Source: Azospirillaceae bacterium
Lineage (GTDB): Bacteria; Pseudomonadota; Alphaproteobacteria; Azospirillales; Azospirillaceae
Assembly: GCA_028281465.1 (NCBI GenBank)
Contig: JANQJV010000274.1
Coordinates: forward strand, 1-49,397
Direction: 5' to 3'
Length of the DNA stretch: 49,397 nucleotides
Shown here piece after piece: positions 1-49,397 of the stretch (the stretch's first letter is position 1; each line of letters begins with the position of its first letter). The translations under genes were made by a program, and so were the position numbers. A model generated the notes under the pieces. That model was not told the DNA's origin, searched no databases, and saw only the letters and a list, made by a program, of their open reading frames with translations.

Positions 1-68
1 CCGCCGTGCGGGGGGAACACCGGACACCGGCCGCCGTCCGCGGCGCTGTGGCCATCCGACGGCGGCAC

Positions 69-166
69 CCGCACCGGCGTGCACATGAGGCCGACGAGGC
101 GTCGGCGCTCCCACAAAGGCCTCCCCGGATGGACCCGTTTGTGCCCAACGGCACCGTTCGTTTCTT
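69..166 (+). repeat. dispersed repeat, left copy (inverted relative to 49302-49397)
   Basis: This stretch matches the reverse complement of the last 96 bases of the window with two substitutions and one 2-base gap. It contains a short internal inverted repeat (GCCGAC, then GTCGGC). The similarity stops at about 166; on the left it may continue past the point where the right copy is cut by the window edge. No terminal genes or transposase lie next to it, so it is best read as an intergenic dispersed repeat, not an insertion sequence end. Confidence 0.85.
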
Positions 167-167
167 T

Positions 168-687
168 CTGGACACCCACAAGTCCTTGGTATCGACTGAG
201 TTACCATCACCACTCGGAATATCTCACGTCCAAGGATCCGATGCGGTGAGATGTCTCGCTCTGTGCCACCTGCCTCGAGTCTTGCCCGTCCGATGATCCT
301 GGAAGGTGGGTTGTTTATTGACTTTATTGATATTTTCCGAGATGATGAAGATTCTGAACGCCACCTCGTCAGGCGAAGCACAATCGGAAAACTGCTCACC
401 GAATGACGATCACAGGTGCCTTCCCGCCAAGCCGCTGCTATAAATCAAACCACCTCAACACATCCATACTCTGCTGTCGCTAAGAACCGATGATTAGAAG
501 TCGTCTCTGAGCATTTGTCTTGTCCGTGAACCGCGAGGGCAGATATAATCAATAATCATATATGCTCGCCACCCACCTGGGCACGGCGTCTCTTTCGGTG
601 ACCAGGGGCGTGCCAGAACAAGGCAACATATCGCCACGTCGGATCATCAGTGCGGTGCTATTGGCGCCATTTGGGAAAGGATGAAGG
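168..687. other. intergenic stretch upstream of the chemoreceptor gene
   Basis: I see no convincing gene here. A 34-codon open frame starts at 342 (two ATGs in a row) and ends at a TAA at 441-443, but it has no clear ribosome binding site and resembles nothing I know. The stretch is AT-richer than its surroundings between about 305 and 560 and carries a candidate promoter (520-549). Confidence 0.5.
520..549 (+). promoter_or_regulatory. candidate sigma70 promoter of the chemoreceptor gene
   Basis: A perfect TATAAT lies at 544-549. TTGTCC at 520-525 matches 4 of 6 bases of the -35 consensus, with an 18-base spacer. Transcription would start near 556, giving a leader of about 130 bases before the ATG at 688. 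Promoters in GC-rich alphaproteobacteria often diverge from this consensus, so this is a prediction only. Confidence 0.35.
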
Positions 688-2901
688 ATGAACACGATTG
701 GATCGTCCGAACGGATGTCACGCGCTCCAAGAATTAAGCTGGGCATCACTGGTCGTTTGGTGCTGGGCATGGTTGTTCTCGCTTTGCTTGCCAGCACGAT
801 TGGCGTGATCGGCTTGAGGTACATCAGTAGTATTGATGCAACTTTGAATAATATTACCGATCTGACGGCACCGACAGTTGAGACGGCGGACGATCTGGTG
901 ATGAATATCTGGGAAGCAACAAAGGTCGCGGAAGAGATCATTGGCGATGATTCCTTGATTGAGATCGACGCACTCAGCCAAGAGTTTGGTGAGCTTGAAG
1001 GGGAATTCACGATCGCCTTCGAGCAGCTAGAAGAACTCGCTGATGATGATGCATTGCAGACCGCGCTGGAAGAGGTGCGTAAGAACCGCCGGGAGTTCTT
1101 GGAGCGATCTTATGCCATGTTCCAACAGCGGGTCACCGAGATCGAAGAAAGGGCTAAAGCAAGAGATTTGCTTGACCGTTTTGATGAAATTGGCGCCAAC
1201 TTGACAATCCGTCTGGAGGAATTTGCCACGGAGAACGAGCAGGAAATGGCGATCATGGAAGAAGAGGCGGATCGTCTGGTCGAAGCCGGTGAGGCGACGG
1301 TAGAGCAGTTGAACGATTTGATCGGGGATTTGTTCGAAGAGGACTATCCGGTTGTCGAGGCGGCGCTCAAGCTGCAGCGCCTGGTGAGTGAAATGAAGGA
1401 CACGGCCGGCGAGTATTTGGCTGAACTGGACAGGCAAAAGTTACCTGACCATCTTCGCGCCTTCAATGAACTGTACGAGCAAGTTCAGCCATTTCTCGTC
1501 ATCCTGGATCAACTGGCGGAAACCGACGAAGACCGGCAGGATGCTGCGGACATCAGGAGGATCTTTGCAACCTGGGTTCTGCAAGCCTCCAATGACGAAC
1601 AGCTCTTCGATACGCATGACGACATGCTCGTGGCACATCTGGAGGCCAAGAGACTGGTCACCGATCTTGAATCGGATGCCGATGCGGTTGCCGAAATCCT
1701 CGATCACGTGGTCGAACAGGCTGACCGGCTGAATGACAGCGCGGACGAAAAAGCGGCGGAAGTGGTCGCGGAAGCGCAACTGATCACGCTTTCCATGGGC
1801 GGCGCAGCCCTTGGTCTGACCCTTGCCCTGATTTGGATGACCATCAAGACCGTGACCAATCCGATCAAGCAGACCACCACGGCCATGGCGGCTCTGGCCA
1901 ACCGGGAGCTGGAAACGGAGGTTGCCTTCGTCGAGCGCCGCGACGAGATCGGCGACATGGCGAGGGCCGTCCAGGTGTTCAAGGACAACGCCCTGGAGAT
2001 CAAGCGTTTGGAGGAGGAGCAGATTCAGGCGGCCGAACGGGCCGAAGCCGAGAAACATGAGGCGCGGGAGACGCTGGCGAACCAGTTTCAGGCGGTCATG
2101 GTGGATTTGGTCAACGGCGTTTCGACGGCCGTGGACGATTTGCGATCGATTTCACGACAAATGGCGACGCTGGCCGCGCAAACGCAAGAGCAGGCCATGT
2201 CCGTCGAGACGGCGTCCCAGCAGTCGAACGAAAATGTGCAATCCGTGGCAGCGAGTGCGGAACAACTCACGTCTTCGATCAATGAGATTACGCGCCAGGC
2301 AGCCTATTCGACGGAGATTGCCAACCAAGCAGTCGAAACGACCATCAACTCCGAAGAGACCATCAAAGGTCTTGCCACGTCGGCTCAGCAAATTGGAGAG
2401 ATCATCAAGCTCATCAACAGTATCGCTGATCAGACCAATCTTCTCGCATTGAACGCAACTATCGAAGCGGCACGCGCGGGTGATGCCGGTCGGGGCTTCG
2501 GCGTGGTGGCGGCGGAAGTGAAAAACCTGGCTCGTCAGACTGCCCATGCGACCGAGCAGATCCGATCGCAGATTTCCGGAGTCCAATCGGCAACGGAAAA
2601 AGCGGTCAGTGCCATCGACGGCATTCGCAAGACCATCACCGAACTGAATGGGATTGCCACCACCATTGCATCCGCCATGGAAGAGCAAGCAGCGGCCACC
2701 CAAGGCATCACCAAGAACGTGCTGCAAACCCTGGATGGGGCTAAGGACGTCTCCCGGAGCATGAAAGCTGTCAACACCGCCGTGGAGGAAACCGAGGTGT
2801 GTGCGAACAATGTACTCACCTCCTCCGATGGCTTGGCCTCACAGTCGGATCAACTGAGGCGGGAAGTCGACGGCTTCCTGGCTCGCATCCGTTCCGCTTG
2901 A
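688..2901 (+). CDS. methyl-accepting chemotaxis protein (membrane chemoreceptor)
   Basis: This 737-residue protein is a transmembrane chemoreceptor that would signal through CheA/CheW to the flagellar motor. A first membrane helix lies near residues 17-40, followed by a long, acidic, helix-rich periplasmic region of over 300 residues. A second membrane helix lies near 365-385 (rich in A, L, G), leading into a HAMP domain (EIGDMARAVQVFKDNA) and the cytoplasmic signalling domain. The hairpin tip of the signalling domain is well conserved (ADQTNLLALNATIEAARAG). The start at 688 has AAAGG 7 bases upstream. No che genes are adjacent, so it is an orphan receptor. The ligand cannot be told: the sensor region is a long coiled-coil-like helical bundle and not a recognisable Cache or 4HB domain with known specificity. 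Confidence 0.95.
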   Translation: MNTIGSSERMSRAPRIKLGITGRLVLGMVVLALLASTIGVIGLRYISSIDATLNNITDLTAPTVETADDLVMNIWEATKVAEEIIGDDSLIEIDALSQEFGELEGEFTIAFEQLEELADDDALQTALEEVRKNRREFLERSYAMFQQRVTEIEERAKARDLLDRFDEIGANLTIRLEEFATENEQEMAIMEEEADRLVEAGEATVEQLNDLIGDLFEEDYPVVEAALKLQRLVSEMKDTAGEYLAELDRQKLPDHLRAFNELYEQVQPFLVILDQLAETDEDRQDAADIRRIFATWVLQASNDEQLFDTHDDMLVAHLEAKRLVTDLESDADAVAEILDHVVEQADRLNDSADEKAAEVVAEAQLITLSMGGAALGLTLALIWMTIKTVTNPIKQTTTAMAALANRELETEVAFVERRDEIGDMARAVQVFKDNALEIKRLEEEQIQAAERAEAEKHEARETLANQFQAVMVDLVNGVSTAVDDLRSISRQMATLAAQTQEQAMSVETASQQSNENVQSVAASAEQLTSSINEITRQAAYSTEIANQAVETTINSEETIKGLATSAQQIGEIIKLINSIADQTNLLALNATIEAARAGDAGRGFGVVAAEVKNLARQTAHATEQIRSQISGVQSATEKAVSAIDGIRKTITELNGIATTIASAMEEQAAATQGITKNVLQTLDGAKDVSRSMKAVNTAVEETEVCANNVLTSSDGLASQSDQLRREVDGFLARIRSA

Positions 2902-2986
2902 TATAAACGGCCCATGGTTTGCTGACTTGCTCCTGTTTCAATGCCAAACCAGGAGCGTCGGCTCCGAGCCGGCTGGACCGCTGCCA

Positions 2987-3028
2987 TCCCCGGCGACCCG
3001 CCCTCTGGGGCGACGGGCTGGCCGGGGA
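2987..3028. terminator. hairpin between convergent genes
   Basis: TCCCCGGC at 2987-2994 pairs with GCCGGGGA at 3021-3028, and the 26-base loop can fold further through its own C and G runs. A smaller hairpin (GGAGC, loop GTCG, GCTCC) lies at 2952-2965. These sit in the 250-base gap between the convergent chemoreceptor and dipeptide-ATPase genes. There is no U-tract, so it is either a weak terminator or a structured intergenic repeat. Confidence 0.35.
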
Positions 3029-3151
3029 ACCGCCGACAAAGATGCCGGCACCCTGAAACAAGCCCGTTCAACATGTGGTCGTCTCATCGGGGCGTCGGTA
3101 TGATGGATGCTCATGCTGTCCATGCGTCTGGCGCCCTCGTTCTTCCGTCCA

Positions 3152-4130
3152 TTACCCGTGCAGATGGCAGGCCGCGCCGCGGCCACCGGACAAGGTGGTC
3201 CAGGCCGGGGGCGTGGTACGGCACACATCCATGGCCTTCGGACAGCGCGGGTGGAAGTGGCAGCCCGGCGGCGGGGCGGTGGGGGATGGCACTTCGCCGT
3301 CGAGCCGGCGCATGGTCACCTTGTTGGCCGGATCGGGTACAGGTGACGCGTTGCGCAGGGTCTCGGTATAGGGGTGTAAGGGCGTGTCGAAGATGGCCGG
3401 CACCGGGCCGGTCTCGACCAAGCGGCCGAGATACATGACGGCGACGCGGTGGCAGAAATAGCGCACGACGCCCAGGTCGTGCGAGATGAACACGAAGCTC
3501 AGGCCGTGCCGCGCCTTCAGGTCCTTGAGTAGCAACAATATTTGCGCTTGGATCGAGACGTCGAGCGCGGATACCGCCTCGTCGGCCACGATCAGCTCCG
3601 GCTCCAGGATCAAGGCGCGTGCGATGGCGATTCGCTGGCGCTGGCCGCCGGAAAACTCGTGCGGAAATCGATCGGCCGCCTCGGGGGCGAGGCCGACCTC
3701 GGTCAGCACGGCTGCCACCCGGTCGCGTGCCGCCCGTCCTTTGGCTACGCCGTGCACTCGCAACGGCTCGACCAGAGTCTGCCCCACGGTGCGGCGTGGA
3801 TTGAGCGAGGAATACGGGTCCTGGAACACGATCTGCAGCTTGCGCCGCAACGGCCGCAGAGCCTGGGCCGGCAGGGCCGCCAAGTCCTGCCCCCGGTAGC
3901 GCACACGGCCGGCGGTCGGCTCGATCAGGCGCAACAGGCAGCGTCCGACCGTTGACTTGCCGCAGCCGGATTCGCCGACCAGACCAAAGGCCTCGCCGGC
4001 CGCTACGCCGAACGACACGTCGTCCACGGCGGTCAGGCTGGCGCGCTGCCCGCCCATGAAGCCGCGCGTGATGCTGAACACCTTGCGCAGACCCTGCACC
4101 TCCAGGATCGGGGCAGCACTGTCCGCACAC

Positions 4131-4138
<8 letters not shown>
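3152..4138 (-). CDS. dppF: dipeptide/oligopeptide ABC transporter ATP-binding protein (DppF/OppF type)
   Basis: This is the second ATPase of a dipeptide/oligopeptide importer, working as a heterodimer with the DppD-type ATPase on the inner face of the membrane. The 328-residue product has Walker A (GESGCGKST), the ABC signature (FSGGQRQR), Walker B ending in [12 protein letters not shown], an H-loop (FISHDLGVV) and the C-terminal oligopeptide extension (HPYTETL, then HFHPRCP with cluster-like cysteines). The open frame extends upstream, but the ATG at 4138 overlaps the end of the previous gene by 8 bases and gives a normal N-terminus, so I use it. It is the last gene of a five-gene operon. 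Confidence 0.93.
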
Positions 4139-5163
<1,025 letters not shown>

Positions 5164-5192
<29 letters not shown>

Positions 5193-6057
5193 CACGCAGC
5201 CCGTCACCGAGCAGGTTGAGGGAGAACACCAGCAAGAGCACCGCCAGCCCTGGGTAGATCGACAGCCACGGCGCATCCAGGATGTACTCGAAGCCTTCGC
5301 GGATCATGCCGCCCCAGGTCGGCGTCGGCGGGGCGACGCCCAGGCCGATGAAGCTGAGCGAGGCCTCGATGCGGATGGCGGTCGCCGTCCACAAGGACGC
5401 CAGCACCAGAATCTCGCCCAACACATTGGGCAGGATGTGCACCACCATGATGCGCAGATCCGAGTAGCCAAGCGCCCGGCACGCCTCGATGTAATCACGC
5501 TCGCGCACGGCGATGGTCGGCGCCCGGGCGATGCGGGCGAATTTCGGCACCACGGTGAAGGCGATGGCGATGATCAGGTTGAGCATGCTGGCGCCCAGCA
5601 TGGCCACCACCAGCAGGCCCATGATCAGGGTCGGAAACGACAACAGCACGTCCATGACGCGCATGATTGCCTGGTCGACCCAGCCGCCCCGGTAGCCGGC
5701 CAGGATGCCGAGCGCGCCGCCCACCACCAGGCCGAGCGCAATCGACGCCAGCCCGATGATCAACGAGATGCGCGCGCCATAAAGGATGCGCGAGAACACG
5801 TCGCGGCCGTAGGAGTCGGTGCCGAGCCAATGGCTGTCTGACGGCGGGCGCAGGCGATACAGAATGCTCTGGTCGATCGGGTCGTGGGTCGCCAGCAGCG
5901 GTGCGAACACGGCCGCCAGACAGAGTCCCACGAACAGGACCAACCCCAGCCACGATAACTTGTTGGCATTGAAGACGCGCAACAGGTCGGCCAGGAAGCG
6001 CGGCGCCCCGGTGCCGCGGCCGGTGTCCGGGGCCGTATCGAGGGTCGGCGCCGTCAT
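5164..6057 (-). CDS. dppC: dipeptide/oligopeptide ABC transporter permease (DppC/OppC type)
   Basis: This 297-residue inner-membrane permease forms the channel with the DppB-type protein. The N-terminus has a cytoplasmic stretch and one membrane helix (WLGLVLFVGLCLAAVFAPLL). It is followed by the DppC-specific periplasmic segment containing GTDSYGRDVFSRILYGAR and five further hydrophobic segments. The EAA-type coupling loop is visible as EACRALGYSDLRIMVVHILPN, cut here to show its core. The ATG at 6057 overlaps the stop of the upstream permease gene in an ATGA arrangement, so the two are translationally coupled. Confidence 0.93.
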
Positions 6058-6995
6058 TGGTGCTTCACCCGGGGGTCGAGCAGGCCATAGGTCAGGTCGG
6101 TCAGCAGGTTCACCACCACGATGAAGCAGGCGTAGACCACCATCAGGCCCTGCAGCATGGCGTAGTCGCGCTGGTTGAGGGACGTCACGATCAGTTTGCC
6201 CAAACCCGGCCGGTTGAACACGATCTCGGTCAGCACCGAATTGCCGATCAACAGGCCGAGATAGAGGCCGATCACGGTCACGATCGGGATGAGCGCGTTG
6301 CGCAGCGCGTGGTGCAGCACGACGACGCGCGGCGGCACGCCCTTGGCCCGGGCGGTGCGCACATAGTCCTCGCCCAACACCTCGAGCATGGAAGACCGGG
6401 CCGCCCGGGTGACATAGGCGGTCATGATCAACCCCAGGCTCAAGGCCGGCAACACGAGGTTATAGAGCCGGTCGGCCGGGTCGGCCATGTCCGCCCGACT
6501 GATCACCGGGAACCAGCGCAACTCGATGGAAAACACCAGGATCAGCAGAATGGCGGTGAAAAACGCCGGAAAGCTCAGGCCGAGCAGCGACACCAGGCGC
6601 GTGACGTAGTCGATCCAGCCGTTGCGGTGCACGGCGGCCAGGACCCCCAGGGGTATGCCCAAGAGGATGCCGATCAGAATGGAGGCGGCCGTCAGATCGA
6701 TCGTGTAAGGCAGAACGGCGCCGACCTCCTGCCACACCGTGCGCCCGCTGACCATGGAGGACCCCAGATCACCCTGGGCGATCTCGGCCAGGAACCGGCC
6801 GTACTGCACCCACAACGGGTCGTTCAGCCCGAGCCGGTCGCGGAAGGCATCGATCACTTGCTGGCTGGCATTGTCGCCCAGGATGGCAATCGCCGGGTCG
6901 CCGGGGACCACCCGGATGATCAGGAAGATCACCGTCAAAACCGCCAGCAGGGTCGGCACGGCCGCCAGCAATCGGTGCAGGGTGTAGCGGAACAT
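6054..6995 (-). CDS. dppB: dipeptide/oligopeptide ABC transporter permease (DppB/OppB type)
   Basis: This 313-residue permease is the partner of the DppC-type protein. It begins with the family-typical MFRYTLHRLLAAVPTLL helix, followed by a periplasmic loop and five more membrane helices, and carries an EAA loop (DYVRTARAKGVPPRVVVLHHAL). The open frame runs back to 7235, but that part lies over the end of the binding-protein gene and is low-complexity; the ATG at 6995 gives a normal N-terminus. It lies 74 bases after the binding-protein gene, and a hairpin sits in that gap. Confidence 0.93.
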   Translation of the reverse strand: MFRYTLHRLLAAVPTLLAVLTVIFLIIRVVPGDPAIAILGDNASQQVIDAFRDRLGLNDPLWVQYGRFLAEIAQGDLGSSMVSGRTVWQEVGAVLPYTIDLTAASILIGILLGIPLGVLAAVHRNGWIDYVTRLVSLLGLSFPAFFTAILLILVFSIELRWFPVISRADMADPADRLYNLVLPALSLGLIMTAYVTRAARSSMLEVLGEDYVRTARAKGVPPRVVVLHHALRNALIPIVTVIGLYLGLLIGNSVLTEIVFNRPGLGKLIVTSLNQRDYAMLQGLMVVYACFIVVVNLLTDLTYGLLDPRVKHQ

Positions 6996-7037
6996 GGGCC
7001 GCTCGCAGGGCTTGAGTAACGAATGGGCAGCCCCCGT

Positions 7038-7060
7038 CCCCGTCCGTGCCGGAGACGGGG
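7038..7060 (-). terminator. attenuating hairpin between binding-protein and permease genes
   Basis: CCCCGTC at 7038-7044 pairs with GACGGGG at 7054-7060 across a 9-base loop. It lies just after the stop codon of the binding-protein gene and before dppB. In many ABC operons a stem-loop in this place protects the 3' end of the binding-protein message and lowers expression of the membrane parts. There is no U-tract, so partial read-through or mRNA stabilisation is more likely than full termination. Confidence 0.45.
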
Positions 7061-7069
7061 GACACGCCA

Positions 7070-8623
7070 TCACTGGGTCAGCGTTGCCTGCTCGGTGATC
7101 AGCGGGCTGACGCTGATGGCGGCCTTGAGGTCGAAGCCGTAGTCCAGGGCCTCGCGGCGCGCCCACACCTGCAGTTGCTCGAACAGCGGGACGGCGCACA
7201 CCTCGGTCATCAGCTTGGCCTGGGCGGTGGCCCACAGCGCCGCCTGTTGCTCAGGGTCGGGTTCGCTGCGGGCGGCGTCGATCTCCGCATCGGCCACGCT
7301 GCAGTGCGAGAAATTGGTCACGGCGGTTGGCGTGTTGACGATGCTGCGCGAATGGTAGAACTGGGTCAGATAGGTGTCGGCAACCGGAAAGCGGGCGGCA
7401 CCATACAGGACCAGTGCGCTCAGGTCGTCGCGGATCTGGGCGTGGAAGGTGGAGTGCTCGACCACATCCAGCTCCACGGCGATGCCGACCCGGCGCAATT
7501 GCTCCTGCACCACCTGCATGGGGTCGAGCAGCGAGGTGCGCTGGGTGATGATCGCCCGGAGGCCGAAGCCGTCGGGGTAGCCCGCTTCGGCCAGCAGCGC
7601 CTTGGCGCCGTCGATGTCGTGCGGATACAGCGGCACCTCCGCCGTGTGGCCGAGATAGCCGTTCGGCACCGGCGACAATGACGGTTGGGTGACGCTGGCG
7701 CCGACGAAGGCGACCAGTTCCTCGCGGCTCAGCGCATGGGCGATGGCGCGGCGCACGCGGATGTCGTTCAGCGGTTCCACCATCCTGTTCATGTGCAGCG
7801 TGCGCAGTTCGCCGGGGCCGAACACGTCGACGATCACGCCTGGTTCGTTGCGCATGCGATTGACCCAGCGCTCCTGGCGCACGCCCAGGGCGAGGTCGAG
7901 CTCGCCGTTCAGGAACGCCAGTTCGCGCGCCGCGTTGGACGGCACATAGAGAAAGTTGACGGCGTCGATGGCCGGCCGGCCGCGGAAATACGCGTCGTTG
8001 GCGGCGAGTTGCACCGACTGGCCGCTTTCGTAGCCGACAAAGGCGAACGGGCCGGTGCCGATCGGGTTGAGGCGGAAGCCCTCGCCCATCTCCTCCACGG
8101 CCTGCTTGGAGACCACGTTGCCGCCGTGGTAGTTGGCGACCAGGCCGAGCAGCGACGGCACCGGCTTGGACAGGGTGATGCGCACCGTGTCGGAATCGAG
8201 CGCTTCGACGCTCTCGAAGGAATCATAGTCGGAGGAGACCGCAGACACCTCCGGGTTGCCGGCCCGCGTGAGCGAGAACACCACGTCCTCGGCGGTGACT
8301 TCGCCGTAGCCGCCATGGAACTGCACGCCTTCGCGCAGCTTGAATGTCCACACCAGGCCGTCGGGGCTGGAGGTCCAGCTTTCCGCCAGATCCGGTTCCA
8401 GCTCGCCCGGATTCATGCTGCCGGGCGGAAAGCGCACCAGCCCATTGAACATCATGGCGAAGACGATCTTGTCCTGCGATTTGGTCGACACATGCGGGTC
8501 GAGCTGGCCGGCGTCCTGCGACCCGCTGGCCACAGTCAGCACCGTTTCGGCCGGGGCAACGGGGGATGCCAACAGCATGGCCGCCCCCAGCAGCGCCGCG
8601 GTCCCCAGGCGTGCACTCGTCAT
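7070..8623 (-). CDS. dppA: dipeptide-type ABC transporter substrate-binding protein
   Basis: This is the periplasmic binding protein (SBP_bac_5, cluster C) of the importer encoded downstream. The 517-residue product has a Sec signal peptide ending near ASPVAPAETV. The family signature appears as LAESWTSSPDGLVWTFKLREGV, and then HGGYGEVTAEDVVFSL, where the usual F-H-D-G is HGGY. The ATG at 8623 has a strong AGGAG-type site (GAGGAGAGGAG) just upstream; the longer frame to 8734 is not supported. The ligand could be a di- or oligopeptide, but this family also carries nickel, heme, sugars and opines, so the substrate is open. The divergent LysR gene probably controls it. Confidence 0.92.
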   Translation of the reverse strand: MTSARLGTAALLGAAMLLASPVAPAETVLTVASGSQDAGQLDPHVSTKSQDKIVFAMMFNGLVRFPPGSMNPGELEPDLAESWTSSPDGLVWTFKLREGVQFHGGYGEVTAEDVVFSLTRAGNPEVSAVSSDYDSFESVEALDSDTVRITLSKPVPSLLGLVANYHGGNVVSKQAVEEMGEGFRLNPIGTGPFAFVGYESGQSVQLAANDAYFRGRPAIDAVNFLYVPSNAARELAFLNGELDLALGVRQERWVNRMRNEPGVIVDVFGPGELRTLHMNRMVEPLNDIRVRRAIAHALSREELVAFVGASVTQPSLSPVPNGYLGHTAEVPLYPHDIDGAKALLAEAGYPDGFGLRAIITQRTSLLDPMQVVQEQLRRVGIAVELDVVEHSTFHAQIRDDLSALVLYGAARFPVADTYLTQFYHSRSIVNTPTAVTNFSHCSVADAEIDAARSEPDPEQQAALWATAQAKLMTEVCAVPLFEQLQVWARREALDYGFDLKAAISVSPLITEQATLTQ

Positions 8624-8745
8624 GACGCGTCTCCTCTCCTCGTGGTGTGGTCCTCTGGTCAGGGCGGGTTCGTGGGGCGGCCGGGACTGGCTCGGCCCGC
8701 TTATCGCGGCACGGTGTGTCAAGCCCGGGGCCAAGTCAAATCAGT

Positions 8746-8775
8746 TTGGTCACAAAGGATATAACGGCGTATTAT
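8746..8775 (+). promoter_or_regulatory. candidate promoter of the LysR gene in the divergent spacer
   Basis: TTGGTC (8746-8751) and TATTAT (8770-8775) are spaced by 18 bases and lie ahead of the LysR gene. The 177-base spacer between the divergent LysR and dppA genes is the expected place for LysR binding. I could not single out a confident T-N11-A operator among several candidates. AGGAGG at 8776-8781 is too far (19 bases) from the ATG to serve as its ribosome site. Confidence 0.35.
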
Positions 8776-8800
8776 AGGAGGCGCGCCGTCGGGAATCGGG

Positions 8801-9712
8801 ATGCCGCCCATGACCCACCGTCAGATCGAAGCCTTCCGCGCCGTCATGCTGGCTGGCACCATGGTCGGTGCGGCAGATCAACTTCATGTGTCGCAGCCGG
8901 CGGTGAGCCGTCTGGTCGCTGACCTGGAGCGCGATCTGGGCTATGCTCTGTTTCACCGTCAGCGCGGCCGTCTGGTGCCGTCGGAGGAAGCCGGCGCTCT
9001 GTTTCGCGAGGTGGAGCGGGCCTTTGTCGGCCTAGAGCGCATCGCCGCCGTCGCCCGCGCCATCGGCGACTGCCAAGTCGGTCACTTGCGCGTGGTCGCC
9101 ATGCCGATTTTTGGCTGCGGTTTTTTGCCGCACGTGGTGGCCACGTTTTGTCAGGGACGTTCCGACATTTCGGTCACGCTCGAATTGCGCCCACGGGTGC
9201 GGGTGCTGGAATGGATCGCCGCTCAGCAGTTCGACGTCGGCTTGGCCACCCTGCCCGTGGATGATCCGGCCGTCGCCGTGCGTCCGTTCGCCGAAGAGCA
9301 CGCGGTATGTATCCTGCCCACCACCCATGCCTTGGCAGCACTGACGGTCATTGAGGCCGGCGACCTACACGGCCAGACTCTAATCGGTTTCCCACGTGAG
9401 ACCAGCATTCGGTCCATGGTCGACGCGATGTTGGCAGCGGCGCGTGTGACGGTGCACTGCCTGATCGAAACACGCACGGCCGAAGCGGTCCGTGGCCTGG
9501 TGGCGGCTGGTGCCGGTATCGCCCTGGTCAGCCGTTTCGCCCTCTTCGGGCTCGACGACCCGCGCCTGGCGGTACGCCCATTCACCCCGCCATTGCCGAT
9601 CCGCTCGGGGCTCTTGCTTCCCACCGGGCGTCCGCCCAGCCGTCTGACCGATCGCTTTGCCAGCCATGTCGCCGCGCATTACGCGGCGCAAGTGCCGGCC
9701 ACAGGCGCCTGA
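8801..9712 (+). CDS. LysR-type transcriptional regulator
   Basis: This 303-residue activator/repressor probably controls the divergent dipeptide-importer operon. The N-terminal winged helix-turn-helix is clear ([22 protein letters not shown], then [17 protein letters not shown]), followed by a linker helix and a two-lobed co-inducer domain. Starts at 8801 and 8810 are both possible (MPPMTHRQ); no strong ribosome site separates them. The 3' end overlaps the convergent histidine kinase gene by 34 bases (9679-9712), which leaves no room for a terminator between them and could produce antisense interference. Confidence 0.93.
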
Positions 9713-12537
9713 GATGGGTCATCCGGTGCGTGCCCCGGCGCTACACCGAGGTGGCGGCACACGGTGCGCAGCAGTACATCGGGATCGATCGGTTTCGCGA
9801 TGTAGTCGTCCATGCCGGCGTCCAGACAGCGTTCGCGGTCGCCGACCATGGCCTGCGCCGTCATTGCGACGATCGGCAGGGTGCGGTGTCGTGGGTCGGC
9901 CCTGAGCCGGCGCGTCGCCGTCAGGCCGTCCATCACCGGCATCTGGACGTCCATGAGCACAAGGTCGTGGGCCCCGGTGCTGGCTCGCTCGACCGCGTCC
10001 AGACCGTTCGCGACGACGGTGACGATGGCCCCCGCGTCCTGCAAAAGCTCGGCGGCGATCTGGCGGTTGAAGGCATTGTCCTCTGCCAACAGCACGCGCC
10101 GGCCGTCCAGGACACGGGCCGGCTGGTTCCCCCCGATCGACCGGCACGGCGCTGCGGGCGTATCCCGCGGTTCGGCGCCAGCCAAGGTTTCGGCAAGGAC
10201 GGTCATGAGCTTCCGGTCCAGTGTGGGTTTGCCCAGGACGGCATCGAACCCCGCGTCCCGCACCGCCTGCTTGACCGCTTCCGGGGCAAAGGTGCCCACC
10301 ATTCCGATGGTGCGCAGGGGCCGCAAGGCCGTGGCCTGCATACGAAGCGCTGCCGCGATCACGCCCTCGCGACCAGGCACGGACCAGTCCAACAGCACCG
10401 CATCGAAGGGGCGACCTTCTTCGCGCGCTGCCGCCAGGGCCTGGAGGCCCTCCGTATCGGATCCGGCGACAGCCACGGTCAGGCCATGGTTCTTCAAAAG
10501 GCGGGCGGTCATCTCCAGGGCCGCCGCATTGTCGTCGAGCACCAGCACTCGTCGGCCGACAAGGTTGTGACCGTCCGCGCGGCTTGGCTGCGGCACCGAT
10601 CCGAGCGTGACGGTGAAATGGAAGGTGCTGCCACGTGCCGGCGCGCTTTCGACCCAGATCGTGCCATCCATCAGACGGACCAGCCGGCGGCAGATCGCCA
10701 GGCCCAGCCCGGTGCCGCCAAACCGACGGGTGACGCTGTCGTCGGCCTGGGAAAACGCATGAAACAGCCGGTCGACCTGATTCTCTCTCAAGCCGATCCC
10801 GGTATCGCGGACGGAGAACTGCAAGACCGTCTTGGCCGCGTCCACGGTTTTGGGGGCGACGGTGACGACGACCTCGCCGGCTTCGGTGAATTTGACCGCA
10901 TTGTTGGCCAGGTTCAGCAGCACCTGCCCGAGCCGGACGGCATCACCGACGGCCGTGTGCGGCGTTGCCGGATCGACGGAAAACAGAAGTTCCAGGTTCT
11001 TCTCGGCGGCAGCAATGCCAACCGCATTGGTCAGATTGTCAAACAGCGCGTCGATTTCGAAGCGTGCCGGTTCCAAGGTGAGTTTGCCGGCTTCGATCTT
11101 GGAGAAATCGAGAATATCATTAAGAATCGCGAGCAATATTTTGGCTGATCCTTGGATTTTCTCCAGATAGTCGCGCTGTTTGCCAGTCGGCTCGGTGCGC
11201 AGGGCCAAGTGCGCCATGCCGATAATGCCGTTCATCGGCGTACGGATCTCATGCGACATGGTGGCCAAGAACTCGCTCTTGGCCCTGGCGGCGGCTTCCG
11301 CCTCGGTCTTTGCCGTCAAGACGGCCGCTTCGCGTCGCTGGATTTCACCCATGAAGTGTTCGACGGCGCGCGCCATCTGCGCCATCTCGTCGGTCCCGGT
11401 GGTCGGTAGCGGGGCGGGTCGCCCTTGCACATTGGCGGTCACGCTGGCTTGCAAATGGCGGATGCGTCCAACCACGGACCGATTGATGAAAAGGAAAATG
11501 ACAACGGAGATGACGGCCGCACAGCCGGCGACGAAGATCAATGCCACGTTGATCTGATGGAGCGTACGCTCGACGCCGTCCTTCTTCCACGTGGCAACGT
11601 GCTGGATATGCGTGAACAGCTCCTGGGATGCCGATTCAAGCTGTGCCGAAGCAAACCGGATCGCGTCCAGGTAGGCGCCGATCCGCTCCCCACTGGCCAT
11701 GAACCGGCTCTGCAAGGCGAACAGACCACGATCTCCCAAACCATGCTGGCGGATTTCAAACCGCAGGCGTCCCACCGCCAGCCGGGACTTGGCATCCAGC
11801 ACGGTTTCGAACAGAGTCTCCTCCGCGCGCATGGCGTCGGCGAAGGCCATTCGCCGACGCTCGATCTCGGCCAGTTCTTCCACCTTGTGCACCAGAACCA
11901 GCGTGACGATGGCCTGGGCCATGAGCTGCCGCCAGTGAATATAAGCGCTGGCCTCGCCCCCGTTCCCCAGTAGCGGGGCGTCGGTTGCTTCGGACACAGA
12001 CGGCGCCAACACCTGCGGCAGTGTCTCGCCGTCGGCCGACCGACTAGGCACGATACGGGCCCACAAGTCACCCAGGCGCAAGGTGATCCGATCGATGCGA
12101 TCTTCCAAATCGCGTTGCTCGCTGATCTCCCTGGCCAGATCGTTCATGCGGCGCGACAGATCGTTGGACAGGAAGGTGAGGCGTGCCAAGGTCCGATCCG
12201 GCACGCCAACCCCGTTCAGGGGGATCAGAAGGTCGTCGAGCCGCGCCGCGTGCCGGTCGATCTCCGCGTTCAAGGCATGGGCCGCCAACCGGTTCGGCGC
12301 GACCAGGATATCGGTGGCGATTGCCGCCAACTCGTCACTGGCTTCCAGGAACCGGGCACTGGCGATCAATCCCGGAATGGCGGCTTCGGAGACCTGCCGG
12401 AAATCACGGCTGAACTGGCCGGTGGCCCAGGTGCCGAGACCGACGACCAAAGCCAGCGCCAGGATCACCAGACCGACGCACGCCAAGATCTTCCCCGAAA
12501 TTCCGAACACCGTCGGTGTCTGCACCGTCTGCACCAC
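9679..12537 (-). CDS. membrane hybrid histidine kinase with two receiver domains
   Basis: This 952-residue sensor kinase starts at a GTG. An N-terminal helix near 13-33 and a second near 330-350 bracket a periplasmic helical region of about 300 residues, resembling the TorS-type sensor layout. A HAMP domain follows, then the dimerisation domain with the phosphoacceptor in [11 protein letters not shown] (His near 428). The ATPase domain carries [14 protein letters not shown] and [14 protein letters not shown]. Receiver 1 has DWSVPG (Asp near 714) and receiver 2 has [10 protein letters not shown] (Asp near 860). No C-terminal HPt domain is present, so a separate phosphotransfer protein must exist if it works like TorS. 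It follows two binding-protein genes on the same strand, 66 bases after the nearer one. The sensed ligand probably arrives on those proteins (inference). Confidence 0.93.
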
Positions 12538-12603
12538 GTGTTCGTACCCCGGCTGACCAGTGGAGAGATCGACCTGTTTGATGCCATGAACGTCGGGCGG
12601 CGT

Positions 12604-14229
12604 TCAAGGCAACCAGGAGGCGTCATCGGCCCAATACACGTCGTCCATTGGCGAAGCCAGCCCCCAGAAGCTGCCGCCGATGCCTCGGAGAGCCCGATGG
12701 TGGACGATGGGGAACGGGAGCATGATCAGCGGATAGACCGGGACATCGGCCATGATCCGACGCTGCAGCTCTAGATAGAGGCGTTTGCGTTCCTGAAAAT
12801 CCAAGGCGCGAGTCGCAGCGTGCATGATCGCATCGACGGCCGGATTCTCGTATCCCTGGGTATTCGACCAGATCACGCCTTTCCGGATGTTGGTGCTGTC
12901 GTAGGTTCGATGCACACCGATCATCGGATCGCCCCAGTTGAAGACGAAATCGATGGTCAGATCGAAGTCCCAGTTGGCGACGTGACGGGCCCAACGCTCG
13001 AACGATTGCGTGTTGATCACCCTGACGCGGATGCCAAGTTTCCGACCCAAGTCTCGAGCCAGATACGTGGCAATCTCCCGAAACAGATAACCGCCGCCGG
13101 AAGGCAGAAACGAGATGGTGGTGGCGAAGCGCTCCCCATCGGCGTTGCGCACAAGTCCGGCCTGGTCAAGCAGCCCGTTGGCACGGTCCACGTCCACATC
13201 GTAATGCTCGACGTCGTCGCTGTAGAATGGGCTGCCCGGCGCGATGGGGCCCGTGGCGATCGCACCGCGCCGCTTGGTGATGACTTCGTGAACGATACGC
13301 CGGTCGATGGCGTGGGCGATGGCTCGGCGTACCCGGACATCGTCCCATGGTGGCCGGCGCAGGTTGAATGCCACCCAGACGAGAGGACCGATGGCAGCGT
13401 TGCCGTCTGTCGAGACCACCAGGTGCTCGACCGGTTCGATAATGGAAAAGTCGAGTTCGTCGCCGAACGAGCCAATGTGTAGCTCGCCGAATTCCAAGGG
13501 GATGGCCAAGCGGCTGTTGTGGGTGTGGGCGACAAAGGTCAAACCGTCCAGATAGGGCCGCCCGGGTAGGAAAAACCGGTCATTGCGCTCGAGGTCTATT
13601 TCGATTTCGTCCCGCGAGCGGCTGCGGATGGCGACGAACTGAAACGGTCCGGATCCGACGGGTCGCCAGTTGGCCGGGTGATTTGTGATGTCGCGGCCAT
13701 CCCCATAGATATGTTCCGGGATGATCGGCATGAACGGCGGCGTCATCATGGTCGGCAGGGCAGCCACCGGGTGGCGCAGCCGGATGACAGCGGTGTGGTC
13801 GTCCGGTGTGTCGACGCGCTGCACCGCGTCCAACATCGTCCGGAACGGATGGTAACGTTGGATGACGGAAATCGAAAAACGGACGTCGCGGGATGTGATG
13901 GGGACGCCATCGTGGAAGACCGCGTTGCGCGCAAGCGCGAGCGTCACGCTCCGGCCATCTTCGGACATGTGCCACCGTCGGGCCAGATAGGGCTGTGGGG
14001 TTCCGGTCTTGTCGAAGCGAAGCGGGCTGGCAAACAACTTGGTTCCTAGCGCCATGTGCGACCCACCGGAACTGATCGCATGGTTGAGGCCGAGCGTCAG
14101 CAGATTGGCGATGCCGATGGCGACGCGCCCGCCGACGATAGGCTCTCCCGCCGCGGCCGGGACACCGACGGACAAGCCAAGGCAGCCCCATACCCCGAGG
14201 CAGAGCAGAATGCCGCGCAAGCTGCTCAT
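12604..14229 (-). CDS. SBP_bac_5 substrate-binding protein, paralogue A (next to histidine kinase)
   Basis: This 541-residue periplasmic binding protein of the dipeptide/nickel family (cluster C) has a signal peptide ending near VGVPAAAGEP. The core signature reads YLARRWHMSEDGRSVTLALA followed by FHDGVPITSRDVRFS. The ATG at 14229 has AGGAG 8 bases upstream; the frame to 14289 starts in the leader and is not needed. It is strongly similar along its whole length to the next gene (14522-16150), including blocks such as NWGDPMIGVHRTYDSTNIRK, so the pair is a tandem duplication. No permease or ATPase genes accompany the pair. The nearest partner on the strand is the kinase, so a ligand-presenting role is likely (inference); sharing the dpp permeases is the alternative. 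Confidence 0.9.
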   Translation of the reverse strand: MSSLRGILLCLGVWGCLGLSVGVPAAAGEPIVGGRVAIGIANLLTLGLNHAISSGGSHMALGTKLFASPLRFDKTGTPQPYLARRWHMSEDGRSVTLALARNAVFHDGVPITSRDVRFSISVIQRYHPFRTMLDAVQRVDTPDDHTAVIRLRHPVAALPTMMTPPFMPIIPEHIYGDGRDITNHPANWRPVGSGPFQFVAIRSRSRDEIEIDLERNDRFFLPGRPYLDGLTFVAHTHNSRLAIPLEFGELHIGSFGDELDFSIIEPVEHLVVSTDGNAAIGPLVWVAFNLRRPPWDDVRVRRAIAHAIDRRIVHEVITKRRGAIATGPIAPGSPFYSDDVEHYDVDVDRANGLLDQAGLVRNADGERFATTISFLPSGGGYLFREIATYLARDLGRKLGIRVRVINTQSFERWARHVANWDFDLTIDFVFNWGDPMIGVHRTYDSTNIRKGVIWSNTQGYENPAVDAIMHAATRALDFQERKRLYLELQRRIMADVPVYPLIMLPFPIVHHRALRGIGGSFWGLASPMDDVYWADDASWLP

Positions 14230-14479
14230 TTCAGACACTCCTGTGACGATACGCAGAGGGGTAATACCCATGGCCCGCATTGACGACACGGTCGGTTTCG
14301 GCGCTCCGAAACAGGGCGGCCCGAGGATCGGTCATTGTTTCGGGCCGTTGGTATAACCTGGATGTCTCACGTCAACGGACCGATCGTCACAACATCTGGA
14401 ACCAAGTTGCGGTCGTACCGGACTAGGGCCGAAGACCTTCTGCGGATTTACAGTACACGATCCTGAAGTGAATCGGCCT

Positions 14480-14497
14480 CTCAATTGCTTTATTGAG
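14480..14497. other. small hairpin in the gap between the two binding-protein genes
   Basis: CTCAAT (14480-14485) pairs with ATTGAG (14492-14497) around a 6-base loop, about 25 bases after the stop of the upstream binding-protein gene on the minus strand. It could end or attenuate that message. The remaining 290-base gap (14230-14521) has no gene; it probably holds a promoter for paralogue A, but I could not pick one with confidence. Confidence 0.3.
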
Positions 14498-14521
14498 GAA
14501 ATGACCAGATCGAGCCAAGGG

Positions 14522-16150
14522 TCATTGTTGCCCGGGCCTTCCCCGGCCCCAATAGACGGTATCCAAGGGCGCATAGAGACCCCAAACGCTATCGAACACC
14601 CCTTTGAGCGACCGTTCATAGACGATAGCATAGGGCACCATGATCAGCGGATAGATCGGCACATCTTGCATGATGGTTCTCTGAAACTCACGATAGAGTT
14701 CCGACCGCTCGTGAAACGCCAAGGTTTGACCGGCCAAACTCATGAGGCTGTCGACAATCGGATTCCGATAGCCTTGCGTATTCGACCAGATGACCCCTTT
14801 CCTGATGTTGGTGCTGTCGTAAGTCCGATGCACCCCGATCATCGGGTCACCCCAATTAAACACCAGATCGATGGTGAGATCGAAGTCCCAGTTGGCGATG
14901 CGTTGGGCCCAGGTCTTGAATGACTGCGTGTGGATGAGCTGCACCTGTATACCGATTTTGCGCGCCAGATCCTGACTCAAGTACTCGGCGATTTCTTGGA
15001 ACAGGTAACCGCCGCCCGCATGCACGTAGGACAGGGTCATAGCGAACCGCACGCCCGTTTCGTCGCGGGGCAGCCCAGCCGCATCGAGGAGCGCGTTGGC
15101 GCGCGCCACGTCGACGTCGTAGCGTTCGACATCATTGGTATAGAAGGGACTGCCCGGTGCGATTGGACCGGTGGCGATCGCGCCCCGGTGCCGAGTGATG
15201 ACGTCGTGAATGATCGTGCGGTCGATGGCATAGGCGAACGCCCGGCGTACCCGAACATCGTCCAGCGGGGGGCGGCGTAGATTGAACGCGAGCCACACCA
15301 AAGGGCCGAGCGCTTCGTTGCCGCGAGTCGACACCGCCAAGTGCTCGACCGCTTCAATGGTCGCAAAGTCGGTTTCATCGGCAAAAGATCCGATTTGGAT
15401 TTCTCCGTACTCCAATGGAATCATCATCCGACTGTTGTCGCCGTAGGCGACGACTGTCAGAGTATCCAGATAAGGGCGCCCTTCTATGAAGAAAGCATCA
15501 TGCCGGCGCAGATTGATCTCGACTTCGTCATCGGATCGCTGTCGAAGGGAGACAAAGCGAAACGGTCCGGATCCGACCGGCTGCCAGTTCGCCGGGTGAT
15601 TGCTTATGTTCTGCCCATCACCGTAGACATGCTCCGGGATGATCGGAAGGAATGGCGGCGTCATCATGGTCAACATGGCCGCGACCGGTCGGCTGAACCG
15701 AATGATGGCGGTATGGTCATCGGGCGTATCGACCCGTTCGACAGCCTCGAACATGATCCCGAACGGATGATGCTGACGGATCACTGCGATGGAAAACCGA
15801 ACATCACGCGCGGTGATCGGAACACCATCGTGGAACACGGCGTTCCGAGCCAAGGACAGCGTAAGGCTGAGACCATCGTCGGAAAGCTGCCAGTGCCGGG
15901 CCAAATATGGCTCCAATGTCCACGTCTGGTCATACCGCAGGGGGCTGGCGAATAGCTTGGTACCGAGTCTGATGGTTCCGGTTCCGGAATTGACGGCATG
16001 GTTCATGCCGAGAGCGAGCAGGTTGGGAATTCCGACGGCGAGGTGACCGCCCATGACCGGGACTTCCTTACCCTGCGCTCGTGTGTTCATCGGTACCAGG
16101 ACTGTGGCGAGCAAACCCGCGGCGGCAAGGCAAAGGCGCAGCGTCGTCAT
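14522..16150 (-). CDS. SBP_bac_5 substrate-binding protein, paralogue B
   Basis: This 542-residue paralogue of the previous protein has a signal peptide ending near VPMNTRAQGKEV. It shows the same family signature (YLARHWQLSDDGLSLTLSLA, FHDGVPITARDVRFS) and the same conserved C-terminal block. Differences concentrate in the first 30 residues and in scattered ligand-lobe positions, as expected for duplicates that may bind related ligands. The ATG at 16150 has AGGAGG 5 bases upstream. The longer frame to 16291 runs into a dispersed repeat and is rejected. Gene order on the minus strand is paralogue B, paralogue A, kinase. Confidence 0.9.
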   Translation of the reverse strand: MTTLRLCLAAAGLLATVLVPMNTRAQGKEVPVMGGHLAVGIPNLLALGMNHAVNSGTGTIRLGTKLFASPLRYDQTWTLEPYLARHWQLSDDGLSLTLSLARNAVFHDGVPITARDVRFSIAVIRQHHPFGIMFEAVERVDTPDDHTAIIRFSRPVAAMLTMMTPPFLPIIPEHVYGDGQNISNHPANWQPVGSGPFRFVSLRQRSDDEVEINLRRHDAFFIEGRPYLDTLTVVAYGDNSRMMIPLEYGEIQIGSFADETDFATIEAVEHLAVSTRGNEALGPLVWLAFNLRRPPLDDVRVRRAFAYAIDRTIIHDVITRHRGAIATGPIAPGSPFYTNDVERYDVDVARANALLDAAGLPRDETGVRFAMTLSYVHAGGGYLFQEIAEYLSQDLARKIGIQVQLIHTQSFKTWAQRIANWDFDLTIDLVFNWGDPMIGVHRTYDSTNIRKGVIWSNTQGYRNPIVDSLMSLAGQTLAFHERSELYREFQRTIMQDVPIYPLIMVPYAIVYERSLKGVFDSVWGLYAPLDTVYWGRGRPGQQ

Positions 16151-16210
16151 GGCACCTCCTGTCCGGTACGGCTGCAACCACGGATGAGCCGGATTGCGGC
16201 TGGCCAGAAT

Positions 16211-16280
16211 CTCGGCACAGCCCATGCGGGACCATGCCATACCTGCGTCACAGAGCGAAGTCCGTATCGGTGTGGGGTTG
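16211..16280 (+). repeat. direct repeat, left copy flanking the dcd cassette
   Basis: Aligned without gaps to 17488-17557, 53 of 70 bases are identical, including two perfect blocks (CTCGGCACAGC and CAGAGCGAAGTC) 40 bases apart. The repeat lies between the start of binding-protein paralogue B and the low-GC dcd cassette. The conserved blocks joined by diverged sequence look like an old dispersed repeat family. Confidence 0.7.
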
Positions 16281-16304
16281 CCGGTGGGCACCGAAAACAG
16301 TCAG

Positions 16305-16400
16305 CCGCTTTTGAACCGAACCGGGAACAACTCGCCGATCTGCGGCCGGGGGGGATCAACGACAGTTTCCGGATTTCCTTCCGTTATGGGAACTCCCAAA
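16305..16400 (+). pseudogene. possible HigB/RelE-type toxin remnant
   Basis: One plus-strand frame reads LADLRPGG, then INDSFRISFRYG. This resembles the core of HigB-like toxins (IND-x-[WY]-RI-x-F-[RT]-[WY]), where a strand and turn precede the family-ending valine/tyrosine motif. There is no start codon nearby, the N-terminal half is missing and the C-terminal motif is not kept. I treat it as a decayed fragment; the match is short and could be chance. Confidence 0.25.
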
Positions 16401-16598
16401 GAGAATATCAGGTCCTCCGGAAACACCCTGGTCGAAGCCAAGGGATCAGCCTCGACTGACTCTGCGGACCGATCGCAAGATGCCTTGCAAGTCCGTGGAA
16501 TCCGGCGCATGGTTCGGGTGTTCAATCCAAAGATTGAGTCTCCTTGGCCTTGTTGAAGCCGGGGAGCCAGAATTTAAATTCGGATTGAGGGCCCGCGT

Positions 16599-16620
16599 CC
16601 AAGGTCCTTCGGGACCTTGG
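16599..16620 (+). terminator. perfect 9-bp stem with a C(UUCG)G tetraloop
   Basis: CCAAGGTCC (16599-16607), loop TTCG (16608-16611) and GGACCTTGG (16612-16620) form a perfect, very stable hairpin. It lies 45 bases ahead of the start of the small cassette gene. No U-tract follows, so it may block transcription entering from the left or shield the 5' end of the cassette message. A 10-base palindrome (AATTTAAATT) lies just before it at 16571-16580. Confidence 0.6.
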
Positions 16621-16665
16621 CCTCATTAAAGCGCCTCATTGACGGCAGCTTTTATGGAGCATCAA

Positions 16666-16914
16666 ATGATGAGAGTTCGTGTTCTGGATGTTGAGGATTG
16701 GCTCCATCCTGATGAAGTGGTCGCAACAGTGGACACTGAAGACGGCGCGGAGCAAGTCGTCTTGTCCAGAAGCTCAATAGAGCGAGACTCGATTTTGGTC
16801 GGGTATCCTGTTGGTCAGCGGAACGGAAGCAGCCTGTTGGTTGAGCTTCCGCGAGAAACCCTTACAGGCGCGTGGCGCGTTTGGGTCAAGAAGGATAACT
16901 TAGTGCCGGCCTGA
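16666..16914 (+). CDS. small protein of unknown function upstream of dcd
   Basis: This predicted product of 82 residues begins MMRVRVLDVEDWLHPDE. I do not recognise it. It is soluble, mixed in charge, rich in beta-type residues, and has no signal peptide or membrane helix. Among ATGs at 16654, 16666 and 16669, the one at 16666 (or 16669) is best because GGAG sits 6 bases before it. The stop lies 2 bases before the dcd start, so the two genes form one unit. Its codon use and base composition are AT-richer than those of the neighbours. A role tied to dCTP deaminase, or as a partner in a mobile cassette, is possible but not shown. Confidence 0.6.
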   Translation: MMRVRVLDVEDWLHPDEVVATVDTEDGAEQVVLSRSSIERDSILVGYPVGQRNGSSLLVELPRETLTGAWRVWVKKDNLVPA

Positions 16915-16916
16915 CA

Positions 16917-17468
16917 ATGATACTGACGGATCGTGAGATCAAGATTGCTGTTGAGCGCGGGGCGATCACAATCACCCCCGTGCCAACCGAAAAGGCTTAT
17001 AGTTCCACAAGCGTCGACTTGACTCTTGGCTCGCGTGTCACGTCTTTTCCGCTTCCAAATCCGGGTCTCAATACGGTGATCAATCCGAGTCAAACGGGAT
17101 ACAGCTACCGAGAGGTGATTAAGCAGATATCGAAAATCGAGGAAATCGACAAAGCTGGTTACCCTTTGGAGCCCGGCAAGTTGGTTCTGGGATGGACAGA
17201 GGAGAGAGTGGGGTTGCCCGTACTACAGAGAATCGCAGCGCGTGTAGAGGGGAAGAGTTCGCTTGCGAGAATTGGCCTTGGAGTTCATATAACGGCACCC
17301 ACTATTCATGCTGGATTTGAGGGATCGATCCAACTCGAAATGGTCAACCACGGACCATACCCGATTTTGCTGAAGCCTGGTCTTCGAGTCTGCCAGCTCG
17401 TTTTCGAACAGACACTTGGCACGCCAGAACGGGGCTATCAGGGACAATTTGTGGACCAAAGCGCGTAG
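16917..17468 (+). CDS. dcd: dCTP deaminase (Dcd family)
   Basis: This 183-residue member of the dUTPase/Dcd fold converts dCTP to dUTP, feeding dTTP synthesis or depleting dCTP. The active-site strand reads GKSSLARIGLGVH, with Ser114/115 and Arg118 in the positions used by E. coli Dcd (Ser111, Arg115). Glu141 in SIQLEMVN matches the catalytic glutamate. The C-terminus (KPGLRVCQLVFEQ) is also typical. Length is close to that of the E. coli enzyme (193). It lies 2 bases after a small unknown gene, in AT-richer DNA than the surroundings, between two imperfect direct repeats, which suggests acquisition. Being a bifunctional Dcd/dUTPase is possible; sequence alone does not settle it. Confidence 0.85.
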   Translation: MILTDREIKIAVERGAITITPVPTEKAYSSTSVDLTLGSRVTSFPLPNPGLNTVINPSQTGYSYREVIKQISKIEEIDKAGYPLEPGKLVLGWTEERVGLPVLQRIAARVEGKSSLARIGLGVHITAPTIHAGFEGSIQLEMVNHGPYPILLKPGLRVCQLVFEQTLGTPERGYQGQFVDQSA

Positions 17469-17857
17469 GTTTGCAACCGACCCGCTTCTCGGCACAGCGC
17501 ATCCCGGCCCATACCCTCCCCGCCTCCCAGAGCGAAGTCGGAATCCGCGTGGAGGGGTCGTCCACGATGTGTTCCGCCAGCGCCTCCGTCGACATCATTT
17601 GCCCAGCTTATGGGGAAGCGTCGTTCGACGTAACAGTTGGGCCCCCCAACCGATTTTTGGCACTCAACGGTCTGGAGGCCAGCCGGGTGGCGGGTTGGCA
17701 GGCCGGGTCAACGTATGCAACGGCGCTCCCGGGGTGGGCACCTTCCGCCCGCGGCTCCATCAATGTCACGGTTTGGAGCGCCGACGCACCGGTACAGCGT
17801 TACCCCTGAACACGTCACCAAGTCGGGCCCTTGGCACCGTACCAAACAGCCACGTTC
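17469..17857. other. gap holding the right direct repeat and no clear gene
   Basis: Beyond the repeat copy at 17488-17557 I see no supported gene. A plus-strand frame ending at 17809 reads through the repeat and has an odd composition. A minus-strand frame begins at 17598 (MMSTEALAEHIVDDP) but runs straight into the repeat at about residue 15. The latter could be the first codons of a gene broken by the repeat, but the piece is too short to assign. Confidence 0.4.
17488..17557 (+). repeat. direct repeat, right copy flanking the dcd cassette
   Basis: This is the partner of 16211-16280 (53 of 70 bases identical, ungapped, same orientation). It starts 20 bases after the dcd stop codon. The two copies bracket about 1.2 kb that holds the possible toxin remnant, the tetraloop hairpin, the small unknown gene and dcd. 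Confidence 0.7.
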
Positions 17858-18340
17858 TCAGTACGGCAGATCCCAGCGGATCAGGTCGGCGGCGGTGGCG
17901 CTGCCCATCAGCTTGGGAACATCGGCTTTGCCGACCCGCACCAGGGACACGTGGTCGCCGCCTTCGAAGTAGATCGCATCCTCGTGCAACAGGCTCTCAT
18001 CCCAGATGGTGTGAAAACCGTAAGCGGTGGTGACAGCCGGCACGGCGCCGGTCTCGCAATCCGCGAACAATGGGGCCAGCTCATGTTCCGCGACCATGTG
18101 CAGATGGGGCCGACCGACGGCATCGCGGATGTCGCCCAATCGGATACGGTACAAACCCGGCACAACCGCGACAACAAAGCCCTCCTCGTCTTTGAGTACG
18201 ATCGCCTTTGCGATCTTTCGGCTCGGCACGGCCGCCGCCACCGCCGTATCGAGACTGTCGGTGCTATGGCGGTGGTTCACCACGGTGAAAGGCACTGCGT
18301 TGTTGGTGAGGTACCCGAGGACAGTCGGAGCTACGGTCAT
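17858..18340 (-). CDS. YbaK/EbsC-family aminoacyl-tRNA deacylase-like protein
   Basis: This 160-residue protein belongs to the YbaK/ProX editing-domain family, which hydrolyses mischarged aminoacyl-tRNA. Typical features are a short N-terminal region ending in VNHRHSTDS, the strand with the conserved lysine AKAIVLKDEEGFVVAVVPG, and the C-terminal pocket region ending GKADVPKLMGSATAADL. The open frame runs back to 18658, but the ATG at 18340 has GGAG 7 bases upstream and begins the conserved domain, so the extension is rejected. It stands alone, with no tRNA synthetase gene beside it, as is usual for free-standing editing proteins. The exact amino acid edited cannot be told. Confidence 0.85.
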   Translation of the reverse strand: MTVAPTVLGYLTNNAVPFTVVNHRHSTDSLDTAVAAAVPSRKIAKAIVLKDEEGFVVAVVPGLYRIRLGDIRDAVGRPHLHMVAEHELAPLFADCETGAVPAVTTAYGFHTIWDESLLHEDAIYFEGGDHVSLVRVGKADVPKLMGSATAADLIRWDLPY

Positions 18341-18641
18341 GGCACACTCCGTTGTTTGACGAGGGCGGACGACAAACGCGTTTCGCCGACAGTCTGCGTC
18401 GACGCCGCCGAATTGCCGGAACCCCTTCGGTCCGGGACCAATCGACGCCGCGACACGGCGCGCAGACCAGAGACCGACACGCCCGCCGTCCCAACCATAC
18501 AACCCGACGTGGTGTGGCGAGGGGTGTCGACCAAGAGGCAGACGACGCGGCGCATGGCCGGCTCGCTTTTTCGCTGGCACGGCAATGCGTTGCCGGTTTC
18601 GTAACACCCTTCGGCTGCACGCATTTCGCAGGAGCGCCCGA
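18341..18641. other. intergenic stretch with no supported gene
   Basis: Several open frames cross this GC-rich stretch on both strands, but none has a family resemblance, a ribosome site or consistent codon use. The promoter of the YbaK-type gene is presumably here, just right of 18340. Confidence 0.4.
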
Positions 18642-18845
18642 TCAGCCGAACACGTCATCCAGCGTGCGGGCGTCGAGGATGCGGTCGGTCCAGCGCATCA
18701 ACTCGTCCAACGATGCGCTCCGGACCCGGTCGAGCGTCTCGGGCGAAAGCGCTCCGAACCGGCCACGAAGCTGTTGAAGCGGCACTGTGTCCTGCTTGGC
18801 CTTCGCAGGGCCGCCGGAATGCTGGCAACCATAACATCTCTGCAT
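18642..18845 (-). pseudogene. C-terminal remnant of an Rpn/DUF4351-type PD-(D/E)XK protein
   Basis: A minus-strand frame ends with PLQQLRGRFGALSPETLDRV, then RSASLDELMRWTDRILDART and LDDVFG. This is the typical DUF4351 tail of Rpn-family recombination-promoting nucleases/putative transposases. The N-terminal nuclease domain is absent: the first 20 residues of the frame have no resemblance. I read it as a decayed fragment of a mobile-associated gene, not a working gene. A similar fragment lies at 47105-47467. Confidence 0.65.
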
Positions 18846-18944
18846 ACCCCACGAACATCGCCTGATTTGACAGCGAAGATGCCGCGACGCATGGTGACGG
18901 GATGGGTGGCCACGGCCACGGCGACCAGGGGTAGATGACGGCGT

Positions 18945-20066
18945 ATGGTGCAGGCGGATGTGGTGGTGATCGGGGGCGGCATCATTGGCTCGGCGATCGC
19001 CTACGGCTTACGGTCGCTGGGATGCGATGTGGTCCTGCTGGACGAAGGCGACGTGGCCCTGCGCGCGGCGCGCGGGAATTTCGGCCTGGTCTGGGTGCAG
19101 GGCAAGGGGCTGGGCATGCGCCGCTATGCCGAGTGGGCCCGGCAGTCCGCCGACCTGTGGCCGGCGTTCGCCGACGAGTTGCACGCCCGCAGCGGCATCG
19201 ATGTCGCCTACCGCAAGGACGGCGGACTGATGCTGTGCCTGGGCGAGGACGAACTGAACCGGCGCCGCTGGGAGCTGGCACAGTTGACTCACCAAGCCGG
19301 TCCGGATGGCTATGACTGCACCCTGCTCGACCGCCAGCAGGTGCAGGAGCTGATCCCCGATGCGCCCTTGGGCGACGAGGTCTCCGGCGGCTCCTATTCG
19401 CCGCATGATGGTGATTGCAACCCCCTGCGCCTGCTCAACGCCGTCCATCATGCCTTCCGTGCCGTCGGCGGACAGTACCGTCCGGACCACCGGGCGGAAA
19501 CCATCACCCGGGAGGACGATGGGTTCACCGTGACGGCGAACCGGACCGTCTTCCGGGCGGCCAAGCTCGTGCTGGCCGCCGGCCACGGCATCACGCATCT
19601 GGCCCCCCAGATCGGCCTGCAGGTGCCGATCCATCCGGAGCGCGGCCAGGTGCTGGTCACCGAACGGGTCCGACCGTTCCTGCGCCTGCCGATCAACGGC
19701 ATCCGGCAGACCGACGAGGGCACCATCATGCTCGGTTCCTCGGCCGAGGACGTCGGCTTCGACGAGCGGACCACCGCGGACACCATGCGGCACATTGCCG
19801 ACCGCAACCTGCGCGCCCTTCCATGCTTGCGGCATCTGCGTCTGAACCGGGTGTGGGGCGCGTTGCGGGTGCTGACGCCGGACGACTTCCCGGTTTATGA
19901 ACAGTCGGTGAGCCATCCCGGGGCTTATGTCGCCACATCGCACAGCGGCGTATCGCTCGCCGCCATCCATGCCGGCCCCGTTGCCCGCTGGATCGCCGAC
20001 GGCGAGGAACCCTCGGAATTCAACCAATTCAGCACGAAGAGATTCCATGTTTCGGGCACGGCATGA
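18945..20066 (+). CDS. FAD-dependent oxidoreductase, DAO family (beta subunit of a three-part dehydrogenase)
   Basis: This 373-residue DAO-family flavoprotein begins with the dinucleotide-binding motif VVVIGGGIIGSAIAYGL and ends with ATSHSGVSLAAIHAGPVARW, the usual FAD-closing region. Similar proteins include HcnC, opine-oxidase subunit B and the beta subunit of D-hydroxyproline dehydrogenase. They oxidise an amine or imino acid and pass electrons to partner subunits. Genes for a [2Fe-2S] protein and a FAD/NAD(P)-binding subunit follow immediately, which completes such a heterotrimer. The ATG at 18945 follows an AGGGG about 11 bases upstream. It is the first gene of a nine-gene co-directional run. 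The substrate is not known; hydrogen cyanide synthesis is less likely because of the transporter and hydantoinase genes behind it. Confidence 0.88.
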   Translation: MVQADVVVIGGGIIGSAIAYGLRSLGCDVVLLDEGDVALRAARGNFGLVWVQGKGLGMRRYAEWARQSADLWPAFADELHARSGIDVAYRKDGGLMLCLGEDELNRRRWELAQLTHQAGPDGYDCTLLDRQQVQELIPDAPLGDEVSGGSYSPHDGDCNPLRLLNAVHHAFRAVGGQYRPDHRAETITREDDGFTVTANRTVFRAAKLVLAAGHGITHLAPQIGLQVPIHPERGQVLVTERVRPFLRLPINGIRQTDEGTIMLGSSAEDVGFDERTTADTMRHIADRNLRALPCLRHLRLNRVWGALRVLTPDDFPVYEQSVSHPGAYVATSHSGVSLAAIHAGPVARWIADGEEPSEFNQFSTKRFHVSGTA

Positions 20067-20352
20067 CACACCCCCGGAGGACGGCGTCACGGTCACCATC
20101 GACGGCCATGACGTGACCGTGCCTCCCGACACCAGCGTTGCCGCCGCCGCCTTGCTGGCCGGCCTCGATCATGTGCGCACCACCCCGGTGAGCGGCACGC
20201 CGCGCGCGCCTTATTGCATGATGGGCATTTGCTTCGATTGCCTGATGGAAATCGACGGCGTGCCCAACCGCCAGGCCTGTTTGGAAATCGTGCGACCGGG
20301 TATGACCGTGCGCCGGCAGGACGGCGCCCGCAGCCTTGGAGCCGCGCCATGA
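20047..20352 (+). CDS. (2Fe-2S)-binding small subunit (HcnA-like / gamma subunit)
   Basis: This 101-residue ferredoxin-like subunit carries electrons between the two flavin subunits. The cluster cysteines are visible as YCMMGICFDC and, after a 12-residue spacer, RQAC (C-x4-C-x2-C-x12-C). The beta-grasp start is TVTIDGHDVTVPPDTSVAAA. The ATG at 20047 lies 20 bases inside the end of the previous gene, and its stop overlaps the next start (ATGA). The longer frame from 19927 is just read-through in the previous gene. The tight overlaps point to fixed stoichiometry within one complex. Confidence 0.9.
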   Translation: MFRARHDTPPEDGVTVTIDGHDVTVPPDTSVAAAALLAGLDHVRTTPVSGTPRAPYCMMGICFDCLMEIDGVPNRQACLEIVRPGMTVRRQDGARSLGAAP

Positions 20353-21776
20353 AGACGGAGTGGGATGTCGTCGTCATCGGCGCCGGCCCGGCCGGCCTGA
20401 CCGCCGCCACCGAAGCCGCCGGCCTGGGCCTCGACACGCTGGTGGTGGACGAACAGCCGGCACCCGGCGGACAGATCTACCGCAGTGTGGAAGCCGTGCA
20501 CACCCGGCGGACCAAGGATGCCGCCCTGTTGGGCCCCGACTACGGCCACGGCCTGGACCTGGTGCGCCGGTTCCGGGACGCCAATATCCCTTATTGGCCC
20601 GAAACCGGTGTCTGGCAGGTCACCGAGGACGGCGAGCTCGGCATCACGCGCGCCGGTGAAGCGGGCTTGCTCAAAGCCCGGCGCATCATCGCCGCCGCCG
20701 GCGCGCAGGAACGGCCGGTGCCGATCCCGGGGTGGACCCTGCCGGGCGTCATGGGCGCCGGCGGCGCACAGGTCTTGTTCAAGTCCGCCGGGATGATCCC
20801 GAGGGGGCGCACGGTGATCGCCGGAACCGGACCGCTGGTGCTCCTGGTCGCCGGCCAATTGAGCGATGCCGGCGCCGAGATCGCGGCCGTGCTCGACACG
20901 GTCACCCAGGCCGACTATCACATGGCCGCCGGTCATCTGTTTTCGGCCCTGAAGGCGTCGGACTATGTGCTCAAGGGCCTGGCCATGATGGTCAAGCTGC
21001 GCCGCCGCGGCATCCCGGTCCATGCTGGCGTGCGGGCGGTGTCGGTCACCGGCTCGGATCGTGCCGCGGGCGTCGCCTATACCGACCCGAAGGGCACCAC
21101 GCACAGCCTGGCGGCGGACACCGTGCTGCTGCACGACGGCGTCGTACCGAGCACCCAACTGACCCGCCAGCTCGACTGCACCCATGGCTGGCACCACACA
21201 CAACGCTACTGGTATCCGGTGACGGATGCCTGGGGTACCACCAGTTGCGAAACCCTGGCGGTTGCAGGGGATTGCGCCGGCATCACCGGTGCCAAGGCAG
21301 CGGAAGCCTCCGGGCGGCTCGCGGCCCTGGACACCGCGACCCGGCTGGGCCGGCTCAGTGCCGTCAACCGCGAGCGTCGCGCCATGGCCCTGCTGGCGTT
21401 TCAGCGTCGACACACGGCGGTGCGTCCGCTGCTCGACCAGCTTTATCAACCGCGCCTCAGCTTGCCGGCCGGCACGCCGGACGACACCATCCTGTGCCGG
21501 TGCGAGGAGGTCACCGCCGGCGCCATCCGCGCCGCGGTTGCCGACGGTTGCCTGGGACCGAACCAGCTCAAGGCGTTCACCCGCTGCGGCATGGGGCCGT
21601 GCCAGGGCCGCATGTGCGGCCTTTCGGTGGCCGAGTTGATCGCGGCGGAACGGCGCGTGCCGGTGATGCAGGTCGGGTATTACCGCATCCGGCCGCCGAT
21701 CAAGCCGGTCACCCTGGGCGCGTTGGCGGCCATGGCGCCGACGGCGCCGGCACCCCCCGACCCGCTGGACACGTGA
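20349..21776 (+). CDS. FAD/NAD(P)-binding oxidoreductase with C-terminal [2Fe-2S] domain (HcnB-like / alpha subunit)
   Basis: This 475-residue subunit belongs to the class-II disulphide-reductase fold and has a BFD-like iron-sulphur domain at its C-terminus. The FAD motif is VVVIGAGPAGLTAATEAAGL near the start, and a second nucleotide fold appears near RTVIAGTGPLVLLVAGQL. The BFD-like cysteines are in ILCRCEEV, and later in CGMGPCQGRMC. Together with the two preceding genes it completes an HcnABC-type heterotrimer. The ATG at 20349 overlaps the previous stop. The start of the longer frame (20214) lies inside the iron-sulphur gene and is rejected. Likely role: accept electrons from the DAO subunit and pass them to the respiratory chain or NAD(P). 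Confidence 0.9.
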   Translation: MKTEWDVVVIGAGPAGLTAATEAAGLGLDTLVVDEQPAPGGQIYRSVEAVHTRRTKDAALLGPDYGHGLDLVRRFRDANIPYWPETGVWQVTEDGELGITRAGEAGLLKARRIIAAAGAQERPVPIPGWTLPGVMGAGGAQVLFKSAGMIPRGRTVIAGTGPLVLLVAGQLSDAGAEIAAVLDTVTQADYHMAAGHLFSALKASDYVLKGLAMMVKLRRRGIPVHAGVRAVSVTGSDRAAGVAYTDPKGTTHSLAADTVLLHDGVVPSTQLTRQLDCTHGWHHTQRYWYPVTDAWGTTSCETLAVAGDCAGITGAKAAEASGRLAALDTATRLGRLSAVNRERRAMALLAFQRRHTAVRPLLDQLYQPRLSLPAGTPDDTILCRCEEVTAGAIRAAVADGCLGPNQLKAFTRCGMGPCQGRMCGLSVAELIAAERRVPVMQVGYYRIRPPIKPVTLGALAAMAPTAPAPPDPLDT

Positions 21777-21779
21777 CGC

Positions 21780-22934
21780 ATGGCTGTGTCGCACGACGTC
21801 ATCGTCATCGGCGCCGGCCTGCAGGGCTGTTCCACCGCCGTGCATCTGGCCCGGCGCGGCGCCCGGGTCGTGGTGCTCGACCGGGTCTTTCCGGGGCGCC
21901 ATGCGTCCGGCGTCAATGCCGGCGGCGTGCGCCGGCTCGGCCGGCATCCGGCGGAAATCCCGCTTTCGGTGGCATCGCTGGAGATCTGGGCGCGGCTGCC
22001 GGAGCTGGTCGGCCATGATGGCGGCTTTCGGGCAACCGGCCAGGTCAAGATCGCCGAATCCGATGCCGAGATGGCCAGGCTCGAGCAACGCGCCGCCATG
22101 GTCCGGGACATGGGCTTCGGCCACGAAGAACCGATCGGCCGCGATGAACTGCGCCGGGTCGTACCGACCGTCGCCCAACACTGTGTCGGTGGCCTGATCT
22201 CGCGCGCCGATGGTTTCGCCAGCCCGTATCACACCACCCACGCGTTCCACCGCAAGGCCGTGACCCTGGACGTGGAGATGGCGCTGGACGGCCCGGGTGC
22301 CACCGGCATCGACCGGGTCGGTGAGCATTGGCAGGTCGCTTCCGGCCCGCACCGCTTCACCGCGCCGACGCTGGTGAACACGGCCGGGGCCTGGGGCGCC
22401 GGCATCGCCAAACGATTCTTCGACGAAGACGTGCCGTTGGAAATCGAAGCGCCGATGATGATGGTGACGGCACCGGTGCCGCATTTCCTCGATCCGGTCG
22501 TGGGGCTGGCGGCGCGCAAGCTGTCGTTCAAGCAAATGCCCAACGGAACGCTTGTGATCGGCGGCGGCCACCGTGGCACGCCGGACCCGGACCGCCAGAC
22601 GACCCGCCTCGATTTCAACAAATACGGCATCAGCGCGGAGACCGTGCTCGCCGTCTTCCCGCATCTGGCGCAGGTGCCCGTCAACCGGTGCTGGGCCGGT
22701 ATCGAAGGCGTCACGCCGGACGACATCCCGGTGATTTCCGAGAGTGCCGTGCACCCGGGCGTGTTCCATGCCTTCGGGTTCTGCGGCCACGGCTTCCAGC
22801 TCGGCCCCGTGGTCGGCCGCATCCTGTCCGAACTCATTCTCGACGGCGGCACCAACCTGCCGATCCATCCGTTCCGCATCGACCGGTTTGCCATAGCCCC
22901 AGGGTCACCGGTCGCGCCGGCGTCGGCGACATGA
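21780..22934 (+). CDS. second DAO-family FAD-dependent oxidoreductase (sarcosine-oxidase-beta-like)
   Basis: This 384-residue flavoprotein begins with HDVIVIGAGLQGCSTAVHLA and ends with GFCGHGFQLGPVVGRILSEL, as in sarcosine oxidase beta and glycine oxidase relatives. The midsection (SGVNAGGVRRLGRHPAEIPL) contains the residues next to the flavin ring in this family. It starts 3 bases after the alpha-subunit gene. A second DAO enzyme beside the heterotrimer suggests two oxidation steps, or oxidation of two related secondary or tertiary amines. The usual companions of heterotetrameric sarcosine oxidase (alpha, gamma, delta) are absent, so it is probably single-subunit. Substrate open. Confidence 0.85.
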   Translation: MAVSHDVIVIGAGLQGCSTAVHLARRGARVVVLDRVFPGRHASGVNAGGVRRLGRHPAEIPLSVASLEIWARLPELVGHDGGFRATGQVKIAESDAEMARLEQRAAMVRDMGFGHEEPIGRDELRRVVPTVAQHCVGGLISRADGFASPYHTTHAFHRKAVTLDVEMALDGPGATGIDRVGEHWQVASGPHRFTAPTLVNTAGAWGAGIAKRFFDEDVPLEIEAPMMMVTAPVPHFLDPVVGLAARKLSFKQMPNGTLVIGGGHRGTPDPDRQTTRLDFNKYGISAETVLAVFPHLAQVPVNRCWAGIEGVTPDDIPVISESAVHPGVFHAFGFCGHGFQLGPVVGRILSELILDGGTNLPIHPFRIDRFAIAPGSPVAPASAT

Positions 22935-22980
22935 CGCCAAGTCGACAATAACGAGAGACAACGCAAAGGAGGACGTCGAT

Positions 22981-23991
22981 ATGACCTTGGGTCTCAAAGG
23001 GCTTCCCACTCCCCTGCTGTTTGCCATGGCCCTGTTGGCCGTCCTCGGCCGGCCGGCCGTCGCCCAGGTCGAATGGGTGTTCGGTGGCATCAACCCGCCG
23101 GATGCGCCGGTCACCGTCGCCTCGGAGCAGTTCGCCGCCTGGGTCACCGAGCGCACCGAAGGCCGGGTGGTGATCCGCTACTTCGGTGGCAGCCAGCTCG
23201 GCAGCGGGCCGGAACAGATCGAGGCCATGAGCGCCGGCGCGCAGCAAGGCTATATCTCCGCCGGCTCCAACGCCTCCAAGTTGGTCAAGGAATTCGGCGT
23301 CGTCGACACCGCCTTCCTGTTCCACGACCAGGCCCATTTCCTGGCGTTCCAGGACTCCGACATGGCGGCGGAATTGCAACAACGTCTGATCGACGAATAC
23401 GGCGTGCGCGTTCTGGCCACCAATTGGTTCCGTCTGCCGCGCGCCTTCGTCACCAGGGACGGCTTCGTGACCGGGCCGGAGGACATCGCCGGCAAACGCG
23501 CACGCTCTCCCAATCTGCCCATGTATTACAAATCATGGGAATTGATCGGCACCATTCCCGTCAAAACCGCCTACAGCGAAGCCTATCTGGCCATCAGCCA
23601 GGGTCTCGTCGACATGACCGAGTCCGCCGGAGAGCAGATCTATACGTCCAAGTATTACGAGCTTCTGCCCTATGTGACCGAAGCGGAGATGATGTATCCG
23701 CAGAACTCGGTCTATGTCGCCGAAGACGCCTGGCAGGCGATCGGTGAAGACGATCGGCAGATCATCCGCGAGGCGGCATTCGAGGCCGGTGAATTCTTCA
23801 CCCAATTGGTGATGGATCGGGTCGGCCCGTGGCGTGCGGAAATGGAAGCCGCCGGCACGCAGTTCGCCCCGCTGTCCGACGAGGCCCGCGCCGAATTCCG
23901 CGCCATGGTGGCCGCACGCGTGCCGGAACTGGTCGCCGACGGCCTCATGCCGGAGGGATGGTGGGACCGCATCCAGGCCCTGCGGGAATAG
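22981..23991 (+). CDS. TRAP transporter substrate-binding protein (DctP family)
   Basis: This 336-residue periplasmic binding protein of a TRAP importer has a signal peptide ending at RPAVAQVEW and then the DctP fold. Typical blocks include LKIS-type entry replaced by VEWVFGGINPPDAPVTVASE. Then come FGGSQLGSGPEQIEAMSAGA and later the ligand region around PEDIAGKRARSPN, with the arginine that usually binds the carboxylate of the ligand. AAGGAGG stands 8 bases before the ATG. DctP proteins mostly bind organic acids, often amino-acid derivatives; the neighbouring enzymes point to a cyclic or N-alkylated amino acid derivative (inference). The gap to the next transporter gene is unusually long (517 bases) and filled with repeats. 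Confidence 0.92.
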   Translation: MTLGLKGLPTPLLFAMALLAVLGRPAVAQVEWVFGGINPPDAPVTVASEQFAAWVTERTEGRVVIRYFGGSQLGSGPEQIEAMSAGAQQGYISAGSNASKLVKEFGVVDTAFLFHDQAHFLAFQDSDMAAELQQRLIDEYGVRVLATNWFRLPRAFVTRDGFVTGPEDIAGKRARSPNLPMYYKSWELIGTIPVKTAYSEAYLAISQGLVDMTESAGEQIYTSKYYELLPYVTEAEMMYPQNSVYVAEDAWQAIGEDDRQIIREAAFEAGEFFTQLVMDRVGPWRAEMEAAGTQFAPLSDEARAEFRAMVAARVPELVADGLMPEGWWDRIQALRE

Positions 23992-24096
23992 GCCGGCATG
24001 CGGCTGGCCCCTTCCGCCACCAGGGATGAACGCGTGGCAATGGCGCGGTCAGGCCGGTTGAAAAGTATCGCCAAATCAACGCGCTACCAATAGTCG

Positions 24097-24160
24097 GTTG
24101 GGGCACGGCGCGCACGGACCTCGGATTTCCAGGACAAGCGCAGAGGCGCCGTGCCCCAAC
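24097..24160 (+). repeat. hairpin repeat with 15-bp perfect stem (copy 1)
   Basis: GTTGGGGCACGGCGC (24097-24111) pairs perfectly with 24146-24160 around a 34-base loop. The loop contains CTCGGATTTCCAGGA, which resembles CTCGATATCCGGGA in the loop of the next repeat. The stems differ in most inner bases but both begin GTTG and stay fully paired, so the two look like members of one family kept by structure. Confidence 0.65.
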
Positions 24161-24192
24161 ATCTGGCGTTTCCGCTGGTTGATAGGCCTGAT

Positions 24193-24295
24193 GTTGTGGC
24201 GATCTGCCCCGAAGCCCTCGATATCCGGGAGACCGTGCCGGCAGATCGCCACAACCTACGGAAATGCGAGAGAGAGATGTGTGAATGCCGTAGCC
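24193..24295 (+). repeat. hairpin repeat with 15-bp perfect stem (copy 2)
   Basis: GTTGTGGCGATCTGC (24193-24207) pairs perfectly with 24241-24255 around a 33-base loop, and is followed by CCTACGGAAATGC, then GTGTGAATGCCGTAGCC. The whole unit recurs at 30085-30184. It reads like a mobile or structural intergenic repeat (REP/ERIC style). Confidence 0.75.
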
Positions 24296-24508
24296 GAGAG
24301 GGGGGCCGCGAAGCGGTCGCGGGAGGGAGCATCGCTCAGGCCGGGACACCCTACCCCCCCTGTCCCCGAGGGAGAGGGGCTTCAGCCGGTCGCTAGCGCC
24401 AGGCGCAAGTTTTTGAAATATAAAACAAGTATCGTCGGCCTAGTGCCCCCTTCCCCATCCGCCGAACCGCCGCACGGGCGCGGAGCCTGGATCGAGAGGA
24501 CGTCCGAC

Positions 24509-25048
24509 ATGGTCACCCTGTTGTCCCGGACCTGCAATCTTCTGGCAAGGGGGCTGCTTGGTCTCTGTGTCTTGCTCTTGCTGACCATCCTGCTGGCTTT
24601 GTCGGCGCAGATCGTCAGCCGCTACGTGTTCAACGCGCCGTTGCTGCACACCGATGAGGTGGCGCAGACGGCCCTGGTTTGGCTCACCTTTCTGGGCGCC
24701 GCGCTGATCTACCGGGAAAAGCGGCACATCGAAGTGGATCTGGTCGTCGCCTTGTTGCCCGGCCGGGTGGCCGCCGGCATCGCGGTGGTTCTGGAGTTGG
24801 CGGTGGCCGCCACCCTGTTGCTGGTGTGCAGCCACATGGCGGAGATCGCGCCGCGCATGCTGCGCATTTCCTACGGTACGCTGCCGAGCATACCGCTCTT
24901 GTCCAAGTTTGCCCTGATCTACGTCCCGCTCTTGATCGGTGCCATCGCCACCATCCTATTCGCCCTCACCGCCGTGGCCGAACGCCTCACGGGTTCGCCG
25001 TCCGGCCAGGCCGATCCCCACGACGAGCTGCCGATGGTGGACGCATGA
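24509..25048 (+). CDS. TRAP transporter small permease (DctQ family)
   Basis: This 179-residue inner-membrane protein has four hydrophobic segments, as expected for DctQ. The first is LLGLCVLLLLTILLALSAQI, followed by the family motif SRYVFNAPLLHTDEVAQTAL with the glutamate-bearing helix (DE). Later segments lie near IAVVLELAVAATLLLVCSHM and FALIYVPLLIGAIATILFAL. The open frame runs back to 24098 through the repeats; the ATG at 24509 is preferred because AGAGGA stands 9 bases before it and the protein then starts like other DctQ proteins. It overlaps the DctM-type gene by 4 bases (ATGA). Confidence 0.9.
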   Translation: MVTLLSRTCNLLARGLLGLCVLLLLTILLALSAQIVSRYVFNAPLLHTDEVAQTALVWLTFLGAALIYREKRHIEVDLVVALLPGRVAAGIAVVLELAVAATLLLVCSHMAEIAPRMLRISYGTLPSIPLLSKFALIYVPLLIGAIATILFALTAVAERLTGSPSGQADPHDELPMVDA

Positions 25049-26325
25049 GCACGGCTGTCTTCCTTGGTCTGTTCTTCACGTTGCTGCTGCTGCGGTGTCC
25101 GATCGCCTATGCCATGCTGGTGGCCTCGGCGATCTACCTGACCACGACGCCGTTGCCCGAGCTGCAACTCACGCTCAAGACCGCCAACGGGGTCGACAAA
25201 TTCACCTTGTTGGCCGTGCCCATGTTCCTGCTCGCCGGCAACCTGATGAACAGCATGGGCGTCACCCAGCGCATTTTCCGCTTTGCCGGTGTTCTGGTGC
25301 GCCACATCCCGGGCGGCTTGGGGCACGTGAATGTGGTTGCCTCGGTCATCTTCGCCGGCATGTCCGGCTCGGCGGTGGCCGATGCCGGTGGGCTCGGTGC
25401 GGTGGAAATCCGCGCCATGCGCGAGGCCCGCTATTCCGATCGGCTGAGTGCGGCCATCACCGCGGCCTCGGCCACCATCGGGCCGGTCATCCCGCCGTCC
25501 ATCACCATGGTGATCTTCGCCTATCTGGCCGACGAGTCGGTGGGCCGGCTGTTTCTGGCCGGCGCCGTACCCGGCCTGATCATGGCGCTGTCGCTCATGG
25601 TGATCATCTATCTGATCGCCAAGACCGGACGCGAAACCCTGCCGCCCCTGCCCCGCGCCGGCCTGCGCGAGACCTGGGAGGCGTTCCGAGGCGCCGTCCT
25701 GCCCATGCTGGCGCCGGTGATCCTGATCGCCGGCATCCTGGGTGGCGTGTTCACGCCCACGGAAGCCAGCGTCGTCGTCGTGCTCTACGTATTGGCGATC
25801 GGCGTGGTGACGCTGAATTTCGATGCCCGCCAGATTGGCCGGGCCCTACTGCAGACCGTGCGCACCACCGCGGCCACCCAGTTCATCATTGCGGTCAGCG
25901 CCATCTTCGGCTGGATCATCACCATCGAACAGGTGCCCATGCAGGTGGTCTCGGTCTTGGCCGCCAACATCGGCAGCCAGACCGAGGCGCTGCTGTTCAT
26001 CGTTCTGATCCTTCTGATCGTCGGCATGTTCATGGAGGTGATCGCCGCGCTGATCCTGCTGACGCCGACGCTGCTCATGATTGCCAGTGCGTTTGCCATC
26101 GACCCCGTGCACCTGGGGGTCGTGACCGTGGTCACCATGATGATCGGCACCATCACGCCCCCCGTTGGCCTTGTGTTGTACACCGTCATGGCGGTGGCGC
26201 GGATCCCCATGCAACGCCTGGTCATGGGGCTGTTGCCGTTTTACGCCGCCTTGTTGATTGCGGCGCTGATCGTTGCCCTGGTGCCGCAGACGGCGCTTTG
26301 GCTGCCCACGCTCTTGATGGGTTGA
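25045..26325 (+). CDS. TRAP transporter large permease (DctM family)
   Basis: This 426-residue permease with about 12 membrane segments carries out Na+-driven uptake with the P and Q proteins. Family motifs are present: ANGVDKFTLLAVPMFLLAGN near residue 47, FAGMSGSAVADAGGLGAVEI near residue 107, and IGPVIPPSITMVIFAYLADE. The last conserved block is PVGLVLYTVMAVA near the C-terminus. The start at 25045 overlaps the DctQ-type stop. The large frame in another register that covers this region belongs to the next gene's reading frame and is not real here. Confidence 0.95.
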   Translation: MSTAVFLGLFFTLLLLRCPIAYAMLVASAIYLTTTPLPELQLTLKTANGVDKFTLLAVPMFLLAGNLMNSMGVTQRIFRFAGVLVRHIPGGLGHVNVVASVIFAGMSGSAVADAGGLGAVEIRAMREARYSDRLSAAITAASATIGPVIPPSITMVIFAYLADESVGRLFLAGAVPGLIMALSLMVIIYLIAKTGRETLPPLPRAGLRETWEAFRGAVLPMLAPVILIAGILGGVFTPTEASVVVVLYVLAIGVVTLNFDARQIGRALLQTVRTTAATQFIIAVSAIFGWIITIEQVPMQVVSVLAANIGSQTEALLFIVLILLIVGMFMEVIAALILLTPTLLMIASAFAIDPVHLGVVTVVTMMIGTITPPVGLVLYTVMAVARIPMQRLVMGLLPFYAALLIAALIVALVPQTALWLPTLLMG

Positions 26326-26339
26326 TGGAGGCCGCCCCC

Positions 26340-28394
26340 ATGGTCCGCATCGGGATCGACGTCGGTGGGACGTTCACCGACTTTACCGTCTTGAACCAGG
26401 AAACCGGTGCGCTCGGTTTCTTCAAGGTGCCGTCGACGCCGGCGGATCCGTCCGCCGCGATCGAAACCGGCCTGCGGCAGATCCTCGCCGACGGCGCGGT
26501 GCGCCCGGAACATATCGGCTTCTTGGGCCACGGCACGACCTTGGCCACCAATATGATCATCGAGCGCCGCGGGGCCCCCACGGCGTTTCTCACCACCAAA
26601 GGCTTCCGCGACGTGCTCGAGATCGGCCGGCAGACCCGTCCGCATCTTTACGACTACAACCGGGTGAAGCCGCCGCCGCTGGTGCCGCGGGCCCTGCGCT
26701 TCGAGGTGCGCGGGCGGCTCGATGTCGAGGGCCAGGAACTGCACGCCCTGGCGGAGGACGACGTGCGCACCGCCTGTGCCGCCCTGCGCGGCCAGGACAT
26801 CGCCGCGGTGGCCATCGGTTTCGTGCACGCCTATGCCGACCCTGCGCACGAGCAGCGTGCGGCGAGCCTGGTGCGGCAGGCCCTGCCCCATGCCTTCGTG
26901 ACCCTGTCCAGCGAGGTGCTGCCCGAGTTCCGGGAATACGAACGTTTCTCGACGACGGTGATGAACGCCACGCTCGGCCCGCCCATGGCGGCCTATCTGG
27001 ACCGGCTGCTGACACGGGTCCAGGACCTGGCGATCCGGGCACCGCTGTACACGATCCACTCCAACGGTGGCCTGATGTCGGTCGGCACGGTGCGCCGGCA
27101 CCCGGTGCGCACCTGCCTGTCGGGTCCGTCCGCCGGTGTCACCGGGGCGGCACAGATCGCCCGGCGCCTCGGTTACCCGGATGCGGTCACCTTCGACGTC
27201 GGCGGCACGTCGACCGACGTGTCGGTGATTACCGACGGCACCCCCGCCTTCACGGCCGCGCGCACGGTGGCCGACTATCCGGTGAAGACGCCGATGGTCG
27301 ACATTCACGTGATTGGCGCCGGCGGCGGCTCGATCGCCTGGATCGATGCGGCCGGGGCGCTCAAGGTCGGCCCGCACAGCGCCGGTGCCAGCCCCGGCCC
27401 GGTGGTCTATGGTCGCGGCGGCACGGCTCCGACTTTGACCGACGCCAATGTGGTTCTGGGCCGGCTCAATCCGGTGGCGCTCCTGAAGGGTGCCCTGCCC
27501 TTGGATGCCACTGCCGGCCGAGCGGCGATCGCGGGGGACATCGCCGGTCCGACCGGTCTCAGCCCCGAGGTGGCGGCGCATGGCATGGTGCGCGTGGCCG
27601 TCGCCAACATGGGCCGTGCCATCCGTTCGGTTTCGACGGAGCGTGGCCACGACCTGCGCGGCTTTGCCCTCGTCGCCTTTGGCGGTGCCGGACCGCTGCA
27701 CGCCGCTCAGGTGGCGCGGGAATGCGGCATCCCGACCATCCTCGTGCCGCGCGCACCGGGCACATTGTGCGCGCGTGGGGCGCTCATGTCGGACATCTCG
27801 CTCGACTTCGTCGCGACCGGCTTGACCGACGCCACGACCGAGACCTGGCGTGCCACCCAGGCCCGGTTCGCTGCCATGCGCCGAGAGGCCGAAGACTGGC
27901 TGGCGGGTGAAGCGGTGCCGGTCGACCAACGCGGTGCACAGACAATGGTCGACCTGCGTTTCCATGGCCAGAACCATGAACTGAGCGTGCCCGTGGCGGA
28001 GCCGGACAAGGTCGATCTGTCGGCTGTGCTCGAGGCGTTTCATGCCCTGCACCGGCAGGTCTACGGCTACACGTTGCCAGACCGCGGCGTTGAAATCGTC
28101 ACATGCCGGCTCAAGGCAATCGGGCGTGTGCCGCGACCGTCGGAACCACCGGTTGGCGCCGAGACCCCGGTGCATGCCGCCCGGACCGGCGAGCGGCCGG
28201 TCTGGTTCGATGATGCCGAGGGCTGGACCGACACCCCGGTCTTCGATCGCGAGCGCTTGCCGGCTGGGGCGGACCTGTCCGGTCCGGCCGTGCTGGAGGA
28301 GATGAGCGCGACCACGCTCGTCCTGCCCGGGCAGCGCTTGCAGGTCGAGCCGACCGGCACGTTGATCATCACCGAAACCGGCCTGGGGCGCTGA
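26340..28394 (+). CDS. hydantoinase/oxoprolinase subunit A (HyuA family)
   Basis: This 684-residue ATP-dependent subunit belongs to the HyuA family (N-methylhydantoinase A, 5-oxoprolinase N-half, acetophenone carboxylase A). The ASKHA-type ATPase fold starts with VRIGIDVGGTFTDFTVL. A second phosphate-binding block appears as TFDVGGTSTDVSVITDG, and a third as ALVAFGGAGPLHAAQVAREC. GGAGG ends 8 bases before the ATG at 26340, which I prefer to the ATG at 26325 overlapping the transporter stop. The B subunit gene follows by 3 bases. The pair hydrolyses ATP to open a cyclic amide ring such as hydantoin or 5-oxoproline; which one is not decided by sequence. Confidence 0.92.
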   Translation: MVRIGIDVGGTFTDFTVLNQETGALGFFKVPSTPADPSAAIETGLRQILADGAVRPEHIGFLGHGTTLATNMIIERRGAPTAFLTTKGFRDVLEIGRQTRPHLYDYNRVKPPPLVPRALRFEVRGRLDVEGQELHALAEDDVRTACAALRGQDIAAVAIGFVHAYADPAHEQRAASLVRQALPHAFVTLSSEVLPEFREYERFSTTVMNATLGPPMAAYLDRLLTRVQDLAIRAPLYTIHSNGGLMSVGTVRRHPVRTCLSGPSAGVTGAAQIARRLGYPDAVTFDVGGTSTDVSVITDGTPAFTAARTVADYPVKTPMVDIHVIGAGGGSIAWIDAAGALKVGPHSAGASPGPVVYGRGGTAPTLTDANVVLGRLNPVALLKGALPLDATAGRAAIAGDIAGPTGLSPEVAAHGMVRVAVANMGRAIRSVSTERGHDLRGFALVAFGGAGPLHAAQVARECGIPTILVPRAPGTLCARGALMSDISLDFVATGLTDATTETWRATQARFAAMRREAEDWLAGEAVPVDQRGAQTMVDLRFHGQNHELSVPVAEPDKVDLSAVLEAFHALHRQVYGYTLPDRGVEIVTCRLKAIGRVPRPSEPPVGAETPVHAARTGERPVWFDDAEGWTDTPVFDRERLPAGADLSGPAVLEEMSATTLVLPGQRLQVEPTGTLIITETGLGR

Positions 28395-28397
28395 GCC

Positions 28398-30059
28398 ATG
28401 ACCGAGACTCCGCTTGCCGACCCGATCGGGCTCGAAGTGTTTTCCAACCGTCTGCTCACCATCACCGAGGACATGGGCAACACGCTGGTGCGCTCGTCCT
28501 TCTCCTCGAACATCAAGGAGCGGCGGGATTGCTCGGTGGCGCTGTTCGATGCCGGTGGCCGGCTGGTCGCCCAGGCATCGCACATCCCGCTCCACCTCGG
28601 CTCGCTGCTGGGCGGCGTGCAAGCGGTGCTGGCAGAGGTGGGATTGGATGGTTTGCATGACGGCGATGCCTTCATCTGCAACGACCCCTATCTGGCCGGC
28701 GGCACCCATCTGCCCGACATCGCCATCGTCACGCCGGTGTTCTGCGACGGCGTGCCGTCGTTCTTCACCGCCAACATCGGCCACCATTCGGATGTGGGCG
28801 GCGTGGTGCCGGGCTCGATCTCCGGCCAATCGACGTCGGTGTTCGAGGAAGGGATCAGGATCCCGCTGACCCGGATCAAGGCGGCAGGAGAGATCAACCA
28901 AGGGTTGTTGCGCCTGATCGCCCACAACTCCCGCGATCCGGTGGAACGCGACTTGGATTTGCGCGTCCAGATCGCCACCAACGACCAAGGGGCAGCCATG
29001 GTGCGCGACTTGGTGCAGCGTCTCGGAGCCGATGCGGTCGCCTCGTCCATCGACGACCTGCTTGCCTACACCCGCCGCCGTCTGCAGACACGCATCGCCG
29101 CCGTCCCGGACGGTCGCGCAAGCCACACGGCCTGGCTCGACGACGATGGCCGGGGCGGCGAACCGGTGCCGATCGTTGCCACGGTGCGGATTGCCGGCAA
29201 CCACCTCGGTCTCGATTTCACCGGCACCGGTCCGGAAGCGCGCGGCGCCATGAACGTGCCTGAGAGCGCCCTGCGGGCGACGGCCTACTACGCCGTCAAG
29301 ACGGTGTTCGATCCCGACCTGCCGCCGAACAGCGGCTTGTTCGACGCCGTGACCATCACGGCGCCGGACGGCTGCCTGGTCAACCCGCGCCACCCGGCCG
29401 CCGTGGGCGCGCGCTCGATCACCTGCAACAAGGTGGCCCGCGCCATCCTGGGGGCGTTTGCCGACCTGTTGCCGGCCGACCAGGCCTTGTCCGCCGGGCA
29501 GGACATCGTGCCGGTGATCGTGTTCTCAGGTCAACGGCGCAAGCACGACGGCCCGTTCGTCTATCTGGAGTCCCTAGGCGGCGGCGGCCCGGCAACGGCC
29601 ACCGAAGACGGCATGGATGCCATCCATGTGCACATGACCAACTCCTCCAATCTACCGGTCGAGGCGCTGGAATACGAGTATCCGCTGTTGGTCGAAGAAT
29701 ACGCCTTGGTGGCGGACTCCGGCGGCGCCGGCACGCATCGGGGCGGCCTTGGCCTGGCGCGGGAGATTCGCGCCCGGACCGATGGGGTGGTGTTCTCGGC
29801 CCGATCCGACGGCCATGTCCGCCCGGCCCCCGGCGCCCGCGGCGGCCAGCCCGGACGAATGGCCCGGCTGATCCGCAACCCGGGCACCGATCAGGCGGAA
29901 GACCTGTCTTCCAAGACCGCCGGCCTCCATCTGTTGGCCGGTGAGCGCATCCGCATTGAAACACCGGGCGGCGGTGGGTTGGGCCCACCGGAACACCGCG
30001 ACGCCGCTGCCCTCGCCCGCGACATTGCCGACGGGAAAGTCAGCACGGCCGAAGGCTGA
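28398..30059 (+). CDS. hydantoinase/oxoprolinase subunit B (HyuB family)
   Basis: This 553-residue B subunit forms the catalytic partner of the A subunit. It starts with DPIGLEVFSNRLLTITEDMG and shows the family block RSSFSSNIKERRDCSVALFD, and then the metal-site region FICNDPYLAGGTHLPDIAIV with FTANIGHHSDVGG. The C-terminal glycine-rich block (ETPGGGGLGPPEHRD) is present and marks a complete protein. It ends the co-directional run that starts at 18945, with a hairpin repeat directly after the stop. Confidence 0.93.
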   Translation: MTETPLADPIGLEVFSNRLLTITEDMGNTLVRSSFSSNIKERRDCSVALFDAGGRLVAQASHIPLHLGSLLGGVQAVLAEVGLDGLHDGDAFICNDPYLAGGTHLPDIAIVTPVFCDGVPSFFTANIGHHSDVGGVVPGSISGQSTSVFEEGIRIPLTRIKAAGEINQGLLRLIAHNSRDPVERDLDLRVQIATNDQGAAMVRDLVQRLGADAVASSIDDLLAYTRRRLQTRIAAVPDGRASHTAWLDDDGRGGEPVPIVATVRIAGNHLGLDFTGTGPEARGAMNVPESALRATAYYAVKTVFDPDLPPNSGLFDAVTITAPDGCLVNPRHPAAVGARSITCNKVARAILGAFADLLPADQALSAGQDIVPVIVFSGQRRKHDGPFVYLESLGGGGPATATEDGMDAIHVHMTNSSNLPVEALEYEYPLLVEEYALVADSGGAGTHRGGLGLAREIRARTDGVVFSARSDGHVRPAPGARGGQPGRMARLIRNPGTDQAEDLSSKTAGLHLLAGERIRIETPGGGGLGPPEHRDAAALARDIADGKVSTAEG

Positions 30060-30084
30060 CCGACGGGTTTACCGGCTTTATCCA

Positions 30085-30184
30085 GTGGCGATCTGCTCCG
30101 AAGCCCCCGATACCGGGAGACCGTGGCGGCCGATCGCCACACCCTGCGGAAATGCAGCACAAAGCTGTGTGAATCCCGTGGCCC
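30085..30184 (+). repeat. hairpin repeat (copy 3), downstream of the hydantoinase gene
   Basis: This is the same unit as 24193-24295. GTGGCGATC (30085-30093) pairs with GATCGCCAC (30132-30140); two more pairs form past one mismatch. The loop carries CCGATACCGGGAGACCGTG, and the tail (CGGAAATGC, then GTGTGAATCCCGTGGCC) matches copy 2. It starts 25 bases after the HyuB stop, so it may end or stabilise the operon message. Confidence 0.75.
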
Positions 30185-30204
30185 CAAGGGAGAGGGAATG
30201 GGGC

Positions 30205-30260
30205 GAGGGTGGTTCGGCCTGAACGAACGGGTATGTCATCCACCCAGCGGGACCACCCTC
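30205..30260. terminator. hairpin between the hydantoinase operon and the antitoxin gene
   Basis: GAGGGTGGT (30205-30213) pairs with ACCACCCTC (30252-30260) across a 38-base loop. It lies between two convergent genes and may act as a bidirectional terminator, but there is no U-tract on either side. Confidence 0.4.
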
Positions 30261-30322
30261 ACCGGGCATCGACGCGGTTGTCTCTCCCGCTTTGGGACCG
30301 GCACGGTTGTTGTGAGCTTTGG

Positions 30323-30586
30323 CTATGACTGATGCGGCTGCCGTCTGCCGGACACGGCTTCGGGCGAGAATTGCCGCACGAAGGCAACCAGATCGTCGTA
30401 ACTCGTGTGCTTCGGTCGGATCATCAGCGTCTCGCCATGCCGCGAAATTTCGACCTCGGCATCATCCTGGCCATACGCGATGGTCGCCGGGATGCGCACC
30501 ACCTGGCCTTGGTTATCATGGAACAATCTGGTCGGGATCGGTCCTCGGTCAGCATCATGGGGTCCGACGAGCGATCGTTCGATCAT
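30323..30586 (-). CDS. VapB-type antitoxin (AbrB-like fold), apparently without a toxin
   Basis: This 87-residue protein has a looped-hinge DNA-binding core: RLFHDNQGQVVRIPATIAYG, then VEISRHGETLMIRPKHTSYD. It resembles VapB/VagC antitoxins (K-x-F-x-x-G-x-SQAVRLP, EVEI-R-G). The typical SQAVRLP is QVVRIP here. AAGGAGG ends 5 bases before the ATG at 30586, one of the best ribosome sites in the window. VapB genes are normally followed by a PIN-domain toxin; downstream on this strand only repeats are found (30061-30322), so the toxin is missing. It may be a solitary regulator or a leftover of a lost toxin-antitoxin pair. Confidence 0.75.
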   Translation of the reverse strand: MIERSLVGPHDADRGPIPTRLFHDNQGQVVRIPATIAYGQDDAEVEISRHGETLMIRPKHTSYDDLVAFVRQFSPEAVSGRRQPHQS

Positions 30587-30793
30587 GATGACCTCCTTGG
30601 GGCCTCCGCTGCCCCGGCGTCCGGAACCGACCGGCCTATGTCACGCGCGGATCGTGCCTTTTGGTCGGTCCTCTCAGCAAACCACTTCATGAGATATGGG
30701 TTTCACCACTTGGCCAGGGAAGCCGAGTGGCCAATTTGTGATGCCTTTAAGGCGCGATGGTCCTGTCAGGGTTAGTCGGTTTGGACGAGGCAA

Positions 30794-32107
30794 TCATGCG
30801 GATACTGTCATGGCCATTTCCGGCCGACGCTCTGTTGACCGGCAACCTGTTGCTGGGGTGACGCGAACCATCGGGTTGACCGCACATTCCCAGGCAGCCA
30901 AAGGGTCACGTTGGAAAATAGAGACGACCCGGGCATCGAGACGATTAGCGGCAGCAAGGACGGACATTTGATCAAGAATGCGTTCCAATGGCACGGCAGG
31001 TCGATAGGGTCGTTCCTGCGCCAGGGCCTGAAATACGTCGGCCGCAGCAATGATGCGCATTTCAATAGAAAGTTGTTCCCCGGACAACCCCAGTGGGTAG
31101 CCGTCGCCACAGGGGGTTTCGTGGTGCGCGGCCGCCCAAGAAACAATCGGGTGATCGCCGAGCATGGTGCCAACCAATTGTTCGGTCATGGATGCATGGG
31201 TCTGCATGGTGCGCCACTCCACGGCGGTGAGTGCCGTCGGTTTGTCGAGAATGTCATCCGGAATGCCGAGCTTGCCGATATCATGCAGGAGGCCTGCCAA
31301 GGTAATGCCGTCACGTTGCCCGGTGCTTAGATTTAAGGCTTCTGCCAAATACTGACCCAACGCCGCGACACCGAGGGAGTGCTGGGCGGTGAAGGTACTC
31401 TTGGCATCGACGATACGCGCGAATAGGTGCGCAACGGGAAACAAGTCCCGTGCCGACATCGCGGTGTCAGGAATGTGGCTCAGCTCTTCATCGAGCCACG
31501 CTTGCAGTGGCTCTCGCGCCAGACCGGTCCAAAAGGTATCGTCCCGGGTTGCCAGCCGGAGAGCGTCAATATGGGCTGGGGCAAACAAGGTGCCGGCATG
31601 CCCTGACAAGATGGCCACCAGGCCTTCCGCCTCCTGAATCACTGGGCGTGCTCCGGTAACCGTGAGCAGCACGTCCAAGCGATCGGCCAGATAGATCAGA
31701 TTGGCAGCCAAGCGAGTCCAGCCCGGCGCACAATCCTCCGGAGGGCCTTCATACCATGTCAGATGGTGGTGCCGGACGAGATCAGCATAGCGGGTCAGCA
31801 TCGGAACACCCTGCAGGTAGGCGTTGCCAACGATGCAATGATCGTCCGGCTCAGTGCACTCGAAGGCGACCAGGTCGGTAAACCGATTGGCCGAGGAAAC
31901 GCCGCAGTCATGGATCAACGCTGCCAGCATGACGGTTTCCCGAACCGAGTCGGGCCATCCGCCGGCGGCATCCATGCATGCGCACGCTATGCGGGCAACC
32001 CGCCGCCCATGCTGTGGTGCGGCCACGCAGATCAAATCCAGCGCATCGGACAACGTCAGGACCACCCTATGGTGCCCGGTGAGAATGGGTGCTTGTGAAT
32101 CACTCAA
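30794..32107 (-). CDS. double-HD protein: HD-GYP-type phosphodiesterase with an upstream HD domain
   Basis: This 437-residue cytoplasmic protein has two HD-fold domains. The first shows LAALIHDCGVSSANRF near residue 65, with VRHHHLTWYEGPPEDCAPG after it. The second is HD-GYP-like: HSLGVAALG, GLLHDIGKLGIPDDILDKPT, HASMTEQLVG, AAAHHETPCGDGYPLGLSGE, with the GYP triad retained. HD-GYP proteins hydrolyse cyclic di-GMP. No receiver or sensor domain is attached, so the first HD domain may play the regulatory role. The start at 32107 is a TTG with AAGGA 8-9 bases before it; no ATG is available at a sensible place. It stands alone on the strand. Confidence 0.85.
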   Translation of the reverse strand: MSDSQAPILTGHHRVVLTLSDALDLICVAAPQHGRRVARIACACMDAAGGWPDSVRETVMLAALIHDCGVSSANRFTDLVAFECTEPDDHCIVGNAYLQGVPMLTRYADLVRHHHLTWYEGPPEDCAPGWTRLAANLIYLADRLDVLLTVTGARPVIQEAEGLVAILSGHAGTLFAPAHIDALRLATRDDTFWTGLAREPLQAWLDEELSHIPDTAMSARDLFPVAHLFARIVDAKSTFTAQHSLGVAALGQYLAEALNLSTGQRDGITLAGLLHDIGKLGIPDDILDKPTALTAVEWRTMQTHASMTEQLVGTMLGDHPIVSWAAAHHETPCGDGYPLGLSGEQLSIEMRIIAAADVFQALAQERPYRPAVPLERILDQMSVLAAANRLDARVVSIFQRDPLAAWECAVNPMVRVTPATGCRSTERRPEMAMTVSA

Positions 32108-32590
32108 CGAATCGATCCTTGGCGCGGGCCTTGGCGCGGGGCGACGGGGGAAGAGGATCGATGGCGAGGGTCTGCTCTCGCCCAGTACCGCCTTACCCTC
32201 GAACAGCAGGCCGATGTGGTCGTGGTTCGAACTGCGACAGCCAGACCAACTGCCAGACCTTCAACGATTTGGTAATGATCACCGGTTTGGGTTAACGAAT
32301 CCTTACAAGGCTAATGATAAGTCTATGGAGACATGGTCACTGGGCAAAGCCGGGCAGCGGTGTGCGGCAGGTCGCTGGTGGCCACGCCCCCGCTGATCGA
32401 GCCCGGAATGTCCTGCAATGGTGTTGACACGATGGCTATCTGGCTGACGATCATTGTCGGCTCACATTGCCGTCTGTCTGCCGATGCGATCGGGTTCTAT
32501 GACTTGCACAGTCGTCTCGACCCGGGGACACCGTTTGCGGCAAACAGCCGTGCTGACCCCGCTCATCGAACCGTCAGCCCCTTGGAGCGG
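32108..32590. other. intergenic stretch between the HD-GYP gene and the DUF3102 gene
   Basis: About 480 bases without a supported gene. It must hold the promoter of the HD-GYP gene. The stretch around 32270-32330 is AT-richer than its surroundings, a likely place for it. No repeat or RNA gene was recognised. Confidence 0.45.
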
Positions 32591-33268
32591 TCATGCAGCA
32601 TCATCATGATCCAAGGCGCGATCGTTGGCAGCTATGGCATCAATGGTTCGGGGCTGAGCCGATTTTGTCTTTCGGAAACTTTCCAACACTCGGCGTTTCT
32701 CTAGGCTGAACGCTTTCAGTGCAGCCACGATCTCTGCCCTGTTTTCTGGCAAGCGGCTGCGTCGGACCGGAACCAACGGTCCTGGGTCGACCATGCGGTG
32801 CCGAGACGACGGCTGTCGGCGCTGAGCTCGGCGTTCCTTCACGAAGCGGGCGAGCTGCCCATAGGTTGCTTTCGGGGTGATCACGTTCTCTTGGATACCG
32901 GCCTGTCGGATTTCCGGTTCCATGGAAACGACCATGTAGGCCGTCGAATACGCAGCAGGTAGAAGTTCACCAGGCACCTCGCCGTTGGTCACTGCCCGAT
33001 GGATGGCCATCAGTTTGTGCGCCACTTGGTAGGAGAACGGCAAGTCTTGGGACACCATCTGCATGAATTGGCCATGTTCCAGGTTCTGTTTTGCCAGATG
33101 CAGATACTCCCCAATAGCCAACATGTTCTCTCGGATATTGCGCCAAGCCGTATCGATGGCCCGAGTGAATTGCTGCGGTTCCTTAGACTCACTCAGGCGC
33201 GCCCGGATGTCGGCTTTACCGCGCTGGTCGTTCAACAGCGCCTTTTTCGTCAGCGAGATGGCCGCCAT
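32591..33268 (-). CDS. DUF3102-like protein encoded with ParA (putative partition/DNA-binding partner)
   Basis: This 225-residue soluble protein has a recognisable helical core: AWRNIRENMLAIGEYLHLAK, then LEHGQFMQMVSQDLPFSYQV and AHKLMAIHRAVTNG. This pattern (a host of short helices with AIGExLxxAK and LPFSxxxAxxLMxIxxA) is that of DUF3102-type proteins found on plasmids and phages. The C-terminus is basic (KERRAQRRQ) and could bind DNA. The gene starts 53 bases inside the end of the ParA-type gene, so both are translated together. A ParB is absent. I infer that this protein is the DNA-binding or adaptor partner of the ATPase; family functions are not established. Confidence 0.6.
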   Translation of the reverse strand: MAAISLTKKALLNDQRGKADIRARLSESKEPQQFTRAIDTAWRNIRENMLAIGEYLHLAKQNLEHGQFMQMVSQDLPFSYQVAHKLMAIHRAVTNGEVPGELLPAAYSTAYMVVSMEPEIRQAGIQENVITPKATYGQLARFVKERRAQRRQPSSRHRMVDPGPLVPVRRSRLPENRAEIVAALKAFSLEKRRVLESFRKTKSAQPRTIDAIAANDRALDHDDAA

Positions 33269-33899
33269 GGAAGAACCCCACCTGTTGCAGGAGAAAACTG
33301 AGCACTGCCTGAATTTCTTCGGCAGATTTTTTCATTTGCTTGACTTCGGTGACACCGACGCCTTGATTGGCGACGAGAGTGAAGTCCTGTCGGGTGTGAA
33401 CGACGAACGGACAAACGGTCCCCTGTCGCTCCACCAAAGTGCGTTTGACAATCTCGGTCATGGAAGCCCGCGCGATGGCTTGGGTCAGGACATAGCCGAA
33501 CAGGGTTCCGGTCGTCTCGGCGATTTCTTGCGTGACCCGCGTTGACTCGACATCAAGGGGGCTCGGTTTGCAGGGGATAAGAACGTAGTCGGCCGCCTCG
33601 ACCAAAGTGGTCAGCGCCCCGGTCTCATCCATGACTGGCGGGGTATCGACCAAAACCAAGTCGGTTTCGAAGCCAAGCCCATTTTTTGCCAGCTCAACCA
33701 AGCTGGCCTGCCGCAAATCCAAGAGCGGCAAACCGGAGTGGAAGCGGCGGCTGTCCCACCAACTAGACAGGTTGAACTGCGGGTCGGTGTCGATCAAGGT
33801 GACGGAAAGGTTGCGCCCGGCCGCCGCGGCACCCAGATTTTGCGCCAGCGTCGTCTTGCCGACACCACCCTTCGCGCTAGCGATCACAATGCTTGGCAT
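33216..33899 (-). CDS. ParA/MinD-family ATPase
   Basis: This 227-residue P-loop ATPase of the partition type has the deviant Walker A motif KGGVGKTTLAQN near residue 10, switch I LIDTDPQFNLSSWWDSR and Walker B LVLVDTPPVMDE. The open frame starts at 33983, but the ATG at 33899 gives a normal ParA start (MPSIVIASAKGGVGK), with GGAG 9 bases upstream. Length fits short ParA/Soj proteins without an N-terminal DNA-binding domain. Its stop lies inside the next gene. No parS-like repeats were noticed around it. Such ATPases position plasmids, chromosomal origins, chemoreceptor arrays or other cargo. Confidence 0.9.
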   Translation of the reverse strand: MPSIVIASAKGGVGKTTLAQNLGAAAAGRNLSVTLIDTDPQFNLSSWWDSRRFHSGLPLLDLRQASLVELAKNGLGFETDLVLVDTPPVMDETGALTTLVEAADYVLIPCKPSPLDVESTRVTQEIAETTGTLFGYVLTQAIARASMTEIVKRTLVERQGTVCPFVVHTRQDFTLVANQGVGVTEVKQMKKSAEEIQAVLSFLLQQVGFFHGGHLADEKGAVERPAR

Positions 33900-34088
33900 G
33901 GCGCTGCTCCGGGTTGTCTGGCAGTGCCATATCATGCCGACGACCAGGGGCGCAAGAGCCAGGGCGGTCTCGAATGACAGCAAGAGTTCTCAGATCTGAG
34001 AGTTTTGCCCTCCTGTTGCTCGGGACTCACCCCATGGCGTTGAGCGGTATCGATGCGCAAGGACCGCCAGTGGCAGGCCTAACAGCTC

Positions 34089-34925
34089 CTACTGCTCGAC
34101 ACGTGGCTCGGCATTGGGAAAAAACAACTGCTGCCCATGGACCCGATAGTCGGCGATTGCCTCCTGGCCCCGTGCCGACACCAGCCAATCGATAAAGCGC
34201 TGCCCCGCGGCTGCGTTCACGTGGGGGTGTAACGTCGGATTGACCAGGATCACGCCATAGGGGTTGAACAGATCAGGATCGCCCTCAACCAAAACCATGA
34301 AATCCGCTTTATTGCCAAAACTGATCCAGGTGCCCCGGTCAGTCAATACATAGGCCGCCATGCCGACCGCGACATTCAACGTCGCACCCATGCCAGATCC
34401 GGTTTCCCGATACCAAGTGCCGCTAGCGGCGCTTGGATCGATCCCGGTCGTCTGCCACAACGCCAACTCCCGTTTATGCGTACCGGAATCATCGCCACGT
34501 GAGACAAAGCGCGCCTTGGACCGGGCGATCCGCGTCAGAGCTTCGGCTGCCGAGGCAAGGCCTAAAATCCGCGCTCGATCCGTCGGCGGCCCCACGATCA
34601 CGAAGTCATTGGCCATGACATCATGCCGCTCCACACCAAACCCTTCCGTGACGAACTGCTCTTCCGCCTCACGGGCATGGACGAGGACCACGTCCCCGTC
34701 ACCATTGCGGGCATTGCGCAGGGCTTGCCCGGTCCCAACGGCCACCACATACGCGGTGATTCCTGTATCGGCCCAGAACAAGGGCAGCAGGTGCTCATAC
34801 AGGCCAGAGTTGGCTGTCGATGTGGTCGACTGGACGATGATCGTCTCGCCCGCGGCGCGCACGGTGCCGAGGCTGGCAGCGCAAACGACCAGCACCAAGA
34901 GCAGTCTGAAAGCAACACTCCGCAT
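34089..34925 (-). CDS. tupA: tungstate ABC transporter substrate-binding protein (TupA)
   Basis: This 278-residue periplasmic oxyanion-binding protein has a signal peptide ending near LGTVRAAGET. The binding motif STTSTANSGLYEHLLP directly follows the mature start; TTTS-type motifs of this kind are the hallmark of TupA. Further matches are VDVVLVHA-type DVVLVHAREAEEQFV, and SRGDDSGTHKRELALW, which holds the second half of the site. AAGGAG ends 7 bases before the ATG. It is the last gene of a permease-ATPase-SBP operon that is divergent from a formate dehydrogenase operon. Tungstate is the expected ligand; molybdate binding in vivo cannot be excluded from the sequence. Confidence 0.92.
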   Translation of the reverse strand: MRSVAFRLLLVLVVCAASLGTVRAAGETIIVQSTTSTANSGLYEHLLPLFWADTGITAYVVAVGTGQALRNARNGDGDVVLVHAREAEEQFVTEGFGVERHDVMANDFVIVGPPTDRARILGLASAAEALTRIARSKARFVSRGDDSGTHKRELALWQTTGIDPSAASGTWYRETGSGMGATLNVAVGMAAYVLTDRGTWISFGNKADFMVLVEGDPDLFNPYGVILVNPTLHPHVNAAAGQRFIDWLVSARGQEAIADYRVHGQQLFFPNAEPRVEQ

Positions 34926-34953
34926 GGTCTTTCTCCTTCACCCGTCCCCCGGG

Positions 34954-35721
34954 TCATAGGACGATCAAACCGGCAAGGAATCGGCGGGCCTCGGAACTGG
35001 TTGGGGCAGCAAAGAAATCAGCCGATGGCGTTTGTTCGCAAACCTGCCCGCGGTGCAAAAACACCACTTCGTCACCCAACCGCCGCGCCTGGCCGACGTC
35101 GTGAGTGACGAACAACATGGTCGTGCCACGGCCGCGGGTCGATCGCACGATGTCTTCGATCCAAAGCACGGATGCAGGATCGAGACTGGCCGTCGGTTCG
35201 TCCAGGAACAGCACGCTGGGTTCCATCGCCAAAGCTCTGGCCAGCGCCAATCGCTGCTGCTCGCCACCGGACAGCAACCGCGCCGGTTGCTGTGCCCGGT
35301 CTGCCAATCCAACAGTCTGAAGCAGCACTTGTCGTCTGGCTCGGTTACGGTTTCCGTGCAGTCCGAGTACGAAGTCGATATTGGCTGCCACCGAGCGGCG
35401 CAGGAGCACGGGCTTCTGGAATACCATGGCTTGCCGCTGTGGGCGACCATCTCCGGCGGTGCGCCAGTGCACTGTACCAGCGGTCGGTTGGATTAATCCG
35501 TGCAGAACCCGCAACAGAAGGCTCTTACCGGCCCCGTTGGGACCCATAATGATGGTGGTAGCGCCACTGCGCAGGGTGAGATCAACACGGTCCAAGAGTC
35601 GCTGGCCCTCGACCTCAACCACCAGGCCGCTTGCGCACAGCGCCGGTGGCTCTCGTGACCGGTCCTTTGACTGGGCAGCGACGCGTGCAGGTAGCTGAGA
35701 TGAGCCTGCTGAGTCAGGCAT
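34954..35721 (-). CDS. tupC: tungstate ABC transporter ATP-binding protein (TupC)
   Basis: This 255-residue ATPase powers the tungstate importer. Walker A reads GPNGAGKS, the signature LSGGEQQRL, Walker B LFLDEPTASLDPAS, and the switch histidine is in FVTHDVGQARRL. The ABC domain begins about 30 residues in, after a polar N-terminus; the ATG at 35721 is chosen because it overlaps the permease gene stop by 8 bases, whereas the frame to 35766 lies mostly over the permease. It shows no C-terminal TOBE/molybdate-binding extension, as is normal for TupC and unlike ModC. Confidence 0.9.
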   Translation of the reverse strand: MPDSAGSSQLPARVAAQSKDRSREPPALCASGLVVEVEGQRLLDRVDLTLRSGATTIIMGPNGAGKSLLLRVLHGLIQPTAGTVHWRTAGDGRPQRQAMVFQKPVLLRRSVAANIDFVLGLHGNRNRARRQVLLQTVGLADRAQQPARLLSGGEQQRLALARALAMEPSVLFLDEPTASLDPASVLWIEDIVRSTRGRGTTMLFVTHDVGQARRLGDEVVFLHRGQVCEQTPSADFFAAPTSSEARRFLAGLIVL

Positions 35722-36421
35722 GGGCGTGTCGTTCGGTCTGGTGGCGGACGGCAAAGACCAGCGCATTGACCACCAGTGCCAATGTCATGAGCACCAGACC
35801 CAGGGCGAGCGCCATGGCCAGGTCGCCTTTGGACGTTTCAAGGGCAATCGCCGTTGTCATAACCCGGGTGAGATGGTTGATGTTACCACCGACAATGATA
35901 ACGGCACCAACTTCGGAAATCGCCCTGCCAAAGCCGGCCAAGGCCACGGTCAACAGGCTCCAACGCCCATCCCACAGCAAGGCGGCAATGGCCACGTGAC
36001 CGGGCACGGCAAGGGAGCGAAACTGTTCGGCATATTCGGTGTGCAAGTCTTCGATGGCCTGCCGTGTCAGGGCGGCCACGATCGGTGTGATCAAGACCGT
36101 TTGCGCAATGATCATGGCACCTGGTGTGTACAGGAGATGGAGGAAGCCCAGTGGTCCCGCATTTGATAGCAACAGGTAAACCAGGAGGCCGACCACCACC
36201 GGTGGCAGCCCCATCATCGCATTCAAGGCAACAACAACGGCGCCGCGTCCCGGGAAGCGGCATGTGCCGAGCAAAGCCCCAAACGGCATGGCAATGGCGC
36301 AGGATAGCGCCAAAGCGGTCATACTCACAGTCATGGATAGTCCGACGATCTCCAGCAGATCGGCATCAGCCGTCACCACCAATGTCAGGGCCAAGCCCAA
36401 AGCGGCATCCAGATCGTGCAT
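35714..36421 (-). CDS. tupB: tungstate ABC transporter permease (TupB)
   Basis: This 235-residue permease has five to six membrane helices. The family blocks are NAMMGLPPVVVGLLVYLLL and the coupling loop LAGFGRAISEVGAVIIVGGN, which is the EAA-type motif near residue 165. The gene leads the operon; the region before it is the 145-base spacer shared with the divergent formate dehydrogenase genes, so tungstate uptake and formate oxidation could be co-regulated from one spacer. Confidence 0.9.
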   Translation of the reverse strand: MHDLDAALGLALTLVVTADADLLEIVGLSMTVSMTALALSCAIAMPFGALLGTCRFPGRGAVVVALNAMMGLPPVVVGLLVYLLLSNAGPLGFLHLLYTPGAMIIAQTVLITPIVAALTRQAIEDLHTEYAEQFRSLAVPGHVAIAALLWDGRWSLLTVALAGFGRAISEVGAVIIVGGNINHLTRVMTTAIALETSKGDLAMALALGLVLMTLALVVNALVFAVRHQTERHAHA

Positions 36422-36566
36422 GACACAGCTCTCCCTTCATGTGCTGCCCTGCCGCGGCCATGGAATGTCGCATGGGGAATAGCGCCAGCGGCCGTTCGCC
36501 GCTAGTGTGGCTCCTGTCCATGCGTCGGACAAACCAGAACAAGCCGAACCGGGGAAGGAAACATCC

Positions 36567-38306
36567 ATGCCGGACGGAACGGGGCGACGAGGGCGCGACC
36601 GCGACCGCCGATTCCCGAAGGGCCGAAGCCTCGAACCTCAGGCGCTGGCCCAGGTGCAGAGCCTGCTGGGGGATGCTCCCCGGCGCCGCGACGAGCTGAT
36701 CGAATACCTGCACCTGATCCAGGATGCCTACGGCGCGTTGGCCCATCGCCATCTGATGGCCCTGGCCCATGAGATGCGCCTGGCCCCGGCAGAGGTCTAT
36801 GAGGTCGCCAGCTTCTATGCCCATTTCGATCTCCTGCCGGATGACGCTGGTCCCGCGCCCGAGGTGACCGTGCGCGTGTGCGACGGAATTGCCTGTGCCA
36901 TGCACGGAGCCGCAGCCCTGCATCATCACCTGGTTGCCGACGCACCATCCAGCGTCCGCGTGGTGCGGGCCCCGTGCATGGGTCGGTGCGAAGTCGCTCC
37001 CACGGTCGAGGTCGGTCATCGGCATGTCGACCGGGCGCACGCCTCGGCGGTGGCTGCCGCGATCACTGCCGGAGCAACAACCCCCGTCCTCCCACCGGCC
37101 GTGGATTTCGATGCCTACTGCCGCGACGGTGGTTACACCTTGGTCCGTCGCCTGCGTGTTGGCCAACTGGCTGCAGACGCCGTCATTGCAGAAATCGCAG
37201 CCGCCAATCTGCGCGGTTTGGGCGGCGCCGGCTTTCCGACCGCGCGGAAGATGGAAATCGTTCGGCGGCAACCGGCGCCGAGGATCCTGGCTGTGAACGC
37301 GGATGAAGGTGAGCCTGGCACGATCAAGGATCGGTTCTTTTTAGAGTCCGACCCGCATCGGGTGCTGGAGGGGATGCTGCTCGCGGCGATCCTGGTCGGT
37401 GCCGAAACCTGTTACATCTATGTGCGCGATGAGTACCCGGCGGCCATTGCCCTGTTGCGCCGGGAAATTGAGCGGCTTCGAACATCCGGTCTGCTGGAGG
37501 GACTTGCCGTCGCGGTACGGCGTGGCGCCGGCGCCTATATTTGTGGCGAAGAGTCGGCGATGCTGGAATCGCTCGAGGGAAAACGAGGCCTGCCGCGGCA
37601 CAAGCCGCCTTATCCAGCAGAGGTTGGCCTGTTCGGGCGGCCGACCTTGACCCACAATGTGGAAACATTGTATTGGCTGCGGGCCATCGTTGAACGTGGT
37701 GGTGCCTGGTTTGCCGACCAAGGCCGTAACGGACGGCAAGGGCTGCGCAGCTTCTCGGTCTCGGGTCGCGTCCGGCGGCCGGGGGTCAAGATTGCACCCG
37801 CCGGCATCACCCTGCGGCAGTTAGTCGACGAGTTCTGCGGTGGGATGGCCGATGGTCATCATCTGAAGGCCTATTTGCCCGGCGGGGCGTCCGGCGGCAT
37901 CTTACCGGCCCATTTGGCGGATGAGCCCTTGGATTTCGGCACCTTGGAGCCACACGGCTGCTTCATAGGCTCGGCCGCCATCGTCGTGTTTTCCGACCAC
38001 GACAACATGGCCGATGTGGCGCATAATCTGATGGCGTTTTTTGCCGACGAATCTTGCGGCCAATGCACACCCTGCCGGCTCGGCACCGAGAAGGCGCTCG
38101 CCTTGCTTCAACCGGGACGTTGGGACGCACCCTTGCTGCATGACCTGGGCCAGGTCATGCGCGATGCTTCGATTTGTGGCCTGGGGCAGGCAGCCCCCAA
38201 CCCGGTCGATTGCGTATTGAAGTATTTCCCGGAAGATGTGGCCTGCGCCGGCCAAAGCCGGTGGGGGCTGGCGCCACGGCCCGACGGCGAGGGGGACCAT
38301 CCATGA
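36567..38306 (+). CDS. fdh1B: NAD-dependent formate dehydrogenase beta subunit (fused NuoE/NuoF-like, Fdh1B type)
   Basis: This 579-residue diaphorase subunit passes electrons from the formate site to NAD+. Residues 1-165 are NuoE-like, with [2Fe-2S] cysteines in CDGIACAMHG and CMGRCEVAP. The rest is NuoF-like: the FMN site in GLGGAGFPTARKMEIV, the NADH site in GAGAYICGEESAMLESLEGK, and the [4Fe-4S] motif SCGQCTPCRLG. The fused arrangement and length match the beta subunit of tungsten-dependent FDH1 of Methylobacterium extorquens rather than the split FdsG/FdsB proteins. The ATG at 36567 follows GGAAGGAAAC by 6 bases; the frame from 36507 is longer but lacks a good site. Its stop overlaps the alpha gene (ATGA). 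Confidence 0.92.
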   Translation: MPDGTGRRGRDRDRRFPKGRSLEPQALAQVQSLLGDAPRRRDELIEYLHLIQDAYGALAHRHLMALAHEMRLAPAEVYEVASFYAHFDLLPDDAGPAPEVTVRVCDGIACAMHGAAALHHHLVADAPSSVRVVRAPCMGRCEVAPTVEVGHRHVDRAHASAVAAAITAGATTPVLPPAVDFDAYCRDGGYTLVRRLRVGQLAADAVIAEIAAANLRGLGGAGFPTARKMEIVRRQPAPRILAVNADEGEPGTIKDRFFLESDPHRVLEGMLLAAILVGAETCYIYVRDEYPAAIALLRREIERLRTSGLLEGLAVAVRRGAGAYICGEESAMLESLEGKRGLPRHKPPYPAEVGLFGRPTLTHNVETLYWLRAIVERGGAWFADQGRNGRQGLRSFSVSGRVRRPGVKIAPAGITLRQLVDEFCGGMADGHHLKAYLPGGASGGILPAHLADEPLDFGTLEPHGCFIGSAAIVVFSDHDNMADVAHNLMAFFADESCGQCTPCRLGTEKALALLQPGRWDAPLLHDLGQVMRDASICGLGQAAPNPVDCVLKYFPEDVACAGQSRWGLAPRPDGEGDHP

Positions 38307-41071
38307 CCGAGCATGTGACTTTCACGTTGGATGGGCGCATCCTTAAGGCAAAGCCGGATGAGACCATCTGGCAGGCGGCTCACAGCGCCGGCATCGCTCT
38401 TCCCCATCTATGCTGGAAACCCGACCCCGGCTACCGGGCCGATGGCAATTGCCGTGCCTGTATGGTCGAGATCGAAGGAGAGCGGGTGCTGGTGGCCTCG
38501 TGTATCCACCGACCGCGGGACGGAATGGTGGTGCGGGCCGCGTCGCCGCGCGCCGAGGCATCGCGACGTCTGGTGTTCGAATTACTGGCTGCCGACCAAC
38601 CAACGCGTGACCACGCCCCTGATCCCGATAGTGCCTTCTGGCGTTGGGCCGACCACATTGGTGTGGCGACCAGTCGATTTCCCGGCCGCAGCCACCCGGC
38701 GCCCGACCTAAGTCATCCGGCCATGCGCGTCAACCTGGATGCGTGCATCCACTGTACCTTGTGTGTTCGGGCCTGCCGTGAGGTGCAAGTGAACGACGTC
38801 ATTGGCATGGCGGGCCGCGGAACGGGTAGCAAGGTGGTGTTCGATTTCGATGACCCCATGGGCACCAGCACCTGCGTGGCGTGCGGCGAATGTGTCCAAG
38901 CCTGCCCGACCGGAGCATTGATGGAAGCGAGCCTCGTGGCGACCGATGGACGCCGTATGGCTTGGCCAGATCGACAGGTCGAGTCCCTGTGTCCATATTG
39001 TGGTGTTGGATGCCAGATAACCTACAATATCAAGGATGATCGCTTGCTGTCCGTGGACGGTCGCGATGGACCGTCAAACCAGAATCGGCTCTGCGTCAAG
39101 GGGCGTTTCGGCTTCGACTATGCGCACCACCCGCACCGTCTGACCGTGCCGTTGATCCGGCGCGAGGAGGCACCGAAATCAGCCGATTGCCGGATCGATC
39201 CGGCCGATCCCTGGAGCCATTTCCGTGCGGCGACCTGGGAGGAGGCGCTGGCGCGGGCAGCCAACGGCCTGCGTCGCATCCGTGACCGTGACGGTGGTCG
39301 GACCCTGGCCGGCTTCGGATCGGCCAAGGGCTCAAACGAAGAAGCCTATCTGTTCCAGAAATTGGTGCGCACCGGCTTCGGTAGCAACAACGTTGATCAC
39401 TGCACCCGGTTGTGCCATGCCTCCTCGGTCGCCGCGCTCATGGAGACCATCGGCTCTGGAGCAGTCACCGCTCCAGTGGCGGAATGCCGCAATGCCGAGG
39501 TGATCTTCGTCATCGGCGCCAACCCAACCGAGAACCACCCGGTGGCCGCGACCTATTTGAAACAGGCGGCCAAGCGCGGAGCCATCCTCATCGTTGCCGA
39601 TCCGCGGGGACAGACCCTGGCGCGCCATGCCACATACACACTGCCGCTCAAGCCGGGCAGCGACGTGGCGCTCCTCAACAGCGTGATGCATGTCATCATT
39701 GCCGAAGGTCTCGAAGATCGAAACTATGTGGACAGCCATACCGAAGGCTTTGCCGCCCTCAAGGAACGGGTCTGTCCCTTCAGCCCAGAGGCGATGGCAC
39801 CCCACACCGGCATTGCCCCCGACCTGTTACGCACAGTCGCCCGGACCTTTGGCCGGGCCCGCACCGCGATGATTTTCTGGGGCATGGGCATCAGCCAGCA
39901 TGTCCATGGCACCGACAACGCCCGCTGCCTGATCAGCTTGGCCCTGTTGACCGGCCAGGTCGGGCGGCCCGGCACCGGCCTGCATCCGTTGCGCGGGCAG
40001 AACAATGTTCAGGGCGCGTCGGATGCTGGCCTCATCCCCTTGGTCTATCCGGACTATCAGCCGGTCACCGACCCCACTGTGCGCACCCAATTCGAGGCGG
40101 CCTGGAATGCGCCGCTTGACCCGGACCGCGGCCTGACCGTCGTGGAGATCATCAATGCCATCCATGGTGGGCAGATCAAGGGCATGTACATCATGGGTGA
40201 GAACCCGGCCATGTCGGACCCGGACCTGAACCACGCCCGGTTGGCACTGTCGGGGCTGGAGCACTTGGTCGTGCAGGATATCTTCCTGACCGAGACCGCC
40301 TTCCACGCCGATGTGGTGCTGCCGGCGTCCGCCTTCCCAGAAAAGACCGGCAGCTTTACCAACACGGACCGGCGGGTGCAGCTCGGCCGGGCAGCGGTGC
40401 CACCGCCCGGTGACGCGCGGCAAGACTGGTGGGTGATTCAGGAGATCGCCCGTCGGCTCGGTCTCGATTGGACTTACACACATCCGCGCGACGTGTTTAC
40501 CGAGATGCGCCAGCTCATGCCGTCGATCAAAGGCCTTTCTTGGGACCGGCTGGAACGCGAACACGCGGTTACAGCGCCGGTGGAGGCGGAGGACGAACCC
40601 GGCCGGGAGGTCCTGTTCGGTGACGGTTTCCCCACGCCCTCCGGGCTCGGCAAATTCGTACCGGCGGATCTGATCGCACCGGCAGAGGTGCCCGACGCCA
40701 CCTATCCCTTCGTGCTGACCACCGGGCGACTGCTGGAGCATTGGCATACGGGGGCCCTCACGCGCCGCGCCAGCGTGCTCGATGCACTGGAACCAGAACC
40801 CTACGTCCACATGCATCCACACGCGCTGGACAAGGCTGGCATCATGCCGGGAGCATCGGTCCGCCTGAGCACGCGGCGCGGCACAATCACACTAAAGACC
40901 CGTGTCGATCGCAATGTACCGCCGACCATGGTTTTCTTACCATTTTGTTACCACGAAGCGGCGGCCAACCTTTTGACCAATCCCCAACTCGATCCGTTCG
41001 GTAAAATTCCTGAATACAAACTTTGTGCCGTGCGGGTCGAACCGATCCAAGAAGGGTTGGCAGCAGAGTAG
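38303..41071 (+). CDS. fdh1A: formate dehydrogenase alpha subunit (molybdo/tungsto-bis-MGD, Fdh1A/FdsA type)
   Basis: This 922-residue catalytic subunit oxidises formate to CO2 at a Mo- or W-bis-pyranopterin site. An N-terminal ferredoxin domain carries Cys37, Cys50, Cys53 and Cys67. The usual His-Cys NuoG-type box after it is not visible (HAPDPDSAFWRWAD there instead), so that cluster appears lost. Two [4Fe-4S] motifs follow (CIHCTLCVRAC, CVACGECVQAC), then CPYCGVGC for the cluster near the active site. The active-site residues are Cys371-His372 in HCTRLCHAS; it is a cysteine, not selenocysteine. The ATG at 38303 overlaps the beta stop. With tupABC next door, tungsten is the likelier metal (inference). 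Confidence 0.93.
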   Translation: MTEHVTFTLDGRILKAKPDETIWQAAHSAGIALPHLCWKPDPGYRADGNCRACMVEIEGERVLVASCIHRPRDGMVVRAASPRAEASRRLVFELLAADQPTRDHAPDPDSAFWRWADHIGVATSRFPGRSHPAPDLSHPAMRVNLDACIHCTLCVRACREVQVNDVIGMAGRGTGSKVVFDFDDPMGTSTCVACGECVQACPTGALMEASLVATDGRRMAWPDRQVESLCPYCGVGCQITYNIKDDRLLSVDGRDGPSNQNRLCVKGRFGFDYAHHPHRLTVPLIRREEAPKSADCRIDPADPWSHFRAATWEEALARAANGLRRIRDRDGGRTLAGFGSAKGSNEEAYLFQKLVRTGFGSNNVDHCTRLCHASSVAALMETIGSGAVTAPVAECRNAEVIFVIGANPTENHPVAATYLKQAAKRGAILIVADPRGQTLARHATYTLPLKPGSDVALLNSVMHVIIAEGLEDRNYVDSHTEGFAALKERVCPFSPEAMAPHTGIAPDLLRTVARTFGRARTAMIFWGMGISQHVHGTDNARCLISLALLTGQVGRPGTGLHPLRGQNNVQGASDAGLIPLVYPDYQPVTDPTVRTQFEAAWNAPLDPDRGLTVVEIINAIHGGQIKGMYIMGENPAMSDPDLNHARLALSGLEHLVVQDIFLTETAFHADVVLPASAFPEKTGSFTNTDRRVQLGRAAVPPPGDARQDWWVIQEIARRLGLDWTYTHPRDVFTEMRQLMPSIKGLSWDRLEREHAVTAPVEAEDEPGREVLFGDGFPTPSGLGKFVPADLIAPAEVPDATYPFVLTTGRLLEHWHTGALTRRASVLDALEPEPYVHMHPHALDKAGIMPGASVRLSTRRGTITLKTRVDRNVPPTMVFLPFCYHEAAANLLTNPQLDPFGKIPEYKLCAVRVEPIQEGLAAE

Positions 41072-41248
41072 GCCCTGGTCCAGTCGGCCCTGTTGCACGG
41101 GTTTGACCCTGCCGGCAGGTCGGAAATGGGTCAGGAGATGGCGCACGCCGAGCAGACCGGCCGGGCTCGCGCGGTAGGGTCGGAGCCATGTTGCTTCGGA
41201 CACCAGAGTTTCTTTGGTGTGCTCCGCCCCTGATCCAGGTCAACCGCC

Positions 41249-41680
41249 ATGGCACCCCCGTCTCCATGTTTTTCCCCGCTCCATGTCGGTTATCCGGTCC
41301 TGGATGTGGCCAACGGCGATGTGACCAAGGTTCTGAACCAGTTGCAATGGGCCCGTGGACACCTCCAACTCCAGGCAGCGATGCACGACCTGGTCACCAC
41401 CTTGGCAACGCTGTTCGAGATCCGCCTCGATCTCATGGCCGTGTACGAACATCCTGGGCGCGCCCTGTGCCTGGTCCGCCAGATGGAATTGATGCGGTTC
41501 CTGGAGGCCCAGGTGATTGCGTTCGATTTGGGCGTCTTGCCCGAGGTCGACGAGTTGGTGGCGCATCTGGGCACGCGTCTGGGTAATGACGTGCGACTGA
41601 TCGACCAATCCTTGGTCCGCTGGATCCAAGAGGCGCAGCCATCCGTGCCGTTTCCGGGGGCTACCATCGATCGCACGTGA
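41249..41680 (+). CDS. hemerythrin-fold protein with lost iron ligands (pseudo-hemerythrin)
   Basis: This 143-residue protein aligns well with bacterial hemerythrin in layout: a start like GYPVLD, helix A, helix B around 45-63, the turn YEHPG near 66-70, helix C and helix D ending RWIQ. The iron ligands are replaced. The first His of helix A is Asn22; the HxxxE of helix B reads Leu55 and Leu/Asp; the HPGLxxH histidine is Cys74; the HxxxxD of helix D is Asp114 with Asp119 kept. Only that Asp remains of the usual seven ligands, so diiron O2 binding is unlikely. It lies between the formate dehydrogenase and the fhs gene on the same strand, where FdsC/FdsD genes are found elsewhere. Role unknown: structural or chaperone function for the enzyme is possible. 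Confidence 0.6.
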   Translation: MAPPSPCFSPLHVGYPVLDVANGDVTKVLNQLQWARGHLQLQAAMHDLVTTLATLFEIRLDLMAVYEHPGRALCLVRQMELMRFLEAQVIAFDLGVLPEVDELVAHLGTRLGNDVRLIDQSLVRWIQEAQPSVPFPGATIDRT

Positions 41681-41686
41681 TGGGCA

Positions 41687-41720
<34 letters not shown>

Positions 41721-41773
41721 TGATCATCACGAGATCAAGTATCACAAAACAGACACAATCGGGAGAAAACGTC

Positions 41774-43504
41774 ATGGATGGGGCAAGTGCGGTACCCATG
41801 GCCTCGGCCGTGGACTGGGCTACGTCCGCTATGCCATCGGATATCGAGATCGCCCGCGCGGCCAAGATGCGGCCGATTTGGGAGGTGGCCGAGGAACGCC
41901 TTGGCATTCCGATCGACAGCCTGGAAATGTACGGTCGTTACAAGGCTAAACTGCATCTGAATTACATAAAATCACTGGAAAATCAGCCAGATGGCAAACT
42001 GATCCTGGTGACCGGCGTAACGCCGACGCCGGCTGGCGAAGGCAAGACCACAACCACCGTGGGGCTCGGCGATGCGCTCAACCGCATCGGACGCAAGGCG
42101 ATGATCTGTCTGCGCGAGCCGTCACTGGGGCCATGTTTCGGCATGAAAGGGGGTGCCGCCGGTGGCGGATACGCACAGGTCGTGCCGATGACCGACATCA
42201 ACCTGCACTTCACCGGCGACTTCCATGCCATCAGCACGGCGCACAACCTGCTGGCCGCCATGCTGGACAATCACATCAATTGGGGCAACGGCCTCAATAT
42301 CGATCACCGTCGGATTTCCTGGGGCCGGGTCATGGACATGAATGACCGGGCCCTCCGCCAGATCGTGTGCGGTCTCGGTGGGACAACCAACGGCTTTCCG
42401 CGCGAAGACAGCTTCACCATCACCGTGGCATCCGAGGTGATGGCGATCTTCTGCCTGGCGCGGGATATGGATGATTTGCACCAGCGTTTGGGCAATATTG
42501 TGGTGGCACGGTCACGCGATCGGACACCGATCTTGGCCAGCGATCTTGCGGCCCATGGGGCCATGACGGCACTCTTGGCCGATGCATTGATGCCTAACCT
42601 GGTGCAGACGTTGGAGAACAACCCGGCCCTGATCCATGGCGGACCATTTGCCAACATCGCCCATGGCTGCAATTCCGTGCTGGCGACGCGAGCCGCATTG
42701 AAACTGGCTGATTATGTCGTCACGGAAGCCGGCTTTGGTGCCGATTTGGGAGCCGAAAAGTTCTTCAACATCAAATGCCGCAAGGCTGGGTTGACGCCGG
42801 CCTTGGCGGTGCTCACCACAACCGTCCGCGCCCTCAAGATGCACGGTGGTGCCGCCAAAGACCAACTGAAGGCCGAAGGGCTTTCGGCATTGGTCAAAGG
42901 CTCAGCCAATTTGGTGCGTCATATCGAAAACCTGCGCTCGCACGGCGTGCCGATCGTCGTTGCCATCAACCGTTTTCCAAGCGACACCGAACGGGAGCTG
43001 GATTTGCTGCGCCAGGTATGCAGCGAGATGGGCGTGGCTGCGGTTGTCGCCGAGCATTGGGCCAAGGGCAGTGCTGGCGCCGAAGCATTGGCCCATACGG
43101 TGCTGCACACACTCGACACGGAACCGGTCGACTTTCGCCAGCTTTATCCCGATGACATGCCGTTGTGGGAGAAGGTTCGTACGATCGCCCAGCGGATGTA
43201 TGGAGCCCAGGGGATCATGGCGGAGAAAAACGTCCGCAGCCGCTTTGCCGAATTGCAAAAGGGCGGCTACGGCCATTACCCCGTGTGCATCGCCAAAACA
43301 CAGTACAGTTTTTCCACGGACCCGAACCTGCTCGGTGCTCCCAGCAACCATCATGTGCCGATTCGGGAAATTCGGCTCGCTGGCGGTGCAGAGTTCGTAG
43401 TGGTGATCTGTGGTGACATCATGACCATGCCGGGCCTACCGCGAACCCCCTCGGCGGTCAACATGGGTGTGGGGGACGACGGGGAAATCTACGGATTGTT
43501 CTGA
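41774..43504 (+). CDS. fhs: formate-tetrahydrofolate ligase
   Basis: This 576-residue ATP-dependent ligase forms 10-formyltetrahydrofolate from formate and tetrahydrofolate. Typical blocks are the P-loop-like [58 protein letters not shown] and the C-terminal [18 protein letters not shown]. Length matches the family (about 555-560) plus a short N-terminal extension. The ATG at 41774 has GGGAGAAAAC 6 bases upstream; the upstream ATG at 41720 would add 18 residues. It sits in the same direction as the formate dehydrogenase genes, so formate can go either to CO2/NADH or to the folate pool. Confidence 0.93.
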
Positions 43505-44714
43505 GTCGCTTCGGAGTCGGTGCACCACCAAGGAGCCCAGGCTGGTCGGGGGATGGTCATCGACCGTTCCTCGGCCACGGGCCGGAGGCAACACCCTTCG
43601 GCCACAGGGCTGGCAACGGTATAGTTGGCAGAAATATTCGCCAATCGGCACCGGGGCGAGGGCAAATCTGGATTCCCGGTGAATTCTTGATGCAGCGACA
43701 CGCCGATGATCGGAGGTAAAGCGGGAATAAAACCTAAGTTAAATAACGTGATTGGGTGTCTGTAGTATTTCCTCATTAACCCACACATACCACACAGTTC
43801 TTTTGCCAATGAATATAAATTGGATTAACTCTATCGCTCATCTGAAGTCACTTGTGAGACATTTCGAGAAATGCTCACTTTCATGTAGCGATGATGGCAA
43901 CTACGTCAGGTTTTATTTCCGGTTGGAAGGCAAACCAAACGTCTATATTTCACTATTATTGACTTGGATGGAGGTCCCCAAAAAGTTTGCTGCACCGCAC
44001 TAAATCCTTAGACGCTCTGGCAAATAGTCGCGAATAAAATTTATTGACAGGTGACCGTCGGCGTCGCACATGGTGAAGAGAAATCAGCATGGTCGTCGCG
44101 TCGAGAAAGTGGCAATCCGGTTCACGATCGCCCTGAACGGCCGATACCAGCAGTAATACTGTCGGTGGGATGGTGGAAATGGAAGAGATTCTGCCATGGG
44201 TGCAAATGTTAAGCTGATAAATGTCGGCCGGGTTAAGCGAATATGGCGACTAGTGATGTGTAGAACGAGAAAAAGCTAACGCCTATACTGATAGAGAGGG
44301 TTATAGGAGGGCAATATCTAAATCTAATTTTGTCATGATAAGAACAAGATTTGGTGATTGTGAGGTGATGTAGGGAAGGTCACTGCTGTCAATTTGATCA
44401 AGCAGGGCAGATGTCTGTCTTTCCCTGCATCTCTTGGCATCGTGCGGCACAAACAACTGTGTGGGCCGAAAGATCGGATTTGGCCAACACGTGAGGGTGG
44501 GTGAGGGAAATCGAATGGCAACGGCAGACAGGCGGGGGCATCCAAGGCGGCGCCGGCAACGGACCAGGGGAACGGAGCGAAGTTCGTGTGCGCAGCGGGA
44601 CTGGCGGCAGCAAAATGCCGTATCGCCGGACCCATAGCTCTTCCTTCCCACTCCCCGGTCCGGCAATAGCGGCCTCAATCGCATCGGATCCCGGAAAGAC
44701 CAAGGTCTTCGGTC
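43505..44714. other. AT-rich intergenic island with no convincing gene
   Basis: From about 43700 to 44420 the base composition drops far below the rest of the window: by hand count 43741-43860 has 45 G or C out of 120. The largest open frame (43752-44003, 83 codons, TTG start) has no ribosome site; from its inner ATG at 43809 it would encode a 64-residue peptide beginning MNINWINSIAHLKSL that I do not recognise. I leave it out as a gene. The right part (44420-44714) is GC-rich again and holds the leader of the AraC-type regulator gene. Confidence 0.6.
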
Positions 44715-45797
44715 ATGACTACGCCCACACTTGATGGATCCAAACGCTTCGGCTTCCTGCTCCTCCCCAGTTTTTCCATGTTGGCTTATGCGTCGACGGT
44801 GGAACCGTTGCGCTTGGCCAATCGCGTCTTAGGACGTGAGACCTATGTCTGTCGAAGCTATTCGGTTGACGGTGGGCCCGTGACAGCCAGCAACAATTTC
44901 GTCACTGTCCCGGACGCTGTGCTCAGCACGGCCGACCAGCCGGATATTCTGCTCGTCTGCGGAGGTGTCGGGTCCGAACACTTTCGGGATTCCGGGGTTT
45001 GTGCCTTGCTGCGCCGGTTTGCTTCGCACGGGGTCACATTGGGAGCGCTCTGCACGGGCACCTGCCTACTCGCCCGGGCCGGCTTACTCGACGGCTACCG
45101 GTGTACCATCCATTGGGAAAACATGCTGGGTTTCACGGAAGAGTTCCCGCATCTTCAGGTCGTACCCAAGCTGTTCGAGATCGACCGCAACCGCCTGACC
45201 TGTTCCGGCGGTACGGCGGGCATCGATCTCATGCTCGAGGTCATAGCCAACAACCAGGGCCGTGAGGTTGCCGCTGCCGTGTCAGACCTAATGCTGCACC
45301 ATCGGATGCGCCAGGGGCACGAGGGACAGCGAATGGAGCTGCGCAACCGCCTCAACATCAGCCATCCAAAACTGCTCAAGGCGGTGGCACAGATGGAAGC
45401 GAACATCGAAGCACCACTCGGCTGTGCCGAGTTGGCCAGCCGCATCTTTGTTTCGCCGCGCCAATTGGAGCGACTGTTCCATCAGTATTTCAATACCTCG
45501 CCGACGCGGTACTACCTGGGGTTGCGCCTGGAACGGGCCCGATCGCTGCTGACCCAGACCAGCCTGTCAATCTTGAATGTGGCCTTGGCCTGCGGGTTCG
45601 TGTCGGCGTCGCATTTCTCCAAGTGCTATCGGGACTATTTCCACCGTGCTCCGAGCGACGAACGCGGTCCATCCCGGCGGTCGAAGAAAAGCCAAACGCC
45701 GCATTCGGTGCCAATGGCCACGGTTCCCAGCAGGGCCGAGGCGGCGTTTGCCGCCAAGCCGGAGCCGGCGGAGACGTCGCTGGCCGTGGCGGCCTGA
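44715..45797 (+). CDS. GlxA-family AraC-type regulator (GbdR-like)
   Basis: This 360-residue regulator has an N-terminal DJ-1/PfpI-like domain (FGFLLLPSFSMLAYASTVEP, then GALCTGTCLLARAGLLDG) and a C-terminal double helix-turn-helix of the AraC type (LASRIFVSPRQLERLFHQYF, then VALACGFVSASHFSKCYRDY). The sequence pattern with PLRLANRVLGRETY is close to GbdR-type proteins, which respond to glycine betaine, dimethylglycine or related N-methyl compounds in pseudomonads. It ends in an alanine/proline-rich tail. The gene stands alone, convergent to moeA. Its targets may be the nearby C1 genes or the 19-30 kb catabolic cluster (inference). Confidence 0.85.
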   Translation: MTTPTLDGSKRFGFLLLPSFSMLAYASTVEPLRLANRVLGRETYVCRSYSVDGGPVTASNNFVTVPDAVLSTADQPDILLVCGGVGSEHFRDSGVCALLRRFASHGVTLGALCTGTCLLARAGLLDGYRCTIHWENMLGFTEEFPHLQVVPKLFEIDRNRLTCSGGTAGIDLMLEVIANNQGREVAAAVSDLMLHHRMRQGHEGQRMELRNRLNISHPKLLKAVAQMEANIEAPLGCAELASRIFVSPRQLERLFHQYFNTSPTRYYLGLRLERARSLLTQTSLSILNVALACGFVSASHFSKCYRDYFHRAPSDERGPSRRSKKSQTPHSVPMATVPSRAEAAFAAKPEPAETSLAVAA

Positions 45798-45805
45798 CCG
45801 AGGAT

Positions 45806-45831
45806 GGGAGCATCGCACCACCGATGCTCCC
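45806..45831. terminator. bidirectional hairpin between the AraC-type gene and moeA
   Basis: GGGAGCATCG (45806-45815) pairs perfectly with CGATGCTCCC (45822-45831) around a 6-base loop. It starts 9 bases after the regulator stop and ends 11 bases before the moeA stop codon of the convergent gene, the right place for a shared terminator. No U-tract is present on either side. Confidence 0.6.
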
Positions 45832-45841
45832 CGCGCGGCGG

Positions 45842-47098
45842 TCATCGCAGGAGCTCTCCGAACGGCAGGAACCGGACGGCCGTCCCTGGGGTAACAGCGG
45901 AAATGTCTTCACCCAATTCCACCAGGCCGTCACTGTGGACCAGGGAACTCAGGATACCGGCTCCGTCGCGTGGAAACTTCTGGGCCCGGGGCGGTCCATG
46001 TCGCTCGTCGATGAGCCGCACGCGGACGAACTCGCGACGCCCGATTTTCTTGGTGTAGGCGAAATCGGCGGTGACGCGGAAGCCAAGCGGATCGGCGTCG
46101 CTGGCGCCGGACAACCGCCGGACCAGGGGCCGAGCCAATGTCAAAAACGTGACCATGACGGCCACCGGATTGCCCGGTAAGCCGACGAACGGCGTCCCTT
46201 GGACCACCCCCAGCGCCACCGGCCGGCCGGGTTTGATGGCGAGGCGCCAGACATGCAGGGCACCAAGGGCTTCGACGGCCGGCTTGATATGGTCTTCGTC
46301 GCCGGTCGAGGCGCCACCGGAGGTGAGCACCAGATCGTGATCGGCGGATGCGACCACCAAGAGGTCGCGGAGCGTTTCGAAATCATCGGGCACGATGCCG
46401 AAATCCGTGACGACGGCCCCCGTTGCGTGCAACAGGGCATGCAGCAGGAATCGGTTGGCGTCGTAGATGCCGTGTGCTGGCAGGGGGGTGCCTGGATTGC
46501 ACACCTCGTCGCCGGTGGAGAACAGGGCCACTCTGAGGCGCGTGCGCACCGGTAGGACCGCGCGGCCGACCGAGGCGACGAGTCCGATGTCCTGTGGTCG
46601 CAGGACGTGGCCGGCAGCCAAGATCACGGTGCCTTTGGTGATATCCTCACCAGCGCCGCGGCGATTCGCTCCGCGTTTGATGCCCCGAGGAATGAGCACG
46701 GTGTCGCCATCGTGACGGCAGTCCTCCTGCATGAGCACGGTGTCGAAGCCCAAAGGCATTGGCGCGCCGGTGAAGATGCGGATCGCCTCGCCACGCACAC
46801 CGGCGCGTCCGAGCCCATGCCCGGCGGCGACACGGCCGGTTACGGGCAGGGCGGTCTCGGCGTCTGGCGACAGGTCGTCGAAGAAGACCGCATAGCCGTC
46901 GACCGCCGAATTGGCATGCGGTGGAACATCAATCTGGGCCTCGACATCGGTGGCCAGAACGCGCCCGAGGGCCGCTTGGAGCGGTACGGTCTCGATGCCG
47001 GTTACCGGCCTCAGGATGGTTTCCAGGCGCGCACGCGCGGCCTCGACCGACGTGAGCGGCCCGCCGAACGCGAAACAATCATCGGTGAGCTGAGCCAC
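45842..47098 (-). CDS. moeA: molybdopterin molybdenumtransferase (MoeA)
   Basis: This 418-residue enzyme inserts molybdate (or tungstate) into adenylylated molybdopterin, the last metal step of cofactor synthesis. Typical blocks are DVPPHANSAVDGYAVF, then GEAIRIFTGAPMPLGFDTVL, LFSTGDEVCNPGTPLPAHGI, TSGGASTGDEDHIKPAVEAL and GLPGNPVAVMVTFLTLARPL. Length is the usual one. It lies 5 kb from the formate dehydrogenase genes, which need this cofactor, and tungstate uptake genes are on their other side, so all three steps (metal uptake, cofactor, enzyme) are within 13 kb. No MoaA-E, MobA or FdhD genes are in the window. Confidence 0.93.
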   Translation of the reverse strand: MAQLTDDCFAFGGPLTSVEAARARLETILRPVTGIETVPLQAALGRVLATDVEAQIDVPPHANSAVDGYAVFFDDLSPDAETALPVTGRVAAGHGLGRAGVRGEAIRIFTGAPMPLGFDTVLMQEDCRHDGDTVLIPRGIKRGANRRGAGEDITKGTVILAAGHVLRPQDIGLVASVGRAVLPVRTRLRVALFSTGDEVCNPGTPLPAHGIYDANRFLLHALLHATGAVVTDFGIVPDDFETLRDLLVVASADHDLVLTSGGASTGDEDHIKPAVEALGALHVWRLAIKPGRPVALGVVQGTPFVGLPGNPVAVMVTFLTLARPLVRRLSGASDADPLGFRVTADFAYTKKIGRREFVRVRLIDERHGPPRAQKFPRDGAGILSSLVHSDGLVELGEDISAVTPGTAVRFLPFGELLR

Positions 47099-47104
47099 AC
47101 GCGG

Positions 47105-47467
47105 TCAATGTCCTTTCTTGGTCAAGAACACGTCCTCCAGCGAAGGTCCCGTGATCAAATGCGCTAGCCATTCATCCAGGTGTGCCGCATCGGCACTGCG
47201 GATTTGGTTGATCACAAGGCATGGGATCTCGCCAAAACCTTGACGCAGCAGCAGCAGAAGAAGCGCGTGCCGGCATCCTTCCGTCCTGCCTTCCACAAGG
47301 CCCACTTGAGTGGATTTCCTGATCCCGTCCTTGATACCGTCTTGCATGCCTACCTTTCTGCCGTCGTTGAGGCCCTTGAGGAAGCCCTTGGTGCCGCCGT
47401 GCTCTTCCCGGTGTTCGCCGAGCGTACGCATTAGGGCCCCCTCCTTGCCTGGCATCACCGCCGCCAA
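47105..47467 (-). pseudogene. C-terminal fragment of an Rpn/DUF4351-like protein
   Basis: A 120-residue frame ends with VEGRTEGCRHALLLLLLRQG and then ADAAHLDEWLAHLITGPSLE, the tail layout of Rpn-type PD-(D/E)XK proteins (glycine/charge-rich linker, ALLRLL helix, LxxWLxxxxxAxSLEEVF end). The N-terminal nuclease domain is missing, and the first 50 residues are mostly the charge-rich GxxDGxKxG repeat. It ends 6 bases before the moeA start. It is probably a remnant. A short in-frame piece in the following gap (MAMGFGLDDLMALLYSLFPD near 47500-47562) may belong to the same decayed locus. Confidence 0.5.
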
Positions 47468-47578
47468 GGCCTGAGGCTAACGCGGTGCACAATCCGAATC
47501 GATGTCAGGGAACAAAGAGTAAAGCAGCGCCATCAGATCGTCGAGGCCGAAGCCCATGGCCATCCGGACCAGGGACCT

Positions 47579-48382
47579 TTACTTGGCTGTGTAGCCGCCA
47601 TCGACAACGAGTTCCGTCCCGGTAACAAAACCGGACTCCTCGGATGCCAGATAGAGCACGGCTCTGGCGACCTCGGTCGGCGTGGCAAAGCGTCCAACCG
47701 GGTGTTGGCGTTGCAGGCGCTGGCGCATGTCGGCCACGTCCGGCGCCCCGTAAAGCCGGGCATACGCACGCATGGCGTCGGCCTCCATATCGGTGTCTGT
47801 GAAACTTGGATGGACCGAATTGACCCGGATCGGATAACCGAGCGCACCGCATTCCACTGCGGCCGCCTTTGTGAACAGACGGACGCCGCCCTTGGTCATG
47901 GAGTAAACGGCACCGTAGGTCATGCCGATCAACCCGGCAACCGACGAGAGGTTGATGATGGAGCCACCGCCGGCGCCATCCGGTAGACATGTCTTCATCG
48001 CCGCCAACGCATGCTTGGTGCCAAGGAACAGGCCGAGCAAATTGGTCGCCATCACCTGGCTGACTTCTTCGACACCGGTCTCTTCAATGGTCTTCACCGA
48101 TAGGATGCCGGCGTTGTTTACCAGAATGCTCAGACTACCGAAGTGCTCCAGCGTTGCCTCAACAGCGCGGTGCCAATCCGCGTCATTGGTCACGTCCAGG
48201 TGTTGGAACATGGCTTGGCCGCCGGCGGCACGAATGTCGTCCACCACGGCTTGGCCGAGTGCGTCCTGGCGTCCAGTGACCACGACACGCGCGCCGGCGA
48301 CCGCAAGGACTCGGGCAATCTCCGCCCCGATACCTCGGGTCGCACCGCTCACCAGTGCGATCTTGCCGTTCACTCGGTTCAT
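47579..48382 (-). CDS. short-chain dehydrogenase/reductase (classical SDR)
   Basis: This 267-residue NAD(P)-dependent SDR has the nucleotide motif SGATRGIGAEIARVLAVAGA, the NNAG motif, Ser in INLSSVAG and the catalytic pair Y-x3-K (YSMTK). It ends with FVTGTELVVDGGYTAK, the usual C-terminus of this subfamily. The arginine in the first loop (TGR) suggests NADP binding is possible, but Asp in the expected NAD position is not visible here. It is divergent from a second SDR gene 108 bases away. Substrate unknown; cyclic and secondary alcohols are common for this type. Confidence 0.88.
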   Translation of the reverse strand: MNRVNGKIALVSGATRGIGAEIARVLAVAGARVVVTGRQDALGQAVVDDIRAAGGQAMFQHLDVTNDADWHRAVEATLEHFGSLSILVNNAGILSVKTIEETGVEEVSQVMATNLLGLFLGTKHALAAMKTCLPDGAGGGSIINLSSVAGLIGMTYGAVYSMTKGGVRLFTKAAAVECGALGYPIRVNSVHPSFTDTDMEADAMRAYARLYGAPDVADMRQRLQRQHPVGRFATPTEVARAVLYLASEESGFVTGTELVVDGGYTAK

Positions 48383-48490
48383 GGCCTTGTCTCCTCAAGT
48401 GGCGGAATGCCGCCGGCAGTTCACGGTTGTGCCGACGCTGGTCCAACGGCTTTGATGGCACCAGAGTAAATGGGAGAGGGGAGGAACCCC

Positions 48491-49285
48491 ATGACCACCA
48501 ATGCACCCTTGTTTCCTTTGAAGCCCGACTGTCGGGTCATTGTCACCGCAGCGGCGACCGGCATTGGTCGCGCCATCGCCGACACGTTTCAAGCCAATGG
48601 GGCCCGCGTGTTTCTCTGCGACATCGACGCCGAAGCATTGCGACAGTGTGCGGCGGAACAGCCAGCGTTTGGGACCATCGCCTGCGACGTCTCGGATCCA
48701 GACCAGATCGACCGGTTCTTTGACGCGGCAACCGCTTGGTTGGGCGGCCTGGACGTGCTCGTCAACAACGCCGGTGTTGCCGGACCAACCGCCCCGGTGG
48801 AAGACATTGCGACTGACGACTGGCAGCGAACCATCGCCGTCAACATCAACAGCCACTTCTACGGTGCGCGCCGGGCGGTGCCGCTCCTTAAGGCCGCCGG
48901 CGGCGGCTGCATCGTCAACCTGTCATCCGCGGCCGGCCGGCTTGGGTTCCCGCTGCGTTCCCCCTATTGTGCCTCCAAATGGGGGGTCGTTGGCCTAACC
49001 CAGGCGCTCGCCGTCGAACTGGGACCACACAATATCCGGGTTAATGCCATTCTGCCGGGGGCGACCACGGGTGACCGGATCGATCGGGTGATCGCCGCCA
49101 AGGCCGAGGCACGAGGTGTCAGCTTCGAGACGATGCACGCTGAGTATACCAAGTTGGCCTCCATGCGCCGCTTCGTGACGCACCAGGAGGTGGCCAATAT
49201 GGTCCTCTTCGTTTGTTCCGATGCCGGTGCCGGCATCTCGGGGCAGTCGCTCGGTGTGTGTGGCAACGTCGAGTACTTGCGGTAG
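48491..49285 (+). CDS. short-chain dehydrogenase/reductase, second copy type
   Basis: This 264-residue SDR has a modified dinucleotide motif (VIVTAAATGIGRAIADTF), with DIDAEAL giving the acidic residue that selects NAD. The NNAG motif, ILPG and the catalytic YCASK are present. The C-terminus reads GISGQSLGVCGNVEYLR, lacking the common VDGG end. The ATG at 48491 has GGGAGG 5-6 bases upstream; the frame from 48470 starts in the ribosome site itself. The two SDRs are not close relatives. The gene ends 16 bases before the right-end inverted repeat. Confidence 0.88.
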   Translation: MTTNAPLFPLKPDCRVIVTAAATGIGRAIADTFQANGARVFLCDIDAEALRQCAAEQPAFGTIACDVSDPDQIDRFFDAATAWLGGLDVLVNNAGVAGPTAPVEDIATDDWQRTIAVNINSHFYGARRAVPLLKAAGGGCIVNLSSAAGRLGFPLRSPYCASKWGVVGLTQALAVELGPHNIRVNAILPGATTGDRIDRVIAAKAEARGVSFETMHAEYTKLASMRRFVTHQEVANMVLFVCSDAGAGISGQSLGVCGNVEYLR

Positions 49286-49301
49286 ACGTTGGCGCGTTAA
49301 C

Positions 49302-49397
49302 AAGAAACGAACGGTGCCGGTGGGCAAACGGGTCCATCCGGGGAGGCCTTTGTGGGAGCGCCGACGCCTCGTCGGCCTCGTGTGCACGCCGGTGCGG
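49302..49397 (-). repeat. dispersed repeat, right copy (inverted), cut by the window edge
   Basis: This is the reverse complement of 69-166 with two substitutions and a 2-base gap. The copy runs off the window, so its full extent is unknown. It follows the SDR stop by 16 bases and, together with the left copy, puts the whole window between inverted repeats. Confidence 0.85.

Follow-up and report, generated by a model that had tools for sequence, protein, structure and literature searches.

What is a small gene doing between those for a formate dehydrogenase and a formate-tetrahydrofolate ligase? The question arises in an Azospirillaceae bacterium, on a whole contig of its 6.3-Mb draft genome (the window, i.e. 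the whole stretch of DNA that was analysed, is 49,397 nt long). Judged by named fdh1A loci and by the sampling of the family, its relatives appear to be Azospirillum-like. A sequence-only reading had described the product as a hemerythrin fold stripped of its iron ligands, had placed it where other operons encode the FdsC/FdsD helper proteins, and had proposed a structural or chaperone role linked to the enzyme. Our analysis supports the first of these ideas and argues against the other two. The gene (hereafter the ORF; Table 1) most likely encodes a strongly diverged bacteriohemerythrin paralogue, which kept the four-helix bundle, lost the di-iron site, and is found in one genome only. We give this explanation a probability of roughly 65%.

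Table 1. The ORF and the neighbouring features in the window
Feature	Position	Strand	Basis or remark
tupABC-like tungstate ABC transporter genes	34089..36421	-	divergent, upstream; NF041772, NF041773
tupA-like	34089-34925	-	NF041772 TupA sole match, below curated cut-off
transporter ATPase	34954-35766	-	part of the tupABC-like set
transporter permease	35714-36421	-	NF041773 TupB second-best match, below curated cut-off
fdh1B-like beta subunit, NuoE-NuoF fusion	36567..38306	+	Pfam 2Fe-2S_thioredx, Complex1_51K and NADH_4Fe-4S
fdh1A-like alpha subunit, tungsten-type NAD formate dehydrogenase	38303..41071	+	TIGR01591 above cut-off; PDB 7vw6/8j83
gap between fdh1A and the ORF, 177 nt	41072..41248	+	pattern scan
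ORF, degenerate hemerythrin-fold protein	41249..41680	+	143 aa; coding signature, profile match, model, ligand alignment
perfect GCGACG hexanucleotide repeat, 5.5 copies	41688..41720	+	between the ORF stop and fhs
fhs, formate-tetrahydrofolate ligase	41774..43504	+	NF010030 above cut-off; PF01268
moeA	45842-47098	-	

The ORF is a real coding frame. It runs from an ATG start to a TGA stop, and its codon-position G+C (0.69/0.39/0.75) is coding-like, as in the neighbour genes, the value at position 2 being the minimum along the whole frame. A low position-2 G+C is usual for hydrophobic helices.

Profile comparisons identify the protein as a remote homologue of bacteriohemerythrin. A family profile, built from ten hemerythrins (eight from the source genome and two from relatives, the query excluded), matched residues 11-130 with E=1.7e-4 (hmmsearch, 2002 sequences); the best of 2000 shuffles reached E=0.27. 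Against the family's hemerythrins, hhalign gave a probability of 94% (E=1.4e-7). When the hemerythrin profile was run against 110 fdh1A loci, the ORF came first (E=9e-4) of 9986 ORFs in six frames, and the next frame had E=0.73. Identity to the family's hemerythrins is approximately 18%, and the alignment spans the full length. By whole-domain homology, the protein thus belongs with the bacteriohemerythrins, but it stays outside the curated cut-offs, because the Pfam (PF01814) and NCBIfam models do not match it even at E=10. The profile search suggested by the sequence-only reading therefore succeeded with the family-built profile and failed with the curated models, whose silence points to an extreme divergence. 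The only phmmer match in the PDB, RsbR (E=0.97), is meaningless and was discarded.

The predicted structure agrees with the sequence evidence. An AlphaFold2 model from single-sequence input, of moderate confidence (pLDDT 67, pTM 0.55), has helices at residues 16-34, 38-65, 71-93 and 100-129, forming an up-down four-helix bundle like those of McHr and DcrH-Hr. By itself, Foldseek could not tell cytochrome b562 bundles from those of hemerythrin. VIA-align 2 separated the two, in favour of the hemerythrins. The best eight matches of the model in VIA-align 2 were all bacterial hemerythrin entries (McHr and DcrH-Hr; Z 15.0-15.5, rmsd 2.5-2.7 across 123-128 residues), followed by a designed bundle (Z 13.6) and by receptor fusions (Z at most 12.8). 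The margin is modest for a helical bundle, yet it agrees with the independent evidence from the profiles, and the hemerythrin fold proposed from the letters is borne out by the model.

Of the iron-binding site, almost nothing is left. The motifs picked out by eye (LD near residue 18, YxxPG near 66 and D114-x4-D119) are all correctly placed, and the claim that six of the seven ligands are changed holds in the alignment. The columns that in hemerythrins carry H, H, E, H, H, H and D are occupied here by N22, L55, R59, C74, Q78, D114 and D119, and only the aspartate D119 is kept. This is not the equipment of a functional O2-binding bacteriohemerythrin, with its five His, one Glu, one Asp and two irons. 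Since an arginine stands at the position of the bridging Glu, a leucine (L55) at one of the His positions, and no ligand position still holds a His, a di-iron site of the hemerythrin type is not expected, and the protein is probably metal-free.

Ordinary hemerythrins from the same surroundings look different. Across the source and related genomes, 45 other hemerythrin domains keep five to seven ligands, and the single other ligand-poor exception, L174, is a weak 14-bit match and perhaps an incomplete domain. The 11 Pfam-detected hemerythrins of the source genome, when aligned, have 7/7 ligands in nine cases and 6/7 in two. The two with one ligand changed each are L167 and L168 on contigs C312 and C173 (Gln for Glu; Asn for the second His). 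The source genome, with its 11 hemerythrins, and the relative G005, with 30, hold more of them than most others sampled. By phmmer, the sequences nearest to the ORF protein are two hemerythrins of relatives, L010 (E=2e-4) and L011. Both were rejected as orthologues, as each proved to be an ordinary hemerythrin domain with its seven ligands complete. No known ligand-poor clade in the sample is therefore the origin of the ORF protein, which appears to have diverged alone.

No orthologue of the ORF was detected in 81 further genomes from the family, in 384 genomes of the class or 397 of the phylum (samples that partly overlap), in plasmids or viral contigs, or, by a peptide-pattern scan sensitive to close relatives only, in GTDB genome contigs. 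The source genus was represented in these searches by this genome alone. As far as could be searched, the ORF is a single-lineage gene, confined to one genome.

A gene so isolated could be a decaying relic, i.e. a hemerythrin duplicate whose function is gone and whose sequence drifts, with no stops yet. Its presence in one genome only, the loss of nearly all functional residues and its invisibility to the curated family models would all fit such a fate. The frame speaks against it, being intact, with the codon-position asymmetry kept at this distance from the family's hemerythrins and a helix pattern predicted over the full length. In a crude neutral-drift model, which begins from the present-day ORF, frames of its length were stop-free in 2-5% of trials at 15-28% identity (a stop arose in at least 95% of cases), and position-2 G+C was flattened to 0.53-0.58, versus the 0.39 observed. 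Because stop-free drift is rare in the model and the position-2 signal does not survive it, the frame looks maintained, at least until recently, and we consider a relic unlikely.

The genomic setting is the second part of the puzzle. The sequence-only reading correctly set the ORF beside formate dehydrogenase genes, as it lies between fdh1A and fhs, on their strand. The start of fdh1A overlaps the end of fdh1B (start set at 36567, although GTG 36507 could serve instead), and an FdhB neighbour is present in nearly all fdh1A loci. By pattern scan only, neither a sigma70-like promoter nor an intrinsic-terminator-like site was found in the gap between fdh1A and the ORF, and the scan from fdh1A to fhs as a whole gave no promoter-like or terminator-like site, which makes a single transcript of fdh1A, the ORF and fhs plausible. 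The start of fhs was placed at ATG 41774, behind GGGAGAA; GTG 41720, at the end of the GCGACG repeat, is a less likely alternative. Changes in the copy number of this repeat could alter the spacing between the ORF and fhs. The TupABC-like genes and moeA flanking the locus resemble the moeA1-mobB-tupBCA cluster of M. extorquens (PMC13197769), and the moeA of the window may encode a tungsten-specific insertase. Another moeA-like frame of the source genome adjoins fdhD at locus L139, on contig C401.

FdsD and FdsC are helpers of the Rhodobacter/Cupriavidus-type formate dehydrogenase, encoded in fds-type operons. The neighbouring enzyme, judged by its closest structures, is of the Methylorubrum FDH1 type and not of the fds type. 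The best PDB matches of its alpha subunit are the MeFDH1-type entries of Table 1, and also 7e5z/7xqw (E=0). A direct query with the FdsD of a relative found no FdsD-like frame in any of the 110 fdh1A loci, and just seven of them have an FdhD/FdsC-like gene within the flank covered. The sole FdhD of the source genome is on a separate contig, C401. PF11390, the FdsD family, had no match in the source genome, but its control matched nowhere either, so that absence does not follow. In contrast, a relative's separate fds operon carries FdsC and an FdsD-sized frame directly after the alpha gene. The slot thus belongs to the other enzyme type, and at the fdh1A loci there is no FdsC/FdsD place for the ORF to fill, contrary to what had been proposed. 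Nor does the protein belong to either helper family, since phmmer with the relative's FdsD gave a best score of -0.8 bits, and no Pfam match to the FdhD-NarQ domain of FdsC/FdhD was found.

One alternative is a partner dedicated to the assembly or structure of the formate dehydrogenase, similar to FdsD or FdsC in action and recruited in this lineage only. This alternative draws on the position of the ORF, directly after fdh1A, on the same strand and with no terminator-like or promoter-like site between, on the predicted helical bundle, and on the reported need of the M. extorquens FDH1 alpha subunit for protection during maturation, which the beta subunit gives in that species (PMC13396061). 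Against it, the M. extorquens enzyme is described as an alpha-beta heterodimer with tungsten (PMC13197769; tungsten and two subunits also in PMC13396061). We also compared 109 other fdh1A loci, 80 of them named (mostly from alphaproteobacteria, some from gammaproteobacteria) and 29 from the family. At least 700 nt downstream were covered in 102 of the 109, and approximately 1.5 kb in the family loci. Searches of all frames with the hemerythrin profile and with the ORF found no hemerythrin-like gene beside fdh1A at any of the 109. The sequence-only reading had itself made co-occurrence with formate dehydrogenase genes decisive, and its absence counts against a role linked to the enzyme. With no conserved neighbourhood, no FdsD at FDH1-type loci and a sequence dissimilar to FdsD and FdsC, the proposed structural or chaperone function loses its footing, and a dedicated partner appears improbable. 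Found in one genome only, the gene looks like a local oddity rather than a general formate dehydrogenase helper. That the iron-free fold became a new subunit or maturation partner, or a coupler between the formate dehydrogenase and the formate-tetrahydrofolate ligase, in one Azospirillaceae-like lineage is a long shot.

Highly doubtful, too, is an altered site at which D114, D119, C74, Q78, N22 and nearby residues hold a different metal or just one iron, as R59 and L55 work against a metal pair and none of the five His positions is still His, even though potential ligands stand at five of the seven positions (N, C, Q, D and D) and PMC4919030 raises an altered metal preference for ligand variants among single-domain hemerythrins.

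We therefore favour the strongly diverged, iron-free paralogue, for which the 11 ordinary hemerythrins of the source genome are possible sources. The protein would most likely fold as a metal-free bundle, in which R59, close to D114 and D119, could build a buried salt-bridge cluster that replaces the iron pair as the staple of the core. Oxygen binding by the hemerythrin mechanism would be impossible. If functional, this small helical protein may serve in binding or as a scaffold and, because its gene sits between theirs, would be made along with the tungsten-type formate dehydrogenase and the formate-tetrahydrofolate ligase. Proof that it binds the enzyme would make it a new accessory of a tungsten formate dehydrogenase with biotechnological uses. 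Among the titles and abstracts listed, we found no report that ties a hemerythrin to a formate dehydrogenase operon.

Compared with known systems, the ORF resembles FdsD and FdsC in being short and in following the gene for a formate dehydrogenase alpha subunit, but it differs from them in sequence, and its operon is of the FDH1 type instead of the fds type. Adjacency alone does not make it their substitute, as the FDH1-type operons here show no FdsD. The closest likeness is with the single-domain bacteriohemerythrins. McHr of Methylococcus capsulatus (PDB 4xpx, PF01814) has the same length and four-helix layout, and it is among the best structural matches of the model (Z 15.4); the alignment spans the full length, and bacteriohemerythrin shares with the ORF protein the GxxxLD near residue 18 and the YxxPG turn. 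Unlike these proteins, the ORF product has six of its seven iron ligands replaced and falls below Pfam and NCBIfam detection. Altered ligands as such have been described before. PMC4919030 reports them in 106 single-domain hemerythrins, alpha-proteobacteria included, and asks whether they reflect loss or a new function; beyond its general remark there, we found no description of a hemerythrin with nearly all ligands lost. As far as that general description allows a comparison, those variants and the ORF protein share a hemerythrin fold with changed iron-coordinating residues, the change in the ORF protein being near complete. The kind is thus already known, and the ORF would be an extreme variant of it, a clean case of a metalloprotein fold surviving the loss of its metal site with its frame still open.
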